From contig BLSF01000041.1 of assembly GCA_012862575.1 (NCBI GenBank), forward strand, positions 328,178-392,177: a stretch of 64,000 nucleotides of DNA, given 5' to 3'. Positions 1 through 64,000 of this stretch are shown piece by piece. The notes under the pieces were generated by a model. The model ran no database searches, was not told the origin of the DNA, and saw only the letters and a program-made list of their open reading frames with translations. The stretch comes from Parietichytrium sp. I65-24A. Lineage: Eukaryota > Sar > Bigyra > Thraustochytrida > Thraustochytriidae. Position 1 is the first letter of the stretch, and the number at the start of each line of letters is the position of its first letter. The translations under genes and the position numbers were made by a program.

Positions 1-3000
1 CTTTTCGTCGCATTTCCTTTCGGTCACGGTAGCCGCGATACAGCGCTTGGATTTTGCTTGCCATAATGTTTCGAAGTGCTTCTTCTGCGCGCTGCTTCTC
101 TTCTGCAACCTTCTTGGCATGCTCCACTTTACGCTTCTGGTATTGCATCTGCGCAACCTTTTGGCGGTACATGTTTTGCATTTTTGCGGCTGCAATTTCC
201 TTTTCTTGCTCTTCCTGGATCCGCAATAGCTCTTCCTGCCGTTTGGATTCTTCTTTGATAGCTGCAATTCTAGCTTGCTGCTCCTGCATCTTTGTCTGCA
301 GGCGCTTTCTTGCCTGACGCGATCGAAATGCACACTGTATCCGTAGTGCCGCTTCCTCCAGTGTCGCTTCTTCTTTGCGCTTGCGTTCTAATTCCTCGAG
401 CTTCCGCTTTTCAGCATCGGCTTCTTTTCGCAACTGATCGACTTTGGCCTTCGCATTCTTGGACCGCACCATGGCTTGAAGACGCATAGCAGCTAGTTGC
501 TCCTCTTGTTGACGGGCAGCTTCCATTCGCTTTCTTCGTTCCTCCTTCTCCCGCTGCTCGCGCTCAAGCCTTGCCTGACGTTTGTTTGCTGCCTCCCATT
601 CCAGCCTCTCTCGCAGCTGCTGGGCATGCTTTCGATCCCTCTTGACGCGAAATTGGGTTTGGATCTTTGTTGCTGCGACAACCTCTTTTGCCTTTTCTGC
701 CTCTCGCTGTGCGATCTCTCTTTGCTTCCGTAGCTCTTTGACGCGGGCTCGATCGTACACAAAGCGTAAAAACGACTGAATCGTCGTTGCAGATTGGTTC
801 CGAAGCTTTTCAAGCTGTAGTTTTTCACGTTCCTCATCACTCTTTGCTTGCTGCATGGCAAGGTCCAGTCTCGCTTGTTCCTCCTCAAACGCTTTCCTTG
901 CTTCAGCCTCCCTCCTCTTGGCCAAGAGCTGCTCCGCTGCAACCTCTTCCTCTTTTGCCCTCCTCTCAGATTCAAGCTGCTGGCGCTTCTCTTCAACCGC
1001 GTCAACGGCTTGCTTTTGACGAAGCTGAGACTGGATCTTGATTGCTGCAATCTCTTCTTTGCGCTTCTGCTCCATCTCCGCTTCTCTTTCCTTCAATGCC
1101 GCAAGAGCAGCGGCAGCTTTGCTTGCATTCTCATGAGACGCGCCAGATTCTTCACCCATCTGCAGTTCAACGTCGGGCCCTTCAGAAGGTTCTTGACCCT
1201 CCGCTTGGTTTTGGTCCACAGAGCTTTGGTCTTGAGGCCCAGACATTTCATTTGCATTCTGGGGCTGAGACGAAGCCTGGTTTAATTTTGGTGCCGAAGG
1301 TTGCTTTTCCAACTTTGGCGCAGACGGCTGCTTTTCCAATCTGGCGTTCGAAGGCTGTTTCTGCAGTTTTGCTTGCGAAGGCTCTTTGACAAGCTGCTTC
1401 TCGCGCGCTTCTCGGATGCCCTGTGCGCGAAGACGAGCAATCTTTCCGCGGGCCACTTTTTGAATCTGGACAGCTGCAGAGCTCCTTGCTTCTTGCTGCA
1501 ATTTTTCTGTAGCATATACCTTTGCTTTACGAAGCTCGCCGACTTGCGCTCGAGCTTTGCGACCACGGGCAATCGCTTGCATCTTCTTGGCAGCTTCTGC
1601 TTCTTCCATTTCTACGCGTTCCTTTCGAAGCTGCACCTTGTAAGCGTCTTTCTTCGATTTATAGTCGCGCCTTCCCATTTGACCACGGCGAATGCATTGT
1701 ATTTTGGTGGCAGCGTAGATCTCTTGTTCCTTTGCAACCCGAGCAGAGTGCACTCGAGCTCGAGCAAAGCGTGACCTGGCGAGACACTGAATTTTGATAG
1801 CAGCCTCTCTTTCGCGCAAGTATCTCTGGCGCTTTTCAATCTGGTAGAGCTTGTAGCCTTTTTGACTTCTGTGCGCCCTCCATCTCGTCTGAATACAGAT
1901 TGCTGAGCGATGCATTCGCACTTTGGTGATATACACTCTTGCGCTGAAGCCTCGATAGATTGTCTGGATCTTTAATGCAGCCTCTTCCTCTGCGATCAAT
2001 TGCATTCGGGTTTCCATCAGCTCCAAGCCATTAAGACGCCCAAAGTAGCCCCGAACCCAAGACTGTATCCAAATTGCTGCAGTATGCTCGGCGATGGCTT
2101 GTTGCCGCGCCCACGTGATCTGGCGGCTGACAAAGCCACGAAAAACCCTTTGAATATTCCTTGCAGAGACAAATCTGTGCCTTTCACGGCGCAGCTGGCG
2201 TGTACCAAGTCTCGCCTGATAGCCTCGCCAGCAGGCCTGAATTCTAGTTGCTGAGCGCTTTTCTTCATGTGCTTTTAACATCATCTTGGACAGTTTCTTT
2301 CCCGCATAGCCTCGATAGCATCTCTGAATATAGGTTGCGGCTTTGGTCAGCTTTAGATGATGCCTCACATCTTCGGTTTTCTTGCGTCCCAAATGTCCGC
2401 GGAAAATCCTCTGAATCGAAATGCTTGCCTCGTGTCTGCGTTGCCTTGAAGCGGTGGAGCGGCCCAGATGCCCTCGGACAACGCGCTGAATCTGAATCAC
2501 GGCCGCCAAACGCTCCAAGTTCTGCTGGTGTCGAACGATGGTGGCCCATGAATTAAATGCGGCGACGCTTTTTTTCCTCTTCCAGTTGGCAAATAGGGAC
2601 GTAAGTCTCCGACTTCCTTTCAACTTCATGTACTGCTCAACATGGTCCTGATTTCGCTTCCACAAGACATATTTGTTCCAAATAGTCCATGCTGCCATTA
2701 CATCCTTGTACTCGATTCGACGAAGAATATTGTGTAGCTTTTGCATTCCCCACCTCTTACAATAGAGCTGAGCGCGCAAAGAGGTCACGTTGCAGTTCTC
2801 TTGAACCCATCGCACCTTTTCACTAAGACTCGCATCCATCTGTTTCACGATGCTATTCGCGATTGCTAGCTCCCTTCGCAGCTGATCTTGGTTCGCCTGG
2901 CTGCCTGTCTTTAATACGTGTGGTGTTTTCCTGCCGAGCTTCTTGCGGCCTTGGTTTTTCTTCTTTGCGTCAGCAAGCTTCTTGGAAAGCTCCATCGTGG

Positions 3001-3811
3001 GAAGCTTGAGCGGAGGAAGCAGATATCTGAAGCGTTCGGGAATTTCACGTTGAGGCTGCTCTTCGCCATTGAACTTGTCCCTTTTGCCACTGCTTGTCTG
3101 GTCTAGTGACAAGCTCTGCGCCATTGCCATGAGCCGTTTGCGGGCCTTCATCATACTGACAAATTCCTCATAGTTGATACTGCCGTCTCCGTCGACGTCC
3201 GCCTCCTTCACCACCTCATCGATATCTTCTGCTGGCTCGCCAAGCTTGGCGAGTACCTGGCGCAATTCCTCCGGAGATATGTCGCCGCTGCCGTCCTGAT
3301 CAAATTCCTGAAATGCCTTCAAGTACGCCTCCGCGTCAGCTTCTGCCTGTCGCTCAGCCTCGTCCAGTGCTTGCATTTGCGCGGCGGAGATGCCCAACGT
3401 GCGGCTGATCCTGTCCATCTCCTCCTTTTCCATCTGCGCCATGTACTCGTCGCCATTGTTGTTGTTATTTTTAATACTCGCCACCAATTTCGAGTCCGTG
3501 GCGCCGCTTCCGCTTCCAGCAGAAACCGCGTGGGTCTCTGGCCGCCCGCGTTTCCGATGGCCCTGTTTCGCGTGCCGCTTTTGTGAGTGTGTCTGTGTCG
3601 AATAAGGTTCGAGCTTCCTTCCCGCGCTCGAATGCGTTACGTCCATGTCTCCGCTGGGCGGCGTGTTCGGCGTTCGCGGCTCGTGCAGCTCTCTCCGCAG
3701 AGCCTCCACTCCCAGCAGCGCCGCCGGTCTTTTCCCCGTCGCATTCTTCTTGCGCTTCTGCGAGGCGCCATTCGCGCCGTGCGCGGGCACGTACAGCCCC
3801 TCCTGCTGCAT
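1..3811 (-). CDS. EF-hand and multi-IQ-motif protein, C-terminus beyond window
   Basis: The reading frame is open from an ATG at 3811 down to the window edge, about 1270 codons, with no stop. The ATG is the first after an in-frame TGA about 36 bases upstream. The N-terminus (about 130 residues) is basic and low-complexity with an Asn run. Two consecutive EF-hand loops follow ([12 protein letters not shown] and [12 protein letters not shown], about residues 165-220), calmodulin-like and with all calcium-ligand positions filled. From about position 2500 down to 1 the frame encodes a long series of IQ motifs (I-Q-x3-R-G-x3-R type), each likely to bind calmodulin or a light chain. Five successive motifs (Q codons at 2063, 2150, 2237, 2324, 2411) are spaced exactly 87 bases, or 29 residues, apart. 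Others are 25-34 residues apart. I see no motor, CH or kinase domain in the visible part. Role inferred: a calcium-regulated scaffold that loads many calmodulin-like subunits. Family identity is uncertain because the C-terminus is missing. Confidence 0.85.
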
Positions 3812-4483
3812 GTCTCTCGCCAACCAAGTGTCGCAGCTCGCAACTCACAGCTCAAGACCGCCGATGAGCAGAGAGCAGAGAGCAGAGCCAGCGCCCCTTC
3901 CTCGCCAGCAGCGCGTGGACCGTTCGCGACCGAGAGAGAGAGAGAGAGAGAGATGGAATCACAGTGGCAACGAGAGCTTTGGCCGCCGTCCGGAGGGTCT
4001 CCACCGCGCGCGACCGCTCGCGAGAGTGCGTTCTACGCTTCTCTTCTTTGCCAGCTTCCCTGTTATTGACTGCGAGTTGTGTATTTTTAATTAAAAGTAG
4101 CGTTCTGCGCTCTTCGTTCTTGGCTTGTTTAGGAAACTTTGCTGGTTGACTTTCTTTTTCTTGTTGTCTTTTGGCTTTATTGGTCTTCTTGCCGCTTCCA
4201 TCCGTGTCTATCTTTACCTGTACACGTCAGACAAAGCTTGAATCGGAGTTTTCAAGTCGAGTCCAACTCACAGCTGACTCGGACTCTGTTTCAGTTTGCT
4301 TTTGTTTTGTTTTGTTCTGTTCTGTATTGGTATTTATATTGACTTGACTTTGTCGCAATTGTATGAAAATTGTTCACAAACGACTGCAACGGATCGAAAC
4401 GAGCAGCGAATAGTTCCGGAACGAAAACGCTGTGTCATGTAATTGTCTCCACCAAGTAACTTGACCAACCAAGTGGTTCAAGT
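3812..4483. other. Gene-free spacer with GA dinucleotide run
   Basis: No coding frame with recognisable protein character. It holds a (GA)n run at about 3932-3953, just upstream of the IQ-protein start, and T/A-rich sequence before the first tRNA gene. The 5' UTR and promoter of the minus-strand IQ gene should lie here, but I see no clear TATA box. Confidence 0.5.
4467..4478. promoter_or_regulatory. Inverted repeat just upstream of initiator tRNA copy 1
   Basis: AACCA-AG-TGGTT, perfect 5-base arms around a 2-base spacer, ending 5 bases before the tRNA 5' end. The two other initiator tRNA genes have an equivalent ACCA...TGGT inverted repeat at the same distance, which suggests an upstream element or a processing signal. 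Function is inferred only. Confidence 0.45.
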
Positions 4484-4571
4484 AGCGGCTTAGCTCAGCG
4501 GTAGAGTGGTGGGCCCATAAGCAATTATAGGTGTTACCCATAGGTCGGAGGATCGAAACCTCCAGCCGCTA
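4484..4571 (+). tRNA. Initiator tRNA-Met (CAT) with 16-nt intron, copy 1
   Basis: A full cloverleaf can be drawn: acceptor AGCGGCT/AGCCGCT, D stem GCTC/GAGT, anticodon stem GTGGG/CCCAT, T stem GGAGG/CCTCC, discriminator A. The anticodon CAT is at 4516-4518. Initiator hallmarks are the A1:T72 pair, a G29-G31/C39-C41 run in the anticodon stem, and a T-loop starting with A (ATCGAAA) where elongators have TTC. An extra 16 bases (4520-4535) sit at the canonical 37/38 intron position; removing them gives a 72-nt tRNA. The intron can fold back on the anticodon loop as an ATAA-GCAA-TTAT hairpin with a GNRA-type tetraloop. A Pol III T-run (TTTT) follows at 4576-4579. Intron-bearing initiator tRNA genes are unusual among eukaryotes. 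Two further copies lie on the minus strand near 10 kb. Confidence 0.93.
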
Positions 4572-7440
4572 TTTCTTTTGTATATTTTGTTTTATCGTTT
4601 TTTTGGGAGGTGAGCAGGTTGAAGTGCTGTCATTTCATTTTGTCTATTCTTCCTTCGAGTTGCCGGGCTATTTGACAGTGTAACACCATCATGACCATCA
4701 CCTCTGAGAGATCGAGTGCCATGGCTGGATTTTGCAGGCGTTTATAGTTGGGTTGCATGATCCATGAAACATCTCATGGAAGCAGTGGCCCTCGATGCAG
4801 GAAACCCTATCATCCGTATCAAACAAATTCATGATCGCGAATCAAACTGTACGTTACATGTACGCCATTGGAGAAAGCACAGCTGTGTAAAGCACACTGT
4901 GCGCTATGGTTTGGCCAGGTGCACAGCTCCCGCGAGGCAGTTCGTTTCCCGGATGTTGAGCTTTCGCGAACCGCGGAAACTTTCACTTGTGTTTGAAGTT
5001 CCTCATCAAGTGCTGGTTGCTGTGCTGTCGTTTCTCGGAACGCAAGCGTGAAGATATCCAGACTGGAGCGGACTCTGTGGAGAGTCTATTGTTGTGAAAG
5101 AGGGTCTTCGAACTTTGCGACATCTTGGAAACGGCTCCCGGGAATCAGAACTTGCGCCATAGTATTGGTGTGGCACACTGACAGTCGATCGTTCTTACTC
5201 GCGCGGTGGCAGTTTGCAGCTGGTGCTTTCAGTCTGTGGGTTAAGATTTTGGAGATTACAGTTAGAAAGTCCTTCCTCAAAAGAGCCTTTCTTGTCTTGA
5301 ACTCAGACTGCAAACATCGTCGAAAAGAAAGTTTAGACAGAGCTCGGCAGAGCAGTTTCTCGCGTCACGCCAACTTGAGGCCTCCGAATCTTTTGGATAC
5401 CGTCGATGATGTACGGCAGAACCTTTGAGCTCCTCAGGGCCTCTGAGCCTCCGATGCTCCGAGAGCGAGCGACATTCCACTCCTCGTCACTGAGTCCCCT
5501 GGCCGTCACAAGGGCCGACCGACTTGGGAGTCGCTGAATTTGCGAAGAGGAATTGGCACGGACGATAGCACAGTACAGTGGTTACAAACTAATGCAAGTT
5601 GTCGACATTTGGGAAGTGGCCCTCAACTCTCAACTGTCCAGGCACACGCCTCTCACTCACGCCAAGCTCAATACTGAAAGAGTTATCTAAATTCTGAAAA
5701 TTTTCTCAATGTTCTGCATGATAACCTCTGTAAACCCTTGTATCAACAATGCCAATGAAATGTATGTATGTCATCAGAGCAATGAAACACCACAAGTGGT
5801 CCGAAAAGTCTATCTCTCACCAGTCTTCATAATTATCATTTCCCTTCCTTCCTTCCTTCCTTCCTCCCATTTCGCCGACTACCGATGACTACCGGCGACT
5901 TTGCCATCATCCGGCAAACTTGCAGAATGCAGAAACTTCAAACAAATTTCGAAACGAACGATGTCGTACAAACCTTGAGGAACTCACGGTCAGTTCCGAC
6001 TCGGACTGACCTTTCAATGCGAGTACTGACGTTGTGAGCACCGGTACTGTTCTACTTTTCCAAAAGTCGTTCACTAATCACAGTCGATGCAGTTTCGCCC
6101 TCATCTCTTCGAGCGATGGTTTTTAGAGTCGGAGGTCAGGAGTGTTCGACGGCCTTGCTGTCAGTTGGCCAGTAGCACGATATGAACACACTCTAGCTTC
6201 CGACATCTTTCAGCCTCAAGGAACCTCAAGGATCCTCAAGGCCCTCAGGTTTCTGACTGCGTTGCAACACAGTGCAAGAAGCAGTGGCAATGTACGATGC
6301 TGGGTGATGTTGGGTTAGGTTCTATGAAGCTGGATGAGGAGACATTGAAATAGACGTAGCAACTCGTAAGTTGCGCTGGATTTGTAGTCAGACCGAATAT
6401 TCTTTGAGGAAAGCGCGCGAGAGTCTACTGGCGAAGTTTTACCCTTTCATTGAGCGCTGCTTATTAGGCCGACAGTTCTTTGAACCTCATGGCTTGTGGT
6501 AAGGAAGACCAGTCATACGTTTGCGACAGGAAGCTTTTCTTTCATGTGAAAAGCACAAGTTAATTACTCTGCATCGCAGAAGATTTACATTCCTACCGGC
6601 ACGATAGGAGTAAACACAATGTCATTGACCTCTGTCTATCGAGTCCGAGTACAGTCAGTCTTGCAAATTAATTTCGCAAGACACGAGTTCAGAGTTCAGA
6701 TTTTAAAAACCGATCGTTTTCTACCCTGAGTACAACCCTCTTCGCATTTCCTATGGAGATCTATCTTCGCAATTCGGGTCCACAAAAATCGCAAATTCTA
6801 AAATTTAAGATGTCAAGGTGTGAGTGAATTGCCGTCCGGGAAATTTGACGCGAATGTCGCAAAGCTCGCGACCTTTTTCTTGAATCAAACGGGGCATGCC
6901 TTCTTTAACTCTTATATACGCGTTGCTATTCAATTTGATGTCATTTCTGCCAGATTCAATGAGGCCCTACTTGAACGATATTATATTTCGTATGTCAAGC
7001 CTGAAATAACGACATTTGCAGTCTGAAAAAGCGGGTGGCAAGGGATTGGTCACTTGTTCTGCGTTTCACAACTAGGAAATTGAGAGTTCTAAACCTACCG
7101 ATCTGTCGAAATGAAACGAGGCGGCAGAGTCGGCAGAGGTTACTTGGTTTCGCACCAGAATAACAAAAGCTTAGCTTCTCCGGAACAGCAAAATTTTGAT
7201 TATGTGTGGACCTCTTTGCCTCAAGTCGATTCTGCCTCTTCTTCAAGTCGTCCTATATTTGATCTTGCCTGCAGAGAGCTCTCGCATGAAGGATGAGCAA
7301 TTTGAGGAAGGGCAGGTCTTCAGACTCCAGCAGACCCAAAACGAACCCAGGAGCAAAACCCGAAGACGGAGTTCAAGTCACAAGCTCAGCAAACGTTTGT
7401 CAAGAGTCGCTGCAAAGCCTACCATCTCCTTCAAAACAAA
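4572..7440. other. Gene-free spacer (2.9 kb)
   Basis: Only short overlapping frames of non-protein-like composition are present, and no recognisable RNA gene. There is a short (TTCC)n run near 5846-5865 and scattered GGTACT-type words (for example near 6040). The stretch 7100-7440 upstream of the secreted protein holds its probable 5' leader. An intron-rich or very short gene could be missed here. Confidence 0.45.
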
Positions 7441-7845
7441 ATGAAGCTTCAGCTACTTGCACTTGGCGGCATTGTCGCACAGTCCGCAGCTCTCGACATT
7501 GATATCTACAACAACCGTTTTCCAATGAGCATCGACTGCAAGACCAGCATTCTCGCCGCTTGCACGGACTGTGGCTCCTTGCTCGAGGACACCGATTGCA
7601 TCAGTGAATGCGTCATTGGAACTGAGGCCGTTTCCTCGGATTGCGGCACCGAGTACACTGAGTTTTTGGACTGCTGGAGTGCGAAGGTTGAGGACTGTGG
7701 AACTTGCCTGGACGCCTCTTGCGCGCCAACGTACAATATCTGCATTGCCGCAAGCCCTGAAATTTTGCAAAAGTGCACGGGCAGCTCGAGCACAGGGGTC
7801 CTTACGCAAAGCAAAGTCGCAGTTGGAGTATCAATTGGACGCTGA
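7441..7845 (+). CDS. Small secreted cysteine-rich protein
   Basis: A 134-residue frame starting with ATG. Residues 1-17 form a typical signal peptide (basic residue, then a Leu/Ala/Gly-rich core ending near S-A-A). The mature part contains 12 cysteines in about 110 residues, spaced in short Cx2C, Cx5-6C and Cx4C steps, which suggests a disulfide-stabilised extracellular domain. I do not recognise the family. The last about 20 residues lack cysteine and look less ordered, so the true C-terminus could differ if an intron is present. No neighbour gives a functional hint. Confidence 0.6.
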   Translation: MKLQLLALGGIVAQSAALDIDIYNNRFPMSIDCKTSILAACTDCGSLLEDTDCISECVIGTEAVSSDCGTEYTEFLDCWSAKVEDCGTCLDASCAPTYNICIAASPEILQKCTGSSSTGVLTQSKVAVGVSIGR

Positions 7846-8639
7846 AGAAGTACCACAGCGCTGGATTGTGCAATGAGTTGCAAGATCGAAATTTTCTCTT
7901 TTGGTCCACTAAATGGTAGGTGCAGCCTTTTTAAAATAGCCCTCATCAGTCATTTTCTTCTTGCATTTCCAAACTTTCAAATTGTTAAAATAGCCATTGA
8001 AAAGCTGTGCGCAATTGAGGATCCACATGCAGCTAGAAGAGGTGTGAGATTTGCAAGTGCCTTCCGGATTCGTGCGATTCGATCTTACACATTTGCGAAT
8101 GTCTTTTCAGGGAAACTTCTCCGATGCCAAAGACCCTTTCATGCTCCACATGGTATCGGATGCGCTACTTGACAAGAGCGCAGCATTGTCTTTGGCTGAA
8201 CAGAAAGTTTATTTTCATACATTACTTGCACTAGCGACTACCTGGTTCCGCGAGTGGTTCACAGAGAAGATCACAAATTTGGCAGCGATGAGTTGTGATT
8301 GAAGCAGCGGCCAGAAGCAGAATATGCTCCCGGGATTCACGAGCGATGTCAAATGGATCAAGATGCTTGATGGAAAAGCGATATAAGGCAGAGGAGTACG
8401 AACAGCATGAATAAAATGTTTTTCATGCCGGTGATCTCGTTCAAATCACTCTTGAGGCAGACAACTATTGCCAAGACCCAAACATCCCTGGAAAGTAACA
8501 AAAAAATCATTGAAAGGTAGCTAGCTGAACAGAAGAACTTTTGGAAAGAACTATTTTAAAAATATATATTTCAGTGAAGTTATGTCATACGATCATTGCC
8601 TTATAAGTACAAGAGCTGACTTGCTGTGCTAAACCTTTT
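7846..8639. other. Gene-free spacer
   Basis: No convincing gene. Two overlapping plus-strand frames (7873-8172 and 8051-8302) lack domain character and have no good start context. It probably holds the 3' ends of the flanking convergent genes. Confidence 0.45.
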
Positions 8640-8918
8640 TTAGCAACACGTTCTGTCGTGCTTCAAGGTTCTTCCGCACGACGCGCACTTGTATTTGGTG
8701 TCCTTGCATGAAGACATCACGAATGGGAGCCAGCATAACGGGAAGAACACGAAAATAAGAACAATGAACGCGATAATGGCTCCAAGACCGACTTTGCGTT
8801 CCTGAACGATGGTGTTCCCGCCACAACGGCACCTTCCCCCGACCTCGTGTGGGTGATCATATCTGTGCGCTTTGTGGTTGGCCTCTACATAAACTGGCTG
8901 AGCTGTGTACGTGGTCAT
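8640..8918 (-). CDS. LITAF-like zinc-binding membrane-associated protein
   Basis: A 92-residue protein from an ATG at 8918. It has the LITAF/BRI3-type layout: a short polar N-terminus, a first cysteine pair (C30 and C32, CRC followed by GGNT), a hydrophobic stretch at about residues 44-69 interrupted by a Cys-Trp, then a KD-containing segment and a second pair C78-x2-C81. In LITAF proteins the two cysteine pairs join to bind one zinc, and the hydrophobic segment dips into the cytosolic leaflet of late endosome/lysosome membranes. The first pair here is C-x-C rather than the usual C-x2-C, which is odd. Two more cysteines end the protein (CC), possible palmitoylation sites. Family call from pattern; cellular site inferred. 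Confidence 0.72.
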   Translation of the reverse strand: MTTYTAQPVYVEANHKAHRYDHPHEVGGRCRCGGNTIVQERKVGLGAIIAFIVLIFVFFPLCWLPFVMSSCKDTKYKCASCGRTLKHDRTCC

Positions 8919-9924
8919 TTTGATTACTCTGGTTAGCGCTTCTTGTGCTCTTCTTCGTATGTTTTCCTTTTGTGCTTTTGGTCAAGTGTGAGTTTTGGGT
9001 CTGCTGATCAGCAATCAGCTGATCGCCAATCTGCGTTGGTTTGATTCTCGAACGCCCAAACTTTGACGGAGGACTGGATGGCCTTCGGCATATATAGCTT
9101 CAGCGACGTTATCGGACCGACCAGTCCAAACTGTGAGAACGGTACGTACAGTAGGAAAGAGTGACATCGAAACCAGGACGTCTCTGACTCTCTGACTCGC
9201 TGACTAGATCTACGCCCTGCACGCCGGCTCTTCATCCCGCACTTTTAATGCAGTGAGTAAATTAGACTTACCGTCAGAAATGGCAAGTGCGAGCCACGTT
9301 TCTGTTTCCTTCGCCCACCAGACCTTTCATCGTTCGCAATAAGTTTGAATCAACGAAGCGGAAGGAACAATGACCAGGATGAGAGTTTTTAAACACAGAA
9401 GCTTTCTATTCCGCTCGTTCCTACTCAAACCAACTTGCCTGGCCTGGCGATATGCATACCGGTACAGTAAACTCTCGAATTCTCATTCATCCAAAAGATT
9501 TGCTAGCCTGTGGGGATTCCAGGCTACTCGTTTAAAGGCGTTACCCGCTAAAGGGTGGTTAGGGATCCTACTTTATAACGGCTGATAACGTCGATGTCGG
9601 GAAAATCAGGTCCAAACCATTTCGAGATATTCTTCATAGCGAGAAATTCGCACTGAACTTACTCCAATTCACCGTACCACTGTAGCACTTTATATACGTA
9701 CACACTGCAGTGGCAATAAAGAATAGAATGGAAGCGAAGTAACTTTTGATGAAAACTGCAGAGTTCAGTGCAAACATTTCGGGCAACAACAGGGAATTAG
9801 GGGAGAAACTGCAGTACCAGTTGGTACTCAGTACTCACAGTCAGTACCGGTAGCTGCAGCCATTTCGTTGGCCCCAGAAGAAATGCGAGCTCTCTTCGAT
9901 CTCGCAAAAAATACATGCAAAAAT
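8919..9924. other. Gene-free spacer with GGTACT-type repeats
   Basis: Contains a TATA-like sequence (TATATATG on the minus strand near 9089-9098), about 175 bases upstream of the LITAF-like ATG and a plausible promoter for it. A cluster of GGTACT/AGTACC words lies at 9814-9852, including the perfect inverted repeat GTACCA-GT-TGGTAC at 9814-9827. No coding region is supported. Confidence 0.45.
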
Positions 9925-10012
9925 TAGCGGCTGGAGGTTTCGATCCTCCGACCTATGGGTAACACCTATAATTGCTTATGGGCCCACCACTCTACCGCTG
10001 AGCTAAGCCGCT
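9925..10012 (-). tRNA. Initiator tRNA-Met (CAT) with 16-nt intron, copy 2
   Basis: Identical to copy 1 over the full 88 bases, including the 16-base intron after position 37 with the GCAA loop. Read on the minus strand, it has A1:T72, an A-starting T-loop and the GTGGG/CCCAT anticodon stem, so it is an initiator. A Pol III T-run of five (plus-strand A's at 9919-9923) follows directly. Confidence 0.93.
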
Positions 10013-10017
10013 AACTG

Positions 10018-10033
10018 ACCACACAACTGTGGT
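10018..10033. promoter_or_regulatory. Inverted repeat just upstream of initiator tRNA copy 2
   Basis: ACCACA-CAAC-TGTGGT, perfect 6-base arms, beginning 6 bases from the tRNA 5' end. Equivalent in position and ACCA/TGGT core to the repeats beside copies 1 and 3. Confidence 0.45.
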
Positions 10034-10176
10034 GTGGGCCACTAAGGTAATCTGGTCCGATAAAAACTTTGTGCGTTTGATCGTGCTGAGAAAAAGAAGA
10101 AAGACCTCGCACACCTCGCACTCACAGTCAGGAAAGAAAATGTTCTGAATGGAATGAAGACGAAAAAACAAAAGAA

Positions 10177-10264
10177 TAGCGGCTGGAGGTTTCGATCCTC
10201 CGACCTATGGGTAACACCTATAATCGCTTATGGGCCCACCACTCTACCGCTGAGCTAAGCCGCT
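10177..10264 (-). tRNA. Initiator tRNA-Met (CAT) with 16-nt intron, copy 3
   Basis: Same mature sequence as copies 1 and 2. The intron differs by one base: the loop is GCGA instead of GCAA. Both are GNRA tetraloops, so the change is compatible with the same hairpin. Pol III T-runs (plus-strand A's at 10170-10173 and 10163-10168) follow. Confidence 0.93.
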
Positions 10265-10270
10265 ATCTGT

Positions 10271-10282
10271 AACCAATTGGTT
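10271..10282. promoter_or_regulatory. Palindrome just upstream of initiator tRNA copy 3
   Basis: AACCAATTGGTT, a perfect 12-base palindrome ending 6 bases from the tRNA 5' end. The surrounding 20-plus bases resemble the upstream region of copy 1. Confidence 0.45.
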
Positions 10283-10430
10283 GGCTCAACTGTTTTGATG
10301 GAATATATACAATTAAGGAGGTCCCCATGGAGTTCTCCTGAAACCCATTTTTTTTTTTAGTTGTTCAACTCAACTCAACTCAACTCAGATCAAAACAATG
10401 ACATACAAAGCTAAGGTAGTCGTTCTATTT

Positions 10431-11264
10431 TCACAGCTCTTTAAATTCGGCCCGCGGCTCTACTGTACAGCGCGGAACCGTCTTCGCGGGCTCGCTTCGA
10501 CTGCTGGCCGTTCGCTCCAGTTCATCTTTCCATTCGTTGTCTTCGGAGACTTCTTCGTGCTCCCAGGGACATGGCTCGGCAGACCCCTCCGGCGAGCTAT
10601 TGTTCCCAGATGAGAACGCTTTTTCGACGGCAGTAGCTCTTGATATTGCATCCTGCTGCAAGGTGAGGATGGTTGCCTGAAGAATTTCATGAGCCGCTTC
10701 CAACTCTGTGATCCTCTTTTGCGAGTCGCGCCTGTCCTCGAGGGCCCTATCCCTCTGGAACTCTACACAGCGCTTCTCACCGCGAATTCGTTCAGCGAGC
10801 TGCTCCTGTTGCAAGACCTTCGTTCCGAGCTCAGCTTTTTCCACCTCAAGCTGCCGAATTCTTCGTTCTTTGGCCTCCAACGCAATCTCGTGCTCTGCGC
10901 TCTGCTTTCTCCCCTCCATGTTGGCGACGAGCTGCTGCAATTCGCCGCTCTTTCTTCGCTGCTGACGCACCAAGTATTCTGCCTCCGCACACTGTTTTGC
11001 TTGCCGTGCAATAATAGCGGCCTGGCCCTCGGAGAGCCTTTTCAGTGTCTCCACTTGCTTCGCAAGGTTTCCTAGTCCATTCTTTTGCCCACTCTCAGCT
11101 CCTTCATCGAAGGCCCTCGACTTGGCGCAGTCCAAGTCTCGCTCAAGCTCATTGATCCTGCTCTTGAGCAGTCTGATCTCAGACCGCAAAGCAGCTTTCA
11201 GGTCCACATCGAGCCGCCACCCTGACGTGCATTTGGAGCTAAGCGTCGGGATCCTGCTCGCCAT
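10431..11264 (-). CDS. Coiled-coil protein of unknown function
   Basis: 277 residues from the ATG at 11264; upstream extension would need a non-ATG start. Residues about 20-200 are almost continuously Glu/Lys/Arg/Gln/Leu-rich with heptad-like hydrophobic spacing, indicating a long coiled coil. The last about 65 residues are acidic and Ser/Thr-rich and probably disordered. There is no enzyme motif. It could be a cytoskeletal or centrosomal-type structural protein, but the sequence gives no family signature that I recognise. Confidence 0.65.
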   Translation of the reverse strand: MASRIPTLSSKCTSGWRLDVDLKAALRSEIRLLKSRINELERDLDCAKSRAFDEGAESGQKNGLGNLAKQVETLKRLSEGQAAIIARQAKQCAEAEYLVRQQRRKSGELQQLVANMEGRKQSAEHEIALEAKERRIRQLEVEKAELGTKVLQQEQLAERIRGEKRCVEFQRDRALEDRRDSQKRITELEAAHEILQATILTLQQDAISRATAVEKAFSSGNNSSPEGSAEPCPWEHEEVSEDNEWKDELERTASSRSEPAKTVPRCTVEPRAEFKEL

Positions 11265-12493
11265 CTCGTCCAAGGCAAGGAGGGCTGCGAGCTCGACAGC
11301 GCACCACCGCGAGCCCCAGCCTCGCCCAAACTTTGCGGGCCTTGAGAGCTCCGGGTTTTGAGTTCGGGTTTAGTAGGAGCACATAGTCCAATTGAGCAAG
11401 CATACAATCACACACGATGGGCTAGCCGAGCTCGTCACACTCGTCACCTTCTATCCGTACATCGTCAGCAACAGCTGAGCATTTTAAGAAGCACTCGCGC
11501 TCTTGAAACAGCTATCAAAGGAACTAGCTTTGCTCACCTCCGCGGCGACTCGATCGTACAGGTAAGAAACGATTACTTGGCAAAGCAGTCACAGTCTTAC
11601 ACGTTGCCCTGACTGCCCTGACTGCCAGAATGCAGTCATACCGTGCTTGCTTTCGCTGCGCAAGATTGAGTGCGTTGCGAGACAACACAATGATGGGCGT
11701 TCGCTTATTTGACTGCTAGATAGATTTGGAAATTTTCCCCATGATGCGACGTGGAGTAACAGCTGTCCAAATGCTGGTCTCGCGGCCCCGCGGCGATAGC
11801 GATCCATGCTTTCCTACTATTTTGCTATTCTGCTCGCCATCAACTCTATTTCTCTCAAAATCAGAGCTCATCTTTTTCTATCTAAAAACTCTAAAAACGC
11901 ACAATGGAAAATTCTCCAAAAGTGCACACCGCCACCGCCAATAAATTTTAATAGCCCAATCAAAGTAAGAGGATAGGAAGTTTCTAAGCAATCAGCTACC
12001 ATCCCACTAATCCCACACGAACGGATCTTTCGTGAACACCACTTATTCCTTTCGTTCATGAATAGCTCTCTGCTCGAGAACAACTCCTTGCTCGTCATGT
12101 CTCCCTCGCCATCAACCGGCTTTACCAAGTTCCCTACCCAAACCTCTAGCAATCCCCGAACCCTCTGCACTGAGAGCCTAAGTCAAGACAGCCACACTTA
12201 CCCTATCACCAACTACTACCACCCCTTAAGAGAAGAGGTCCGTCTGCTGCGCCGCTACCTTCCACTAAGACCCCCATTCTGCGAAGCGCAGTGCGATTCT
12301 CAGCGCCTAGAGCCCACCGTAAAGCCTCGCTAGCACCCCCCGCGCGCACCACTCACCACTCACCACTCACCACTCACCACTCACCACTCACCACTCACCA
12401 CTCACCACTCACCACTGACACGCAGGTTAGGTTAGGTCAGCATTTTGAGAGAGAAAAGAGAGAACTACCAAACAACCAAACAACTAAACAAAG
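11265..12493. other. Gene-free spacer upstream of bL35
   Basis: No supported gene. Contains the heptamer repeat described separately and the presumed divergent promoters of the coiled-coil and bL35 genes. Confidence 0.45.
12347..12416 (+). repeat. (CACCACT)10 heptamer minisatellite
   Basis: Ten uninterrupted copies of a 7-base unit, 70 bases in total, ending 77 bases before the bL35 start codon. Confidence 0.95.
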
Positions 12494-13018
12494 ATGCTGC
12501 TCAGCGCTCTGCGCGGCGCGGCGCTCTGCGCGCGAGGACACTTGGGACACTTGGGACACTTTGGCAGACCGTTCGTCCCGTCCGCGCGGCCGCTGTCCAG
12601 CGCTCGCCACTCGGTGGCTTCGCCGCAGCTGGGGCTGGGGAATGGGCTGGGACTGGGACTGGGACTGGGATCCACGGCGGAAAAGAGAGGCTTGGCGACA
12701 TGGATCGGCGCGAGCAGGATGCAGAGCGTGGCGGCGGCGCAGAGCGTGCTCGGAGGATGGAGAGGAGCAGCGGGAGAGGAGCAAGTGAGGGCAGGCGGAG
12801 CGTGGGCCACGCAGCAGGTGGCGGGGATGAAGTGCTCGGCGGCGAAGAAAAGGTTCAAGAAGATTAAGAATGGGTACAAGTTCATGCCGGCCGGGAGGAG
12901 GCACAAGATGAGGAACTACACGCGCGCGAGGAACAGGGCGAAGGGCACGGCGCAGCTGCTGAATGCGGACCATCCGCAGTTTAAGCCGCTGAGGAGGAAG
13001 CTGATCTTCCACATGTAG
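12494..13018 (+). CDS. Mitochondrial ribosomal protein bL35 (bL35m)
   Basis: 174 residues. The last about 62 residues match the bacterial L35 pattern: a lysine/arginine-rich start with SAAKKRFKK, a Gly-Tyr-Lys segment, then GRRHKMRNYTRARNRAKG and a basic tail. bL35 sits in the large subunit near the central protuberance. The preceding about 110 residues are rich in Ala, Arg, Ser and Gly and poor in acids (starting MLLSALRGAALCARG), typical of a mitochondrial presequence. A Gly-Leu repeat (about residues 47-59) arises from a GGGACT hexamer repeat in the DNA. Plastid L35 is the alternative, but in red algae that gene is normally plastid-encoded, so a mitochondrial role is more likely. Confidence 0.82.
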   Translation: MLLSALRGAALCARGHLGHLGHFGRPFVPSARPLSSARHSVASPQLGLGNGLGLGLGLGSTAEKRGLATWIGASRMQSVAAAQSVLGGWRGAAGEEQVRAGGAWATQQVAGMKCSAAKKRFKKIKNGYKFMPAGRRHKMRNYTRARNRAKGTAQLLNADHPQFKPLRRKLIFHM

Positions 13019-13423
13019 TAGTCGACGCTGATGATTCGTATTTGATTTGTGCTTTGCTCTTTTTCTTGTTTTCTGGTTTTCTTGTTCCTCTTTTTCTGGG
13101 TTTTACCCGTTTGTTTGTTTGTTTGTTTTTGGTTGCTTTCGATCCCTGTATATATATCTTTGCTCTCGACCTTGCGCGTGTGTTCCGTGTCTGCGGGTTG
13201 GGGGGTGAGCTGCTGAGAAATCGCGCGAGCAGTCAATTGATTTAACATTTGCTTGGGTTTTCCTCAAAATCTTTTTTTCGTTATTTACTGTTTGGTTTTC
13301 TTTGTTCAATGAACAGAAAGTCGTATACGAGACAGAGATACACATGTGCTAGAATTGTGTGTTGGACGTGCCGTGAGATTGCGCGTCTCAAAACTTGAAT
13401 ACAAATCGCTTTGCAGCCAGGAG

Positions 13424-15205
13424 CTAATTCCTGCTGCTTCGTCGAGCGGAGAGGGCTGGCACCTCCACGTCTTTTCGGTCCAGCGTCGGGACTTTGACAA
13501 CAAGGTTCGCCACGCGTGGGCTTTGCGCTTTGGGCGAGAACGAGTTAACTGGGGACGCCTTCATCGGGCGCGATTCAAACGGCCTTTCAGACGGATTCAA
13601 AGGCTCAAAGTTTGGGGAACGTATCTCATTTTTGCGGAGCACCGCTTCATCAATTCTGAGATACTTTCGCATGCCGTCCTTGTAATAATCACTGTTTGAG
13701 TCCACCTTGGCCTCATCAGCTTCCTCTTGATCTTTTTTCTCCTCTTGCACGTCTTCGTTGCCGCCCTCGTCCTCCTCCTCGTCCTCGGAATTCTGAAAGG
13801 AGCTCGACGGGGGTGACTCGAACCGAAAGTTGCTGGATATCCCATTCAAGCTGAGGATAGGAACCCTGTGGAGGGGCGAGAACTTGCTGGATATTTCGTG
13901 GACTTGTCGGCGCTCCAGAGCTTCGTCAAGTCGCAGTGCAGCGAAAAAGCTGGGATCCAGATCTTCTGGACCGTCGCGCCCTTTCCCCTCATCGTGGCAT
14001 TCTTTGGACTCCACCATGTCCTCATCCTCTCCGCATTCTTTCTCCTCCACCGAAGGGGACACAGCTACCTCTACCTCTACTTTTCCCTTCGATTTCTCCG
14101 GCCTAGCGTTTGAAGAGCGCTTTGGCGACCCTGGCGCAGGGTCCACAAATTTCTCCTCCTCAGGATCCTGGGACTTGAATACTGGATCGACAATTGGAAA
14201 CTGCTGCAAGTACCACGACGGAAGGGCTCCGTGAGTCGTGACGTACTGAGAGATATTTTCGGCTTTGGCAGCAAATGTGTCGATCGCATTGTCCACCTGC
14301 TGCGTCCAGTCGCTTTCGCTGTCAAAGTGAATCATAAGTGGCCTCCAATGAATCGACTCGGAGGAGTGCTCACTGTGACCGAAAGGCAGCCCAACTCCGA
14401 CATGCTCCACCTCATGGTCGATAGATTTGTAGCACTCTTTGAAGTCCTTGAGAAGCGCCGAGAGCGAGGAGAAACTCAGCTCCTTGTACATGAGCGACCT
14501 CTTTCGGCTTAAGCCCAGAGCACCCCACTTACCCTCGCATTGAACAGCCATGACTATGTGTTTGTACTTGAGCTTTCCGTTTTGAACAGTGGACTGAAAT
14601 CGCACTGGGAAGCGCACAAAGTCGGGCATGTGAATTGTCAGGTAAAACGCGAGAAACACTGCCTCGATACACTTAATTGGGAGACATTCTCGCATAATTT
14701 CACGTGCGGTGGAAGCTAGACGCTTTGGACCGCGATCCTTTCTAATGGCAAAGTAGTTTGTCCCCGTGTGATTGTACTCAAAGCTGGAGATATAGCGCTG
14801 AATTTTCTGCATCCTCACGGATGGCTTCATTCCCGGCCTCAAGTCAGTCAATTTTGGCTTGGGTTTTTCTGGCAACACGGCTTGATTTGACTCGATCTCT
14901 TGAAGCATCTTCTCCAACTCGGCTTTATTGCGAGGTGTCTTGGATTGCCACGAGCCCATCTCCTCAGTGTGATTATTCTGGCTGCGGTCAGCTGCCAGCG
15001 CCTCCTTTGGTGTAAAGCTTTCCCCATCGCTATCTGCGTCTCCGTTTTGATTCGATTCATTCACACCGGGGACCACGCTCTCCCTATTCTTCGAATTCGC
15101 TGTGATCGGCGTCTTTCCCCCGCGCTGTCTTGCGCTTTGCGCTTCTCGCTCGGACCGCTCCGAGTGGACATTTGGTATGTTGGTCGCTGGCTCGCACTCC
15201 GCCAT
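13424..15205 (-). CDS. Vasohibin-type tubulin tyrosine carboxypeptidase
   Basis: 593 residues from the ATG at 15205. The frame stays open to a TTG at 15388 but has no earlier ATG. The core at about residues 132-295 follows the vasohibin plan: KIQRYISSFEYNHTGTNYF, then LPIKCIEAV, YKHIVMAV, and GALGLSRKRSLMYK. The family's catalytic Cys-His-Ser are at C179, H216 and S233. Vasohibins are transglutaminase-like cysteine proteases that remove the C-terminal tyrosine of alpha-tubulin, in animals with the small partner SVBP, which I do not see here. The N-terminal about 125 residues are polar. The C-terminal about 300 residues are acidic/Ser-rich and likely disordered, making this longer than animal vasohibins (about 355-365 residues). 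A consensus TATA box lies at 15559-15567. Convergent with bL35m. Confidence 0.88.
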   Translation of the reverse strand: MAECEPATNIPNVHSERSEREAQSARQRGGKTPITANSKNRESVVPGVNESNQNGDADSDGESFTPKEALAADRSQNNHTEEMGSWQSKTPRNKAELEKMLQEIESNQAVLPEKPKPKLTDLRPGMKPSVRMQKIQRYISSFEYNHTGTNYFAIRKDRGPKRLASTAREIMRECLPIKCIEAVFLAFYLTIHMPDFVRFPVRFQSTVQNGKLKYKHIVMAVQCEGKWGALGLSRKRSLMYKELSFSSLSALLKDFKECYKSIDHEVEHVGVGLPFGHSEHSSESIHWRPLMIHFDSESDWTQQVDNAIDTFAAKAENISQYVTTHGALPSWYLQQFPIVDPVFKSQDPEEEKFVDPAPGSPKRSSNARPEKSKGKVEVEVAVSPSVEEKECGEDEDMVESKECHDEGKGRDGPEDLDPSFFAALRLDEALERRQVHEISSKFSPLHRVPILSLNGISSNFRFESPPSSSFQNSEDEEEDEGGNEDVQEEKKDQEEADEAKVDSNSDYYKDGMRKYLRIDEAVLRKNEIRSPNFEPLNPSERPFESRPMKASPVNSFSPKAQSPRVANLVVKVPTLDRKDVEVPALSARRSSRN

Positions 15206-15558
15206 GTTTTCGTGGCGCTCTCTTGGCAGAGATTTACCTGGGCCGCCAACCCAAAGTCTTAGCTTGAAGGCCTTCGTTTTCGAGGTTGACGCAGCGCCTC
15301 GGCGGCTCCTTCTTTGCTCGAGATTGTAGTTTCGCAACGCGTTGCCTTCACGTTCCTCGCAGCAGCGCCGTCGCCCGGTTGAACACAAGAAAGCTAAAAA
15401 TTGATCTGTCCGAGAGAACAGAGCCCTCCGAGGCCCTTCAAACCCTAAAACTCAGGAACACTCTCTGCTACTTGCCTTGGTTTTGCTATCTGCGCGTGCA
15501 ATTTGGACTCAAGAGCCATCAATAATCGGACTTTAGAGAGTCACCAGGGCCAGCTCGG

Positions 15559-15567
15559 CTATTTATA
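15559..15567 (-). promoter_or_regulatory. TATA box candidate for the vasohibin gene
   Basis: TATAAATAG read on the minus strand, about 355 bases upstream of the vasohibin ATG. It would place the transcription start near 15530, giving a 5' leader of about 325 bases. Match by consensus only. Confidence 0.4.
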
Positions 15568-18327
15568 CCATTTCAGAAGCCCTCGCTATACCAGGCTTAA
15601 TCAATGAATCAGAATCGTGGTCGTGGAGACTGAGGCCAGCCTGAATGGATAATGCCCAACGGACTAGATTGCCGACCTCTAGAGCGAGAGTAGGTCAGGG
15701 AAATTGGACTTGACTTTTCGTCTCCGAAAAAGGGGTAACCGACCCGATCTTTCGCCAAGCGCCGCAACCTCTCTCCGTTTCAGTATTCAGAGCTCAGAAT
15801 TTTCATTTCTACATAGACTCATACGTTGAACACTTTGCTTTCTTCACCGTGCGTGAGGGCAAAAGCAACTCATTCGAGTCGACTGAAAGCGATCATCAAT
15901 GCGGTCTCATTTCCGAAAAGGCAATCCATTCACTGTCAAGCCAATATCCATTTGTGTGCCAAGGTACTCACAGTATGTATGTCTCATTCTCATTCCCAAT
16001 CTCATTCTCATTCTCATTCTCGTTCTCGTTCTCTTTCTCACTGTCAATGTTCTTTGCAGCTAAAGCCCAGCCTATGTGCTTCCCGAAAACCAAATGGATA
16101 TTAGGCAATGCCTAACCGCTGGCGTAGTATGGCGAGAAATCCGTTACCGGATAGATCATCGAGTTCAAGCAGAAATTGCAATTCGGAATGTTGGAACATG
16201 TAGGCGTTATGAATGAAGATTTCGGATTGTTGGAATGATTCTGGGCACTCGAAGGACTTGTTCCTCAATGGAGGATGGAAAGGTTGGTGGGCACTGTCCA
16301 GAGAATTTGGCCCCAGAAACAAGCTGATCAGATCCTCCTCAATTCTACTGATCAGCCAAGTGAATTCAATCGATGAGCACGCATGGCTCTGGTAAGAAAA
16401 GTATCTCTTCGATGCTGGCATCGTTCAATTTTGAGGCGTGGACTTTCCACACATTTGACAGCGAATCCAGCTTGACAGTGAAATTCAGTCCACATGACAG
16501 CGGACCTCAACGAAACTTGCAGTAACAGCGACCGCATAACTTTGACAGGTGTTCTATTCATTTTCAAAACAGAGTAAAGCTACTTTGCACCTTCTTTGGC
16601 TTCCTCGCAATCTCTTCGGCGATTCCGGTTCACCCTGGTTGCCTGCTTTCATACCTCTTGGCAACCAGACTAAGTGCTTCTGACGAAATATTCCTCCAAA
16701 CTAGACTGAGCTCCGACGGCTGCTTCCGACATTAATATTTAGCATGAAGACAGATTGAGATCCACAGCGATGGACACCGTGGAGAACAGGTCATGCGAGA
16801 TTAATTTTGCCTATGCTCATGAGCACCAAGGAATCATTCGTTCTTCGCGAGCTCCCATTGACATTCTAGACAACCCGGAGGCACGCTTTCCCTTTGCTCA
16901 ACAAACAAAAGTCGAGAACTCGCTTTCATCGAAAGAATTGCGCGCACCTCGTACAACGCAACAACAGGAGATGAACTTGAGAGAGAGGCGGTTCAATGGA
17001 GATTTGATTAAAGCGCAACTCTGAGCCTCGCCGAAAGAAGAAGGAAGAAGAGAGAAAGCCAAAAGGTGTTTGAAGAAAGATCTCTCGAACCCGAGCGACG
17101 AGGTCTCTCGCGTCTTCAGAAGGTTCGCAAAGTTGCCGAATGCGAGAAGAACCACGAAAATGTGGTTAGCAACGCTGCGGAGCACCCTTGAGTGCCTCCG
17201 ATTTCCGAGGAGTATCGGTAATCGGTTCCAAAATTAAGCCAACCGTTGTAAAAAATCTTTCCCCTGTGGGATGAAAGCATTGTCATAGCTTGGAAAGCTT
17301 TTAAAGTAGTAAAACGTGGATTCTGGTTTTGGTGACAGGGCCTTCCTCGCAAGTATAAACTTTTTAGAGTCGCCGGACTTTAGACAAATAGTGAAAGAGC
17401 AAGATGGCCTCGATTGTGGGCTCAATATCCAGATGCGTCTACGACGCGCAAAACCGATGCCCGCGTAAGCCGCCAATGAATCTCATGCCCCCCTCACGTT
17501 GATCATCATCTCTGTGCTCAAGCACTTGGCGAAACAAGTTCTCCAAGCCTCACGGTCAGTACACCAAGATGTCGCGAGATACAGCCACATCACATGGCTT
17601 TCCGCGTCCTGCATCCTGCATCCTGCATCCTGCATCCTGCGTCCTGCATCCTGCATCCTGTGTGCTTCCATCGCTTCTCCTCCAGTATCGGCGATGCCAT
17701 TGCCTATCACAGGACTATCACAGGACATCATGCTTGGTCTCGCATGCGCCCTGTTCCGTGAACACCACGCCACACATTCTGATCCACCCTTGGTCCGGTG
17801 GCATCTTCACATTCTCTTCTATCTCTCTCGCGGCAAATCAAAGGAACGCTCCGCACCTACCCAAATCCCTACACAGCGAAATAACACCCTTGCCTTGGGT
17901 GTGAACTCTAGCTCTTATTGGTGTATATACCGCAAACATTAATGGCGAGCAGAATGAGCGCCATCAAGAGCCAAAACAAAAAAGGGACAGAAAAGACAGA
18001 AAAACAGAAGAAAAGAAGCGCCATTTCCCGGAGACTCGGTCTCCGTACTCCTCGGTGTGCCCCCTGTACTCCCGCGGTCCGCGCCGCGTACCACCTGGTT
18101 CCGCGCACGTCTCTCCGCGTCCACAGTAGCAAACCCTACGGCACACATACCGGTACCCGCTTCCTCGGCCAAGGACAGTGAGGAGGAAGAAAGAAGGAGG
18201 AAGCATAGAAGGGGACGGAGGTGGGAGTGGGACAAGGTCAGAAAGTGTACGCGAGGACACCTGGGACACCTGGGACAATTGGTACAATTGGTGGACGGAA
18301 AACTGAAAGGGAACTCTTGATCAAGCG
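15568..18327. other. Gene-free spacer (2.8 kb)
   Basis: No supported gene. Holds a (TCATTC/TCGTTC)n hexamer-like tract at about 15985-16040 and the GCATCCT heptamer tract. A His/Ser-rich frame across the hexamer is a translation of the repeat and not a gene. A weak 89-codon frame at 16755-17024 has no family signal. Confidence 0.45.
17608..17661 (+). repeat. (GCATCCT)n heptamer minisatellite
   Basis: About seven to eight near-perfect copies of a 7-base unit, with GCGTCCT variants. A second, unrelated-sequence heptamer array lies at 12347-12416. Confidence 0.9.
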
Positions 18328-19854
18328 ATGGAAAGCTCGGGACCGTTCCGGAAAGCGTGCGACGCGTGCAGCAAGGGGAAGAGCAAATGCAACGGAGAAA
18401 GCCCATGCCAGCTGTGCGAGAAGCGCGGAACGGCGTGCGTGTACTCTTTCAAGCGCAAGCGTGGACCTTCCAAGAAGCGTGCATTGGAGACCGCCGAAGA
18501 CCCGGTTCGGTTCGGCGCAGGACAGAAAGACTCGCAGTCAATTTCGCCTTACGAGCGGCGACTGTGGACGGTGTTCTTCACGGTGTTCAAGAACCAGGCG
18601 CCGACGCAGGCGAGCAGCTCTGAGAAAGGCATCGCCTGGTGCTGGTTTGCCAAGCAGCTGCAGCTGCTGAAGAAGCACTGCAACGCTGTGGGGAACAGCG
18701 GTTTGCAGACAATGATCAACTCGTTCCTAGACAGCATGGACGTCGACTTGAAAGGCGAGGATCACTGTTGCCCGTTCAGCCCCGCTGCGTGCGTGGACTG
18801 CTCCAGCATCGTCTTTGCCCCCAACTCAAGCAGCGTTAAAGTCGCGGGGGACAAGTGCGCCAAGCACGACTTGTTCAAAGTCGCGGGCCGTGAAGGGCTC
18901 ACCTCCAAGGTGTCGGAAAGTGACACCAACATTGAGGCGCTTCCGATGGGCCCATATCTCAGCAAACTGGTCAGCGACTTGACCAACAATGAGCAGCCGG
19001 CGCTGGCGTTCAAGCAATGTGATACGCCAATCTCGTACGAGATCGAGGTCAACGAAAAGTTCACCGAGCGGTTCGGGCTGACGTCGCAGGACGCCAACGA
19101 CCTACTGTGCTGGTCAGGCAACGGTTTTCTGCCCTGGGGCGGCGACATATTGGCCAAAGTGATTGTCTCCGAGTCCGATCTGATCATGTTTCTGCAGATT
19201 ATGTGCCTCAAATTCCAGGCCATCGGGGTCATGACAGAGTGCGGCAACACGCTGAGAGAGGTCCCAAGCACGCACTCGTTCAAGCTGTGGGTGCGGAGCG
19301 AGAATGGGTACCGCCAAGAGCAAACCATGGTGAACTGCGTGCATCGCGTCCTGGTGAATAACAAGTTCCTCTCTTCTCATGTGGTGATGGTCTTCACATC
19401 GCTCGGGGAGCCTTATATGGTAGACGAGAAAGAGCATGGCCCTGTTGAGGCAACCAATTCGTCCGAGCCTGACGGCAACTTTTCAAAGAAAGCTCGCACG
19501 GCCTTTGCCTCGCCTTCGAGCTCGTCCACACCAACACACGAGACCGACGAGTGCTCCTCCGGGTATGACATCCCTGTACTTGATGAATTCGCAGTACCGG
19601 AGGTTGCTGATTACTATAATGGTTGGGATCAAGTCAACTCTGAGGATATGGGCTACCTTTATCACGATGGCAATCAAGGACTGCTTGCCTCAGCACCAAA
19701 GCAGGAGGACGATTCAGCCAACGCCGCTTTTTCTGAAGCCGGTGGGGTGGAGCACGATGGATCCGAGGTGGTTTTCAACGATCTTGAGAACGACTCGGCG
19801 TGGCTTGAAAGCTTACTAGACTGGTATGACGAAGGGCCACCGTCGCAACAGTAA
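18328..19854 (+). CDS. Zn2Cys6 (GAL4-type) zinc-cluster transcription factor
   Basis: 508 residues. The N-terminus carries a textbook binuclear zinc cluster: C11-x2-C14-x6-C21-x5-C27-x2-C30-x6-C37, followed by a basic linker (KRKRGPSKKR). This module binds CGG-type half sites in fungal regulators of metabolism. A central region (about 235-365) has alternating hydrophobic strands and could be a PAS-like sensor, as in fungal ERT1/AcuK-type factors, but that is a weak inference. The C-terminus is acidic and Ser/Asp/Glu-rich with scattered Trp and Tyr, as expected of an activation domain. The family is best known from fungi; its presence here is notable. Convergent with the CCHC protein, 394 bases apart. 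Confidence 0.88.
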   Translation: MESSGPFRKACDACSKGKSKCNGESPCQLCEKRGTACVYSFKRKRGPSKKRALETAEDPVRFGAGQKDSQSISPYERRLWTVFFTVFKNQAPTQASSSEKGIAWCWFAKQLQLLKKHCNAVGNSGLQTMINSFLDSMDVDLKGEDHCCPFSPAACVDCSSIVFAPNSSSVKVAGDKCAKHDLFKVAGREGLTSKVSESDTNIEALPMGPYLSKLVSDLTNNEQPALAFKQCDTPISYEIEVNEKFTERFGLTSQDANDLLCWSGNGFLPWGGDILAKVIVSESDLIMFLQIMCLKFQAIGVMTECGNTLREVPSTHSFKLWVRSENGYRQEQTMVNCVHRVLVNNKFLSSHVVMVFTSLGEPYMVDEKEHGPVEATNSSEPDGNFSKKARTAFASPSSSSTPTHETDECSSGYDIPVLDEFAVPEVADYYNGWDQVNSEDMGYLYHDGNQGLLASAPKQEDDSANAAFSEAGGVEHDGSEVVFNDLENDSAWLESLLDWYDEGPPSQQ

Positions 19855-20248
19855 AAAAGAAATCGATTTTCCTGTATTTTCTTGATCAAGAAGAATTCGC
19901 AAAGTATCTTTTCAGTACTGGTACTAGTGCTACCTCTTCGCGAAACTGTACTTTGTATGTCTTCATTCATTCATCCCCCTGCGAATGTAGTACTAGATTC
20001 ATAAAATAAGAGAGTAAAGAAACGGGAATAAATTTTGAAAAGAAGGTGAGTGATTTATATGGGGTGAAAAGAAAAAAAGATTGAGAACAAGAAAACGCTT
20101 GAAGGTAGTGACTGGCCAACGCCAAAATCATAAATCCCACAACATGGTCAATTTGTCCACCAAACGGGCGTCGCTGAGGAGGGATTGAGTCGGTCACAGT
20201 GTCTCTAAGGAAGGGCAGGGCGGAAGTCTCCAACCTGAGCTCGGTCAT
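19855..20248. other. Convergent 3' spacer
   Basis: Holds the two converging 3' ends. A GTACTGGTAC-type word occurs near 19915-19925. No gene seen. Confidence 0.5.
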
Positions 20249-22417
20249 CTACTTATCGTTGAGGTCCAGATCAGTGAGCAAGTTGGACACAAAATCTTGC
20301 AAGTGAGGATCGTCCACTTCGTGAGTTGGGTCAGAATCATCGTGACGCTGTGTCGGTGGCTGATCATCCTGTGCATCCGATGCTCCCAAATTGACGCCAG
20401 AAAAGCTTGAGAATGCACCGTTTCCAAATATTAGAGGCGGCGAGCACGAGTTGGGCCGAGCCGACGGCGATGGCGAACACATGGAGGAGTTGCTGCTAGA
20501 ACCCATCATGAAAGGCGACACAGAGCCATAGCGGCTCGAGATCGTAGGCGGCGTGGACGAGTGCGCCGACGGTGTCGATGTATGCGGGCCGTGGCCGCCA
20601 ACAAGCGAGGAGTTGCTGCTTGGGAGAGGATTTGTGTAAAACCCACCCTGAATCGAAGAGAAAGCGGTCGAGGACGACGAGCTGGCGGTGCTCATTCTGC
20701 TCGGCAGGCCACTGCTTGATGCCACAAAGCTTTCGCTCACCACACTCTCCGGCGAAGGATTCTCTTCTTGGCGGCGCTTTTGAAGCAGCTTGATAGCCTC
20801 GCTTATGTTAGGGCACTCGCGTGCTACGTGTCCTACTTTTCCACACTGAAAGCACTTTCGGCCATAAGGGCAATTTTTCAGACGGTGCCCGGGCTCCGAA
20901 CAATTCAAGCAAATGTTTTTCTTTTTCTCTGACCCATCGCCACCACCCTCTGCAAAATCGTCCCCGACAACTGTTACGGGGGTTGGCGTTGCAGTGTTTC
21001 CACCCCCAAACTCCTCTGCGGGGCCAGCGCCAAGACCAGCGCAAGCATGGTTGCCGAGCTCGCTCTCTGCTTCCTCATCCTCCTCCTCTAGAGACGGTGC
21101 AATCTCATTCGCCAACGCAGAATATTTGCATTGCTTCGCCACGTGCGTCGTCTCTCCGCATAGAAAGCACGCGCGCGGCTGCTTGCAATCGCGAGAAAGG
21201 TGGCCGAGACCATCACAGTTAAAGCATCTCATGGACTCCTGGTTTTCCTGTGCACCTTCGAGGTCTTCAGACCCGTCCCCGGATACCTTCTTCTTCTTCT
21301 TCTTCTTTCGTTTCTTTTTCTTATCCTTTTCATCCGACTCTGGAGTCGTGCCAAGCGACGTAGCCATCGTGCCAGCACTCATCATATTCGGCAAAGGTTG
21401 CGAGGCAGGGCGCGTCTGCAGAGCAGCCATTTCCCGCGGCTCCCGCGGCTTGGGAGTAGAAGCAGCCTCTCCCAAGGCACTAAAGCTTCTCGAGAAACTC
21501 TGAGCTCCAGACACGTCGGAAGGTGTGTCGAACCCAGAGCGAGCCGGATGAAGAGGTTCAAATTTATTTTCCACGTCCTCATACATGCCGCCATCGATGT
21601 AAATCCTGCTCCTAAAGGCAGACAGATGGTCAGCGCTCAAGGCTCCACTGTCCATACGCGGGGTGCTAAACCCCCCATGCTGCTGCTGCTGCTGTTGTTG
21701 CTGCTGCGAGCGATGCTGTTCGTCATACCCAAAGGTTGGGCCAAAACCACTGTATATGGGCTGAAAAGGGCTAGGCTGCTCGCGCTTGACTGGAGGAGTC
21801 ATCCTGTTTAGGCCATGATTCACAGGGCTGGACATGGGCGGATTTTCAAAGGTGGCAAGTTCGCTATCGGTCTCATTGTGGTTTCCAAAACCACTGTAAA
21901 ACGACTCGTAGCTACTGGTACTGTTTACACTTGCACTGCGAAACTTGGTGTTCGCTCGAGCGCTGGCAGCAACCCCTTGTTGCCACGCGCTGGAAAAGTG
22001 CGGCTGGCGCTGTTGCATGCCACCTTGTCCTTGATGGTGAGGGTGGTACATGCCGCCATGCTGCTGCTGCTGCTGATAGAGTTGTTGGTGATGCAGCTGT
22101 TGCTGTTGTTGCTGCTGCTGCTGCTTGAGCCCTGATGGCTGCTGCTGCTGCCTTTGTGGCATGCCGTTGACGCCATGGTGCTGAACTGCGTTGCCAGAAT
22201 TGTACATGATGTAGGGCGAAAGTCTCACTTCGGGCCCTACCGAGCTAAATGCGGAGGCTGGCGAAGGACTCGGCCCTGGCGTACCCAAAGGGCGGCCCTT
22301 GAGAGCTTGCCAGGAAGCCCACGAGTCAGCGTCGTCACTGCGCTCTGGCGCCGGAAAGTCTACTTCAGGACCCCCGTGATTGACTTGGCTATTGTTCTCC
22401 CAAAGTCCACTTTTCAT
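20249..22417 (-). CDS. PolyQ protein with four CCHC zinc knuckles
   Basis: 722 residues from the ATG at 22417; the frame is open further upstream but without another ATG. Residues about 90-120 and 238-246 are polyglutamine encoded by CTG/TTG-type repeats on the plus strand. Residues about 364-377 are a Lys/Arg run, likely a nuclear signal. Two pairs of CCHC knuckles (C-x2-C-x4-H-x4-C) follow at about 398-411, 417-430, 503-516 and 522-535, separated by an acidic/Gly linker. The C-terminus is Ser/Pro-rich. Tandem knuckles of this type bind single-stranded RNA or DNA, as in CNBP/Gis2 and Air1/2. Low-complexity flanks suggest an RNA-granule or mRNA-regulatory protein. No reverse transcriptase or protease is present, so it is not a retroelement Gag-Pol remnant by itself. 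Confidence 0.85.
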   Translation of the reverse strand: MKSGLWENNSQVNHGGPEVDFPAPERSDDADSWASWQALKGRPLGTPGPSPSPASAFSSVGPEVRLSPYIMYNSGNAVQHHGVNGMPQRQQQQPSGLKQQQQQQQQQLHHQQLYQQQQQHGGMYHPHHQGQGGMQQRQPHFSSAWQQGVAASARANTKFRSASVNSTSSYESFYSGFGNHNETDSELATFENPPMSSPVNHGLNRMTPPVKREQPSPFQPIYSGFGPTFGYDEQHRSQQQQQQQQQHGGFSTPRMDSGALSADHLSAFRSRIYIDGGMYEDVENKFEPLHPARSGFDTPSDVSGAQSFSRSFSALGEAASTPKPREPREMAALQTRPASQPLPNMMSAGTMATSLGTTPESDEKDKKKKRKKKKKKKVSGDGSEDLEGAQENQESMRCFNCDGLGHLSRDCKQPRACFLCGETTHVAKQCKYSALANEIAPSLEEEDEEAESELGNHACAGLGAGPAEEFGGGNTATPTPVTVVGDDFAEGGGDGSEKKKNICLNCSEPGHRLKNCPYGRKCFQCGKVGHVARECPNISEAIKLLQKRRQEENPSPESVVSESFVASSSGLPSRMSTASSSSSTAFSSIQGGFYTNPLPSSNSSLVGGHGPHTSTPSAHSSTPPTISSRYGSVSPFMMGSSSNSSMCSPSPSARPNSCSPPLIFGNGAFSSFSGVNLGASDAQDDQPPTQRHDDSDPTHEVDDPHLQDFVSNLLTDLDLNDK

Positions 22418-25400
22418 TCTCTGCGGCCGTGCGCCGCCGCCTGCCACGACGTCGCCTGCGAAGGCGTTTGCGATTGGCTGGCTGGTCTCTTCTTGCCGTC
22501 TCCAATGCACACAATCTCTTTCAAGTCGCCCCAATGCCGCGCACAGAAATATATTGTCCAAACCAAGAACAACGATAGAAAGATCAGAGCACTGAGCACT
22601 GCGCACTTCGCTCGCCACTGCACGAACAACTGGCTCACAACAATCGAAGGAGCATACAAACACACCCGCCCCGCTAGACCCACCAGCAAGACGCGACCCA
22701 GCAACAGTCTTCTTCCACCGGCGCCTCGGACAGAGAACAGACACAGAGAGACCAATTCGCAGCGTCGTCAAACTACGTCCTGTCCGCCGGGCGTCTCGCA
22801 CACAGCACAGCACAGCACAGCACAGCACAACGGACAAGCCCTCTCGCACCTTCCACGCCTTCCACGCCACCCTCGAATTCGCGCTAGAGCACCACTTTAC
22901 CACTTCACCACTTCACAACTGCACCTATTCACCTATGCACCTGTTCACCTATGCACCTGTTCACCTGTTCACCGAGCCCGCGACCACAGCGAACAGAGCG
23001 ACTGCAGCGAACAGAGCGAACAGAGCGAACAGAGCGAGGACGCCTTCCTTCTCCTGCGCACTCTCCCCCACACCTACGCCTCTCCCTCTCTCTGTCTCTG
23101 TCTCTCTCTGTTTCTGTCTCTCTCTGTCTCTCTCTCTCTCTTGGTCTTTGACACTTCCCAGGTTCTATAACAGCGACTTCGCTTTGCTTTCTTTTCTTTT
23201 CTTTTCTCTCTCTCTCTCTCTCTTTCCTTCCAATTCCTTGCACTTGCTAATACTTACTAATACTTGCTAGATCGCTCCTCACAGCGGCCGCTACCTGAGA
23301 CGCCTATCCATCCCATAGCACTTCCCACCGCCCGCTAGTGGTTTTTAGCGGTTTCTAGCGGCTGGTTCTTGGCAGTAGTGCGCGGTAGGAAGGGGTAGGT
23401 GACGGGTAGGAGAGGGTAGAGGCCGGCGCTAAGGGGGAGTACGGAGAGGCGTGCAGTATGGGAGGCTAGGCTAGGCGGGCTAGCGGAGTGAGGGTTATGA
23501 GATGGGGTAGATCGCTGGTAGAATGGACCCGGCAGAGAGAAACAGATCTAACGAGACTGCTAGCGGGACTAACAGAAATCTTATCGTTATGAATAAGTGT
23601 ATCCGTAACGAACCTCCCCTACAGCGATCGTTAAAAAGTGTAGTAGCGGCACAGACGCTCGGAGAGACGCTAGCTACCGGATAAGCTATACGCGGCCTAG
23701 CAGGAAGAGGTGCTTCCCGGTAAGAGCGGCCTCCTAAGGACACTACACCGACTGGGGGGGTCCTATCCGCCCGGGTATCTCCTTGACTAGGAGTTGGCAG
23801 GCCGGAGGTACTATCTGTTAGTAGTCGTGCTATCTTGTGAGATGGAAAGAAGTGGAAGAGTGTCAGAGTATTGACAGTAAGTAGTGGTCACTACTAGTAA
23901 GTGATTTTGGTTTTCCAATCGTGTTCTGTTTTTCGTGTTTTGGCTGTTTTGGCAAGTTTGAAGCCATGCAATTCATTAAAGTCACAGTCAATCAACAGTC
24001 AAAGAGCGAGAGAGAGATCGTTGGAAAGAACGTAGTCACTCGCTGTCAATTAAAAGCGGGGGCTCTGTTCACGTTGTCGTTGTTGCGTTGTTAAAAGCTT
24101 CCTTAAATGCGGTGGATAGATAGACATTGACAGAAAGCGATCGATTGGTTTCATTCAGATCGATTTTGTATGGATTGATTGATCAATTGATTGATGCATT
24201 GGAAGTCGGTGGCATCCGTCAAATCAGTCACATCAGTCTCACTCACTCTCGCTCTGCTGACTTTTCGAGTAACCTAACTCACCGTCACTGCCACTGTCAC
24301 CGTCGATGTGACTCACTCATTCGCTCCAATCATCTCCAATTTCAACTCCCGCGGCCTGCTACCCGCGCGTACGGAGCGCTACACGGCCGGCAGTCGCTGA
24401 TGCGAAAAAGGATGAAGGTTGATGAAGGCAGCGAAGGAAGGATGCGATGGCGGATTACGATGGGAGCTAGCGCGGCAGGTACGCTGACTGCTCACTCTGC
24501 TCTCTGCTCACCAGCAGATACATGCAGATACTGGGAGTGCTGTGCAGTGCAGTGCAGCGCAGTGGTACTCACAGTCAGTATCCCACCGCAACGCACAACG
24601 GGTCGCTTAGTTGTTGCTGTTGTTGTCGTTGTTGTTGGCCCATGCCATGCTTGTAATTCTTGACGCTGGTACTCAGTATACTCGGTACTGAGTACTCGAG
24701 AACTGATCTATGCCGCTGAAATGGCGCGTTCTCCACGAAAAAATCTTTGGCTTTCGCACGCCAGCGTCTTCTTTCATTTGCCAGGCGGGACAGCGCTCAA
24801 AGCCAGTAGACGATGCGAGTCGTAGGACAACTCGAATTTAAGGTGCGAGCGGCGTAGAGCCGCCCGCCTCAAGGCCTCAAGGCCTCAAGGCTCCATTTAT
24901 CGATGGTGTCAATCAAATCATCGAACTGGACCGGCGCGAGTAGCGTTCGTTTTCGTTCATTCATTCGTTCCTTCGCTCGCTCGTTCGCTCGTCGATCAAG
25001 CTCAAGACAACTCAGAGTCAACGATCCCAAACTCGAACTGTCCAACTTCTCACAAGGGACTTCTCCGTTGGGAAGAAGCGGGATTAGCTTCAGCTTGCAA
25101 GCCTCTGACCGACTGGCCTGGATCGTGAACTATGGAATGATGATGAATCATGAATCATGACTTCTTCCACGCGTCCATACTCGGGGCACGGATGTTGAAA
25201 ACTGTCCCAGCGCAAGCGGCTATCGAGTCAGCCTGCTTTGTTCTCCTCTCTTTCACCACCTTGTACCGCCACTCTTGCGCAAGGCGAACGGTCACCGGTC
25301 ATTTCATTTCCATCATTTCCATTTTTATACATTCCGCTCCTCCCACCATCTTACCATCTCTGCCATTGCAAACGCACTCATTTCTCCCGTTGACTTGCTC

Positions 25401-25829
25401 CTCTCCCCTGCAATTGAGGAGTTGCACTCTTGCGCATCGCTTTCGACGGATGATGGATGATGGATGAAAGCATGGATGAAAGAAAGCAAGCAACGCTCTG
25501 ATCATCCTTCAAGTCAACTAACAGGTGCTATCTTCAGGTCTACAAGTATAACAAACTTCAAGATAGCATAGCTTGGTCGAGTCGTGCGCATCTTTTTCTT
25601 GGGTTTTAAACAATCAAAAGGAAAACAAACTCCTGCTTCTGAAAACCGAAGAAAGGTGCACGCAAGTACGTGATGTAGGGCACAGGGATTGGCTTGGATT
25701 TAGTAGGCATTGCAATCGGCGATGGAACGGCAAGCAGTATGAACAGGCATTTGCAACGGGAGGAACAAAGGGAAAGAAAAACGAAACTGCGCAATATATT
25801 ATCGTCAATGGATCAAGTGACGTAGCTCT
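22418..25829. other. Gene-free, repeat-rich spacer (3.4 kb)
   Basis: No supported gene. Contains a (CACAG)n tract (about 22800-22828), degenerate CACCTGTTC-type repeats (22915-22975), (GCGAACAGA)n near 22990-23035, CT tracts (23084-23150, 23200-23225), a CTAG-rich segment of different composition (about 23270-23830), GGTACT-type words (24563-24580, 24667-24698) and TTCATTC/GCTCG repeats (24957-24995). Long plus-strand frames crossing 22154-23170 are antisense to the CCHC gene or translate repeats. Confidence 0.45.
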
Positions 25830-27167
25830 CTATGATTGCTCTTGGGCGTGGATAGGAGCAGCTGGGGAAGCCCCTTCTTGTTGTTGCCCGGAGCCATCCT
25901 CCGGGTATGAAGCGTCAACATCCGCTGCGACCTCTTCGCTCTCTTCGGTTTTCTGTTTCTTGACAGACAAATTGTCATAGTTGGCGCCCAGATGTTGGCG
26001 ATGTGCCTTCTCTGCTAACTCGAGCTGCTTTTGGCGCGCCTCCACGCGGCGAAGGTGCTCTTCCGTAACGTTTCCTTTGCAAAAGGAGCAGTGAATTCCT
26101 TGCTTAAAGTCTGGAGAAGCCTTATCCTCATCACTCAGAGGATGACGGCAGCCGCCGCACATCTCATATTTACCCTTTTTCAGGTCGTGACCCACGCTAA
26201 TACGATGATCGAATACATAACACTCCCCTTTCCACATACTCTTGTCTTCGGGGACCTCCTCCAAGTACTTGAGGATTCCGCCTTTGAGATGAAAGACGTT
26301 TTCAAAACCCCGCATTTTCAGAAACGATGTAGACTTTTCGCAGCGGATTCCCCCGGTGCAAAACATGGCAATTTTCTTGTCCTTATTCTCGTTCGCAAGA
26401 AACTCGTCGCAAAACTTTGGAAATTCGCGGAACGTCTCTGTCTTTGGGTCTACGGCGTTCTGAAAAGTGCCAATATCGATTTCGTATTTGTTTCTTGTGT
26501 CAATGAGCAAAACATCTGGGTCCGAGATGAGAGCGTTCCAGTCCTTTGGGGTCACGTAGGTTCCCACTGTCGAATTTGGATCGACGCCCTCCACTCCGAG
26601 AGTCACAATCTCCTTCTTCATCCTCACCTTCATCCGCAGGAACGGCTGCGAATCGTTGTAGCTCTCCTTGTGCTCAAGATCTGCCAGCCTCGAGTCGCTT
26701 CTTAGACGAGCAAGCAGAGCGTCGATGCTCTCCCGGGAGCCCGCCACAGTGCCGTTGATGCCCTCTTTCGACAGCAGCAGCGTGCCTTTGATGTTCTGCA
26801 TCCTGCAAAACTCCAACAGAGCCTCTCTCATCTCCTCGTAGTCATCGAGGCTCGCGAACTTGTACAGCGCCGCAACCACAAACTTCTTCTCCTCCTGCTG
26901 CTCCGCAGGCGTCTCCTCGGACCCGCCCCCCATGATGCACAAGGCACGTGCAAACCCAAACTTTGCGGCAAACAGACCCACGCAGAAGCCTCGGCGATGC
27001 AAAGCAGTCTTGGACACTCCTGCAGTGCGTCTGGTCTTCGCCACGACAACACGACCTATGGAAGCGAGCACGCAAAGAGAGCGTTTGTACACGTTTGTAT
27101 CGGCAAAGTACGAGTACACAACGATTGGATTGACTGGCCAAGAAAGAAAGGAGAGGGAACGGGACAT
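25830..27167 (-). CDS. trhO: tRNA uridine(34) hydroxylase, rhodanese family (TrhO/YceA)
   Basis: 445 residues from the ATG at 27167; the frame continues upstream to a TTG only. The enzyme family hydroxylates uridine 34 of certain tRNAs, the first step to 5-oxyacetyl or methoxy-uridine. The order is complete: an N-terminal acylphosphatase-like domain ([13 protein letters not shown], then [17 protein letters not shown]), a rhodanese domain with LLIDTRN and the active loop [11 protein letters not shown] (catalytic Cys about residue 270), and a C-terminal cysteine-rich part (MCGGCRHPL...HCSFCKGN). The first about 77 residues are rich in Arg, Ser, Val and Ala and precede a second ATG (MGGGSEE), so they probably form an organelle transit peptide. 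The bacterial-type enzyme suggests organellar tRNA modification. Acidic tail of unknown role. Confidence 0.88.
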
Positions 27168-27645
27168 GCGCAGGGCTAGAGCGGCAGTGTAGCGAAGACA
27201 TAGCCTTTGGCGTTCCCACGTTCCTGGCAGTGTTGCGGGGAACAATATGTGCGCGCTACCATGCGAGGTAGAATGCCGAGTAGACTTGTGGGAGCGCTGT
27301 GAGAGTTTGGCTTTCGACTGCCGACATCGGCCAGTCTATTCTGGTTGACAGAGGAGTCGAAAGAAGGCATCACTCTCTTTCTCATTGTGCGCCAAGTCAA
27401 ATTTTGAGACTTGGCTCGTGTGGAAGTCACAACACGGAATATTGATCTAAATCTACACCTTAAATTTGTATAACAAGTCAAGCGAGTCGCGGTTTCGACC
27501 TTCTGAAATAAAGTTGACTGGGGAGCCGGAGGCAGTTCATCATGAATCCAGTCTGGGCACAAAGTCTTGCACAGGAGAGAACAAGAAAAGTTCACAAGTA
27601 CGACAGGAGTTTAGCAGCGGGCGGAACCAGTAAGGCCCAAATAGA
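27168..27645. other. Spacer between two minus-strand genes
   Basis: No gene seen. It holds the 3' end of the downstream-transcribed neighbour and the TrhO promoter region. Confidence 0.45.
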
Positions 27646-28494
27646 TTACAAGTCATCGGCATCAATGTCAGGGAATGTGCAGTGGTAATTGAGATAGGCG
27701 CGCTCCTTCTCGTCCGCGCGCTGACGATCAAGACAAAACGGCTCCTCGCGGATCCCGCACGACATCCGAGACAATGACTTGCTGTATGATACCCAGTCTT
27801 GATCACCCCTACGAGTTCCTTTCTCACCCATTGCTCCGACTTGGAGGCCGTGTTTCCGCTCCTTGGCCCCGATTTGCTCTCGCTCAATAATGGGGTCACT
27901 AAGCCGATCATCCCACTTGGGCCGCGAATCTCTATCGGCAGGACCAGCGTTCTTTGCTTTTGATTTTGCTTTTTTCACTCTGCGTGCCTGAGGTATCGGG
28001 GCGACAAGTTGGTACAGGTCCTCGGCACTCAAAAGCCCCGCGGAAGGCAACTTGCTCGTCTTTTCTCTCTTTGCAGCCATCTTGGCATCCTGAACCGCCT
28101 CCGCGTCTCTCATAAGAGACAAGACGTCAAAGTGTTGTCTTGGTTTTGGCGAAGCGGGGGACTTGGGTGATGCGGGGCGCTGTTTCCTCTTGTGTAAAGG
28201 CCCAGGTTCAAATACGTTCGTGGACCCCAATTGTTTCAGCGTATCCGATAAAATATCCTGTAAATTGTTTCCAGACGGCCTCTTCATATACTTTTCCTTC
28301 TGGAGCTCGTGGGTCAGCTTCCTGCTGCGATGCCTCTCCTTCCAGTCATTGAGCTGTTTGGTGGCGCAGAAAGGATGCTGCTCTAGATCTAGGTTTGGCT
28401 CCGAGCTCAGCTTTTGCAATCTGCGAGACGCTCTCTTTATACGCGCAAACTTCCTCTTCTCCTCCACAAGTATGCGCCGCTCGCGCTCGTCCAT
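27646..28494 (-). CDS. Basic protein of unknown function
   Basis: 282 residues from the ATG at 28494. The frame extends upstream to a GTG with an Arg/Ala/Ser-rich stretch that could be an unrecognised targeting sequence if a non-ATG or upstream exon start were used. The visible protein is strongly basic (Arg/Lys-rich, with PASPKSPASPKPR and RVKKAKSKAK), ends with an acidic DIDADDL, and has predicted helical Glu/Lys segments but no motif that I recognise. Nuclear or nucleolar location would fit the composition but is a guess. Coding support rests on length and amino-acid composition. Confidence 0.6.
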   Translation of the reverse strand: MDERERRILVEEKRKFARIKRASRRLQKLSSEPNLDLEQHPFCATKQLNDWKERHRSRKLTHELQKEKYMKRPSGNNLQDILSDTLKQLGSTNVFEPGPLHKRKQRPASPKSPASPKPRQHFDVLSLMRDAEAVQDAKMAAKREKTSKLPSAGLLSAEDLYQLVAPIPQARRVKKAKSKAKNAGPADRDSRPKWDDRLSDPIIEREQIGAKERKHGLQVGAMGEKGTRRGDQDWVSYSKSLSRMSCGIREEPFCLDRQRADEKERAYLNYHCTFPDIDADDL

Positions 28495-29317
28495 CCCGCC
28501 CACGCCGTCTGTCCGGAATCTTGGTACGCAGGCCCTCTTCCCTCGGTCGAAGCTGCTTGCACTTGCTGCCCCAAACTTGGAAACCAAAACTAACAGCGCG
28601 CTTCTGCGGCCCTCCGCGATAAAGCCCCTGGCCGCCTTTCGCACTGCAACGGCGCGACGGCCGAAGAGATACTTTCTGGGCTCTCCACGTTGCCTGCCTT
28701 TCTCCAGAGTGCTCTTCTGAATTCTGAATGATGAGTTGAGTTTTTCGTTTACACCTTGAATCGCATGAGCGAGTGTCTAGTATGTACTGTAGTCGTCGGT
28801 AGGGTTGAAAAAAATGTTACACGGGCTAATTACTGGTACTGAGCATTACTATTTCCGATTGGGGACCTGGTAGTGGTCTATATAGTGAAGTACTTAGTGT
28901 TGCCACCGCCGCGCTGGTGGAGTAGCCGTGACGTAGAAAAGCTTAAAGATAGAATGTGCGACGAAAAAAGAGCGATGAGGGTCTGGTAAGAGAGAAATTC
29001 ACGTACAATTGGAGACTTTATTAGCATCTACCAAGGGGAAGGCGGGGCTGATATCCGCGGAACCAGCAGGTCAGCGCGGCTGAGGAACGTCGGTCCTGAT
29101 GTGGCTTGTGAAAGTTCATTTCGGGCCGCAATAGAGCAAGCTGGCTAGGAATGGTTTGAATGTTTGTTTGTTGTACCCTCGAGTGTGCGTTCAGCCGGAA
29201 ACAGAGACAAGTATCAACATTTTCATGGCTTTGTTGATTGGAAGGCAAAGGTGTGCAAAACCAGTGGCAGGAACATGAAAAGAATGAAGCAAGCACCAGC
29301 GCGTGCGAACCAGCATC
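28495..29317. other. Spacer without recognised gene
   Basis: No gene seen. A TACTGGTACTGAG word occurs at about 28831-28843, one of the dispersed GGTACT elements, and a TATA-like TATATAG near 28876. Confidence 0.45.
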
Positions 29318-30571
29318 TTAGTTCTTGCGGCGCTTCTTCACTTCAGATTTACTGCCGGCCTTGACCTTCGAAGCGGACTCTGAATCCATAGAAGCACGCT
29401 TCTTTTTCTTGGATGTTGTCTTAGCATCGTTGGAGACCGTTGTGGCGGCCTTTGCTGGAGTTTCAATTGCCGCAGGCTCCTCATTGGCCTTGGTAGGCTT
29501 GACAGGGGTCTTCTTTCCAACCTTCTTTTCGGTAGCGGCAGGCGTCTCCTCGGTCTTCTCTGCCGCCGCCTTTTCCACTTTAGGCATTGCGCGATAGATT
29601 GGAAGGCCTGCACTCTTCGAAGTGCCAATAGTGATGGTCTGGATATTGCCCCAGCCTCCTGGAATGTAGTTCATGGCGCCAGCCACGCAATCAAAAATGT
29701 TATCCACAATCTTGCTGTCATCCTCCCAGAAGACAACTGCTGCGCGAACGGAAGAGGTGGAACCTGTGAAGCGAAAGACTGCAGATTCAATAGCTCTACG
29801 CAATTTGGACTCAATGCTACCCGAGATCGACCCCTTCTGAGCGAAACGGAATGCAATTGGTTTCTTGGAAGTGGAATAAAAGCATTTGCCAAGGGCTTTT
29901 GGAAGCATGTTCACGATGCGATCATCTGCCAAAAAGAGGTCGTACTGCGCAGCAAGCTCGCGACGATGCTGGTACGCATGGTACGAGGACCGGAGCTCTG
30001 GAAGGTCGACAATCTTCTTAATGCCTCGGAGGTTTTTTCCTTGGAGCCACTTTTCAGCCTCCTGTTTGTCCTTCACCATCAAACAAATATCGAGATCAGA
30101 CTCCTCGTGGCTGTAGAACGGATGGGTGAGAGGCAGAAGGTGCTCCTTGAAGCTTTTGACCTTCATAAGGGGTGGGGTGATGAGAGCAAAGCTCACGCTG
30201 ACAAAATCCTTGGAATCAATTGCGGTGCCAAATTCCTCGTCATTTTCGTCGTCCTCAAGTAGGTTCTTCTTTTTCTTGGCTTCCTGAGCTTTCTTCTTCC
30301 ATTCGCTCACGTGCTTTTTCAGAGCGGCCACGGCCTTTTGCACCTGGGCCTTCTCCATGTGTTCGGCTGCCAACGCCAAGCCCTCCTCGTGGGTCTGCTT
30401 CAGCTTGAGCTCCACCTCCTTGGTCGCCTTCTTCTCCAGCTTGGCCTCCTCCTCGTCAGCCTTCGAGCTCGTTACCTTCTTGCCCTTCTTCTGTGCCTTG
30501 TCCTCCATCACGACATCCTCGGCGGCCTTTTTCGGCGTCTTCTTCACCTTGGCAACTTTGACCACTCCCAT
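29318..30571 (-). CDS. Ribosomal-L1-domain nucleolar protein (RSL1D1/Cic1/Utp30-like)
   Basis: 417 residues, ATG at 30571. Residues about 1-105 are Lys/Glu-rich with coiled-coil character. Residues about 115-335 form an L1-like fold as in the Cic1/Utp30/RSL1D1 group, with landmarks YDLFLADDRIVNMLPKALGK, KKPIAF, and VAGAMNYIPGGWGNIQTI. The C-terminus is a long Lys/Ala/Pro/Thr tail with several basic nuclear/nucleolar signals (SKKKKRAS, VKKRRKN). These proteins act in pre-ribosome assembly in the nucleolus; they are distinct from ribosomal protein uL1 itself, which is shorter and lacks the tails. Assignment to Utp30 versus Cic1 is not possible by eye. Confidence 0.82.
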   Translation of the reverse strand: MGVVKVAKVKKTPKKAAEDVVMEDKAQKKGKKVTSSKADEEEAKLEKKATKEVELKLKQTHEEGLALAAEHMEKAQVQKAVAALKKHVSEWKKKAQEAKKKKNLLEDDENDEEFGTAIDSKDFVSVSFALITPPLMKVKSFKEHLLPLTHPFYSHEESDLDICLMVKDKQEAEKWLQGKNLRGIKKIVDLPELRSSYHAYQHRRELAAQYDLFLADDRIVNMLPKALGKCFYSTSKKPIAFRFAQKGSISGSIESKLRRAIESAVFRFTGSTSSVRAAVVFWEDDSKIVDNIFDCVAGAMNYIPGGWGNIQTITIGTSKSAGLPIYRAMPKVEKAAAEKTEETPAATEKKVGKKTPVKPTKANEEPAAIETPAKAATTVSNDAKTTSKKKKRASMDSESASKVKAGSKSEVKKRRKN

Positions 30572-33500
30572 TGTCTCTAGCTTCCTGCCTCAGCAGCCCT
30601 CTCGCTTGCCTCTCTGTTTGCCTCTTGCTTGGCGAATCTCTCACCTTCCACAATCGCAATTGATCGATCGATTGTTGGTTGCGAGGAAGCTCTTCTGCTT
30701 TGCCGTCCTTCTTCCCCACACAATTCACGTAATTCACGTAATTCACGTTGACACTTTAGGCACTTTGGCTGCCTTCATTCCCAAGGCGCGCCACCAGGAC
30801 TCTTAGGGAATTTCGATGAGGGAGCCTACCACCTCGCTCGAGAGGCGTGGCGGCTGGGTTTGGCAACCAGTGATTTCCTGCGAGAATACGTTCCGCGAGA
30901 AGTCGCAGGAGAAACGTTCGTTTGATCGCAGTGGAAGTTGTGTTCGTTGTGTTCGTTCGAGTGTTGATCGTTTCTGTTCGTTTTGTGATTTGTGTTTGGG
31001 ATGTTTGGGATGTTTGGGTTTGGAGAGGTGCGATTGTCGGTCGCTGTGGAGTGTGAAAAACGCGTCATCCGTCGAGGAGACAATTTCCTTCTTTTTCATT
31101 TCTGTTCAAGAATGTGAATCAAACAGCAATCGCATGCAGCTGCAGCCCGTTGGCAGCGCGAGATGCCTGTTCTACGCACAAACCAACCCATGGCATCTCC
31201 TTCATGCCTCTGGACTTTCGTTTTGCAATTTATGATCTTCTTTGATCTGAAACCCTGCGAGAGCTGAGCCGCAAGCATTGTGAGGCCCGCGATCAAACTT
31301 GTCACACTTCTCTATTAGCTAGCAGAGAGAACCGAAAGCAGGGCGTCAAACTCGAGATTCCTTTGCGGTCATTGAAGTGTATGTACTCCGCGGTCTTCAA
31401 AGTTTGGAGAAAGTGCATCGTATTCGTAAGTGGGTTCGGATGCCTCAATGAAATCGAAACGCTTAACGCGAGGGAATCTCTGACCACGATCGATCGACCG
31501 TGCAATTGATACATGATACGCGGTACATAACGTTCGGCAGGAGAACATTCTTTGAACAAAACATCCCGCTTTTCGATCCACTACGCGAGATGATTGATTG
31601 ACCCTCGAGCCTAGACGGGGCGACCTGCGTGCGCGGCTAATCTTGAAAATCGGCATCTCGAGGTCTCAAATCGATCGGGGGCTCCACTTGGAGTCGCGCA
31701 ACAGGGCGGCAAAGTGTAGAATTGACAAATTGACACAGCTTCCCAGCCTTCAACCACGCCTCCTCGTGATCTTGCGATATCTTGCGACCACGTGCGGGTT
31801 CTATCTACCACGCCAGCTACACCTCTCTCTCTAGCCTGGCTTTCTGGTCCCTCATTTGACTTGGAAAATCCAAATTCCAATTCTGTATTTATACGTTAGT
31901 ACACGTACAAATGCTTTCATCGAAATGCTTGGAAAAAATCGCTCTGAAAGACTCAATGGGCCACGTGCGCGTACGTGATCCTCGCTTCTCTCACGATGGC
32001 CAGCGCCTCTCTCCGCGATGGAACTGCCTGCGAGCAGTACGTTCTATTGTCCAGAACGCACTGTCAAAAAATGAGCGACTAGTTGTTCCTGCAACGACCC
32101 GAGTTTGCTTGCTCGCAATCATCCTTGGCGCCAAGGATTAGATGGTGTGCACGTGCTGAAGAAACGAACCCTCCTCCCTCTAAGCGTGTAAGGCCATCAT
32201 TGCTCTTCGATCGCCATGACTCGAGTTCACAGGCAGGCACTCGTGATGAAAGAAAGCTTGCTTCTCTGTGTTCTCGACCCAGATTCAAAGCCCAGCTCTC
32301 AGGCCCGAGCAAAATGTTCAGAATGAAATGTTCAAAATAAATTGTTCTTTGAACTGCTCAATCAAAATGAAATGAAATGAAACGAAACGAAGATACTGGT
32401 GGTGCTTTCAGAACTCGAGTGTGACGCAACGACAGCCGTTGCAGCCTGTAGGTCCTGCTACTACCTTCTTCCTCCTTTCTCACCCAATTCCCCATGATCG
32501 TCCCCGCTGCTTGTTCCCCTTGGTCGCTTCAAGTTCGTTACGCTCGCATGTCGTGTGTTTGCAGTTTCTGCTACACCATTGCCATCATGTTGTTCAGTGA
32601 ATGAAGAAAGGACAAGTATTAGGCTCTCCAGCGATTGTGTTGCGTTGCCTGCATAGAATGGGGGACCAAGTGACATCAAGACACGAGCTGCAATGGCGAA
32701 GAAGAATCGCGTGTGCTAGGGGTACTGCACTTTAATCAAGCAGCCATGTGTACTAGCCAGCTATTAGAGTTTGAGTTGTATGTAGGTAGCAGTTTCATTT
32801 CATTTCATTTCCACCATTTCCACACAACGCCGTCATCAACAACCACAACAACCACAAAATCAAAAACAAAGCAACACAAAACTCCAACAGCCCAAATTGT
32901 AAAAATTTAACTTACAACTTCTTCTCACCTGCATCATCCTCACTCTCACTCACGCATCGCGCGCATCGCCATCCTCCTTCTCTCTCTCTCTCTCTCTGTC
33001 TCTCTCTCACGCGCACTATCAACATCCTTCCCTCCCTCCCTCCCTCCTTCCCTCAGCACTCGTCACCCACACTACCAACACCTACCAATTACTGATAGCA
33101 CCCACCGCGACCGCTACCTCCGACTCACGAGGGTACATATGTGTTAATTAATGCTTTCTCTCTCTCTCTCTCTACTCCAGCGTCGGCGTGTCGGCGTGCG
33201 CGATAGTGTACGCGAACGTGTACTTTGTGTAACAGCTATCTAGATAGCTAGTAGCTGCGAGGACCGTCAGTCGTTCCGGGATCGTTCTGAGGTCCCCATA
33301 ACTGTAACGCTCGCAAGGGCTGGCTGCCACGGAGACGACCTGCCGCACTTGTGACAAGTTAGGTGATCAACTCGGCGACTGTGGGAGAGAAAGGTGCGGT
33401 CTATTGTCTGTTTTCTGCTGTCTGTTGTCTGCTGTCTGCGGGAAGAGAGCGAAGGAGCAAAACAGAGCGAACGACTGAGGAAGAGGACAGCTGCCGCCCA

Positions 33501-33756
33501 GGGGCAGGGCCGCACATATAACATACATTCGTACATACTTTTGTATAATATCAGGGGAAGGAAGAGAGATCAAAGTTGGACGAAGCTCGGTCGAGTTGGT
33601 GACGGGAAGAACGCAGACAACGTCGCTGCTCGTGGTCCATAAGTCCATAGGTCCATAGGTCCATAGGCGCACGGTTGTTGGATTGGTGTATCTGTGGAGA
33701 AAGGCCGTCCTTAATTTTGCACTAACCGATTCGCGTTTGGGGTGTCCCGCGGAGGG
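30572..33756. other. Gene-free spacer (3.2 kb)
   Basis: No supported gene. Contains short ATTCACGTA repeats (30722-30750), GATGTTTGG repeats (30998-31020), CT/CCCT tracts (32980-33055 and 33160-33173), a perfect 16-base palindrome AGCTATCTAGATAGCT at 33234-33249, and TCCATAGG repeats just upstream of the kinase (about 33641-33667). Confidence 0.45.
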
Positions 33757-35151
33757 ATGGGCAACAATGTGTTCTGCTGCCAGGAGAAGGCGGATGGGTA
33801 CGAGAGGCTCAGTGCGCCGAATGCCAGCGCGCCGGTGGAGGTCGTGCCGCGCAGAAGGAGAAAGTCGCTGGTAAACATGGAAGGCAAGTTCGAGGACGCG
33901 TTCCAAGTCCGCGAGCAGCTAGGGAAGGGAAGCACGGCTTCTTGCCATGCATGCGTAGAGCGCGCTACAGAAAAATTTTTCGCGGTCAAGATCATCAATA
34001 AGCGCAAGATGTCGGTCCTGTACAGGGATTTGCTGCCGCAATTCCGGACAGAGGTGGATATTCTTGGAAGGCTAGAGCATCCGAATATTATCAAGCTGAA
34101 TCAGGTGTTTGAGTCCAGCGCGTGCATACATGTAATCACGGAGCTTGCACGAGGTGGGGAGCTGTTTGAATTTCTGGTCAAGCAGCCGAACAGCATCATG
34201 ACTGAGGCCATGGTGTCCTTTTTGATCAGGCAATGTTTCTCGGCAGTAGCTTACATGCACCAGCACGGGATCATTCACAGGGACTTAAAACTTGAAAATA
34301 TTCTCTTGGCGGCCCCACCCATCGCATTGGACAGCGGGGAAGTGAACTACCGCTCTATTCAACTTAAAATTATCGACTTTGGGCTGGCCAAGTCATTTGG
34401 GGACGACTGCCAACTTGCTGGCGGCCACCGTACAGCAAAAACATTTTTTGGCACAGTGGGCTATATTGCACCAGAAATGATGCGGCGGCGGGCCTACACA
34501 GAAGCGATTGACGTTTGGGCCCTGGGAGTGATCACTTTCGTTCTGCTGTGCGGGGTCTTTCCATTCGACGACAACACAAAGAGACCGGCACACCGCATCG
34601 ACTATCGCATCCGCTATCCAAAATGGGTGAAAAACCTGAGCGACTCTGCACAAGACCTTGTCTCACGCCTCCTGCAAGTGAACCCTTCAAAACGAATTTC
34701 GGCTGTGGACGCCCTCAACCATCCATGGGTATCTGGACGCACCGCATCTCCTCGTGTTGTTCTAAACTCCCCTGGTCATCTGAGGGGCTTGCGATCGCCA
34801 AACATCGTCCCGCTCGGAAGCGAGCTTGCTAGAACCATCAACAATGACAACAACGTGCCAGATATGGTCCTCCCGTCTTCGCTGGACAAAGGAGAAAATC
34901 AAGTCGTCAGTCCACTCATTCTGGAGACCGGCTCACTGAAGCAGTCGCCATCATCCGGCAAAGCCAAGCAAGCGAAGAAAGCCACAACCCAGAGAGAGAT
35001 CAAACGTCTTTCCCTGCTACAAGAAGACAAACGCCAAGACGATGAAGATCTTAACGATGAGGCGCTTAGCCTTCACTCTTCCTCGTCCTCCTCTTTGGGC
35101 TCCCCTTCCCTCTCGTCCTACGGCAAAGTTGCTCAGCGAAAGGTAGCTTAG
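33757..35151 (+). CDS. Lipid-anchored CaMK-type serine/threonine kinase
   Basis: 464 residues from the ATG at 33757. The N-terminus MGNNVFCC has Gly2 for myristoylation and Cys7/Cys8 for palmitoylation, so membrane attachment is likely and supports this start. The kinase domain spans about 50-326: Gly loop GKGSTASCHACV, ATP-binding Lys78 in FAVK, HRDLKLEN (catalytic Asp176), DFG at 207-209, activation loop ending GTVGYIAPE, and the D-x-W-x-x-G helix (DVWALG). All catalytic residues are present. The HRDLKLEN and YIAPE style fits the CAMK group (CaMK/CDPK/SNRK-like). No EF-hands follow, so it is not a CDPK. The C-terminal about 140 residues are Ser/Lys-rich. Convergent with the IQ-cyclase gene, 244 bases apart. 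Confidence 0.92.
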   Translation: MGNNVFCCQEKADGYERLSAPNASAPVEVVPRRRRKSLVNMEGKFEDAFQVREQLGKGSTASCHACVERATEKFFAVKIINKRKMSVLYRDLLPQFRTEVDILGRLEHPNIIKLNQVFESSACIHVITELARGGELFEFLVKQPNSIMTEAMVSFLIRQCFSAVAYMHQHGIIHRDLKLENILLAAPPIALDSGEVNYRSIQLKIIDFGLAKSFGDDCQLAGGHRTAKTFFGTVGYIAPEMMRRRAYTEAIDVWALGVITFVLLCGVFPFDDNTKRPAHRIDYRIRYPKWVKNLSDSAQDLVSRLLQVNPSKRISAVDALNHPWVSGRTASPRVVLNSPGHLRGLRSPNIVPLGSELARTINNDNNVPDMVLPSSLDKGENQVVSPLILETGSLKQSPSSGKAKQAKKATTQREIKRLSLLQEDKRQDDEDLNDEALSLHSSSSSSLGSPSLSSYGKVAQRKVA

Positions 35152-35395
35152 GAGGATCACGGAGTAGATGTTCGCCATCATGCTCTGCGGATCGTTTCCT
35201 TCGTGGATATTTTAAATGTCTGGAAATGGCCGGTGGAGATTTCTTTTGTACAAAAAAAGTAGTAGACTAGTTTTATGATTTCTATTTTGGTTTCACAATT
35301 TCATTCACCACAGACTATTCTGTCCTTTGTCGATCCTTGCAAAATAGGCTGATAGTTGAACAAAAGATAACATCTTTCAAATACAGGTCAAAATC

Positions 35396-38300
35396 TCACG
35401 AAATTACGCATGTAACCGACTTGTTCGGTTCTGCAGCTGGAATTTGGCCATTTGTAATGCTCATTGTCCTTTGTCGCAGCAGTTCAGTGCTGCTCGCGTG
35501 ACTCGAATTGTCGCGCAACGAAAACACCTGCCTTGCGTGCTTTGGCGCGTTCCCCGAGCTTAGCTTGGCGACCTCCGAGAGAGAGAATAAAATTTGCCTT
35601 GATGCCGTTGGGTCAGAGATAACGACTTTGAATAACTTCTTCGATTTCGCCATGGTTTGGTCTTGTGCGGATCCAAAACTATACTTTTCGTTCATGGTGT
35701 CCGCGGTCATTGGCTCCACAACGCAGTTAAAAGGTTTTCCTAGACTGTTGCGATGCGCGGTCAGACTGCGATTCATGCACTGCAGCGCAACGACAGAAAT
35801 TGCATTTCCCTTCTTCGCGTCAACGCAGAGACATCGAAATCTGAACGAGAATGAATTCGAGTCGTCCATATAATGTACAAAAAGTATCGATGTCGCCTTC
35901 TTCCACAACGTCTTCTCGCCCACTCTCTTTCCAAACCTTTCCAATATTGCCTTGTAGCAGAACAATGTGTTTAGGTACCCTTGAATAGCTTCGTCCAACC
36001 TATTGCGATTGTGGTCAAGGCGGGCCAAGTAATACGTGGAGAAAGCATGAACCTTCTCAGCTTTCACTTGCTGAAGATCGTTCCAGGACCTCACCAGGGA
36101 CTGCGATTTCCGACCAAGCTCTTCGATCCGAGCCTGATTTGTCTTGGCACAGGCACTCATCGCTTGATTGTAGTGTTCAGCAGCCTTGAGATGATACTCA
36201 TCCCCAGCTAACGCGTAGTGCGTGGCAATCACTTCGTGGATGTCGTAATTGCGCTTATGCACATGAAGCTGGACGCTTTTTTCTTCATAAATGGTTGCAA
36301 GCTGAGCGTGCAGGCAAGATCGAAAGGTCCTCAAGAGGGACTGATAAAGTCCGTTCATGAGCTCATTGTCCGGGATCGCTTTAAAGAGCTCGTCGTTAAT
36401 CTTCTCCAATACATTGTACCGCGAACAAAGAGCATTCAATGCATATTCCATGTCATACCGAACGATCTCGCTGTGCAGCAACGAATAGAGCATGTCCGCC
36501 TCAACCCATGGATTGACACTCACCATCACGGCAACGTGCTTCAGAACCTCGTGTAAGGTGTCCGAGCCTTGAATCTGCTCTAGCATCACCGATACGGACG
36601 AAGAGCGGCGCCTGTTTTCTATTCGCTTTTTCCGGATACTCTGGCTTCTTGATGGCTGATGCGACATCTTTCTAAACGTGGGGGATCCTGGCAGAGATCC
36701 AAGAGAGACTTGGCTCATGCTCTGGGCTTGACTCTGTCCCTGCCCTTGCGCCGGTGCGCCTTTCTGTAAGCAGGACTTCATCGCCTCGAGCTCTTCGGTG
36801 AAGAAGCTGTTATCCGAAGGAAAATACACAGACACCGGGTCGTACCAGCCTTTGACTTGAACATATAACTTCCCAAACGGGAATTCGGTGCATATGTCCT
36901 CTGGAAGTGCGTGAAAGGTCTCCTCCTCCAAGAGAATGCACGAGCTGGTAGACATGCATGCCTGCTGACATATGGCCACAGCCGCCTTGGACATGAGTCT
37001 CGCAGCAAGGTTGACTGTGGATCCCACAACCGTGAATTCTCCGCGATAAGGTGATCCGGTCATTCCAAAGTGGCAGGTCCCAGTAGCAAGGCCAACGGCA
37101 GCTCGAAGACCCTGGGTGGCAAATCTTTCCGTTAGCTCGAATGCTGCAAGCATCCCGGATTCCTCAGGGTCTTTACCAGAGATCCCAAAGACGCCGATTA
37201 TTACAAAGCCTTTGTCGTCCATTGCAATTTGACGAAGATCTCCATAGTGAGCGTAGATGGCTATTTGCGCTTCGGTGGAGGCTAGTTGCAGCTTGTCCAG
37301 TTCGAGGTCTCCGCTCACGTCTATATCCAACACCTGCACAAACATGACTGTCACAAAACGCGAACCAAAGTGTGATTCAGACTGCCCTGAAACTACTTGG
37401 GAGAGGGTGAAAATAGGAACAAAACCTCCGAGCAGGTTAAGTTCGTTCACGTGGCCAGATGAGACGGACAGGCGAGCTTCATTGCGCACTTCTTCCGTTT
37501 TGTGGGTCGCAGCAGACGAGGGCTCTACGATACTGCTGGACGTGTCCACAAGATTCCAAATGAATTTTTCCTGTCGCTGTATCCTCTCGGTATACTTTTC
37601 TTCTGACTCGTACACAATGCTTGTTTGGTCACGAATGAGCCGCGTATTATTAATGGGGGTCGCTATTTTACCCAGAGCTTCGGCGTCCAACGCCGAGCTA
37701 CCGCGCTGTTGCGCGGATGCGGAGCTATAGCGGAACTTCCTCTTGCCAGAGGCATACTCTTGGCCCTGCTCATCAGCAGCCTCGGAGACGGAGTCTTTCA
37801 GCTTTGACCGAACCACTACCGACTTTCTGAATTCTTGGAACTCCCGAGTTCGAACAGATTGCTGCGGGCTTAATTTACAACTTGCAGGCTTTTGCGACAT
37901 GGACTCTAGCTTTGCGTGTGTGTAGGGGCAATAAAACTCTTCCAGATCCACGCTGCTTTCGTGCAGTAACTGTTCAAGTATTGCATCCCGTTCTGCGTTT
38001 GGGCGATCGTCGCAGCGTAACAGACTGTATCCTTCGGGTTGCTTCAGTGTGAGACCAACCTCGTTTGATATTGCCTCGTCAAACGCTGCAGCGCTACCTC
38101 GTGTGCAATACTCGCTCAGCTTGCTTGCGCGGGCGACTGTGTCACCAGTCAAAATCATTTCGTGACGCAAACATACTCCTCCCAAAACAGCAGCATAGGC
38201 TTTTCCATACGCCAGACCTATTTTGAGAACCATAGATTTAAATCCCAGCTGGGCAGAATCCAATTCAAACGTTTTTAATGCTGACAAGAGTTCCAGTGAG

Positions 38301-39037
38301 AACAAAACCGCCTGCCGCCTGCATACGCGCTGCGCATGTTTACCGTATACCTCGAAAACGGGATCAATAGGGAATAAGATTTGGAGCCCGTCGCCAAGAA
38401 ACTTGATTACATCACCTCTGAATTTGTGGACATACGTCACAACGAGTTCCCAATACTTTGACACCACCTGGTTTGCAAATTCTGCCGAATTGTCCACCGT
38501 GAATACGTCTTTGTTGAGGATAACAGACCCCGTCTCGTTCATTTTTGAGAGGTGCTCCGTCATACTCGTGTACCCTTTCAGGTCAATAAAAATCACCACC
38601 CCTTCAACCTCGCGAGCAACCGCAGACGCATTCGCCCAAACATCATCGAATATTCTCCTGTTGATGCCCCATTGCAAGAACTTTGGCACCAAAGCCCGCA
38701 GCGAGACCTCCGTCTCTTGGGCCCGCTTCTTGTAGGCTTCAGTCTTGGCATGCATCCTGAACGTTAGAGCCATTTGCACCTTTCGAAGCTTGGCTTTCCA
38801 CCGCCTCCTAGCTAGGCGCCTCCGGTAGCTCTCGTACTCCTTCTGAATCTTGAGCGCCGCATCTTCCTCCCGATCCCCGAACTGCGACGCGGACGCGTCC
38901 TCGCTTATGATCTCGCGAGTGGAGTCATTCTCCTTCAGAAAGGACCTCTGCACCTCTAGCGTCCGTGTGGAGTCCTCTTCAAATGTGTCAAAGTCATACT
39001 TGCTCTCGTACTCCGACTCTGACTGGCTGATCGACAT
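35396..39037 (-). CDS. IQ-motif soluble-type (ADCY10-like) adenylyl cyclase
   Basis: 1213 residues, ATG at 39037. An IQ motif lies at about 61-80 (ALKIQKEYESYRRRLARRRW). The first class III cyclase domain (about 145-330) has IDLKGYT with metal-binding Asp152, and GDVIKFLGDG with the adenine-type Lys212 and second metal Asp216. A second cyclase domain (about 560-720) has FVTVMFVQV, and GEFTVVGSTVNLAARLM with Asn676 and Arg680 of the transition-state pair. The tandem C1/C2 layout without membrane segments, and the lysine, point to cAMP synthesis of the soluble (ADCY10) type. Mammalian ADCY10 then has a P-loop NTPase; I see none here, only a Ser/Gln/Arg linker and then a helical, TPR-like region (about 870-1060). 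Calmodulin control via the IQ motif is inferred. Confidence 0.88.
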   Translation of the reverse strand: MSISQSESEYESKYDFDTFEEDSTRTLEVQRSFLKENDSTREIISEDASASQFGDREEDAALKIQKEYESYRRRLARRRWKAKLRKVQMALTFRMHAKTEAYKKRAQETEVSLRALVPKFLQWGINRRIFDDVWANASAVAREVEGVVIFIDLKGYTSMTEHLSKMNETGSVILNKDVFTVDNSAEFANQVVSKYWELVVTYVHKFRGDVIKFLGDGLQILFPIDPVFEVYGKHAQRVCRRQAVLFSLELLSALKTFELDSAQLGFKSMVLKIGLAYGKAYAAVLGGVCLRHEMILTGDTVARASKLSEYCTRGSAAAFDEAISNEVGLTLKQPEGYSLLRCDDRPNAERDAILEQLLHESSVDLEEFYCPYTHAKLESMSQKPASCKLSPQQSVRTREFQEFRKSVVVRSKLKDSVSEAADEQGQEYASGKRKFRYSSASAQQRGSSALDAEALGKIATPINNTRLIRDQTSIVYESEEKYTERIQRQEKFIWNLVDTSSSIVEPSSAATHKTEEVRNEARLSVSSGHVNELNLLGGFVPIFTLSQVVSGQSESHFGSRFVTVMFVQVLDIDVSGDLELDKLQLASTEAQIAIYAHYGDLRQIAMDDKGFVIIGVFGISGKDPEESGMLAAFELTERFATQGLRAAVGLATGTCHFGMTGSPYRGEFTVVGSTVNLAARLMSKAAVAICQQACMSTSSCILLEEETFHALPEDICTEFPFGKLYVQVKGWYDPVSVYFPSDNSFFTEELEAMKSCLQKGAPAQGQGQSQAQSMSQVSLGSLPGSPTFRKMSHQPSRSQSIRKKRIENRRRSSSVSVMLEQIQGSDTLHEVLKHVAVMVSVNPWVEADMLYSLLHSEIVRYDMEYALNALCSRYNVLEKINDELFKAIPDNELMNGLYQSLLRTFRSCLHAQLATIYEEKSVQLHVHKRNYDIHEVIATHYALAGDEYHLKAAEHYNQAMSACAKTNQARIEELGRKSQSLVRSWNDLQQVKAEKVHAFSTYYLARLDHNRNRLDEAIQGYLNTLFCYKAILERFGKRVGEKTLWKKATSILFVHYMDDSNSFSFRFRCLCVDAKKGNAISVVALQCMNRSLTAHRNSLGKPFNCVVEPMTADTMNEKYSFGSAQDQTMAKSKKLFKVVISDPTASRQILFSLSEVAKLSSGNAPKHARQVFSLRDNSSHASSTELLRQRTMSITNGQIPAAEPNKSVTCVIS

Positions 39038-41222
39038 CTCGCCTCCGCGCAGTCAATAGTCAATCGCAACCTCCACCTCCCAACAGCTGGCATAAACCTG
39101 ACTGCCACTCTCAGCTCTGCTCAAACGCAGCGCTCAGAAAACACGCCCGTTGGTCGCTGCCTCTGTCGCCCAGCGTCGCATTCGACCCGGCTGTGTATGT
39201 GTATGCCTCGCTTCCACACCGTGCACTTGCTGCCGTGCCCAGTGGCCTCCTGACTGGCCTCTCTTACGCCCTTACTTGCTACTTGTCACTTGTGACTTGC
39301 CTGCCTGAGTGCACTGAGTGCATGCTCACTCGCTCACTGTGTTTCCCTCTCTCTCTCTTTCTTTCTTTGTTTCTTTGTTTCTTTGTTTCTTTGTTTCTTT
39401 CTTTCTCTCTGTGTGTGTGTCTGTCTGTCTCTTTTCTCTCTGTCTGTGTGTGTAATGTGGCTTCCTTCTTCCCTTCCCCTCTATTTTCAGAGCACAGTCG
39501 CTCTTTTCGGAAACCTTGAGAGAAGTTTCCTGAAGGAAAGTTAAGGTGCACCGCCCATAATGGCGGAGGTGGTAGCTGGGTTTATAACGGTTAAGCTGAT
39601 GCGTACTGGTGACGGGGGCGGAGAGCTTAATCTTAGGGTCCGTTCAACGGATATGCCCAGGTGCCCTCGGAGTGAGCTCAGTCTTTAGCCAATGCCTTCA
39701 GCTACTCTGGCGATGGTCGACGATGGACGATGGACGATGGAGAATGGACGATCGATGGCCTATGCGCGAGTAGTGGCGCGTTAAAGTGGTGGCCGTTCGT
39801 TCGTTTCCCAAGTGAAGTGCAAATCGATGAATCGATGAATTGATGAATCGATCGATCGAGAGGACGGAGAGACTCGTCTCCTTCTTCGCGTGAACAAAAA
39901 AACAAGTAAACATTCTTGCAACGTCGTCTGTGGACCTGGGATGAGTGAAGCTGAGGGCAAGTATAGGTGACACACTGTCGCTTGTCCCACGCCGACGCCC
40001 TGATGATCAAATTCTGACTGTGAATAATTCTAGATTCTGAAACTCTGAGAGTCGAACGAAATGACTTGTAAGGGAAGGAAGCCGACTGATCGCCGAGCTA
40101 TTTGATACGGTTTGACAGCGATGGTCCTTTCAGTGTTCCGGCTGTGACGACTGCGAAAGTTGCTCGGACCTCGAAATCCTGCCCGATGAGTTGTTGGTTG
40201 GCAGAATTGGAGCGGTTGCGGACCAGTGCAAGTAGAAGGGAAAGCAAAGTTGGAGGTGAAGTCAAGAGTGTGGCAACAGTGGAAACGGGCAATAACTCAA
40301 AGTACGTGAATTTGTGTCCGTCAACTAGGTTCTGGTTGGCGGTGCTGCAACTGCAAGAGTTCAGGTTTGAGCTCTCCATGCCCGCTCGTCTGGCTGTGCA
40401 AAGAGAGAAGAGAAAGTGAGGCGGGAGTGAGTTAATGCACTGCCAAGCTCTTCTTCCAAGTTTCCGCTGGTCTGGACAGCACTCTGCGCTGGCACTTTAA
40501 ACAAAGACTAATCGGCGCAGATTGTGCCAACTCAAAACGAAGTTGCGGTTGAAGGTTCCCACATCAAGTGACAGTGCATGGCGCTGATCGAGCGACGCTG
40601 CTGCCAGCACCAGGCTCAACAAAGCTCTTTACATGTTAATTTTCAGTGTTAATCGAATGCGAATGTACGTACCGGTACCTAAGAAGCAGATAGCTGGTTT
40701 GTTCTTTCTGTTCGTTGTTCGTTCTGTTCTCCAGTGAACAAGGAGCGCTTCTTTCTCCAGGCGTCTTTCATGCTTAACAATGCTTATAGAATTTCAAATA
40801 ACGATCGCTCTCAGCACACCCCATGTACAATCAATGCTCTCGGAAGCTCTGGTCCTGATTACTACTCGCGCTGTCACTCGAAACACTACCACATTACGAC
40901 ACCACTTCTTCCTTCTCCCTCCCGAGCAAAACTATTCTAACTCCTACCCTTTCCGCTATTAACGGTCTCTGATACTCAGCACGTCTTACCAGACCCTATA
41001 CCACTTCTACCGGCGTCGGCAACCCCGCAAACGGAACACTCTCGAGACTCCCCGGCGCGGACACTTCAGGGAGGAAAAGTTCCTTGTTCATTGTCCCTTT
41101 TTGTTTCTTGTTTCTCGTTTCTTGTTTCTTCCCGGCCACTGTGCTGAGAAGGGGGAAAATAGGGAAAGAGACAGGGGTATCGGGCGCCCATGCGACGCGT
41201 GGCGATCGGCTAGCGGAACCCA
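39038..41222. other. Gene-free spacer (2.2 kb)
   Basis: Contains CTTT/GTTTCTTT and GT repeats (about 39350-39455), GATGAATC/GATC repeats (39820-39862) and no supported gene. A 105-codon plus frame at 40102-40419 has no recognisable features. Confidence 0.45.
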
Positions 41223-44200
41223 ATGGCGCGGGACGATGCGCGCGAGCTGTGTGGTATGGCGGAAGTGGAGAAAGAAGGTGGCGTGGAAGTGGAGGTGCTG
41301 GGTTGCGGAGGAAATGGGTCAGGTTCGGTGTCTGGTCTGTCGGACAGCAACGTGGTCCGCACGACCAAGTACACGCGGTATTCGTTCTTCGTACTAGCAC
41401 TCATGCTGCAGTTCAAGAGAGTGGGGAATGTGTACTTTGGCTTTATGGTGGTTCTGATGCTGCTGGGGCTGTACACGAGGCTCTTTGACTCGACCATTCA
41501 GCCGTGGGGCCAGTTCTTCATGCTGCTGCTGATCCTGGCGCTGAATATTACCTCAGAAGGGCTGGACGACTTTGCGAGGCATCGAAGCGACATGAGAACC
41601 AATGGTCAGCCATGCACTGTCCTGGTGAAGAATCCCGAAACCGGGAACTGGGAGTTTAAAAGAAGCAGCTGGGGCAAGCTGCGGCGAGGGCAGGTCGTGC
41701 TATTGAAAAACATGGACATCATTCCTGCTGATATGCTGGTTCTCGGGACTTCCCACATGCTCGTTGATCCGTGCGCGTACACTGAAACCAGCCAGATTGA
41801 TGGCGAGACGTATCTAAAAAGGAGATTCACCATCCCTGCTATTACTAGAAGGCTGTTCGATCCGGTGCACATTCCTGCGGACCAGCAAAAAGACAATTTT
41901 GTCTTTGATCCAGATGTTGTTGGCCGCAACCTTTCCGGGATGATTGTCCGTTGCCAAGCCCCGCGTGGAAACCTTTCTTCATTCAGTGGCGAAGCTTTTG
42001 TTGACAATGCTAGTGGGGTCCTCCCTTTCAATTATGAGAACACGCTGTTGAGGGGCGCCGTGCTTCGAAACACCGGACACGCTCTCGCCCTGGTGCTTTT
42101 CACTGGCAAGCACACCAAAGCTCTCATGGCAAACAAAGGGCAGCCCCTTAAGCAGTCTTGCGTGGACAGACTCGTCAACAGGGTGATTGCCAAAGTTCTT
42201 CTTTTACTCCTATTTCTAGTTCTCGTTTCAGAGCTACTTTATTACGTCGGACCGTGGGATCGGACGGAAAACCTATGGTATTTTGCTGGCTCTTCAGATA
42301 GTGATGGGACCATCTTTCCTTCGTGGCTTGCGTCAATTTGCCAGTTTCTTATCTTGTACAAGAATATTCTTCCTATTCTGCTGTATGGAATCCAAGAAGG
42401 GCTCGCGCAGTTTCAGGCAAAATTTGTAAATTGGGATGAAAACATGTATTGCGAGGAGACTGGAAGAAGGACCGTCTGCAACTCCACGAATTTAGTTCAA
42501 GAGATCGGCCAGGTTCAGTGGATTTTCAGCGACAAAACCGGGACTTTGACACGGAACGAGATGAGGCTGGTCGCTTGTGTTGCAGGCAAATCTGTTTTCG
42601 GCACACATGATATCGAAAAGTTGAAAGAAATCGACGAAGCGACCGCAACTGCGGACGACTTTACGCGAACCGTATTTGCGGATTTGTTGGACGCTCTTCA
42701 GGTGCCAGAGGCAGACGCAAAAGAAAAAGACGGAAATGCTTCAGAACCTGGAGACGAGACTCCTGGACATGTGCAGTCATCCGCCTCCTCTCCGGTTCAA
42801 GATCTCCTTCAGGCTCTTGTGCTGTGTCACACGGTCCTGATAGAGCGAGAATCACCGCCGGAAGAGGCAGAGGTGGTAGAAAGCAGCGCGGACGAAGGCG
42901 AGATTCACATCGGCGTCAAGTCTTTTTTCCCAGACGCGGAGCTCCAAAGTGATGACGACACCGAATTTCCAACCAGCGCCGACCCAACCGTGTTAATTAG
43001 GCACTCACATGGTGCGTTGAGCCGCGAAGAGTCGTTCTGGAGCAACGCCTCAGGATTAGAAATGAAGAGCATCCCGAGTACCAGCAGCGAAAGTTCATCC
43101 TCAGACACAAAGCGCGATAGCGCAAAAGCCAAAATTCGCTATAACGCCGAAAGCCCGGATGAAGAGGCATTGGTGTATGCAGCCAACGCTATTGGTCACG
43201 CCAAACTGACCGGAACACAAGGGAAAAGTTCGTTGTTAATACAGAATGCCGCAGGGGAAGAAAAGGAGTGGGTAGTCCTAGCTGTGAATCCATTTTCTAG
43301 CCATCGAAAGCGCATGAGCGTGGTCTTTCGCCAGCCAGATACGGGGGAGATTATTCTTATTTGCAAAGGGGCGGATACTCAAATGCTGGAGAAAGTGCAT
43401 AGCGGAGCAAACGAGGATGGTTCTGTGGACTTTTTGCAGGACAGCTTGGATGACTTCGCCCGGTCCGGAATGCGAACCCTGGTATATGGGCAACGTCATT
43501 TGAGTGAAGATCAGTTTTTCGAGTGGCAGCCGATGCACGAAAAGGCAGTGAACTGCCCAGACGCTGCTGAGAAAAAGAAGCTACTTCATGAAGCTGCATG
43601 CAAGATTGAAGAAGACCTGGAATTGCTCGGAGCAACGTGCGTCGAGGATCGGTTGCAGGAGGACGTGGGCGAGACCATTGCGACTATTAGAGAAGCTGGT
43701 ATTAAATTTTGGCTCATCACAGGAGATAAAGTCGAGACCGCAATCACCATTGCCCGGGCTACCGCGCTAATCGACACGGACTCGCACGTGGTTCGGTTGC
43801 AAGGAACCAGCAAAGAGCTTCTTGACACGCTAACATCCCTTATGGAGCAATTCGGAATTCCAAAGCTCCCGCCAAACCGCAACATTGCTGCAGCCAAGCT
43901 GGTGACTTGGAAAGAGAAATTGATGAACTTGCTCAGCCAAACAGTATCTAGGAGTAGGGAAGGAACCACCGCGTCCGAGTCTTCCGGCAAAGGAAAGCTC
44001 TGTATAGTTGTAGACGGAAGCACTTTGGGTCTGATCGTACCTGAAAAGAATTCCGAAGGCGGGTCGTCCCAGGTCGGGCACGATCAAGAGTTGCACGACT
44101 GCTTTCTGAGCGTCGTACTCCGTAGTGCTATAGTAATTGCTTGTCGTACCTCGCCAGCGCAAAAGGCAGACCTTGTAAAGATTGTGCAAGACAATCTTTC

Positions 44201-45038
44201 CCCTTCTCCGGTGACGCTGGCCATTGGTGACGGGGGAAACGACTTGCCGATGATTCAGACAGCTTCGGTTGGCGTAGGGATCTATGGGAAGGAGGGAATG
44301 CAAGCGTCCAGCACAGCGGACTTTGCGATTGCCAAATTCAAATTTCTCAAGCCACTTCTCTTCGTGCACGGAAGAATCGGCTACCTGCGGGTTGCAAAGT
44401 GCATTGGTCTCATTTTCTATTCAAACATTCTCTTCACCTGGGGAATTTTCGTCTACGCAATCGTTTCGCGGTTTAGTGGAACCGCAATTTTCACGGACAC
44501 TATGTACACCATGTGGAACTATTTTTTGGCCGTTCCAGTGTTCTTGATCGGCATCTTGGACCGCGACTTCAATCCAATTTACCGCCAAATGGAGTATCCC
44601 GCGTCCTACGATACCGGCCGCCTGAATAAGCTTTTGCGATCGAGTTACGTAGACTGGCAAATGATTCGCGGAATTGTACACGGAAGCTTCGCATTTTTGC
44701 TCGTGTTCCTGGGAAGCCAGGTACTTTCCCTCGATGCTCTATCTGGGCGCTACTTTATTTGCCTTGTGTTCTTGCTGACGTGGAGGGAAACGCTTGCAGC
44801 TTCTTCGTACACGATTTGGTTTGTCCTTCTTGGGACGTTGCTAAACATCGCTCTTGCGATTGTAATCGTGACGGCCTTTTTTTTGCGCACCATCAACATT
44901 TCTCTCTTGTTCTCGTTCGACGCGAAACAAATCTGGAACTCTCTGTGGGCAATCATCTTTTTTGCATTGCCCGTTGATGTGCTCTTTAGCCTCTTGTTCG
45001 TTGACAGCGGGCAGACTGCCACATACGGCAGAAAATGA
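41223..45038 (+). CDS. P4-type phospholipid flippase (aminophospholipid ATPase)
   Basis: 1271 residues, ATG at 41223; Met12 is an alternative start. P4-ATPases move phospholipids to the cytosolic leaflet. Motifs in order: first membrane hairpin near 68-110, A-domain DGETYLKRR (about 193), membrane segment 4 with the P4 proline (ILPILLYGIQE, about 382), an N-W-D-x-x-M-Y motif after it, the phosphorylation site DKTGTLTRNEM (Asp437), then KGAD in the nucleotide domain, the hinge GDGGNDLPMIQ, VGVGIYGKEGMQA, and six C-terminal membrane segments. An acidic Ser-rich insertion of about 180 residues (about 480-650) interrupts the P/N region. The segment-4 motif reads PILL where most flippases have PISL/PISM. 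The gene ends 35 bases from the convergent decarboxylase gene. Confidence 0.93.
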   Translation: MARDDARELCGMAEVEKEGGVEVEVLGCGGNGSGSVSGLSDSNVVRTTKYTRYSFFVLALMLQFKRVGNVYFGFMVVLMLLGLYTRLFDSTIQPWGQFFMLLLILALNITSEGLDDFARHRSDMRTNGQPCTVLVKNPETGNWEFKRSSWGKLRRGQVVLLKNMDIIPADMLVLGTSHMLVDPCAYTETSQIDGETYLKRRFTIPAITRRLFDPVHIPADQQKDNFVFDPDVVGRNLSGMIVRCQAPRGNLSSFSGEAFVDNASGVLPFNYENTLLRGAVLRNTGHALALVLFTGKHTKALMANKGQPLKQSCVDRLVNRVIAKVLLLLLFLVLVSELLYYVGPWDRTENLWYFAGSSDSDGTIFPSWLASICQFLILYKNILPILLYGIQEGLAQFQAKFVNWDENMYCEETGRRTVCNSTNLVQEIGQVQWIFSDKTGTLTRNEMRLVACVAGKSVFGTHDIEKLKEIDEATATADDFTRTVFADLLDALQVPEADAKEKDGNASEPGDETPGHVQSSASSPVQDLLQALVLCHTVLIERESPPEEAEVVESSADEGEIHIGVKSFFPDAELQSDDDTEFPTSADPTVLIRHSHGALSREESFWSNASGLEMKSIPSTSSESSSSDTKRDSAKAKIRYNAESPDEEALVYAANAIGHAKLTGTQGKSSLLIQNAAGEEKEWVVLAVNPFSSHRKRMSVVFRQPDTGEIILICKGADTQMLEKVHSGANEDGSVDFLQDSLDDFARSGMRTLVYGQRHLSEDQFFEWQPMHEKAVNCPDAAEKKKLLHEAACKIEEDLELLGATCVEDRLQEDVGETIATIREAGIKFWLITGDKVETAITIARATALIDTDSHVVRLQGTSKELLDTLTSLMEQFGIPKLPPNRNIAAAKLVTWKEKLMNLLSQTVSRSREGTTASESSGKGKLCIVVDGSTLGLIVPEKNSEGGSSQVGHDQELHDCFLSVVLRSAIVIACRTSPAQKADLVKIVQDNLSPSPVTLAIGDGGNDLPMIQTASVGVGIYGKEGMQASSTADFAIAKFKFLKPLLFVHGRIGYLRVAKCIGLIFYSNILFTWGIFVYAIVSRFSGTAIFTDTMYTMWNYFLAVPVFLIGILDRDFNPIYRQMEYPASYDTGRLNKLLRSSYVDWQMIRGIVHGSFAFLLVFLGSQVLSLDALSGRYFICLVFLLTWRETLAASSYTIWFVLLGTLLNIALAIVIVTAFFLRTINISLLFSFDAKQIWNSLWAIIFFALPVDVLFSLLFVDSGQTATYGRK

Positions 45039-45073
45039 GCAAATGATATATACTTTTTATTTCCTTTTTTCGG

Positions 45074-46300
45074 CTATTCTATTACAACCTCGTCAAGAAG
45101 CTTGAAGACCTTCGGGTCGCCGACGACTCTTCCGTTGATACGCGCCGCTCGTAACACCTTTGTGGCCTTGTCTTCTACAACCATGGCCTGCGGTATGTAC
45201 TCCGGCGCGAAATCAACCAACTCACTATTCTGCGCGGCCTTCCGACACATGTAGAGAATCCTCCCCTCGTCTCGAGGTTCAGCATGGCGAACTTGAAAAG
45301 ATAGTTGTGCGGGAGGGATTTCAGGCTCCTCTTCTGACTTTAAATAGAGCCTGAGAAAAACTGTCTGCACGATGTCGTCAACAGGTGCAAGGGCTCCGGA
45401 ACCTACATTGCAAACAGAACAATTTAATTAGAGTGCCGCAGCTTCCCTCCAAGCAATCCCCGCTCTGCCGCTTTGCGGAAGAGAGTTAGATAAAATAGCT
45501 TACCCGAGTCCCCGCAGGCCAGAACCTTGCTCATGGGTTTGATGACCGCGATACCCCACGAGTCTAGCACGCTGAGTTGCTTAGATGTAATTGGGTGGTC
45601 CCACATGTGCGTATTCATGGCCGGGGCCACCGCGAAAGGCTTTGAGAAATCCCATGCCCTGCACACCGCAGTGACCAAGTTATCGCACAATCCATTTGCA
45701 ATCTTCGCTAAGGAGTTTGCTGACAGCGGCGCGAACAGCAAGTAATCAGCCCATTTCCTAAGCTGCGCGAATCATTCATTCGTTTGTTCAATCATTCATC
45801 CTGTCAGCACCAATTCCACCAACGCGCCATTTCCGATCCACGAATCAGAACGTGCAACTCACCTCGATGTGGACTACCGGGTCCTTGCCCACTTGATCAT
45901 ACTCCCACTCATCCGCGTCCTCGTACACCACAACTTGCAGCGCCTCCTCCACCAGCCGCTCGAACTCTGCAAACATCTCCGCGTTGTACGACTTTGCCAC
46001 ATGGAGGAAGTGTTTCGCGCTCGCGCTCACCAGCACGCGCACCTTCGCAGGCATCCGGATTATAGATCGTTCGTTTCCATTTCCATTTCCGATTCCATTT
46101 CATTCGATTTCGCATCCGATTCAGCAACGCCACTGTCAGCTGCGCTAACTACGCTGCCCGCTTCCGACTCAACCTCCAAGCAAAGCAAAACAACGTCCAA
46201 CTCAACGCACCTCTGCAAACCGAGACAGCTTGCAGGCCAGCTCGGGCACCTTCACCGCGGCTACCGACCCGCTAGCCACCACCAACACTTTCGGGCGCAT
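45074..46300 (-). CDS. Phosphopantothenoylcysteine decarboxylase (HAL3/PPCDC), four exons
   Basis: Flavoprotein of coenzyme A synthesis that decarboxylates 4'-phosphopantothenoylcysteine. Exons on the minus strand: 46300-46211, 46042-45863, 45762-45504 and 45402-45074, joining to 285 residues in one frame, ending TAG. Introns are 168, 100 and 101 bases, each GT...AG (GTGCGT..AAG, GTGAGT..CAG, GTAAGC..TAG). The joined protein has the full family order: FMN-binding VLVVASGSVAAVK, DPVVHIELRKWAD with catalytic His88, LLFAPLSANSLAKIANGLCDNL, PAMNTHMW with Asn140, and ACGDSGSGAL with catalytic Cys173, the substrate-clamp flap. The exon joins fall inside conserved motifs, which confirms the splice sites. 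One of two clear spliced genes in the window. Confidence 0.93.
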
Positions 46301-46966
46301 CGCGCACGTACGTACGCGCCCGCTGCTAGCTTTCACTTAGACTTTCCTGTACTCCCTTCGTCGCGCACTCCTTGGGAGACTGCAGGTCCGTGTCTGTGTT
46401 GAGAGAGTTGAGAGTGTTGATGTTGATGTCGATGTCCGAGTCTGTTACTAGCCTTTGCAGACACGCTAAGTGGTGTAGCTCTTCTAATTATGGAAAGTAT
46501 AGGGTCCTTCTGGTCATTTGCCTTTTCTCTTGAGTTGATACATTTTGAACAAGTTGTTTGGTAAAAGGAGAGCTGCGATCGATCTATCGTAAGAGATGGA
46601 GGTGCTCAGAGTTGCCTCGGATGAAGACTCGAAAGTAGACCCTGCATGTTGTTGATTGCCTTCTTATTATCATTTTGTTCTCCCCGAGATCCCAGGCAGG
46701 ACTTCTCTAATTCGAAAACGGCAGAGGATGGATACGAGAGAACGCACAAAAGATAAAATGGAAGGCGCGGGTGCACAGTAGTACGTGAAATTCTGGTATC
46801 TGGTGTTTTAAAAATAGATGAGGACAATGGGACATGGGCAAAGCTTTGGGGAAGAGTCTACTGATTTGAAAGTGCGCATCTTGAGAGCGTGGTGCGGACG
46901 CGAGCTTTTACTGGAATGGAACAAATCAATAGGGAACAATACAAGGACTCAGAGTAAAATGCGAAA
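46301..46966. other. Spacer upstream of the decarboxylase gene
   Basis: No gene seen. A GATGTT/GATGTC repeat at about 46412-46436 lies in the presumed promoter region. Confidence 0.45.
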
Positions 46967-48211
46967 TCACAACACATTTTTTTCATCCATTTTTTCCGTC
47001 CTACGGGATGGCCGTTTGCCGGAAGAAGACGCCGAAGAAGAGGAAGTGCGCAGATCCAAAGACTCTCCGTGTTCGAGTCCTTTCGGAAGCGAACGTAAGA
47101 GCGAGGGATTCAAAGAGAAACTCCAGTTTCCCATAGATTGCAGTCCAACGGAGGGCCCGGCCATACCCTTCAGGTTGGATAGAGAGAACTCTCCGGTGGA
47201 CCCGTTTACTTCATGTGAGTTACCTATCAAAGGTTGGAGCCCCCGTTGAGAGTCACTAGCCACGTTCGCAAGCTGCTGGCCACCGCCGTGTACAATATTC
47301 TCCAGCATATGGCACCGCTGCTCTACCCTGAGAATTCGCTGATTCAAAGCCTCTATGAGCGAATGAAGTGCTGCGGTCTCCGAGGACTTGGAAGCCGAGT
47401 TTGGTTGGCCGCCTCCCCGATCTTCAAGAAAAGAGACCGTGCTCATTCCTGGCTGCAAAGGCGGGGGTGAATCGTCGTCGTCTTGGTCAGAGTGCTGCCG
47501 CCTGTTTCCTTCGAGCTTTTGCCGCTTGAAATCCGTCTCCTCCATCATGGTCTCACCTTCCGCTAGCATCGTTCTTAAAGACTGAAAGCTCGGGACGTCG
47601 GTAAATCCAAGGTCCTTCGAGAGCTCGTGAATAACAGGAGCGCCGCTCGATTTGGTGCGGCCGAATCGTTCTTCAGCCTGCTCGTTTCGACTTCTTGCCG
47701 CCGCCTCGATCGCAAAACGCTGTTTCTGCTCTGGTATGCGGTGCTTTTTCCGAAACATGCGCCTCTTGGACAGCACAGTTGTGGACTCCGTCACCGCTTG
47801 CTCGATTATATCTTCCAAACCCTTGAGCTTGATTTGTACCCTGTACCCGTGGTTGTCCTGCCTCATTGACACTTTATTGATGCGATACCTGACGCTGCCG
47901 AGAAAAGTGTCTGGGTCAAACTCTGGCACTACCTCAGACACATCCGGTTTTGTAAGTCTGCTGTTCCCAAGGAGCTGCAAGGCCTTTTGGTCCTCCACAG
48001 CCTCCAAAGACTGGTCATACAGAAGGATGCATTCTATTGGGATCATCCTGCGCCCATTCGTAGCCTTGTTAAGCGCCTTTCGCAGCGCCTCCGTCCGCTC
48101 CCCGCGTACGAAGAAGAAAACAAACAGGTAGTTCACCTTGAACCCGCCTTCATCCTTATAGAACACCTTCTCCGGCTGCTGCGTCAGCTCAATTTTGCCC
48201 AGGAAACCCAT
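46967..48211 (-). CDS. Unknown protein, conserved-looking N-terminal domain and coiled coil
   Basis: 414 residues, ATG at 48211. Residues 1-155 look folded, with alternating hydrophobic strands (NYLFVFFFVRGE, IECILLYD, SVRYRINKVSMRQ, YRVQIKLKGLEDII). A basic segment KRRMFRKKH follows. Residues about 275-310 (ALHSLIEALNQRILRVEQRCHMLENIV) are a probable coiled coil. The rest is polar, Ser-rich and disordered with an acidic run (QDDDDSPPP). I do not recognise the family. The layout of folded domain, basic patch, coiled coil and disordered tail would suit a nuclear regulator, but this is a guess. Confidence 0.68.
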   Translation of the reverse strand: MGFLGKIELTQQPEKVFYKDEGGFKVNYLFVFFFVRGERTEALRKALNKATNGRRMIPIECILLYDQSLEAVEDQKALQLLGNSRLTKPDVSEVVPEFDPDTFLGSVRYRINKVSMRQDNHGYRVQIKLKGLEDIIEQAVTESTTVLSKRRMFRKKHRIPEQKQRFAIEAAARSRNEQAEERFGRTKSSGAPVIHELSKDLGFTDVPSFQSLRTMLAEGETMMEETDFKRQKLEGNRRQHSDQDDDDSPPPLQPGMSTVSFLEDRGGGQPNSASKSSETAALHSLIEALNQRILRVEQRCHMLENIVHGGGQQLANVASDSQRGLQPLIGNSHEVNGSTGEFSLSNLKGMAGPSVGLQSMGNWSFSLNPSLLRSLPKGLEHGESLDLRTSSSSASSSGKRPSRRTEKMDEKNVL

Positions 48212-49350
48212 CCCCAGCTACTGCTGCCAAGCGCCGTTTTCAATCACTCTGCAACAACACACAACAAATTCACATTTCAATCAACATATCAACATATCAG
48301 CTTTTCACATTCTCCACAATCCCACTTTTCCCTTCCACCAATCCCAATTTGCCACCTCAGCCGCGAGACACTGCTCAAGCCCGTGCATTACATTATTCGC
48401 GCTGCTAAATTAGCCCCAACCAAAGCTCCAAAATTAGAACCAACCTACATTTCTCTTTCCTTTCCCCTGACCTAACCCGCACACACTCCCCTCCCAGCGA
48501 TCGTCCTCGCACTTTCGCCGCTCTTCCTCGCGCACAGCCTCCTGGCGCACACACTATCGCTTGCCTAGCGTGGGCTACTGCGAACCAGTACGCTCTGCGT
48601 ACCCTTGGCGTACGCGGGGGCTCGCACTTCTCTGTCTCTTTCCTTCCTCACAAAGTGCGCCTTAATTCATTAGAAGCGATGGTTGTTTGTTTGTGACGTG
48701 AAATTTCACGAGTCGGGATCGGGACTCCTATGGAGGCTTACTGTCACTCACCAGAAACTGTCTTACCGTCCAGATAAGGAGCGCTAGGCTGGTAGTACTC
48801 GCTCTTCTCTTTTTTTTCCCCTTTCCCCCAGGACTATGCAATGTGGTAGTGAAGTAGTGAGAGTCCTCATTCGCACTAGGAAGGGATATGAGTAGAGTAG
48901 GAGCTCTTAAGATGACATAGTCGTGTATGGTATGGAGTAGGACAGCAGTAAGCCCGGGGCAGCTCAGCTGTTAGCTCCGCAGTAGTCTGGCATAAATAGC
49001 CATAATTCACATAGTTCTAGCAGAACAGAAATCATCACAAGTTTAGTCACTGATTTGTTTCCTTGGTTCCGAATTTTCATGAACATGTCAACAGAATTAG
49101 ATTGCGAGATGTCAAGAGCTTTGATGGCGCAGAGACTGACTGCGAACGCATGAGTGTATAAATAGTGTGCTCCGCTTCAATTTACTCTGTTCATTTCTGC
49201 ATTGGTAATAGTGCTAGTGCTGTCCTCACTCGTTCATTGGCAGAGTAAATTTCATAGAGATTCGCCTAAGACTCACAGACAGTATTTTTCACAGAATGTT
49301 CCGCGAATCTTCGATTTTCCACTACAGTTTAGCGCAATGGATCTCAGTAG

Positions 49351-49380
49351 CGCCAGAGAATAGCTCGTTGCTCTCTGGCG
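49351..49380. repeat. Perfect 9-bp inverted repeat
   Basis: Arms CGCCAGAGA and TCTCTGGCG with a 12-base loop, in a gene-free stretch downstream of a TATA-like box. Confidence 0.7.
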
Positions 49381-49411
49381 AATGTGTCAGTGTTTAGTTC
49401 TCTGTTCCTTA

Positions 49412-49439
49412 TATAGACTACATGTGCAGGTAGTCTATA
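49412..49439. repeat. Perfect 10-bp inverted repeat
   Basis: Arms TATAGACTAC and GTAGTCTATA with an 8-base loop, 31 bases after the previous hairpin. Confidence 0.7.
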
Positions 49440-49979
49440 GGAAGGGGTAGTGGCCCTGTTAATGTGGTTCAGTTAGTCCCAAATGTCCCAAATGCACGTC
49501 AACTCGGCGAGCAATTCATGTGATGTGCAAGTTGCGCGATTCAGCAGGTGGCCAAGATTGTGATGATAAGTTGGGCTCTAAAGTCCTCGAGGACGAGCTG
49601 TTTACGAGCTCAAATTGGCAATTCTCGAGGTGGTAAGAAGGATGATTCGACTCAGGTACGAACGGCTGATGTCACATGTAGCTTACCTCGGTGTGTCTGA
49701 AAGGTGTCTGAAATGAGTTTGGGATAGCAGAGCTCGTGGGACTTGCTGCCGCTGGGATACGATTTCGAAAATAGAGTTGTTTTCTCTCTGGTGTGCAATA
49801 CGGAGCCCACAGACTCTTGCTCCAAGCGGTTAAAGGAAAAAGAGGGTTCGCAGATTCTGGCGGCAAAGTCAAAGTCAACGTCAAACCCAGAACTCCAACA
49901 CTCGAAAACTTGGATATCGCACTGACACACAGAGAGAAGAAAAGGAAAAAGCAAATTTCAAGACATCTTTGGAACCAGG

Positions 49980-50957
49980 ATGAAGACTGCAAGTTTGACC
50001 TTGGTATTTGCAGCAAGTGCTCAGATCTCGTTGGGTGCGACCAGTGGATTTACGGAATGCAGCTCCTATATGATGCATTTTCCAAATCCGACTGGAGACA
50101 CGGATCTCTGCGAGAATTTTGTGACCGGGGACAACTATAGTTACCCAGAAGACTTCAACATTTTGAATGCCGTTGCGCATTACGAATGCTCAGAGTCGAA
50201 CGCTCGAATCATCGTTTCCAACGGCATTCCGGATCACTTTGTTGCCATGGACAACCCCAACAAGCCATGCTTTGTAAACTGGTACGCGAGGATGCCACTT
50301 AATCCAGTGTACACCGACAACATTACCGAGCCCAGCAGCAGCGGAGTCGTTGCGATGGCGCTCAACGGAGTTCCAGGCTTCGGGGCACAAGAGGATGGCA
50401 GCTACAATGCCCTCTCTGACTCGGCCTCAAACCCTGCCTCAGACGCCAAATACTGGTGGGGCCATTCGGATGCCCAAAACCAACAGCATTACCACGATCC
50501 AGCTCTGGGTCATGAAGAAGATGTGTCTTCTACCCAGCTCAAGGGGTACGCATTGGACGGTTTCCCAATTTATGGACACCTGGACGACGACTCGGAACTC
50601 GACCTTTGCAACGGTATGTTTGGTTCTGACGGGACTTATCGATACCACACTCGATCCCTTGATCAAGTGGACGCCGACGCGAGTTATTGCAACGGAACCA
50701 ATCCTTGGGTGAACTGGAACTACATTCTTGGTTGCTTTCACGGAGACATGACGGAAACCGTGGTTGGAGATTTTGACGACTATACTTTGCCTTCCGACTG
50801 CGTCTTAGTCGAGAGCCTCAGCAACAATGTCGACCTTCTCAACATCACAAGCGAGGCATCCGAGGATACTGAGCAAACCAGCTCTCCAAGCAAGGGGAAC
50901 CGGCGCAAACATGTCGCAGCTCCATTGATGATGGCCCTTCTCCGTGCGATCCACTAA
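49980..50957 (+). CDS. Secreted YHYH-domain protein
   Basis: 325 residues. A signal peptide covers about residues 1-19 (MKTASLTLVFAASAQISLG). The mature protein has the YHYH-domain signature: a QQHYHDPALGHEE segment followed by KGYALDGFPIYGHLD, plus aromatic and His/Asp residues spread over about residues 90-260. The domain occurs in secreted proteins of bacteria, algae and protists, and its activity is not established. Several N-x-S/T sites suggest glycosylation. The C-terminus is Ser/Thr/Glu-rich, then basic, then a short hydrophobic stretch (VAAPLMMALLRAIH) that might be a weak GPI signal. Confidence 0.82.
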   Translation: MKTASLTLVFAASAQISLGATSGFTECSSYMMHFPNPTGDTDLCENFVTGDNYSYPEDFNILNAVAHYECSESNARIIVSNGIPDHFVAMDNPNKPCFVNWYARMPLNPVYTDNITEPSSSGVVAMALNGVPGFGAQEDGSYNALSDSASNPASDAKYWWGHSDAQNQQHYHDPALGHEEDVSSTQLKGYALDGFPIYGHLDDDSELDLCNGMFGSDGTYRYHTRSLDQVDADASYCNGTNPWVNWNYILGCFHGDMTETVVGDFDDYTLPSDCVLVESLSNNVDLLNITSEASEDTEQTSSPSKGNRRKHVAAPLMMALLRAIH

Positions 50958-51305
50958 ACTGTCACGGAACTACTCAGCTTCGTCTCGACAAGCTACATCT
51001 ATCGATTGATCGTCTGTCGCACACCTGCCATAAAGATGAATGAAACCCACGCGCAGATTCGACACCTAAATTTAAATTTACAGTTAGTAAACAACATCTA
51101 TATATAGACGTTTGCATTGCCGTGTTTACCCTCTGTAAATTTTCAATGTTCAAAATATCTAGAAGACAAGTGTCGGCGTGCTGTTCAAAAAGCCAGTTTT
51201 TCTTATAAACATAAATACGTTGGTCAAACAAGAAGAAGAAAGATAACAGAAGAGAGTGCAGGATGGAATGCTGAATGGAGTACATGGCTAGCCCCTAAGT
51301 CACTG
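50958..51305. other. Convergent 3' spacer
   Basis: A/T-rich, no gene seen. It lies between the 3' ends of the YHYH gene and the two-exon acylated protein. Confidence 0.5.
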
Positions 51306-51885
51306 TCAAGCGCCATGAGCTGCAGCTGAATTGCGGGGCTTTGGTTTCTCTCCACGACGCAGAGAAGCACGAGGGTGGGCCTGCTTCGCCATCGAAAGCC
51401 GTGGCCGAACCCTGTTCTTCGCTGGTGTTTCAGAATCGTCATCTACGAATTTATCAATAAAAAACTCCCTGTTGGTTCCAAACCATCGTTCGAATTAGCG
51501 TAAACGTCAAGGCACAGTGGAGGGCCATGGCACACGAGAGATTTTGCTAAACTTACATTGGTATTTTGTCCCAGGAATAATACTTGCGCATCATGTGAAG
51601 CTGGCCTTGAAAGACGCCGTCCGTTTCCCCACCTCCATTCGTGCCCTCGGTTTGCGCCCGCTCCCGTGCATCGCAGACCTCGCAGTCATCGCCGCTGGAG
51701 TCGCTGTCGTCATCATCGTGCTTGTGTGAGTGCGGAATTGCAAGGCTCGAGTTGCTTGCCGTGGATGTTGGAGACAGCGACTGCCTAGTGCTCGCCGTCT
51801 CGAAGCTTCCGCCGCTCTCTAGCGTATGTGCCTTCAGCCTCGTCTCGCCCCCAGCTTCCTGCGGACTGGACGAAACGCAACCCAT
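51306..51885 (-). CDS. Small dually acylated acidic protein, two exons
   Basis: Exon 1 is 51885-51557 and exon 2 is 51468-51306, separated by an 88-base GT...AG intron (GTAAGT donor, CAACAG acceptor). Joined, they give 163 residues ending TGA; unspliced, the frame stops right after the donor. The N-terminus MGCVSSS is a strong myristoylation (Gly2) plus palmitoylation (Cys3) signal, so the protein should sit on a membrane. The middle is Ser/Thr-rich with an acidic HKHDDDDSDSSGDD run. A C-D-A-R-type segment and KYYSWDKIPM precede the join. Exon 2 is basic (KNRVRPRLSMAKQ...RASLRRGEKPKPR). Function unknown. The clean splice with frame continuity supports reality. Membrane adaptor or signalling role is a guess. 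Confidence 0.72.
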
Positions 51886-54643
51886 AATCTATCCCCCTTT
51901 GCCCGCCTCGACACACAACAGGCCTAGTTGCTCGCTTCTCCTCCGAGAAAGCGAACTCCTTCCTCACTGTTTCACTGGATGCCGTGCTCCTCGCTGCTTG
52001 CTCGTCATCCAACACCGCTTCGCGTTGCCCTCCCTTCTTTACTTTGAGATTGGCCTGCCTGTGGCGAAATCGAAATGGAGACAGGTCTTCACTCAGGCTG
52101 TCAACTACTCTGCCGGAACTCACACAGGAGACGGACGGGCCACTCTGTGGACTAGCATGAACCCAGCTCTTCACTGCCAAGACAGCCAAGACGGAATCTC
52201 GCACGTCTCCTTTTTCGTGGCTTACCGGAACTGTAGTCCCGAGGGTGCCGAGGGTGCCGAGCGAATGTGAGGGAGAGGGAGGGAGGGACACGGCCTGTGA
52301 GAGAGGACGTGATGGCAGCTACAGTAAAGGCAGAGAATACTCACTCCTCGTACCGGAACGGAGTTGCTCAGGACTGTATTGGAACAGAGTACAGTCATGA
52401 TTCGGAATACCAGTACTCACTGTCATTACCGACAGTGAGCACCTCGCAACGCAACGCAGACTCTCGCGCTCTTCTAGCTATAGAACGTGGGTGGGCCAAT
52501 CGAGGCGAGGGTTGATGTGATGCTGCAAGTCGCTCGCTCGCTGGAACTCTTGCATGCAAGAGGCTGGGCTGATCTCATGAATAATTCTGAAAACAAGTTT
52601 CATGTTCGTCTTCGAATGAGGAATAAAGAATGAACATGAACTTGATAGTACAGTTTTCACTGTCAAGAACTGGCAAGAGAGAAGAGAGTGCCAAACCTCA
52701 AACCTCCGTTGTTGAGCCGCGCGAGGGTGGAGGCGACGACGTAAACGTCCTGCTCGACGAGCACTAGGAGCACCAAATCATACTATACCGGCCTTTGGCT
52801 TGCAATTCCATTTCCATTTGTACATGCATTTGTCTTAAAATCAATTAATCAGTTTTTTTTTTGTTTTACGTTCTTGTTATCGATTTACCGACCAAGAAAA
52901 CAACTTAGAACTTTCATAACTCTCAGAATTCACAGGGACTTTGTTTGTTGGCGCCTCCTCTTCATTGAACAAAAATTCAAACTAACTTACTTCAAATGGA
53001 ACGATCGGCAAAAAACATTTATTCATTTAAAACAAACATTGACCTTGATTTCCTGATTTTCACTCACTTCCTCACTGCCAGAGGACCAATCCAAACCCAA
53101 CCCAGCTCGCTTCTGTGAGGAACTTGGGAAGTTTGTGAGTGAGAGAAAGAGAGAGAAATGAGAGAGAAATGAGAGAGAGCGGCTTGATTGTTGACACACC
53201 GTGTGTCCTGCCAGCTCCTAGTGACATCTACAGTATCTCCCAAGGCGAATTGGAAGATTTGGGATGCTTTTTTTTGGCCGTTTACACTCTCTTATACGGG
53301 CTATCTATCACAAAAGCTACTAGCTACTTGCAGCCGATCCCATCGTCAACCTTACTGAGGTGTATCATGAACAGTAATGTACCGGATAGCTAGAATATTA
53401 ATGAGGTAACAGCAAATCGCTAAAATCCTTTTATACTTTTTCCTGGTTTGGATCACGATGGATCTTCAGATTTGGTTCATTTGTACAACGACGCTTCTTT
53501 CTTTAGAGTTGTTTTCATTCATTGATCAAGCTCAGTCAATTTCAATTTTCGATTGAGAGAGTGATTGGAATAAATTTGGCTGATGATGAGTTCAATTGTC
53601 AGTAAGTCAATCGGAATTCGGCAGATGTTTGGAACTGTTCTATGAGCTCTCTGCTCTGGCAGAGAATTCTTTCTGTGAATTCTGAATTGTGAACTCTGAA
53701 TTTTCTGATGAAAGACGACATTCTGTAGGAGCTGCAAGCATGGACAAGCGAGCCCTGAATTGCTGCTCTACAACAGTAATGAGTATGCCCTCATGTGAAT
53801 GAAAACTCTTTCTTCAAATCTTGCAAGATCTTCTAAATTCTACTCTTTCGACTTTCCAGTCTTTCCAGTTTGGGACGATCGGAAATTCGGATGGAAACCT
53901 CCACCAGCTGCGACGAAATCGCAGAGCAGTAACTGCGGACTACGCACTACGCACTACGCGCCACTGTCAACAGCACCGATGGCGCGTCGCGCGAATTCTG
54001 CCAAATTACGGCTCTTTTCTTCCCTTGCCCCTTGCCCCTTGCTCGCACCGTACTGCACTATCACTCAGGCTGTGGCAGCTGCTGTTGTTGTCGCTGCTAC
54101 TGACTGCGAGCGGACAGCGCTAGCACGTTGGCTGTGTCCATCCGTCGGTGATCCTATCGCCCTGGCATAGTCGGGAATCTCATCCGCGTCCGGGCCGGGA
54201 GCAGGACATAACAAGCAGAAGAAGAAGCAGCATCCAAGGCTTTCGTTTTGTTTTTAGGAAAGAGTTGTAAGGAGAGAACTGACTGTGACGGCGGACGCCG
54301 ATTGCTCTCCTTCTTTTCTTTTCAGCAGCTGATTCAAGGCTAATGACTTCAAGTGCTGGGACTCACTCCCAGTCAAGTCACGTCAAGTCACGTCATGTCA
54401 TGTCAGCTCCTCTCTCTCTCTCTCACACACTGTCATTCTCTCTCCTCTCACCCTAGCTACTAGTAGAGCTAGCTAGCTAAAAGAGTCCGTGCTCCGGGTC
54501 CGGTAATGAAGGACTGCTATTGTGTCTCACTGTGAAGAGTTTTCCACATTCCGAGTTCCTCATTCATTGAACAGATCTGAGCTTCTGTGATTGGTTGGAT
54601 CTGTGAGTTGCAAAAGCTCTGTTGACTCTATTTCAAGTTGAGG

Positions 54644-54681
<38 letters not shown>

Positions 54682-56965
54682 AACCAGTCACCACCACCTC
54701 ACGTCGCCGTCAGTTGAGTCACATGAGGCAGTTGAAAGCTGAATGTAATTTGAAAGTGTTGTTTTTCAATCGAAAGTACAGCGGGGCAATAGGAGCACCT
54801 CGCAACTGCTTGCCGAGCGCTTGTCGCGGAACAGAGAAGGTGCGGGCATTGTGGTTGGCCTGCTGTGGTCCTTGCCACGTGACGGGCGCTCATGGATCCC
54901 CAAGATGGATTTGAAACGCTGGCGTTAGCGCCGTAGGTTGGCCGTGTTTCTCTTTGGTTTGCGACGTATGCATAGTTGAGGTCGTTTCTGCTTTTTTCAG
55001 AACAGGTGGCAAAGCTGTCGTCGCTCACCAGCACTCCCCTGCATGCGTTTTACCAGCACTCCCCTGCGTGCGTTTTTCGGGTACTGGAATACTGACACAG
55101 ACTGAGCTCTCATGTGAGAAAAACTCTGCTGCTGCTCTCGTACTTTTTGCACCTCAGGTTCACCTCTCGCTCAGCTCAGCGGCTCATACTAGTTTCAACG
55201 AAATTAGAAACGACGCAGAAGACTTGGCAGCCAAAAAAAACTGCGACACTCAACAAGGGTCGCCCGTGACGAATCACTGCACTGGCCCTGGGGACAGTGG
55301 GGAGCTTCCTCCTGGGCTTCAGCCAGCCGCATGGCCGTTGCCGATCGCTGTCTCAATCTACAGTGGCAGCCGTTGCAGTTGCTCTGCACCGTGGCACCTG
55401 CACTGCAGTCGCCGGGCATTCTTTAGTTTCTGACCAGGCTTTCGCGGTCCGCCCTGTTTGCTAACCACTTTCCTGTCCAAAGTCGTCGGCAACGATCGGC
55501 CGTCCCAACCAACAAACGAACCAACGCATCTTCTGTTCGATCGCATTCGTTTGCATCGTTTGCATCGTTTACAGGCTTCCTCAGGATCTGCTCTGCTCTG
55601 CTCAGCTGCTGCACTGCAGTGCAGTGCCATTGCGCAGTGCCACAGTGCAGTGCTCTTTTATCCCAACGTCTTTTTATCGCTGACGAGTCTGATCCAAAAT
55701 CTGCTCATATCTGCTCTGTCAAACTCGCTCTTTTTTTCGATCCTTCCCCGCTGTAAGCACTAGCGCTTAGCTACCCAGTTCGGTAATAGGGCTAGTACCG
55801 CCGAGATAAACTGTGAATGGCGCGATCAAGGGAACCTTATTAGTCGTTGGGAGAGCTCGCACAAGACACGGTGTCAACCGAGTCCCATGCTGCTTTTAAA
55901 AATGAAAATGTTCAAGTTTTAGTTTGCCTGGAAGAAATAGTGCTGCTCGCTTCATAAGATGGCACAGTGCAAGCGCAAAACACACAGCAAACTTCGCAAG
56001 CGCTCAAGATGAAGCCTCTTGCCATCCTCGCCATATATAGTTTTTTGCAAGCTAGCACGGAGACTCACGGTTCTCGTGGTCCTTGCAAACCTAATTTATA
56101 AAATACAGACCCTTTGATAATCAATCCACACGAAAGAGTTTCAAACAAGACGGAAATAAACGAATTGTACGAAACCCCCTCTCAACAGCATTTCATCGCC
56201 TTTAATCTTGCATTGACGATCTGTGACTTTGAATCAGACTCTTGTTCCTCCGGTGACTATGTATGTGGTTATAAGCTCGGGTTCTCTGCTGCAGAACCGA
56301 AGCACCTTTTTCTTGGTTCTTTGGGACTAGAAGAATCTATAGAGGCGTTCCTCTCAACGGCTGTACGACTCTACTATCCCAAACAATAGGCGACATGAGC
56401 GAAACGCACTAGGCGGGTTCCGCACCGCAGCGAAACCGTCGGCGTCCCCAGCGTCCCAGTAACGCCTGGTCCCCCCATTAGCCGCAACCCTTAGGACCGC
56501 CCCGCGCACACGGAGCGGAAAAAGAGCGAGGAAGCCCCACGCGGCCCAGAAACTGACCCGTCCAACTTCCAACTCCAACTTCCAACTTGACTTTACCGTC
56601 ACACTGTACACTGTACACTGGCGTTGCTGTAACGGTTTTGTGAGTCGGGGAATTTCGCCGGTGCGGTCCGCGAAAGGGAGAAGGCAAGAGGAGCGCGGAA
56701 GAAGACAGAGGGATCGCATAGTGGAACGGCATACGCGGCAAGTTAGTCTGGCGTACGAGGAACGGGAGAGGCAGATTGGATCGAGCGGAGAGGAGGAGGA
56801 GAAGAAAAAGAAGGAGAAGAAGAAGAAGAGCAGCAGATTCAGATTGCATATAGAGGTAGCAGAAAGTTTGAATTCGGGAGAGAGAAAGTAAAGGGAGTGT
56901 GGAGTGTGGAGTGTTGAGTGTTGTGGGGTGATTGATACTCTTTTTCAAAAGTACGAAAGGAAAAG
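51886..56965. other. Gene-free spacer (5.1 kb)
   Basis: The longest stretch without a gene that I can support. It holds an inverted repeat CTCACTGTC-ATTACC-GACAGTGAG (52416-52439), CT tracts (about 54410-54424 and 54644-54676), GAGAGAAAT repeats (53145-53175), TAGCTAGC-type palindromes near 54455-54480 and a CTAG/TACC-rich block near 55755-55815. Frames at 53799-54170, 54954-55433 and 55458-55763 have no protein-like character. Intron-split genes cannot be excluded. Confidence 0.4.
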
Positions 56966-59900
56966 ATGACGGGACAGAAGGAGAACTGGAGATTCTGGGA
57001 CAGGATATGTGCGGTGGTAGTGAACGAGGCTATCGTGTACGGAGGCACGCACTGCATCGTCGCCAAAGTGGAACCGTTGCCAAATTCGCGAGTGTGGGGA
57101 TCGGGCGGTAAGATCAAGGTGTTTAGCGACTGGTTTGGCGTGGGTCAGAAAGGACCGGAAACGCTGGACAACGATGAGGACGAGGAAGACAGCGACGGTG
57201 ACGGCGAGAATGAGTCTGGCCAGGAAGGAGACGGACCAGGAGTGGACGGGCGCGACAGAGTGGTCCACATGGAGCGCGAGGAGCTACTGAAGAAAAGGAT
57301 TGAATTTCTGTGCCGTGACTGCCAGTGCAACCCGCTCATTGCTCCGAATCCGCCGCAAGTGCTCGATTTTGTGACTACATTCGTGAAAGAAATTCTGCAG
57401 CATAAAAAGGACATGACCGAGATCAGAAGCAAGCTAAAGGTCGAGGCGGAGGACGCTATCAAGCTGCAGCATCTGGCCTCCAAACTCGACGCAAGCCTTA
57501 GAGCAGACCCAGAAAAACTAGGCGATCGAAAACGCGATCTACGAAGCAAGGTGAAGGCAAAGACTGAGGCAACCACCATATCGATTGAAGGGCTGCGCGA
57601 AAAGCTTGAGACACTAGAGCGGGACGGTGTCCCCACAAAGGCAGAGGATATCTGCGAATTTGTAAATAAAACGCTTGATCTGAAATCCTACAGTTGCGGC
57701 TGCTCTGAGCAATTCGTGAGATCGATTCTTCACGAGACTGTAAACGCCGAGCTCGCTGGACTTGCTGTTGTAGCAGAGTCAAACCTGGAGCCAAACCCGG
57801 AGGAAACGAAGATAGAGAATAAGAGATCATCAGTGCGCCGCCCTCGACCATTCAGTTTAAGACAGCCGACTGAGCCTCTGGTTCTCGGCCGTTTCTTCGA
57901 CGATGCCGCCGAGGAAAGCCTTGCTGTTCTTGCGACTGAACTTGAGCGACGAGGTTACCCGCTTTCAAAGTATGAAATTCTCGAGATGGCAGCCGAAATG
58001 CTTGGAAGCGAGGACAGGGCTGACTTTGCCCGGGAAGCAAGTACCTGGATTTTAAATTGGGAGCAGCGTGTGAACATGAAGGGCTATAAAGTGGATGACA
58101 TTTTGACTCGCGGGCATAACAAAGGTCAGGTCAAGTGGTTTACTGATGAAAATGTCGAGTGGTGGTTTGACAGAATAAAGCGCAGAATGATTGAGCTCGG
58201 AGTGGCTGATGATTTGGAGTCTGCCCAAGAAGAAGTTGTGTGGAGGTACCCTGGAAGGGTGTTGGTCTCACAGGATCTTGAAATTCTCGGAGAGCCTAGA
58301 TTTCTGTCGAGTCGCTCTTCTCGAAAATACAGGGACTTTGAGTCTCGCAACGGAGCTGGGTGGGAATCCCCGGGGTCGCCACCAGGCGACCACCACAAGC
58401 TGTCTGCACTGATGGGATGTAATTTGCTCTATGAGATGCACCCTCCAGTGTGGGCTGTCCAGGGCTCTGGTGATCAAATTCTGGCCAATGTAAAAGAAGT
58501 TAGTGAGCGGCTCTCTGGAAATAGTACCGGTCCGATCAATGGGCAAGATGACTTTAAGCCTTATGTATCTGCTGGCCCAAGCGTCTGGGCTGCTGTTCCC
58601 GATGCGTGGGTGCAAAAGGTGATCTCCATGATCAAGAGGTGTTATCCAGACGTGTCAAATCACGACCCAAGCAAGAAGGTCATTTGGTTCACAAACGGGC
58701 CGACAAAATTAATGTTTAAGCTGGCCAAAGCATGCCGAAATACAGGCATTCACCTCGTGTCGACCTTGCCTATGCAGGGCACAACTGTAGGCTCTCCTCT
58801 GGTCTCCTTCTTTAGAAGTTTTGAGAAGCAATTGTATCATGCAGTTCGTGAAATGCAATGCGGAACGCACAGGAATCTTTCGGCCGGGGAAAAGGCCACG
58901 GTCGCGAATTCAGTACTCCGCAAAGTAAACAGGTATGAGCTACTGAAGCGCGGGTGCGCAAAGGTCGGATTGCGCCCGTTTCAGCGTGACTTGTTTTTCA
59001 TGGACAGAATCAAATCCAAAGACAAGAAAGCACAGTACTGTTCATCCAGGTCGCTTGCTCTAAGTGAGCTCGAAAGTTCAAGCCACGGCACATCTGAGGA
59101 GGACCGCTGGTCAGTAGTGTCAGATAGAACTTTTGCCGGATCGAATGAGGTGGACATTTTGGCCAGCCTCTCGAAATTGCCGGCAAGCAACAGAGAGTGT
59201 ACACTTCGCTTGGAAAAGGTGCTGAGGAGGCTTGGCAAGCACCGTATGGAGCTTGAAGTACACCGCCAACTCGGCTCCAAGCACTACGAAGCCAAGATAT
59301 CCGTTGCGGAGTTTGAGGCTTCTCTGAAGAGGCTAGCTCAGGAGCAAGAGGCAAGTCGAGCCTACGAGGCCGCGCTTCAAAAAGCCCAAGAAGAGAAAAG
59401 GATCGCACTGGAGAAGGCGGCTCAGGACTACCTCGCCACGACAAAGCTTGCTGAAGCAGAGAAATATCGGTATGAAACCAGTATGCGCAGGGAGCTCAAT
59501 GTTCTGGAATCCATGACTCGACGGCTGCCCACAACGCAGGAGGTTCGCAAGATGCCACAGACCTTGGTGAAGGAAACCTCATATTTGGTAACTATTGCTG
59601 AGCACTTTTTGCAAGCTCAGAGGCAAAAGAAGAGGGATCCGGAAACAGGGCAAGCGTTCGAGGAGGAGGCTGCGAACAACAATCTTCCACCTCGGCCGCA
59701 GAGCCTAGATATTAGGCGCCCGGTGGACAAAGAGAATGTGCAGACCCAAAAGCCGCACCGAGCGCAATCGGTCCGCAACAAGTCGATACTGAGTGACGTT
59801 GCGAGCCCATTGTCACTTGAGTCAGCGTCACCGGTTACAGCAAAGCACATGAGCAAGCTTTCTGACATGAGCGCATTTTCTTCTTCAAGGATGTCGTTTC

Positions 59901-59971
59901 TGGACAGCTTTGCAAGGCGCACAACCTCGTCAGTGGAGCTCAGCGACATTGAGCAAGTGGGAGACTTTTGA
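56966..59971 (+). CDS. Probable domesticated pogo/Tigger-type transposase protein
   Basis: 1001 residues, ATG at 56966. Residues 1-60 are a small hydrophobic/basic domain, then an acidic run (about 68-95), then Lys/Glu helical segments. Residues about 303-375 resemble the CENP-B-type helix-turn-helix of pogo elements (ELERRGYPLSKYEILEMAAEML). Residues about 395-640 follow the DDE plan of pogo/Tigger/jerky proteins: WWFDRIKRRM, VLVSQDLEILG, a hydrophobic plus PPVWAVQG step, W-A-x-VPDAWVQKVI, then VIWFTNGPTK, a helix with GIHLVSTLPMQG, and SPLVSFFRSFEKQLYHAVREM. The usual second acid of the D-N-A-P-S-H step reads T-N-G-P-T-K (Thr576), and the PLD acid reads PLV, so cleavage activity should be lost. 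The C-terminus (about 730-880) is coiled coil, then a Ser-rich tail. No terminal repeats seen. A host gene derived from a transposase is the best reading. Confidence 0.7.
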   Translation: MTGQKENWRFWDRICAVVVNEAIVYGGTHCIVAKVEPLPNSRVWGSGGKIKVFSDWFGVGQKGPETLDNDEDEEDSDGDGENESGQEGDGPGVDGRDRVVHMEREELLKKRIEFLCRDCQCNPLIAPNPPQVLDFVTTFVKEILQHKKDMTEIRSKLKVEAEDAIKLQHLASKLDASLRADPEKLGDRKRDLRSKVKAKTEATTISIEGLREKLETLERDGVPTKAEDICEFVNKTLDLKSYSCGCSEQFVRSILHETVNAELAGLAVVAESNLEPNPEETKIENKRSSVRRPRPFSLRQPTEPLVLGRFFDDAAEESLAVLATELERRGYPLSKYEILEMAAEMLGSEDRADFAREASTWILNWEQRVNMKGYKVDDILTRGHNKGQVKWFTDENVEWWFDRIKRRMIELGVADDLESAQEEVVWRYPGRVLVSQDLEILGEPRFLSSRSSRKYRDFESRNGAGWESPGSPPGDHHKLSALMGCNLLYEMHPPVWAVQGSGDQILANVKEVSERLSGNSTGPINGQDDFKPYVSAGPSVWAAVPDAWVQKVISMIKRCYPDVSNHDPSKKVIWFTNGPTKLMFKLAKACRNTGIHLVSTLPMQGTTVGSPLVSFFRSFEKQLYHAVREMQCGTHRNLSAGEKATVANSVLRKVNRYELLKRGCAKVGLRPFQRDLFFMDRIKSKDKKAQYCSSRSLALSELESSSHGTSEEDRWSVVSDRTFAGSNEVDILASLSKLPASNRECTLRLEKVLRRLGKHRMELEVHRQLGSKHYEAKISVAEFEASLKRLAQEQEASRAYEAALQKAQEEKRIALEKAAQDYLATTKLAEAEKYRYETSMRRELNVLESMTRRLPTTQEVRKMPQTLVKETSYLVTIAEHFLQAQRQKKRDPETGQAFEEEAANNNLPPRPQSLDIRRPVDKENVQTQKPHRAQSVRNKSILSDVASPLSLESASPVTAKHMSKLSDMSAFSSSRMSFLDSFARRTTSSVELSDIEQVGDF

Positions 59972-60174
59972 TGACCGAGCTTTCATTTAATCAACCAACA
60001 AATGCATTAAATACATTATTATTTCATTTCAGCTCCACTCTTGGAACCCGGAGTATTTCGAGAGTCGAAACACATCCTTACCGGTACTGAGTACTACCTT
60101 CTTTTCCTCCTTCCACCCAATTTGACTTTCCAAATTCGCTTTCCAATGTCATAATCTCATCAGTTCCAACAACT
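59972..60174. other. Short spacer
   Basis: Contains a CCGGTACTGAGTACTACC word at about 60081-60098, one of the dispersed GGTACT elements. No gene. Confidence 0.5.
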
Positions 60175-60923
60175 CCATGTGCACTCACATCATACTGGTG
60201 CGTCAAATCCAAAGTCAGCTTGACTATGTATACATATGAGTATTATGAGTCTGTCGTCCACCCTCGAAAGCTCTAGCGCCAGCTACCAATGATTTGCCAA
60301 GGACTACCCTCAAGGTTAAACTAACGAAGCCAGCCAGGCTAGAGTAGAAGCGCAATTTGTGAGCTCTCTGTTTTATTTCGATGCAATTCATTTTTGAATA
60401 TGAACAAGAAGGGAGAGAAAGAAAGCTATTGCAATACACTGAGCACCGCAGCTATGCAAAAAGAAGTTTGTGGCGAAGCATACCAGCTACACACATCGTC
60501 AACCTCATCATCGTCAACCTTGAAAAATTCTAGGTCTGGTACTGTGGAGCTCTCGCAGTCAGCACTCTAGCTAGTCCAGTCTTAAGCTCAGACAGCAAAA
60601 GAGAGTGGCTGCCAAATTGCTGCCAAGCTTGCCAAGCACAAAAGTCGACGATCGATGGATAGATTGATACATAGATTGATAGATGGATAGAGAGATAGAG
60701 AGATCGCGCAAGGAGACGAGTACGCAAAAGTGTACGCAGAGGGAGGAAAGAGGCATCGTGCGAGACAGAGGACAGAGGGCAGAGGCGAAAGGAGAGAAGG
60801 GAGAGAAGGAGAGAAAAATGGAGGACGACGACGTCAAGTTCGCATGGAGGGGAAGCCATATTATCTCGGTGCACGACTTCACCCGCGACGCGTTGGCGGA
60901 GCTGTTCGAAACCGCGGACAAGT
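60175..60923 (+). repeat. Upstream copy of duplicated ATCase 5' region, ending at N
   Basis: About 749 bases that repeat, with roughly 96-97% similarity and a few small indels, at 60925-61653. The copy includes the promoter region and the first 35 codons of the aspartate carbamoyltransferase gene and stops at GACAAGT immediately before the ambiguous base at 60924. Differences include an 8-9 base insertion after AAATTGCTGCCAAG and a 4-base TACA difference. Confidence 0.9.
60818..60923 (+). pseudogene. Truncated 5' fragment of aspartate carbamoyltransferase
   Basis: Codons 1-35 of the enzyme (starting MEDDDVKFAWRG), identical in protein to the intact gene over this length; then the sequence breaks at the N and restarts with the upstream region of the intact copy. 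It cannot encode an enzyme. It is either a true partial duplication or, more likely, a second allele joined at an assembly junction. Confidence 0.8.
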
Positions 60924-60924
60924 N

Positions 60925-61653
60925 CCATGCGCACTCACATCATACTGGTCCGTCAAATCCAAAGTCAGCTTGACTATGTATACATACATATGAGTATTAT
61001 GAGTCTGTCGTCCACCCTCGAAAGCTCTAGCACCCGCTACCAATGATTTGCCAAGGACTACCCGCAAGGTTAAACTAACGAAGCCAGCCAGGCTAGAGTA
61101 GAAGCGCAATTTGTGAGCTCTCTGTTTTAGTTCGATGCAATTCAACATGAACAAGAAGGGAGAGAAAGGAAGCATTTGCCATACACTGAGTACCGCAGCT
61201 ATGCAAAAAGAAGTTTGTGGCGAAGCATACCAGCTACACACATCGTCAACCTCATCATCGTCAACCTTGAAAAATTCTAGGTCTGGTACTGTGGAGCTCT
61301 CGCAGTCAGCACTCTAGCTACTAGTCCAGTCTTAAGCTCAGACAGCAAAAGAGAGTGGCTGCCAAATTGCTGCCAAGCACAAAAGTCGACGATCGATGGA
61401 TAGATTGATACATAGATTGATAGATGGATAGAGAGATAGAGAGATCGCGCAAGGAGACGAGTACGCAAAAGTGTACGCAGAGGGAGGAAAGAGGCATCGT
61501 GCGAGACAGAGGACAGAGGGCAGAGGCGAAAGGAGAGAAGGAGAGAAAAATGGAGGACGACGACGTCAAGTTCGCATGGAGGGGAAGCCATATTATCTCG
61601 GTGCACGACTTCACCCGCGACGCGTTGGCAGAGCTGTTCGAAACCGCGGACAA
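60925..61653 (+). repeat. Downstream copy of duplicated ATCase 5' region
   Basis: The second unit, which runs on into the intact gene. It begins CCATGCGCACTCACATC, matching CCATGTGCACTCACATC of the first unit at 60175. Direct orientation, head to tail, with only the N between units. Confidence 0.9.
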
Positions 61654-62521
61654 GTGCAAGGCCGCGGTGCTGCGGGAAGATGGGTGCGACGATTCCGTGC
61701 TCGAGTGCTGCAAGCATAAAGTGCTGGGCTTGGTGTTTTACGAGCCATCCACGCGGACAAATTGCTCGTTCGCGGCGGCCATGCTGCGCCTGGGAGGGAC
61801 CTACCTGAATGTGAACGAATCCTCCTCCTCGGTGAAGAAAGGAGAGACTTTGCAAGATACCATGCGATGCATGGAGTGTTACTGCGATGTCATGGTGCTG
61901 CGCCACCCGGAGAAGGGCAGTGTTTCGAAGGTTAGTTCGTACCTCCGAAAGCCGATATTAAATGCTGGAGACGGAGCTGGCGAGCACCCAACTCAGGCCC
62001 TTCTGGACCTTTACACCGTCCTCAAGGAGCAGGGCGGTCAACTTGAAGGGCTGACCATCACCATGCTTGGAGATCTCAAGTTTGGACGCACCACACACTC
62101 TCTTGCCATGCTGCTTGCACTTTACAAGGTCAACCTAAAGTATGTGACCCCAGAAGGCAGCGGTCTTGGGATGCCGAGCCATGTCATGGACGCAGTAAGC
62201 TCTCTCGGGCAAGCGACCCAGTCCGAGCACAGCCTTCTTAGCGAAGTCATTCAGGAGACCGATGTTCTCTATGTCACTAGGGTTCAAAAAGAACGCTTTG
62301 CAGATGAGGAAGAGTACAAAAAGGTGCAAGGAAGCTTCATTGTTGACCCAGAGGCTCTTGAGGGCTCCAAGAACACGATGGTAATCATGCATCCACTTCC
62401 TCGCGTTGGCGAGATTTCCGAGCATGTTGACTCGTACCCAAACGCTGCATACTTTCGGCAAATGGAGAATGGAATGTATGTGCGCATGGCTCTTATTGCA
62501 AAAGTGCTCGGAGTACTCTAA
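61550..62521 (+). CDS. pyrB: Aspartate carbamoyltransferase catalytic chain
   Basis: 323 residues from the ATG at 61550. Joins carbamoyl phosphate and aspartate to N-carbamoyl-aspartate, the second step of pyrimidine synthesis. All active-site motifs are present: FYEPSTRTNCSF (Ser67-Thr-Arg-Thr70 for the phosphate), SSSVKKGET (the Ser/Lys loop from the neighbouring subunit), VLRHP (Arg118), GEHPTQALLD (His146, Gln149), GDLKFGRTTHS (Arg180), TRVQKERF (second aspartate-binding Arg) and MHPLPR. The length is that of a free-standing catalytic chain, not fused into a CAD polyprotein. There is no obvious transit peptide from this ATG, unlike plant plastid enzymes. The upstream frame is a GAGA-rich leader. 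Convergent with the membrane-protein gene at the window end. Confidence 0.96.
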   Translation: MEDDDVKFAWRGSHIISVHDFTRDALAELFETADKCKAAVLREDGCDDSVLECCKHKVLGLVFYEPSTRTNCSFAAAMLRLGGTYLNVNESSSSVKKGETLQDTMRCMECYCDVMVLRHPEKGSVSKVSSYLRKPILNAGDGAGEHPTQALLDLYTVLKEQGGQLEGLTITMLGDLKFGRTTHSLAMLLALYKVNLKYVTPEGSGLGMPSHVMDAVSSLGQATQSEHSLLSEVIQETDVLYVTRVQKERFADEEEYKKVQGSFIVDPEALEGSKNTMVIMHPLPRVGEISEHVDSYPNAAYFRQMENGMYVRMALIAKVLGVL

Positions 62522-62961
62522 TGCGCCAGTTGTTCGGGTGCAGTTTGCGTTCAATCGTCTTTTTGTTTCCATCGTGCTCCTCCTTCCTTTATGAAGTGTT
62601 CTGGCGTCTGGCTGTTAAGCACATGAATTTGTAGAAATGTTGACCGCAGGCGAAAAGAAAAAATTAATCCTAGAAATGGTGAACACGGTAGACCTTCCTC
62701 CTTTTGCAAAGCTTCATTTGGTGGTTTTTTAATCCTTCGGACTACCTGTGACCTGTGGAGCAAAATGAAAATGCATGCCACGCGAGAAAAGCAGGTTGTT
62801 CATTCGAGTTCTTCAACGCACCTCAACATCTCAGCTCATGCACTCTACTCGTTAGCATGAAGCTCAAACTCGCTTCAGAATCGGCTCGTTCGTGGGAGAC
62901 GAAGAATGCGACAAAGCTACAATAGAAACGAAGTTTGACTCACGATTTCAAAACAAAAGTT
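62522..62961. other. Convergent 3' spacer
   Basis: No gene seen. It holds the 3' ends of ATCase and of the membrane protein. Confidence 0.5.
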
Positions 62962-64000
62962 TTACTTGCTCTGCGGGTTNGTGCTCACAAAAATTGCAAG
63001 TACGCAAGGAGGGTGGTTTCGAAAGAGCATGGAAAACGAGATCTGCGCACACAACATATTCACCAAAGCGAACCAACACGAGAAAGACCGGAGCGATCTC
63101 TTCAAAAGCTTGACATTCAGAGAGAGACTCACCCAAATCTCACCAGGGAGATGAAACAGACTAAACCACCCGAGGAAACTCGCGCCATGGAAAAACGAAG
63201 CGAACGTGCATGCCATGCCAACAAAGGTCATTAACAAGATGGCAGACGAGCGCAAATGCGATACCCAAAATCGCTTCGTCACGTCGGTGTAACGAGTGCC
63301 AAAGATGAGCCTCCCTAACGAGTCATCCCAATCCAATATCGTCACCTGTTGCCCACTATAGCAAAGCCGTACGTTACTGCCCGAATCTGCATGTGTAAGC
63401 GCTTCTTTCATCCAGTCGTCTATGTCAAACTCTGCGGAGTCGCTCTCAAGAGACTCCGACGGAGACTGCACCGGTTCTGGGGCAACGGCGGCCTTAGCCG
63501 CTGACCCATCCTTCCTAGACGAGAATTTCAGTCTACGCCCTTGAAACATGAACGCGCCTGCCGTAGAGAAGACGTACTGTGCTTTAGTAGTGACTTGAGA
63601 ATCTCTCTTCTGTGCATCAAGAGACTTCAACTTTTCGAGAACAACATCCGTATCTAAGGCTTCCAAGACACTCGCAGCAGCTTTGCCCTGAGTGCCGATA
63701 CTCACTGGCATTTTTAAGGTCGTGAAAGTCGATAGTCCCTTGGTATAGTTCACGTGGAGTTGTTGCAGTTTAAAACAAATCAGCGGAGCCATGAAACCCA
63801 AAAGCCGATTCTTACCTGACACAAAGTTGGTTCCAAAGGAAATGGTTTGATCCTCCATATCGGTGAAAAGCACTTCAGCTATGATGATAACTAGGCATAC
63901 CAAGCACAACGCTTGTGCGGCGAGAGATCCCGGAAGCCTGTTAAAATGTAGAGCGTCATGAAATGGTATTTCGAATAAATGGATCCCAAAAGCTAGAAGA
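62962..64000 (-). CDS. Membrane protein of unknown family, N-terminus beyond window
   Basis: The minus-strand frame is open from the window edge to a stop at 62962 (about 345 codons). It enters with LAFGIHLFEIPFHDAL and a hydrophobic segment (ALCLVCLVIIIAEVLF). A soluble part of about 200 residues follows, with KMPVSIG, a Ser/Glu-rich linker and FDIDDWMKEAL. Two further hydrophobic stretches come next (SSAILLMTFVGMACTFASFF and GWFSLFHLPGEIWVSLSL). The last about 40 residues look less ordered and cross an ambiguous base at 62980, so the true end may lie earlier or be spliced. At least three membrane segments are likely. Family not recognised. Confidence 0.55.
   Translation of the reverse strand, partial: LLAFGIHLFEIPFHDALHFNRLPGSLAAQALCLVCLVIIIAEVLFTDMEDQTISFGTNFVSGKNRLLGFMAPLICFKLQQLHVNYTKGLSTFTTLKMPVSIGTQGKAAASVLEALDTDVVLEKLKSLDAQKRDSQVTTKAQYVFSTAGAFMFQGRRLKFSSRKDGSAAKAAVAPEPVQSPSESLESDSAEFDIDDWMKEALTHADSGSNVRLCYSGQQVTILDWDDSLGRLIFGTRYTDVTKRFWVSHLRSSAILLMTFVGMACTFASFFHGASFLGWFSLFHLPGEIWVSLSLNVKLLKRSLRSFSCWFALVNMLCAQISFSMLFRNHPPCVLAIFVSXNPQSK

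Follow-up and report, generated by a model that had tools for sequence, protein, structure and literature searches.

A catalytically dead, pogo-derived and probably domesticated gene in a thraustochytrid genome

A frame of 1001 aa located at 56966-59971 (+) of the 64,000-nt stretch of DNA analysed here (the window), and referred to below as the window gene, is best explained as a pogo-derived transposase that lost its catalytic residues and became a host protein, a reading to which we assign a probability of about 0.65. Domestication had been proposed in a preliminary description of the sequence, and it stands as the best reading because the gene is present in a single copy, has no detectable terminal repeats, keeps an intact frame and has had all three catalytic acids replaced; it is likely rather than certain. 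The first three of these features are those by which domesticated pogo genes are recognised, although single copy number does not by itself set the window gene apart, given that the family members found in the same genome are likewise single-copy. Since the metal-binding acids were replaced while the frame was kept, a non-catalytic role is indicated.

The window constitutes the end of contig C41 of the genome searched (42.5 Mb, 172 contigs). Other frames in it match the vasohibin, protein kinase, phospholipid-translocating ATPase, ribosomal protein L1 and aspartate carbamoyltransferase families, and the gene of the last of these lies beside the window gene; the window is thus a host region of a eukaryote. 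Searches for phycobilisome and chlorophyll-binding families returned nothing at E<=0.001. The long intact frame noted in the preliminary description was borne out, as the window gene runs from ATG to stop without interruption, and its features are collected in Table 1. Elsewhere in the window, an 884-aa frame (20249-22903, reverse strand) carries CCHC zinc knuckles in two stretches, and a tandem repeat of ~740 bp (60175-60930 and 60925-61662, identity 89-100%) includes the 5' portion of the aspartate carbamoyltransferase gene. The two units are joined at one N (60924) and are probably two alleles set end to end by the assembly.

Table 1. Features of the window gene (positions are those of the window).
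Feature	Position	Strand	Basis
Whole frame, catalytically dead pogo-derived protein, 1001 aa + stop	56966..59971	+	Frame, homology, DNA copy search
Acidic stretch, residues 61-100 (16 D/E vs 3 K/R in 40)	57146..57265	+	Composition
Charged, presumably coiled-coil stretch, residues 131-240	57356..57685	+	Composition; alignment to C14 not significant
Putative second helix-turn-helix region, Tc5/CENP-B type, residues 311-395	57896..58150	+	hhalign vs the C54 part matching HTH_Tnp_Tc5
Pogo DDE_1-like domain, residues 425-625, catalytic acids replaced	58238..58840	+	Homology, hhalign, MAFFT
Gln436 (CAG), catalytic position 1	58271..58273	+	Alignment
Asn577 (AAC), catalytic position 2	58694..58696	+	Alignment
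Leu612 (CTG), catalytic position 3	58799..58801	+	Alignment
C-terminal charged, presumably coiled-coil region, residues 741-870	59186..59575	+	Composition; within 692-888, alignable to C14 C-terminus
Ser-rich tail, residues 871-1001 (20 Ser in 131)	59576..59968	+	Composition

A Pfam scan of the window protein gave no family at E<=10, DDE_1 and HTH_Tnp_Tc5 included. A PDB sequence search yielded 8 matches, one to Spindly (E 4.9) and 7 to immunoglobulin chains, none of the latter better than E 0.21; all were taken as chance and dropped as relatives, and the same search with a profile of the window protein and its two closest relatives produced 5 matches, all with E 0.21 or worse. Scans of viral and GTDB prokaryote contigs, in which such a lineage is not expected, revealed no relative, and a single-sequence AlphaFold2 model of residues 299-700 had a mean pLDDT of 37.5, too low to bear on an RNase H-like fold. 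The relatives came from the same genome, where a search with the window protein matched C14:116686-117792 (E 1.7e-32, 28% over residues 311-691) and C1:407400-408395 (E 1.8e-8, 22% over residues 374-700). A match on C59 (E 1.25), lying partly over the end of a different frame of 513 aa, was attributed to chance; further weak matches appeared in the family searches on C46 (E 0.51) and C8 (E 0.95).

The only protein found by whole-genome searches with DDE_1 and HTH_Tnp_Tc5 lies on C54, a single frame of 1029 aa matching HTH_Tnp_Tc5 (1.6e-8), DDE_1 (1.8e-18) and the Ulp1-type peptidase C48 (4.6e-7). Its HTH-DDE part retrieved the C1 frame at E 0.004 (E 0.10 in the reverse search), and the open C1 frame matched DDE_1 (E 0.13) and HTH_Tnp_Tc5 (E 0.14) in Pfam, both short of the threshold. 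When the profile of the window protein, C14 and C1 was compared to the C54 protein by hhalign, a probability of 95.3% and a score of 64.4 were obtained over a span from the second helix-turn-helix (HTH2) to the third catalytic residue, against 25.2 for the best of 100 shuffles, 18.3 for the reversed protein and 21.6 for the best of 16 unrelated chunks. C14 and C1 without the window protein reached 94.6%, and a profile of C14, C1 and C54 scored 184.9 against the window protein, with 50 shuffles scoring at most 20.5. The tie to pogo runs through C1, since the window protein and C14 alone score low against C54 (6.1% and 4.9% probability) and C1 scores high (86.9%). These sequence comparisons support the descent of the window gene from a pogo-superfamily transposase that had been claimed for it, through C14, C1 and the profile comparison to C54, and they support a DDE_1 homology reached via same-genome relatives and shuffle-controlled profiles. 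The DDE fold order read by eye from the letters also stands in part: the order of HTH followed by DDE is supported by homology to the relatives and to C54, but the window protein alone matches no Pfam model.

The family members found in this genome are all single-copy and divergent. C14 shifts frame in a stretch of nine G, possibly through a sequencing error, and C1 shifts frame within HTH2, at a point where it lacks sequence present in C14. A helix-turn-helix and coil-like protein without a DDE domain is encoded at C43:154123-155394, open and with pieces in two frames, and a similar relic at C130:36808-37808, also without the DDE domain, lies in four pieces, one of them with a stop; to judge from their sequences, these two would form a DDE-less branch of the family. 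With the C43 protein as query, the window gene was not among the matches at E<=1. The frame breaks of the relatives might seem to set them sharply apart from the intact window frame, an idea dropped given the nine-G run of C14, so that only C1 and the DDE-less C43 and C130 count as decayed. The pogo-type protein of C54 (C54:211982-213094 and flanks), also single-copy, resembles the window protein in its alignable triad and, as far as the alignment shows, in its HTH2-DDE order; it differs from it in keeping an intact D-D-D and in being fused in frame to the C48 protease domain, and the kinship of the two is remote. Pogo elements are not otherwise known to carry a fusion to Ulp1. Ulp1 and transposase are named together in part of the text of a paper on Ginger transposons (PMC2836005). 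Elsewhere in the genome, a 5583-aa open frame (C66:8562-22499) has four matches to one and the same N-terminal segment of the PfaA model (positions 176-516), which we take to be the ketosynthase, and is perhaps a modular polyketide synthase; no match to PfaA exceeded the cut-off of the model.

The alignment of the catalytic positions proved stable. MAFFT was run in four modes on three sets of members, and in all 12 runs that held the window protein, Gln436, Asn577 and Leu612 stood opposite the three catalytic aspartates, which are kept as D-D-D in C14 (253, 378, 414), C1 (115, 258, 294 of the open part) and C54 (323, 441, 478). Between the second and third positions there are 34 residues in the window protein and 35, 35 and 36 in these relatives, and a spacing of 34 falls inside the pogo range of DD29-56D given in part of PMC7386202. 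Asp437 and Glu439 adjoin Gln436, making a one-residue shift possible at position 1; around 577 and 612 there is no D or E for five residues either way, which leaves at least two of the three acids without a substitute close by. Catalytic death, as previously claimed, is therefore supported, with some correction of detail. The preliminary description had assigned the lost acids to Thr576 and to the Val of a PLV motif (613), which was right as to the loss of both but in each case one residue off the aligned position, and the replacement at position 1 was not among the two that it listed.

The hhalign match to HTH2 of C54 begins at residue 311, and within HTH2 the window protein retains only 2 of the 10 residues common to C14 and C1 (C1 being itself damaged there), from which it is possible that DNA binding was altered or lost; 6 of 8 such residues are kept in the stretch that follows, and 37 of 98 overall. 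Residues 131-300 showed no significant similarity to the coil and first-HTH part of C14 or of C43, as 71/200 and 100/200 shuffles, respectively, reached the score, and the CENP-B-type first helix-turn-helix attributed to the protein was thus not confirmed. A small N-terminal domain common to the family members was likewise considered and dropped (shuffle z of -1.3 to 0.5 in all 6 pairs). The C-termini, in turn, are alignable (z 6.4 for C14-C1, 3.9 for window-C14 and 2.2 for window-C1), and for residues 692-888 against the C14 C-terminus none of 200 shuffles reached the score. The C-terminal charged region was therefore probably inherited rather than added, and the earlier view of the coiled-coil part as an addition does not clearly hold for it.

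A DNA search of the genome with the window gene, which had been proposed as a check, returned one match, the gene itself, and the multiple similar copies of an active pogo transposon were not found for it. No inverted repeats of score >=12 flank the gene within 3.5 kb on each side, in agreement with the reported lack of visible terminal repeats. At 60 random window positions used as controls the best score was 10-14 in 53 and 89 in 7, the latter presumably spanning a long inverted repeat at 4478-10018; the method thus detects long repeats and would miss very short ends. Inverted-repeat matches around C14, C43 and C54 were no longer than those of controls, and the flanks of C1 contained one perfect 15-nt inverted match (control maximum 14) with no TA beside it. 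The inverted repeats found far upstream in the window (4478-4588, 9908-10018 and 10170-10265; 96-111 nt, 93-97% complementary, 5.3-5.6 kb apart) are possible ends of another mobile element.

Intactness of the frame was also examined under a model of neutral decay covering 12 divergences from 0.005 to 0.3. The joint probability of losing the three acids while keeping 1001 stop-free codons was at most 7e-6, with its peak near a divergence of 0.03, a value to be read as post hoc, the gene having been picked for these very features; the model ignores small insertions and deletions, whose inclusion would lower the probability. Codon use was scored against 13 long frames presumed to be host genes (9 from the window, 4 from C59), not all of them with a Pfam match. 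The window gene (0.035) fell within their range (-0.002 to 0.087), as did the C54 pogo protein (0.015), and C14 (-0.006), C1 (-0.028) and C43 (-0.001) lay at or below its low end, C14 and C1 being below all 13 host frames and C43 near the lowest. Read on its complementary strand, the window gene scored 0.038; the measure thus separates the strands poorly, and codon use counts as weak support.

An alternative to domestication is that the window gene is the remnant of a recently dead transposon with no host role, whose ends and catalytic residues are gone while its frame is still intact by chance or owing to a recent death. The state of the relatives agrees with it, C1 being broken in HTH2 and C43 and C130 lacking the DDE domain, with C130 in pieces; however, the low neutral joint probability argues against it, as does the genetic code, by which the changes from D to Q and from D to L each need at least two base changes, and we regard this explanation as unlikely. 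Even less probable in our view is a dominant-negative regulator, transposon-encoded or host-kept, in which the dead protein would bind the ends of intact C14-like or C1-like relatives and block them, in the manner of the truncated P-element repressors that block intact elements. Relatives with an intact triad do exist in the same genome, the domain order appears to have been kept, and relatives with HTH and coil but no DDE domain are also present (C43 and C130), but there is no apparent mobile target, since C14, C1 and C54 each occur once and without clear ends, and the high divergence of the window protein (28% identity to C14, 20% to C1) makes binding to the same ends doubtful.

A different history within domestication itself would be that of an old host family, domesticated once before duplication, with the window gene as the dead-triad paralogue and C14 as a triad-keeping one, comparable to the fission-yeast Cbt proteins. 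This variant, to which we give a rather low probability, forms part of the domestication reading and does not compete with it. It would account for members that each occur once, diverge from one another and lack clear terminal repeats, and for the long frame of C14, whose frame change lies at the nine-G run; against it, C1, C43 and C130 look decayed, and the codon scores of C14 and C1 are below every host frame and that of C43 is near the lowest.

For the window gene as a domesticated host protein, CENP-B and the fission-yeast Cbp1 family provide a functional model. By analogy with them, the helix-turn-helix of the window protein would bind a specific DNA sequence, the weakest link of the proposal since HTH2 is poorly kept, the dead DDE domain would have a structural role, and the charged, presumably coiled-coil regions together with the tail would recruit partners. 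The protein would act in the nucleus, where it might mediate silencing, and host selection would maintain the dead gene. The centromere or chromatin role suggested in the preliminary description is conjectural. It may tentatively be viewed as an independent domestication of the CENP-B or Cbp1 kind outside animals and fungi, giving rise to a protist chromatin or silencing protein in which all three acids were replaced while triad-keeping paralogues persist, a proposal that we hold with less than even confidence.

The window gene shares pogo-superfamily descent with the Cbp1 family (the S. pombe proteins, Cbt1-6 and Cbt7); unlike these, it encodes a protein that matches no Pfam model and has acidic, charged and Ser-rich regions, and that is presumably longer than Cbp1. 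According to part of the text of PMC10085805, the Cbp1 family comprises three S. pombe proteins in which at least one acid of the triad is now non-charged, DDD or DDE is found in 4 of 6 Cbt proteins, and Cbt7 of the Dipodascaceae is called domesticated on the grounds of single copy, absence of TIRs and a common locus; the present genome, in which single-copy members with and without a triad stand side by side, resembles this. Among vertebrates, 12 pogo-derived genes are described in a portion of PMC7386202, with triads unrecognisable in CENPB, TIGD3, TIGD4 and TIGD5, and the order of HTH and DDE_1 in CENPB, JRK/JRKL, TIGD2-7, POGK, POGZ and CENPBD1 is like the apparent order in the window protein, although this set carries HTH_Tnp_Tc5 and DDE_1 domains and the window protein scores on neither. 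The same portion reports pogo transposons in Stramenopiles and Rhizaria. Repeated, independent pogo domestication in vertebrates and yeasts is documented in parts of three papers (PMC7386202, PMC7325037 and PMC10085805). Among the papers found by literature searches no title concerned the window gene, nor did any opening of an abstract among those found on domesticated transposases in thraustochytrids and stramenopiles.

The kind of gene is therefore known, and the window gene is a further case of it, with domestication likely. A further pogo domestication, possibly in another eukaryotic branch, that is missed by Pfam would suggest that routine annotation misses such genes, and where members with and without the triad occur in one genome, it can be asked what is retained once catalysis is lost.
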